Part shown: one piece after another, positions 1 through 6,635 of the stretch | Numbering within the stretch: position 1 is the first letter of the stretch | How the letters are laid out: every line of letters starts with the position of its first letter | NCBI GenBank assembly: GCA_903921965.1 | Contig: CAIXSE010000632.1 | Span: forward strand, 1 to 6,635 | Origin: an uncultured Thermoleophilia bacterium | Lineage (GTDB): Bacteria > Actinomycetota > Thermoleophilia > UBA2241 | Length of the DNA stretch: 6,635 bases | Reading direction: 5' to 3' | The notes under the pieces: generated by a model | What the model was told of the DNA's origin: nothing | Database searches by the model: none | What the model saw: only the letters and a program-made list of their open reading frames with translations | Made by a program: the position numbers and the translations under genes

Positions 1-90
1 CTTGGTCTTGTCGTCGCTGGACGCAAGCTTCAGCATCTGGTTGATCACCTGCCTCTGTACGGCTGTATAGAGGCCGTCCGTCCGGCTCAT
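1..90 (-). CDS. N-terminal fragment of an unrecognised leftward protein
   Basis: The first 30 codons of a leftward gene run off the left edge. It starts with ATG at 90-88 and reads MSRTDGLYTAVQRQVINQML, then KLASSDDKTK. A good ribosome binding site (GGAGGAG on the minus strand, about 94-100) lies 5-6 bases upstream and supports this start. The segment looks helical and charged, with no signal peptide or membrane segment. The fragment is too short for me to assign a family. It diverges from the riboswitch-protease operon, so the bases between the two genes must carry promoters for both directions. Confidence 0.6.
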   Translation of the reverse strand, partial: MSRTDGLYTAVQRQVINQMLKLASSDDKTK

Positions 91-395
91 GCATCTCCTC
101 CCTTCCCTCTCGGGCGCGCCCGTGCTCGGCGGACGCGACATGACGGCCTCCTGGAGACCGGGGCGGGGGGACGAGACGGCATCGTGCCTGCTGCCTCGGG
201 ACACCGGCTCCCCCCGGTGGTCTTCGAGCAACCATGGAGCTCATCTTATCACCGCCGTCCAAGGTTACGAACGTTTTCGTGTCAGACGACACACTCTACT
301 CGGGGCCCCTGTCGCGTCGGCCGCTCTGGCAACACTTGGCTGGGATATTCGTCTACGGAACCCTCATGTTTCCTCCGTCCCGGGCCGATACTCTT
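91..395. other. divergent intergenic region, no gene seen
   Basis: About 300 bases separate the leftward start at 90 from the riboswitch. Short reading frames exist here, but they lack ribosome binding sites and run into the riboswitch aptamer, so I do not call them genes. Two small inverted repeats are visible: CACCGG/CCGGTG (202-207 with 214-219) and GTGTC/GACAC (279-283 with 288-292). A weak -10-like GATACT at 387-392 would put a transcription start near 398-400, exactly at the 5' edge of the aptamer, but no convincing -35 goes with it. Nothing else is recognisable. Confidence 0.5.
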
Positions 396-480
396 CTTCG
401 ACAAAGGCAAACCTGTCGTGAGGCAGGGACGCAAAGCCAGAGGTCTTGAATGCTCAAGATAGCTCGGTTGCCGGTTTCGA
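396..480 (+). promoter_or_regulatory. GEMM-I (c-di-GMP-I class) riboswitch aptamer
   Basis: The two hallmark GEMM-I segments are present in order: AAAGGCAAACC (403-413) and GGGACGCAAAGCC (426-438). The fold can be drawn. GGC (406-408) pairs with GCC (436-438). CCTGTC (412-417) pairs with GGCAGG (422-427), closing a GTGA loop (418-421), the GNRA tetraloop this family uses for docking. The second arm is TCTTGA (444-449) with TCAAGA (454-459), on a base GAG (440-442) with CTC (463-465). The conserved GGTTGCCGG follows at 466-474, and TCGA (398-401) can close P1 with TCGA (477-480). The family senses cyclic di-GMP; a subclass senses cyclic AMP-GMP, and I cannot assign ligand choice by eye. It lies in the leader of the protease gene in the same orientation, so that gene is the obvious target. 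Confidence 0.93.
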
Positions 481-500
481 CTCGCACCGCACTCGCGGAA

Positions 501-596
501 GTCTCCGTCTGCCTTCAGCCTCTGGCCGCCGTCCCCGCCCCTCGTCTGAGCTGAGTCCAACGGGCGCCGCCGGAGGCGCCCCGGAGGCAGAGGGGG
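501..596 (+). promoter_or_regulatory. leader between riboswitch and protease: possible expression platform
   Basis: This leader holds a 7-bp hairpin, GGGCGCC (562-568) with GGCGCCC (575-581), followed by the purine-rich ribosome binding site AGAGGGGG (589-596). Two upstream pyrimidine stretches are complementary to that site: TCTGCCT (508-514) matches AGGCAGA (585-591), and CCTCTG (519-524) matches CAGAGG (588-593). No run of T follows the hairpin, so control of translation by hiding the ribosome binding site looks more likely than a classic intrinsic terminator. That is inference from complementarity only. Confidence 0.4.
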
Positions 597-603
597 TACC
601 GAA

Positions 604-2271
604 GTGAAGATGAGACGTTCGAGTGCCAGGTTCCTCATACTGGCCGCAACCCTGCTGGCGTTCCTGGTGGTGCCGGCTGTCGCGCTGGCGGAGGACGAGC
701 CGGCGGGCAAGATCGATCCCAGTGTGGAGACCATCCTCGAAGCGACCGGCGGGGCGGTGGCGGTCCCCGTCATGGTCCAGGCTCCCGGCGCCCTGGACCA
801 GGTCAAGGCGAAGATCCCGCTCGGCGTCGACATCACCGACGTCCCGATCGTCGACAGCGTCGCGGCCTACTTGACCCCCCAGGAGATCGCGGCACTGAGC
901 AGCGAGTCGTTCGTCTCGTACATCGTCGCCGACAACATGGTGCACGGCCTCAGCTATCAGAGCACCATGGACATCACGAACTTGAGCATCGGCCTGGGTG
1001 ACGTTCCCGCCCCGGCCGATGGCGGGCCTGACGGCGCCGGCGTCACCGTGGCGATCCTGGACACGGGCATCGCCACCAGCACCGACCTCGGCAGCAGCCG
1101 CATCGTCGGCTGGAAAGACCTTGTGAACAGCCAGCCGCTTCCTTACGACGACGCAGGCCACGGCACCTTCGTCGCCGGCGTCATCGCGGGCGACGGGACG
1201 GCCTCCCTCCCCATCGAGAACGGCGGCTTCGCGACCACCCAGTTCCGCGGGGTCGCGCCCGCGGCGAACGTGGTCGGGATCAAGGTACTCGACGAGGTCG
1301 GCCAGGGGCGCGCGTCAGCGCTCATCGCGGGCATCGCCTGGGCGGTCGCCCACAAGAACGAGTACGGCATCCAGGTCATGAACATCTCGATCGGCGGCAA
1401 CCCGGTCTCCTCCGTCTCGCGCGACCCTGTGGCGCAGGCCGTCGAGGCCGCGTGGCGCAGCGGGATCACCGTGGTGTGCGCCGCCGGCAACGAAGGCGAG
1501 TTCGGGCCCGGCAGCATCCTCTCCCCCGGCAACGACCCGTTCGTCATCACCGTCGGCGCCGACGACACGAAGCAGACGGCCGCGACCGCCGACGACAGCG
1601 TCGCCCCGTACAGCTCCGTCGGTCCGACGCTCTTCGACGAGATCATGAAGCCCGACGTGGTCGCCCCCGGTCAGCGTGTCGTCTCCTCCAGGGCGCTCGG
1701 CTCCTTCATCGACCTCAACTTCCCGCTCAACATCATCGCGCTCGAGGACTACACGCTGGCGCCGCCGCCCGGTACCGAGTCCGCGTATCTGATGCTCTCG
1801 GGCACCAGCGCCTCCGCTCCGGTCGTGGCGGGTGCCGCGGCCCTCATGCTGGGCGAGGACGCGAGCCTGACCCCTGACGACGTCAAGGTGCGGCTCACGG
1901 GGACGGCCGATCCGCTCGCCGGCACGGATGCGTACCATCAGGGCGCCGGCCTCATCGACGTCGACGAGGCGCTGGCCAGCACCGCGCACGCGACCGGCTG
2001 GGCACTCTCACCGGCCGACAGCGGTGCGAAGAAGAAGGTCTTCACCGAGGGTGACTACAACAAGTGGGAGAAGCGGTCCTGGGACAAGTGGGGATGGACC
2101 AAGTTCAAGTGGACCAAGTTCAAGTGGACCAAGTTCAAGTGGACCAAGTTCAAGTGGACGGACGTGGTCTGGACCAAGTTCAAGTGGACCGAGATCGACT
2201 GGACCAAGTTCAAGTGGACCGAATACGATTGGGCGAAGTTCAAGTGGACGACACTGCTCCAGGGAGAGTGA
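604..2271 (+). CDS. exported subtilisin-like (S8) serine protease with WTKFK-repeat tail
   Basis: This is a 555-residue secreted endopeptidase. Residues 1-29 are a signal peptide (KMRR, a hydrophobic core, then ALA cleavage at 27-29). Residues ~50-112 resemble the inhibitor/propeptide domain of subtilases. The catalytic domain (~140-460) shows the full triad: Asp153 in AILDTG, His186 in GHGT and Ser402 in GTSASAP, with oxyanion Asn296 in AAGNEG, so it should be active. From residue 488 to 548 a tryptophan recurs every five residues in a WTKFK-type tail. GTG at 604 is chosen as start because AGGGGG (591-596) sits 7 bases upstream; ATG at 610 is an alternative with poorer spacing. The gene lies behind the GEMM-I riboswitch and its TGA overlaps the start of the next gene. 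Substrate is unknown. The tail lacks an LPXTG motif or transmembrane helix, so any surface attachment would be non-covalent. Confidence 0.93.
   Translation: MKMRRSSARFLILAATLLAFLVVPAVALAEDEPAGKIDPSVETILEATGGAVAVPVMVQAPGALDQVKAKIPLGVDITDVPIVDSVAAYLTPQEIAALSSESFVSYIVADNMVHGLSYQSTMDITNLSIGLGDVPAPADGGPDGAGVTVAILDTGIATSTDLGSSRIVGWKDLVNSQPLPYDDAGHGTFVAGVIAGDGTASLPIENGGFATTQFRGVAPAANVVGIKVLDEVGQGRASALIAGIAWAVAHKNEYGIQVMNISIGGNPVSSVSRDPVAQAVEAAWRSGITVVCAAGNEGEFGPGSILSPGNDPFVITVGADDTKQTAATADDSVAPYSSVGPTLFDEIMKPDVVAPGQRVVSSRALGSFIDLNFPLNIIALEDYTLAPPPGTESAYLMLSGTSASAPVVAGAAALMLGEDASLTPDDVKVRLTGTADPLAGTDAYHQGAGLIDVDEALASTAHATGWALSPADSGAKKKVFTEGDYNKWEKRSWDKWGWTKFKWTKFKWTKFKWTKFKWTDVVWTKFKWTEIDWTKFKWTEYDWAKFKWTTLLQGE
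2065..2259 (+). repeat. 15-bp tandem repeat encoding W-x4 pentapeptides
   Basis: Tryptophan codons fall exactly every 15 bases from 2065 to 2247, giving 13 in register. The unit TGGACCAAGTTCAAG (WTKFK) occurs in four identical copies in a row at 2095-2154. After that, WTKFK-type units alternate with acidic or neutral ones: TDVV, then TKFK, TEID, TKFK, TEYD, AKFK. Identity at the DNA level suggests recent expansion by slippage or unequal crossover, while the alternating part shows older, diverged units. Because the unit is a multiple of three and has no stop in several frames, the repeat also makes spurious open frames on both strands. Confidence 0.95.
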
Positions 2272-3797
2272 CAGCGGCTGACACCCCTGAAGACCGCAAC
2301 GAGACGGCCGAGCGGCAACGCTCGGCCGTCTCGTTGTACGTGGCGGGGTTCGGACTGGCGGCGGCGGGAGCCTTCGCTTGGGTGACCACGTCCCAGCCCA
2401 CCCCCGTCACCTGGGCGCTTCTGGCCTTCGCCATCCTGGCCGCCGTGGCCGACATCAAGGAGGTCCGTCTCCCGGGCGTCGGCGTCGTCGGCATGTCCTT
2501 CGTGCCGGTGCTGGCAGCGCTGCTCGTCCTGGGCATCTGGCCCGCCATGATCGTCGCCATGGTCTCGGGAGCGACCTCGGCCGGGTTCACCCGAGACCCG
2601 CAGAAGATCGTCTTCAACGTGGCCAACTACGTCCTCTCCACGTTCGCGGCAGGCATGATCTACCTCGCGCTGGTACCGGGCGAAGCCTCGTTCGTCGACA
2701 AGATCGTGCCCGCGTTCCTGGCCACGGCGGTCGACTTCTTCGCGAACACGTTCGCGCTCGCCGGCGTGATCGCCCTCAGCACCGGCGGCGGACCGGTGAC
2801 CGTGTGGCGCCACAACTACCAGTGGGCGCTTCCCGGCTATCTGACGGGAGCCACCTTCGCCCTGCTCGCTGCCTACCTCTACGGCCTGCTGGGCATCGCC
2901 GGGCTCGTGCTCGCGATCCCGCCGATCGTCTTCATCTACTACTCGTACGAGATCTACGTGAGTCGTGCGCGCGACCGTCTCACATTCGACGCCGAACGCG
3001 ACTCGTTCCACGCCGAGCTGGCCAAGTCGGTGCAGCTGCACGACGAGCTGCGTTCGGCGCAGCTCAAGGTGGCGGCCGAGATCGAGCGCGCGAAGCGCAT
3101 CCAGACCGACCTGCTCCCCGCCAAGGTCCCGAGCGTGGAGCACCTCGACCTCACGCAGCGCATCGCGTTCCTCGGTGAGATGGGCGGCGACTACTACGAC
3201 TACATCCCGTTCGGCGACGGCCGCCTGGGCATCGTCTGCGGCGACGTGATGGGCAAGGGGCTGGCGGCGGCGCTCATCATGGCGATGGCGCGCTCGTTGC
3301 TGCACACGGCCATCGGTCCCGGCAAGTCGCCCGGAGACGTCCTCGCCGAGGTCAACGACGGACTCGCCCGCGACCTCGAGGGCCAGCGTCTGCCCTACTT
3401 CCTCACGCTCGTGCTCTGCGCCTACGACCCCGCGAAGGGGACGATGACCATCGCCGGCGGAGGGCACAACCCCGTGCTCATCACCACCGAGGACGGCCTC
3501 GTCGAGGTCCCGTCGCGCGGCGCCGCCCTGGGCGTGCGCACGGGCCTGCAGTTCCCCGAGGACGAAGTGTACCTGCGCGACGGCGCCACCGTGGCGCTCT
3601 ACACCGACGGCATCACCGAGGCACGCTCGCCCGACGGGGAGCTGTTCGGCATGGAGCGCCTGGAGACCGCGCTCGAGGCCGCGCGCCGGGAGGCGGTGCA
3701 GCAGACGCTCGACGCCGTGTGGAACGAGGTCGGCACGTTCCGGGCCACCGCCGATCCCAGCGACGACATCACGCTCCTGCTCGCGCGGTTCGCCTGA
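2268..3797 (+). CDS. membrane-anchored SpoIIE/RsbU-type PP2C phosphatase
   Basis: A 509-residue protein phosphatase that should dephosphorylate a serine on a STAS partner, probably the one encoded at 4647-4958. Residues ~21-228 form a membrane domain of about six hydrophobic segments, probably the sensory part. Residues ~230-285 are a charged, probably coiled-coil linker ending in IQTDLLP, the motif that commonly precedes this phosphatase domain. The C-terminal PP2C domain keeps its metal-binding acids: Asp308 in GGDYYD, Asp326 in GDVMGKG, Asp447 in YTDG and Asp499/500 in SDDITLL, plus GGHNP near 398-402. GTG at 2268 is chosen because it overlaps the protease stop (GTGA), with GGGAG just upstream, which suggests translational coupling. 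The spacing is tight; GTG at 2340 is another possible start. A large hairpin lies in codons ~10-23. Confidence 0.9.
   Translation: MTAADTPEDRNETAERQRSAVSLYVAGFGLAAAGAFAWVTTSQPTPVTWALLAFAILAAVADIKEVRLPGVGVVGMSFVPVLAALLVLGIWPAMIVAMVSGATSAGFTRDPQKIVFNVANYVLSTFAAGMIYLALVPGEASFVDKIVPAFLATAVDFFANTFALAGVIALSTGGGPVTVWRHNYQWALPGYLTGATFALLAAYLYGLLGIAGLVLAIPPIVFIYYSYEIYVSRARDRLTFDAERDSFHAELAKSVQLHDELRSAQLKVAAEIERAKRIQTDLLPAKVPSVEHLDLTQRIAFLGEMGGDYYDYIPFGDGRLGIVCGDVMGKGLAAALIMAMARSLLHTAIGPGKSPGDVLAEVNDGLARDLEGQRLPYFLTLVLCAYDPAKGTMTIAGGGHNPVLITTEDGLVEVPSRGAALGVRTGLQFPEDEVYLRDGATVALYTDGITEARSPDGELFGMERLETALEAARREAVQQTLDAVWNEVGTFRATADPSDDITLLLARFA
2296..2337 (+). terminator. 18-bp perfect hairpin at the protease/phosphatase junction
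   Basis: The bases at 2297-2314 are the exact reverse complement of 2319-2336, giving 18 uninterrupted pairs closed by a GCAA tetraloop (2315-2318), with one more G-U pair outside. It begins 25 bases after the protease stop, where an intrinsic terminator would be expected, but it also lies within the first codons of the phosphatase gene. No T-run follows (the next bases are TACGTGG), so termination, if any, would be partial or of the T-less type proposed for high-GC genomes. It may instead protect the upstream mRNA 3' end after processing. The structure is certain from sequence; its role is inferred. Confidence 0.6.
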
Positions 3798-3831
3798 GCT
3801 TGTCTGGACCGCGCCGACGCGAGAGTATCTA

Positions 3832-3856
3832 GGCGACCCTTCGACGAAAGGTCGCC
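3832..3856 (+). promoter_or_regulatory. hairpin covering the ribosome binding site of the ATPase gene
   Basis: GGCGACC (3832-3838) pairs with GGTCGCC (3850-3856). After one C-A mismatch the stem continues with TTC (3840-3842) and GAA (3846-3848), leaving a GAC loop. The 3' arm contains the likely Shine-Dalgarno sequence GAAAGG (3846-3851) and ends directly against the ATG at 3857. In the folded mRNA the ribosome binding site would be hidden. This suggests translational control or lower output of the ATPase relative to its neighbours. A DNA operator of dyad symmetry is an alternative reading. Confidence 0.5.
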
Positions 3857-4645
3857 ATGCCCGACAGGCGAGTCGACGCCCCAGCGAAGCTCCAGGTGTT
3901 CCGGTACCGGCCGTCGGACGGCCGCATCCACGCGGTCATCGGCGAACTGGACGAGGACCTGCGGCGCACCGACCTCGTCGCCTACGCGTCGGACGCGCTC
4001 GCCAGCGAGACGTTCGTGTGCCACGCCGTGGCCAACGACGACGAGTCGGTCGCCGACGAGCTGTGCTTCATCCCCCAGGGCGACCACTGCGAGATCCTCA
4101 GCATGCGCACCCGCGGCTGGAAGCGGCACCACGGCGACCACCGGCGCTCGCTGGTCGAGATCCTCAACACCATCGCCGCCGCCGTGGCCTGCGGCAAGCT
4201 CAGGATCCTCGACGACGACGAGACACGCACGGAGTCGGAGCTCGGCGACGTGCTCCAGGTGATCGAGATCGCCGGCAGCGGCACCCTGGGCAGCGCGCGC
4301 GACGCGGTCCAGCATGCTCTCGAGCTCTCCGGCCTCGACGAGGCGACGTGCCAGCGCACCACGCTGTGCGTTTCGGAGGCGCTCACGAACATCCTGCTGC
4401 ACGGCGGCGGACGCGGGGCCATGACCGTCCGCCGCCTGCCGGGCCGGCTGCGCATCGTCGTCGCCGACGAAGGACCCGGCCTCAACTTCCTGAACTGGAT
4501 AGAGCCGCCGGCCGTCGGAGGCCAGGCCTCCATGGGCTACGGCTTCAAGATCATCCTGGACAACCTCGACGCGGTGGCGCTGCACACAGGGCCCGAGGGC
4601 ACCACGCTGGTGCTGGACCGCGTCGTCGACCGAGGCAGGGACTAG
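3857..4645 (+). CDS. RsbW/RsbT-like GHKL ATPase (anti-sigma factor/serine kinase family) with extra N-terminal domain
   Basis: A 262-residue cytosolic protein. The C-terminal ~120 residues (about 140-256) are a GHKL-type ATPase of the anti-sigma kinase kind: the N box has Glu174 and Asn178 in VSEALTN, the G1 box is DEGPG (204-208), and a later glycine motif is MGYGF (226-230). In this family such proteins phosphorylate a STAS antagonist and bind a sigma factor or other target. Residues 1-~130 form a domain I do not recognise; typical RsbW proteins are only ~140-160 residues in total, so this one is clearly extended. The ATG at 3857 has GAAAGG 5 bases upstream. It lies 59 bases after the phosphatase and one base before the STAS gene, which fits a partner-switch operon. 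Whether it holds a sigma factor or acts as an RsbT-like activator cannot be told from the sequence. Confidence 0.87.
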   Translation: MPDRRVDAPAKLQVFRYRPSDGRIHAVIGELDEDLRRTDLVAYASDALASETFVCHAVANDDESVADELCFIPQGDHCEILSMRTRGWKRHHGDHRRSLVEILNTIAAAVACGKLRILDDDETRTESELGDVLQVIEIAGSGTLGSARDAVQHALELSGLDEATCQRTTLCVSEALTNILLHGGGRGAMTVRRLPGRLRIVVADEGPGLNFLNWIEPPAVGGQASMGYGFKIILDNLDAVALHTGPEGTTLVLDRVVDRGRD

Positions 4646-4646
4646 C

Positions 4647-4958
4647 ATGCTGAGCACATCCGTCGCCCAAGGCCCCGCGCCCACCGTCTTCCTCTCCGGA
4701 GAGATGGACCTGGACTGCGCCGACACGCTCCGCGAAGCCGTCGGAGAGGCGGCCCGCGGAGCCGAAGCGGTCGTGCTGGACTTCTCGGGCGTGTCGTTCA
4801 TCGACTCGTCCGGGACGGGGATCTTCGTCCGCCTCTGCCTCGACCTCAGGAGCCAGGGCGTCCCGCTCGTGGCACGCAACCTCACGCCGACGGTACGCGG
4901 CGTGTTCGACATGCTGCGCGTGCGCGACCTCGTGGGCGACGACGTCTTCTCCGACTGA
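4647..4958 (+). CDS. STAS-domain anti-sigma factor antagonist
   Basis: A 103-residue single-domain STAS protein, a usual length for SpoIIAA/RsbV-type antagonists. The phosphorylation loop is intact: FIDSSGTG at 51-58, where Ser55 corresponds by position to the phosphorylated second serine of the DSSG motif in SpoIIAA. The N-terminal strand and turn FLSGEMDLDCA (15-25) are also typical. In the family model the ATPase phosphorylates this serine and a SpoIIE-type phosphatase removes the phosphate; the bare form then captures the ATPase. Both partners are encoded directly upstream. The start is ATG at 4647, one base after the ATPase stop, with AGGG at 4637-4640, so the two genes are almost certainly co-translated. 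Confidence 0.92.
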   Translation: MLSTSVAQGPAPTVFLSGEMDLDCADTLREAVGEAARGAEAVVLDFSGVSFIDSSGTGIFVRLCLDLRSQGVPLVARNLTPTVRGVFDMLRVRDLVGDDVFSD

Positions 4959-4967
4959 GCCCGGAGC

Positions 4968-4982
4968 CCCGGCGGCGCCGGG
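4968..4982. terminator. short GC hairpin between convergent genes
   Basis: CCCGGC (4968-4973) pairs with GCCGGG (4977-4982) around a 3-base loop. It sits 9 bases past the STAS stop and just beyond the stop of the opposing small gene, so it could serve both directions. There is no T-run on either side, so strength is uncertain. Confidence 0.4.
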
Positions 4983-4987
4983 CGGGT

Positions 4988-5284
4988 TCAGTCGCTGTGC
5001 AGGGGGCCCACCCCGGCGAGCACCACGAGCGTCGCGAAGTCACCGTCGATGGACACGTTGGAGACGCACGCCTCGCCCTGGAAGCACTGCCCGTCCCGCG
5101 TGACGATGGAGAGACACATGGACGCGCCACGGTGCAGGTGATCGAGGTACTCCTCGACGTCCTGGGGTGATTCGACCCGGAGCGTCCAGCTGGCGCCGAT
5201 GTCGCTGCAGATGCGCGCCGCCAGGAAACCAAGCTCGTGATGGTCGTGGCGCAGTTTGAGAAGTCGCCCTTGCGGTACGTTCAC
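4988..5284 (-). CDS. small cysteine-containing protein, unknown function
   Basis: A leftward 98-residue soluble protein that I do not recognise. It begins MNVPQGRLLKLRHDHHELGF and contains four cysteines (26, 57, 67, 73), spaced too widely for a zinc knuckle. The C-terminal half looks beta-rich (MCLSIV, CFQGEACVSNVSI, FATLVVLAG). It has no signal peptide or membrane helix. The GTG at 5284-5282 is chosen because AGGGGG lies 4-5 bases upstream on the minus strand; longer frames starting at 5347 or 5395 have no ribosome binding site and would cross a palindrome and the putative promoter. It converges on the STAS gene and diverges from the HTH gene. A NVSIDG stretch (76-81) recalls the second half of a PilZ motif, but the first half is absent. 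Confidence 0.65.
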   Translation of the reverse strand: MNVPQGRLLKLRHDHHELGFLAARICSDIGASWTLRVESPQDVEEYLDHLHRGASMCLSIVTRDGQCFQGEACVSNVSIDGDFATLVVLAGVGPLHSD

Positions 5285-5320
5285 CTGGCCCCCTCTGGCC
5301 GGGACTCTCTCGCCCCCATG

Positions 5321-5345
5321 ATACCCGGCATCAGACGACGTAGAC
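5321..5345 (-). promoter_or_regulatory. candidate SigB/SigF-like promoter for the small leftward gene
   Basis: Read on the minus strand, GTCTAC (5345-5340) and GGGTAT (5326-5321) are separated by 13 bases. The -10 equals the general-stress sigma consensus GGGTAT and the -35 is close to GTTTAA. A transcript would start near 5314, about 30 bases before the GTG, with the ribosome binding site in between. The overlapping TATCAT (5323-5318) could equally be a housekeeping -10 but has no good -35. Confidence 0.35.
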
Positions 5346-5349
5346 ATCG

Positions 5350-5371
5350 CGAGGCCCGCCGGCGGGCCTCG
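5350..5371. repeat. 22-bp perfect palindrome between divergent genes
   Basis: CGAGGCCCGCC (5350-5360) is followed directly by its own reverse complement (5361-5371), with no spacer. It lies between the putative promoter of the leftward small gene and the start of the rightward HTH gene. A symmetric site here is a reasonable binding site for a dimeric regulator; it could also form a hairpin at the 5' end of the HTH transcript. Confidence 0.6.
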
Positions 5372-5388
5372 TGGACCAGGAGCGGACC

Positions 5389-5715
5389 TTGGCACACGAC
5401 GACATCCCGGCGGACGGAGAGGCCGGCGCTCACGCCCCGCGCGGGTCTCTCGACCCGTCGGGGATCGCCGATCACGCGGCCCGGCAGCACGGGCTGAAGG
5501 TGAGCCCGGGCACCGTGCGCCTCTGGGTGGAGGCCGGGCGCGTCCCTGCCGTGGTGGACGAGCGCGGCGAGCTGCTCATCGACCCGGACGACGTCGACAG
5601 GTTCTTCGAGCGCGGAGGGACCCTGGGAGCGCACGACGCACAGGGTCCGCCGCACGGCATCACGACGCCAGGCCGGTCAGCGGGAGAAGAGAGTGGTGGC
5701 GAGGGTCAGAATTGA
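5389..5715 (+). CDS. small helix-turn-helix (MerR/excisionase-like) protein
   Basis: A probable DNA-binding protein of 108 residues. Residues ~21-76 look like the helix-turn-helix fold of the excisionase/MerR type: LDPSGIADHAARQHGLKVSP, then GTVRLWVEAGRVPAV, a short hairpin (DERGELLI) and DPDDVDRFFERGG. The flanking N- and C-terminal regions are low-complexity and probably disordered. The TTG at 5389 is preferred because AGGAG (5378-5382) lies 6 bases upstream. A GTG at 5371 would give 114 residues but abuts the palindrome and has no ribosome binding site, unless it is read leaderless. The last ~22 bases overlap the opposing tRNA-Phe gene, and the stop falls inside it. No integrase or phage gene is nearby, so a role in excision is unlikely; local regulation is more plausible. 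Confidence 0.68.
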   Translation: MAHDDIPADGEAGAHAPRGSLDPSGIADHAARQHGLKVSPGTVRLWVEAGRVPAVVDERGELLIDPDDVDRFFERGGTLGAHDAQGPPHGITTPGRSAGEESGGEGQN

Positions 5716-5769
5716 ACTGACGACACCGCGATTTTCAGTCGCGTGCTCTACCAACTGAGCTACCTCGCC
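5694..5769 (-). tRNA. tRNA-Phe (GAA), CCA encoded
   Basis: On the minus strand a full cloverleaf reads from 5769 to 5694. The acceptor stem is GGCGAGG with CCTCGCC, the D arm GCTC/GAGC with loop AGTTGGTA, the anticodon stem CGCGA/TCGCG with loop CTGAAAA (anticodon GAA), and the T arm GTCAG/CTGAC with loop TTCAATT. Discriminator A is followed by an encoded CCA. All stems pair fully. Confidence 0.98.
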
Positions 5770-5796
5770 ACGAGCGCCCCCTCGGGAGCGCGCCTC

Positions 5797-5825
5797 ATGC
5801 TACCCACGAGCCTGCACGCGCGCAA
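5797..5825 (-). promoter_or_regulatory. candidate promoter for tRNA-Phe
   Basis: On the minus strand, TTGCGC (5825-5820) and TAGCAT (5802-5797) are 17 bases apart, the ideal spacing for a housekeeping promoter. Transcription would start near 5790, about 20 bases before the tRNA 5' end. The bases after the -10 are GC-rich, as is common for stable-RNA promoters under growth-rate control. Confidence 0.5.
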
Positions 5826-5847
5826 CCTGAGGAGACGGATGCGGCCC

Positions 5848-5880
5848 GGGCGGGCGGCGGCGCAGCCGCTCCGCCCGCCC
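5848..5880 (-). terminator. strong GC hairpin downstream of trkA-like gene
   Basis: GGGCGGGCGG (5848-5857) pairs perfectly with CCGCCCGCCC (5871-5880), and the inner CGGC (5858-5861) pairs with GCCG (5865-5868). It lies 26 bases beyond the trkA-like stop and before the tRNA promoter, so it probably ends the trkA transcript. No T-run follows on the minus strand, as often in high-GC genomes. Confidence 0.55.
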
Positions 5881-5906
5881 AGGCCGCCGTCAGGCCGCTG
5901 TCGGGC

Positions 5907-6620
5907 TCACCAGCCGGTCGTGTCCAGCTCGGACTGCTTCTCGACCCGCTCGGGCTCCTCTTCGGGGAGGAAGACCTTGATGAGGTCCTTCTCCTTGCCG
6001 CGCGGCACCAGGCACAGCACGTAGTCGCCGGCGAGGATCATGGTGGAGCCGCGCGCAACCAGGGCCTGCCCGGCGCGCACGATGGCCGCCAGCAGCACGC
6101 CGGAAGGCAGGTCGATGTCTTGCACGTAGGTGTCGGAGAACGGGGAGTTCTCGCTCACCTCGAGCTCGACCAGCTCCAGGCCCTCACCGCGCAGCGAGAG
6201 CAGGTGCACGAACTTGTGCACCGGCAGCTCGTGCATGATGAGCCGCAGCATCGCCGTCGTGGCGCAGACGGTGTTGTCGATGCCGAGGAGGTCGAACGTG
6301 GCCTGGTTGAACGGGTTGTTGACGCGCGCCACGATCTTGGGCACGCCGAACTTGAGCCTGGCGATCTGCGAGATGACGATGTTGTCCTCGTCGTCGCCGG
6401 TGACCGCCACGATCATGTCGGCGCGGCCGATACCGGCCTTCTCCAGCACCCAGACCTCGGTGCCGTCGCCGAACACCAGAGACTCCTCGCCCAGCTCTTC
6501 GGCGACGATGTCGTACCGCGACCTGCGCTGTTCGACGAGCACGATCTCGTGCCCGAGCTGCGTGAGCTGTCGCGCCGTGTTGAGGCCGACCTTGCCGGCG
6601 CCCACGATGAGTACGAACAC
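5907..6620 (-). CDS. trkA: TrkA-family potassium uptake regulatory protein (RCK domains)
   Basis: A 237-residue cytosolic subunit that gates a Trk/Ktr-type potassium transporter in response to nucleotide binding. Residues 1-~118 form the RCK_N Rossmann domain, with GAGKVG (7-12), an acidic residue at the end of the second strand (Glu30) and GDGT (51-54). Residues ~137-218 form the RCK_C domain (LELVELEVSENSPFSDTYVQ onward), and an acidic tail follows. The length matches single-repeat TrkA proteins (~220 residues) rather than the double-length E. coli form. The GTG at 6620-6618 is supported by GGAGGG 7 bases upstream on the minus strand. A TGA three bases before the start suggests a tightly packed upstream partner, commonly another trkA copy or the transporter, beyond the window edge. 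Confidence 0.92.
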   Translation of the reverse strand: MFVLIVGAGKVGLNTARQLTQLGHEIVLVEQRRSRYDIVAEELGEESLVFGDGTEVWVLEKAGIGRADMIVAVTGDDEDNIVISQIARLKFGVPKIVARVNNPFNQATFDLLGIDNTVCATTAMLRLIMHELPVHKFVHLLSLRGEGLELVELEVSENSPFSDTYVQDIDLPSGVLLAAIVRAGQALVARGSTMILAGDYVLCLVPRGKEKDLIKVFLPEEEPERVEKQSELDTTGW

Positions 6621-6623
6621 GGC

Positions 6624-6635
6624 TCAGCCCTCCGC
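6624..6635 (-). CDS. possible last codons of the gene upstream of trkA
   Basis: On the minus strand the window edge reads GCG GAG GGC TGA, a possible ending Ala-Glu-Gly-stop, three bases before the trkA start. Tandem trk genes with such spacing are common, but twelve bases cannot prove a gene. Confidence 0.25.
   Translation of the reverse strand, partial: AEG

Follow-up and report, generated by a model that had tools for sequence, protein, structure and literature searches.

The closest described protein system is the RsiG-(c-di-GMP)-WhiG switch of Streptomyces and Rubrobacter, in which RsiG bound to c-di-GMP sequesters the sigma factor WhiG (PMC8325347). According to the same report, Thermoleophilia and Rubrobacter have single-motif RsiG, and WhiG promoters with the consensus applied below, start-site-mapped in Rubrobacter, serve type IV pilus and DGC/PDE genes (PMC8325347). 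At the RNA level, the gene zmpI of Clostridioides difficile lies behind the class I riboswitch Cdi-1-12 and was 62.6-fold lower at high c-di-GMP (PMC6200980). The original prediction for the DNA analysed here had cited a c-di-GMP-controlled exported protease of this species as a precedent, and that citation is correct. The abstract of the C. difficile report describes the class I switches as uniformly OFF, although one class I gene in the report rose with c-di-GMP (PMC6200980).

The DNA analysed in the current study (the window, 6,635 nt) carries a c-di-GMP-I aptamer ahead of a gene for a secreted subtilisin. In the reading favoured here, c-di-GMP probably controls this protease gene at two successive steps, and it is moderately likely that region 364-603 is a two-step control region, made up of a WhiG promoter and the leader of an OFF riboswitch. 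The aptamer by itself is a new member of a known riboswitch class. The interesting part is its combination with a WhiG-type promoter, which recurs across the bacterial class; no report of such a combination, and no paper on Thermoleophilia riboswitches, was found in searches of open-licence literature.

The aptamer was located at 397-476 on the plus strand, where cmscan at Rfam gathering thresholds returned RF03167 (c-di-GMP-I-GGC, clan CL00126) with 69.2 bits (E 2.9e-15; E 1.7e-16 for the same aptamer on a 401-nt stretch alone). A covariance-model search for GEMM-I had been suggested in the original prediction, and the match is over the gathering score of 59. Lower-scoring matches of CL00126 at 397-476 were left out by cmscan, and the scores for RF01051 refer to relatives only: on the protease aptamers of ten relatives this model reached 68.1-76.6 bits (cut-off 35). 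The hallmark segments, GNRA loop and helices that had been described in the window all hold. P2 pairs 412-417 with 422-427 and is capped by a GUGA loop of the GNRA type at 418-421, and P3 is formed by about 434-447/455-469. That the c-di-GMP-I aptamer is real is practically beyond doubt. It starts 207 nt upstream of the GTG start codon of the protease gene (604). The feature had been drawn as 396-603; the aptamer within it stands, at 397-476, but the remaining 477-603 is leader.

Helix P1 (397-400/473-476) has only 2-3 bp, and the putative -10 element described below ends 5 nt upstream, so the transcription start site may fall inside P1. By eye, J1/2 seemed to be one base shorter in the aptamers of loci L005, L008 and L009, with the top P1 pair moved. 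Phage records gave no match to positions 340-700.

Among the matches listed (at least 80 loci), the closest relatives of the protease, L001-L010, showed 53-73% identity and came from metagenome-assembled genomes; an aptamer was found upstream of the protease gene in all ten. The RNA-family scan covered L001-L013 of the best 80 loci, and detected no aptamer at L011-L013 (38-42% identity). The order to which L001 belongs was represented by 15 genomes, every one of which contained at least one c-di-GMP-I aptamer, and in all 12 genomes of the order having the orthologous protease an aptamer precedes it. Several of these 12 are cut by contig ends, and the protease match in genome G011 contains one in-frame TAA. 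In a 13th genome, G012 (L098), the aptamer lies close to where the contig ends and is followed by the beginning of a similar reading frame. Genomes G013 and G014 had pilin-type aptamers only, and neither such a protease nor a protease-type aptamer. The aptamer stems were almost invariant among 14 protease leaders (the window and 13 relatives).

The gene behind the aptamer (604-2271, plus strand) encodes an S8 subtilisin (Pfam Peptidase_S8, 8.1e-44), whose start codon (GTG, 604) and Sec-type signal peptide were read from the sequence. The placement of the riboswitch ahead of a secreted subtilisin, as originally proposed, is thus borne out and is kept in relatives. Three genes follow on the same strand, coding for a MASE9-SpoIIE protein phosphatase (2268-3797; Pfam SpoIIE over cut-off), an HATPase_c_2 protein of anti-sigma-kinase type (3857-4645; Pfam over cut-off, RsbA-family match below cut-off) and a STAS protein of anti-anti-sigma type (4647-4958; Pfam over cut-off). 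The NCBIfam matches of the partner-switch proteins were all below cut-off; by Pfam, an RsbU/RsbW/RsbV-type set of phosphatase, kinase and STAS protein is encoded together here and kept in relatives. The coupling of a partner-switch phosphatase to the protease had also been predicted, and SpoIIE was found behind the protease in the window and in nine relatives (L001, L002, L004, L005, L007, L008, L009, L133 and L134). Seven of these nine also have the HATPase gene and six the STAS gene, the contig or locus ending in the other cases. The start codon of the SpoIIE gene overlaps the stop codon of the protease gene (GTGA), which suggests that the two are translationally coupled. The protease and partner-switch genes would be transcribed together, and from this arrangement the riboswitch probably governs the partner-switching module besides the protease.

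At its C-terminus (2090-2260) the protease has a run of WTKFKW-type repeats. The tails of the relatives contain WTKFKW, WTKYKW, WTKFAW or WTKYAW units in variable number, and a W-x-K-aromatic tail of at least one unit was present in the 10 of 12 orthologous proteases whose tails were viewed (all but those of G008 and G010). An AlphaFold model of the protease had a mean pLDDT of 57.4, with the C-terminal repeats below 50. On the minus strand, a tRNA gene (5697-5769, 73.4 bits) and nearby a TrkA-like gene (5907-6620) were observed; L004, L005 and L008 have tRNAs resembling this one downstream of the operon.

The best Rfam model for the window is RF03167, whose name GGC hints at a variant, and this would fit a ligand other than c-di-GMP, such as cGAMP or another dinucleotide. 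Three window residues bear on this question, G406, A433 and C471, which we take to be positions 20, 47 and 92 of Vc2. The first two were assigned by script and the third by eye, in the window only. The G of the RF03167 consensus at the A47 position presumably has a meaning for ligand choice. This G, which defines the variant, is missing from the window, which has GCAAAG where the RF03167 consensus has GCGAAG, and from the 13 relatives; on that ground, a variant ligand suggested by the GGC label was rejected. In 14 of 14 protease leaders G and A occupy positions 20 and 47, and the A that cGAMP-type (GEMM-Ib) aptamers have at the G20 position was missing from all of them. Residues A14, A41 and C75 of the cGAMP riboswitch were placed by us at what we take to be Vc2 positions 20, 47 and 92. 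In that riboswitch, which has A14, A41 is stacked between the ligand bases and C75 is bonded to the ligand (PMC6274999). Among 79 other aptamers of the bacterial class, 61 had G/A at positions 20 and 47, four had A/A, and the pattern left 14 incompletely resolved. The fit of RF01051 to the relatives also speaks against cGAMP or another dinucleotide, which we consider very improbable. The aptamer is judged to be a canonical one, and c-di-GMP is predicted as its ligand with high confidence, given that Vc2 position 20 is occupied by G and not by the cGAMP-type A. A search for GGDEF proteins had been part of the original prediction as well, and these domains proved abundant in the relatives, with 8-44 matches in each of the order's 15 genomes.

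Just ahead of the aptamer, an alignment of 11 leaders revealed a CCGATA island in otherwise little-conserved DNA. The 70 nt upstream of the aptamer were scored against the flagellar/WhiG consensus TAAA-N14-17-GCCGATAA. In the window the best match was TCAT-N16-GCCGATAC (9/12, shuffle p 0.011), consisting of a putative -35 element TCAT (364-367; consensus TAAA) and, after a spacer of 16, a putative WhiG/FliA-type -10 element GCCGATAC (384-391; 7/8), both on the plus strand, the latter ending 5 nt before the aptamer. The best -10 element ended 3-8 nt ahead of the aptamer in 14 of 14 leaders and matched at 6-8 of 8 letters. Two-box scores were 8-11 of 12, with a shuffle p <0.05 in ten of the leaders, which are orthologues and not independent samples; L006, L010, L098 and L099 were weak singly (8/12, p >0.1). 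A WhiG-type promoter ahead of the aptamer is considered highly likely and is presumed to be in use. This putative promoter is new here and was absent from the original prediction.

A further element, GTCTA (351-355, plus strand, within ATTCGTCTA), was shared by 10 of 14 leaders at a distance of 22-33 nt from the -10 element, on its upstream side. It may bind a common activator or serve as a -35 element. GTCTA(GGAA) was common to these ten protease leaders and, by eye, to several pilin riboswitch promoters of the order (L104, L094 and L096).

For a class-wide test, RF01051 was searched with stricter filters in 299 genomes of the class, 117 of which had a match. The test set comprised 79 aptamers from beyond the order, 19 of them obtained directly as loci and 60 taken roughly from the best E-value downwards, so that it represents the stronger matches, and the consensus was TAAA-N14-16-GCCGATAA. 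A score of at least 10/12 within 70 nt was reached by 21 of the 79, compared with 0.42% of 5464 control windows from the same loci, and at least 9/12 by 36 of 79, compared with 2.9% of control windows. When the search was extended to 130 nt (n=78), 33 aptamers reached at least 10/12 where 0.68 were expected; 15 reached 11 (0.03 expected) and two were perfect. Three further aptamers scored 11, 10 and 7 of 12 within 130 nt, i.e. at least 10 in two of three (one of three within 70 nt). After grouping by downstream protein and upstream DNA, 7 of 29 groups held a member with at least 10/12 within 70 nt. None of 30 cobalamin riboswitches of the class reached 9/12 within 70 or 120 nt, their upstream DNA being less AT-rich (0.36 vs 0.47). 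When both boxes were permuted, in six versions, 0-9 matches reached at least 10, the permutation with nine sharing 6/8 of the -10 letters, and eight permutations of the -10 box with TAAA kept gave 0-8 in the 130-nt test. This enrichment does not extend to the remaining aptamers of the window's own order: among 11 (10 of them before pilins), one scored 10/12 and one more 9 within 70 nt.

A WhiG/FliA sigma factor (TIGR02479, over cut-off) was detected in 14 of the 15 genomes of the order, and RsiG (PF22802) likewise in 14 of 15, compared with 0 of 14 control genomes. In the RsiG motif E-x3-S-x2-R-x3-Q-x3-D, the E, S, R and D were kept in all 14 homologues; Q was kept in five, which have the full motif, and replaced by H in nine. 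No ORF with the strict motif was found beside whiG in 14 WhiG loci, with a pattern that demanded Q and was blind to the H form. Across the class, RsiG was present in 112 of the 117 genomes in which a c-di-GMP-I aptamer was detected and in 123 of the 182 others, counts uncorrected for kinship and genome completeness. From these relatives, WhiG and RsiG are expected in the window's organism too.

The same data bear on the possibility that the locus is a plain c-di-GMP-I riboswitch, with the GCCGATA boxes serving another sigma factor or regulator and RsiG uninvolved. The window match of only 9/12, the GTCTA element kept in 10 of 14 leaders, and the existence of other group 3 sigma genes, one of them adjoining pilin riboswitches, would agree with such an arrangement. 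It is at odds with a box position that is constant throughout the 14 leaders, with the class-wide enrichment of both boxes at the correct spacing, and with the occurrence of WhiG and RsiG in 14 of 15 genomes each, and is regarded as rather improbable.

In the favoured reading of two-step control, WhiG would read the boxes at 364-367 and 384-391, and at high c-di-GMP it would be sequestered by RsiG carrying the ligand. The transcript would start at or next to the aptamer, which would then bind c-di-GMP itself, and the liganded aptamer would lower expression through the leader, with either Rho-dependent termination or occlusion of the Shine-Dalgarno sequence as the means. At low c-di-GMP, WhiG would be free, the operon transcribed and the unliganded leader permissive. 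At high c-di-GMP, RsiG would hold WhiG, and any transcripts still started would be caught by the aptamer. With both steps closed at high c-di-GMP, the output of the operon (the secreted subtilisin with the partner-switching module of SpoIIE phosphatase, HATPase and STAS protein) would be steep and confined to low c-di-GMP. The locus may act as a comparable lifestyle switch, as had been suggested originally.

The leader between aptamer and start codon is 127 nt long (477-603). It begins with a C-rich, G-poor stretch of rut-like composition (477-554; C 0.45, G 0.24), followed by a GC-rich inverted repeat, GGGCGCC/GGCGCCC (562-581), and a Shine-Dalgarno-like AGGGGG (591-596) located 7 nt before the GTG, all on the plus strand and the latter two identified by eye. 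The repeat lies upstream of the Shine-Dalgarno sequence and has no U-run after it, and no U-tailed terminator was seen by eye in the window's leader. An excess of C over G is typical of Rho loading sites, and in 12 of 14 leaders this excess was greater than in 95% of 15,596 control windows. No conserved alternative pairing of the aptamer with the leader or with the Shine-Dalgarno sequence was found in the 14 leaders. In best-complement tests (shuffle p <0.05), the 3' strand of P2 was positive in 4 of 14 leaders and the 5' strand of P3 in one, the window (p 0.01), whereas the 3' strand of P3 and the Shine-Dalgarno stretch gave none in 14. The 9-bp anti-P3 segment of the window (518-526) is not conserved. 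In two-state folding the effect was weak: fixing the aptamer cut the exposure of the Shine-Dalgarno sequence by >0.1 in 4 of 14 leaders; the window showed no change, with CGGAGG, 16 nt before the start, being scored instead of AGGGGG. Rho-dependent termination and translational control were ranked about equal as the expression platform.

Four of ten pilin leaders of the order (L091, L102, L103 and L104) contain a CCUGUGGU segment that can form either of two pairings, one with P3 of the aptamer, the other within a terminator-like hairpin that has U's behind it. Pairing of CCUGUGGU with P3 was better than in shuffled sequences in three of them (p 0.02-0.03), while L102 was no better (p 0.26). 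An OFF direction for the protease riboswitch appears fairly probable, judging from the class I precedents (PMC6200980) and these pilin riboswitches of the same order. With an ON riboswitch in the same architecture, RsiG would close the promoter while the leader opens, and the operon would respond with a band-pass or pulse at middling c-di-GMP. Neither a conserved terminator nor a sequestering helix fixes the direction, and the C. difficile class I gene that rose with c-di-GMP (PMC6200980) would be a parallel. The uniformly OFF class I switches of the C. difficile abstract (PMC6200980), and the four of ten pilin riboswitches that look OFF, point the other way, so that an ON switch seems possible but unlikely.

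Beyond the protease, the first genes behind other aptamers of the class, as chosen by a script and viewed by eye, encode type IV pilins and signal-peptide proteins resembling glycosidases. At L228, in another genome of the class, a second, different subtilisin-like protein was seen by eye behind a c-di-GMP-I aptamer. A gene order of PilC-like protein, sigma factor of about 250 aa, c-di-GMP-I riboswitch and type IV pilin was observed by eye at L091, L094, L101, L103 and L104. The L094 sigma factor had its best NCBIfam match to SigB/SigF/SigG (176.7 bits, below cut-off), and, as a guess, the partner-switching proteins encoded in the protease operon may act on such a pilin-adjacent SigB/F-like sigma factor. 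Across the class, many c-di-GMP-I riboswitches may stand behind WhiG promoters and be doubly gated. The partner switch would add a third layer that may govern the pilin-side SigB/F-like sigma factor, so that proteolysis and type IV pili would be linked in a single c-di-GMP network; we give this wider scheme an even chance.

The anti-sigma factor RsiG and the GEMM-I riboswitch, both known c-di-GMP receptors, seem to meet at shared transcription units. If true, nature would here offer a clean example of a single signal that acts twice in succession, first on initiation and then at a later stage; the consequences for steepness, leak and thresholds, or a band-pass response if the riboswitch were ON, could be tested. 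It also gives candidate WhiG targets in a class known here largely from metagenomes, and suggests a regulon of secreted proteases, glycosidase-like proteins and pilins.

Compared with C. difficile Cdi-1-12/zmpI, the window likewise has a class I riboswitch before a protease gene, but zmpI encodes a zinc metalloprotease and not a subtilisin, belongs to another phylum, and is described without mention of partner-switch genes in the account consulted (PMC6200980). RF03167 is the top-ranked model, but its consensus has G where the window and 13 relatives have A. With the c-di-GMP-I (GEMM-I) switches of RF01051 the locus has in common the aptamer fold, the GNRA loop, the canonical ligand residues and a downstream gene for an exported protein. 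The protease leaders differ from those switches in the almost invariant stems (14 leaders), the very short P1 and the WhiG-type box directly upstream, and the window's leader in having no visible U-tailed terminator. The RsiG-WhiG report names type IV pili and DGC/PDE genes as targets, and the word "riboswitch" is absent from its main text (PMC8325347). The system described there and the present locus would share the promoter consensus, the single-motif RsiG of Thermoleophilia and the c-di-GMP signal (PMC8325347).
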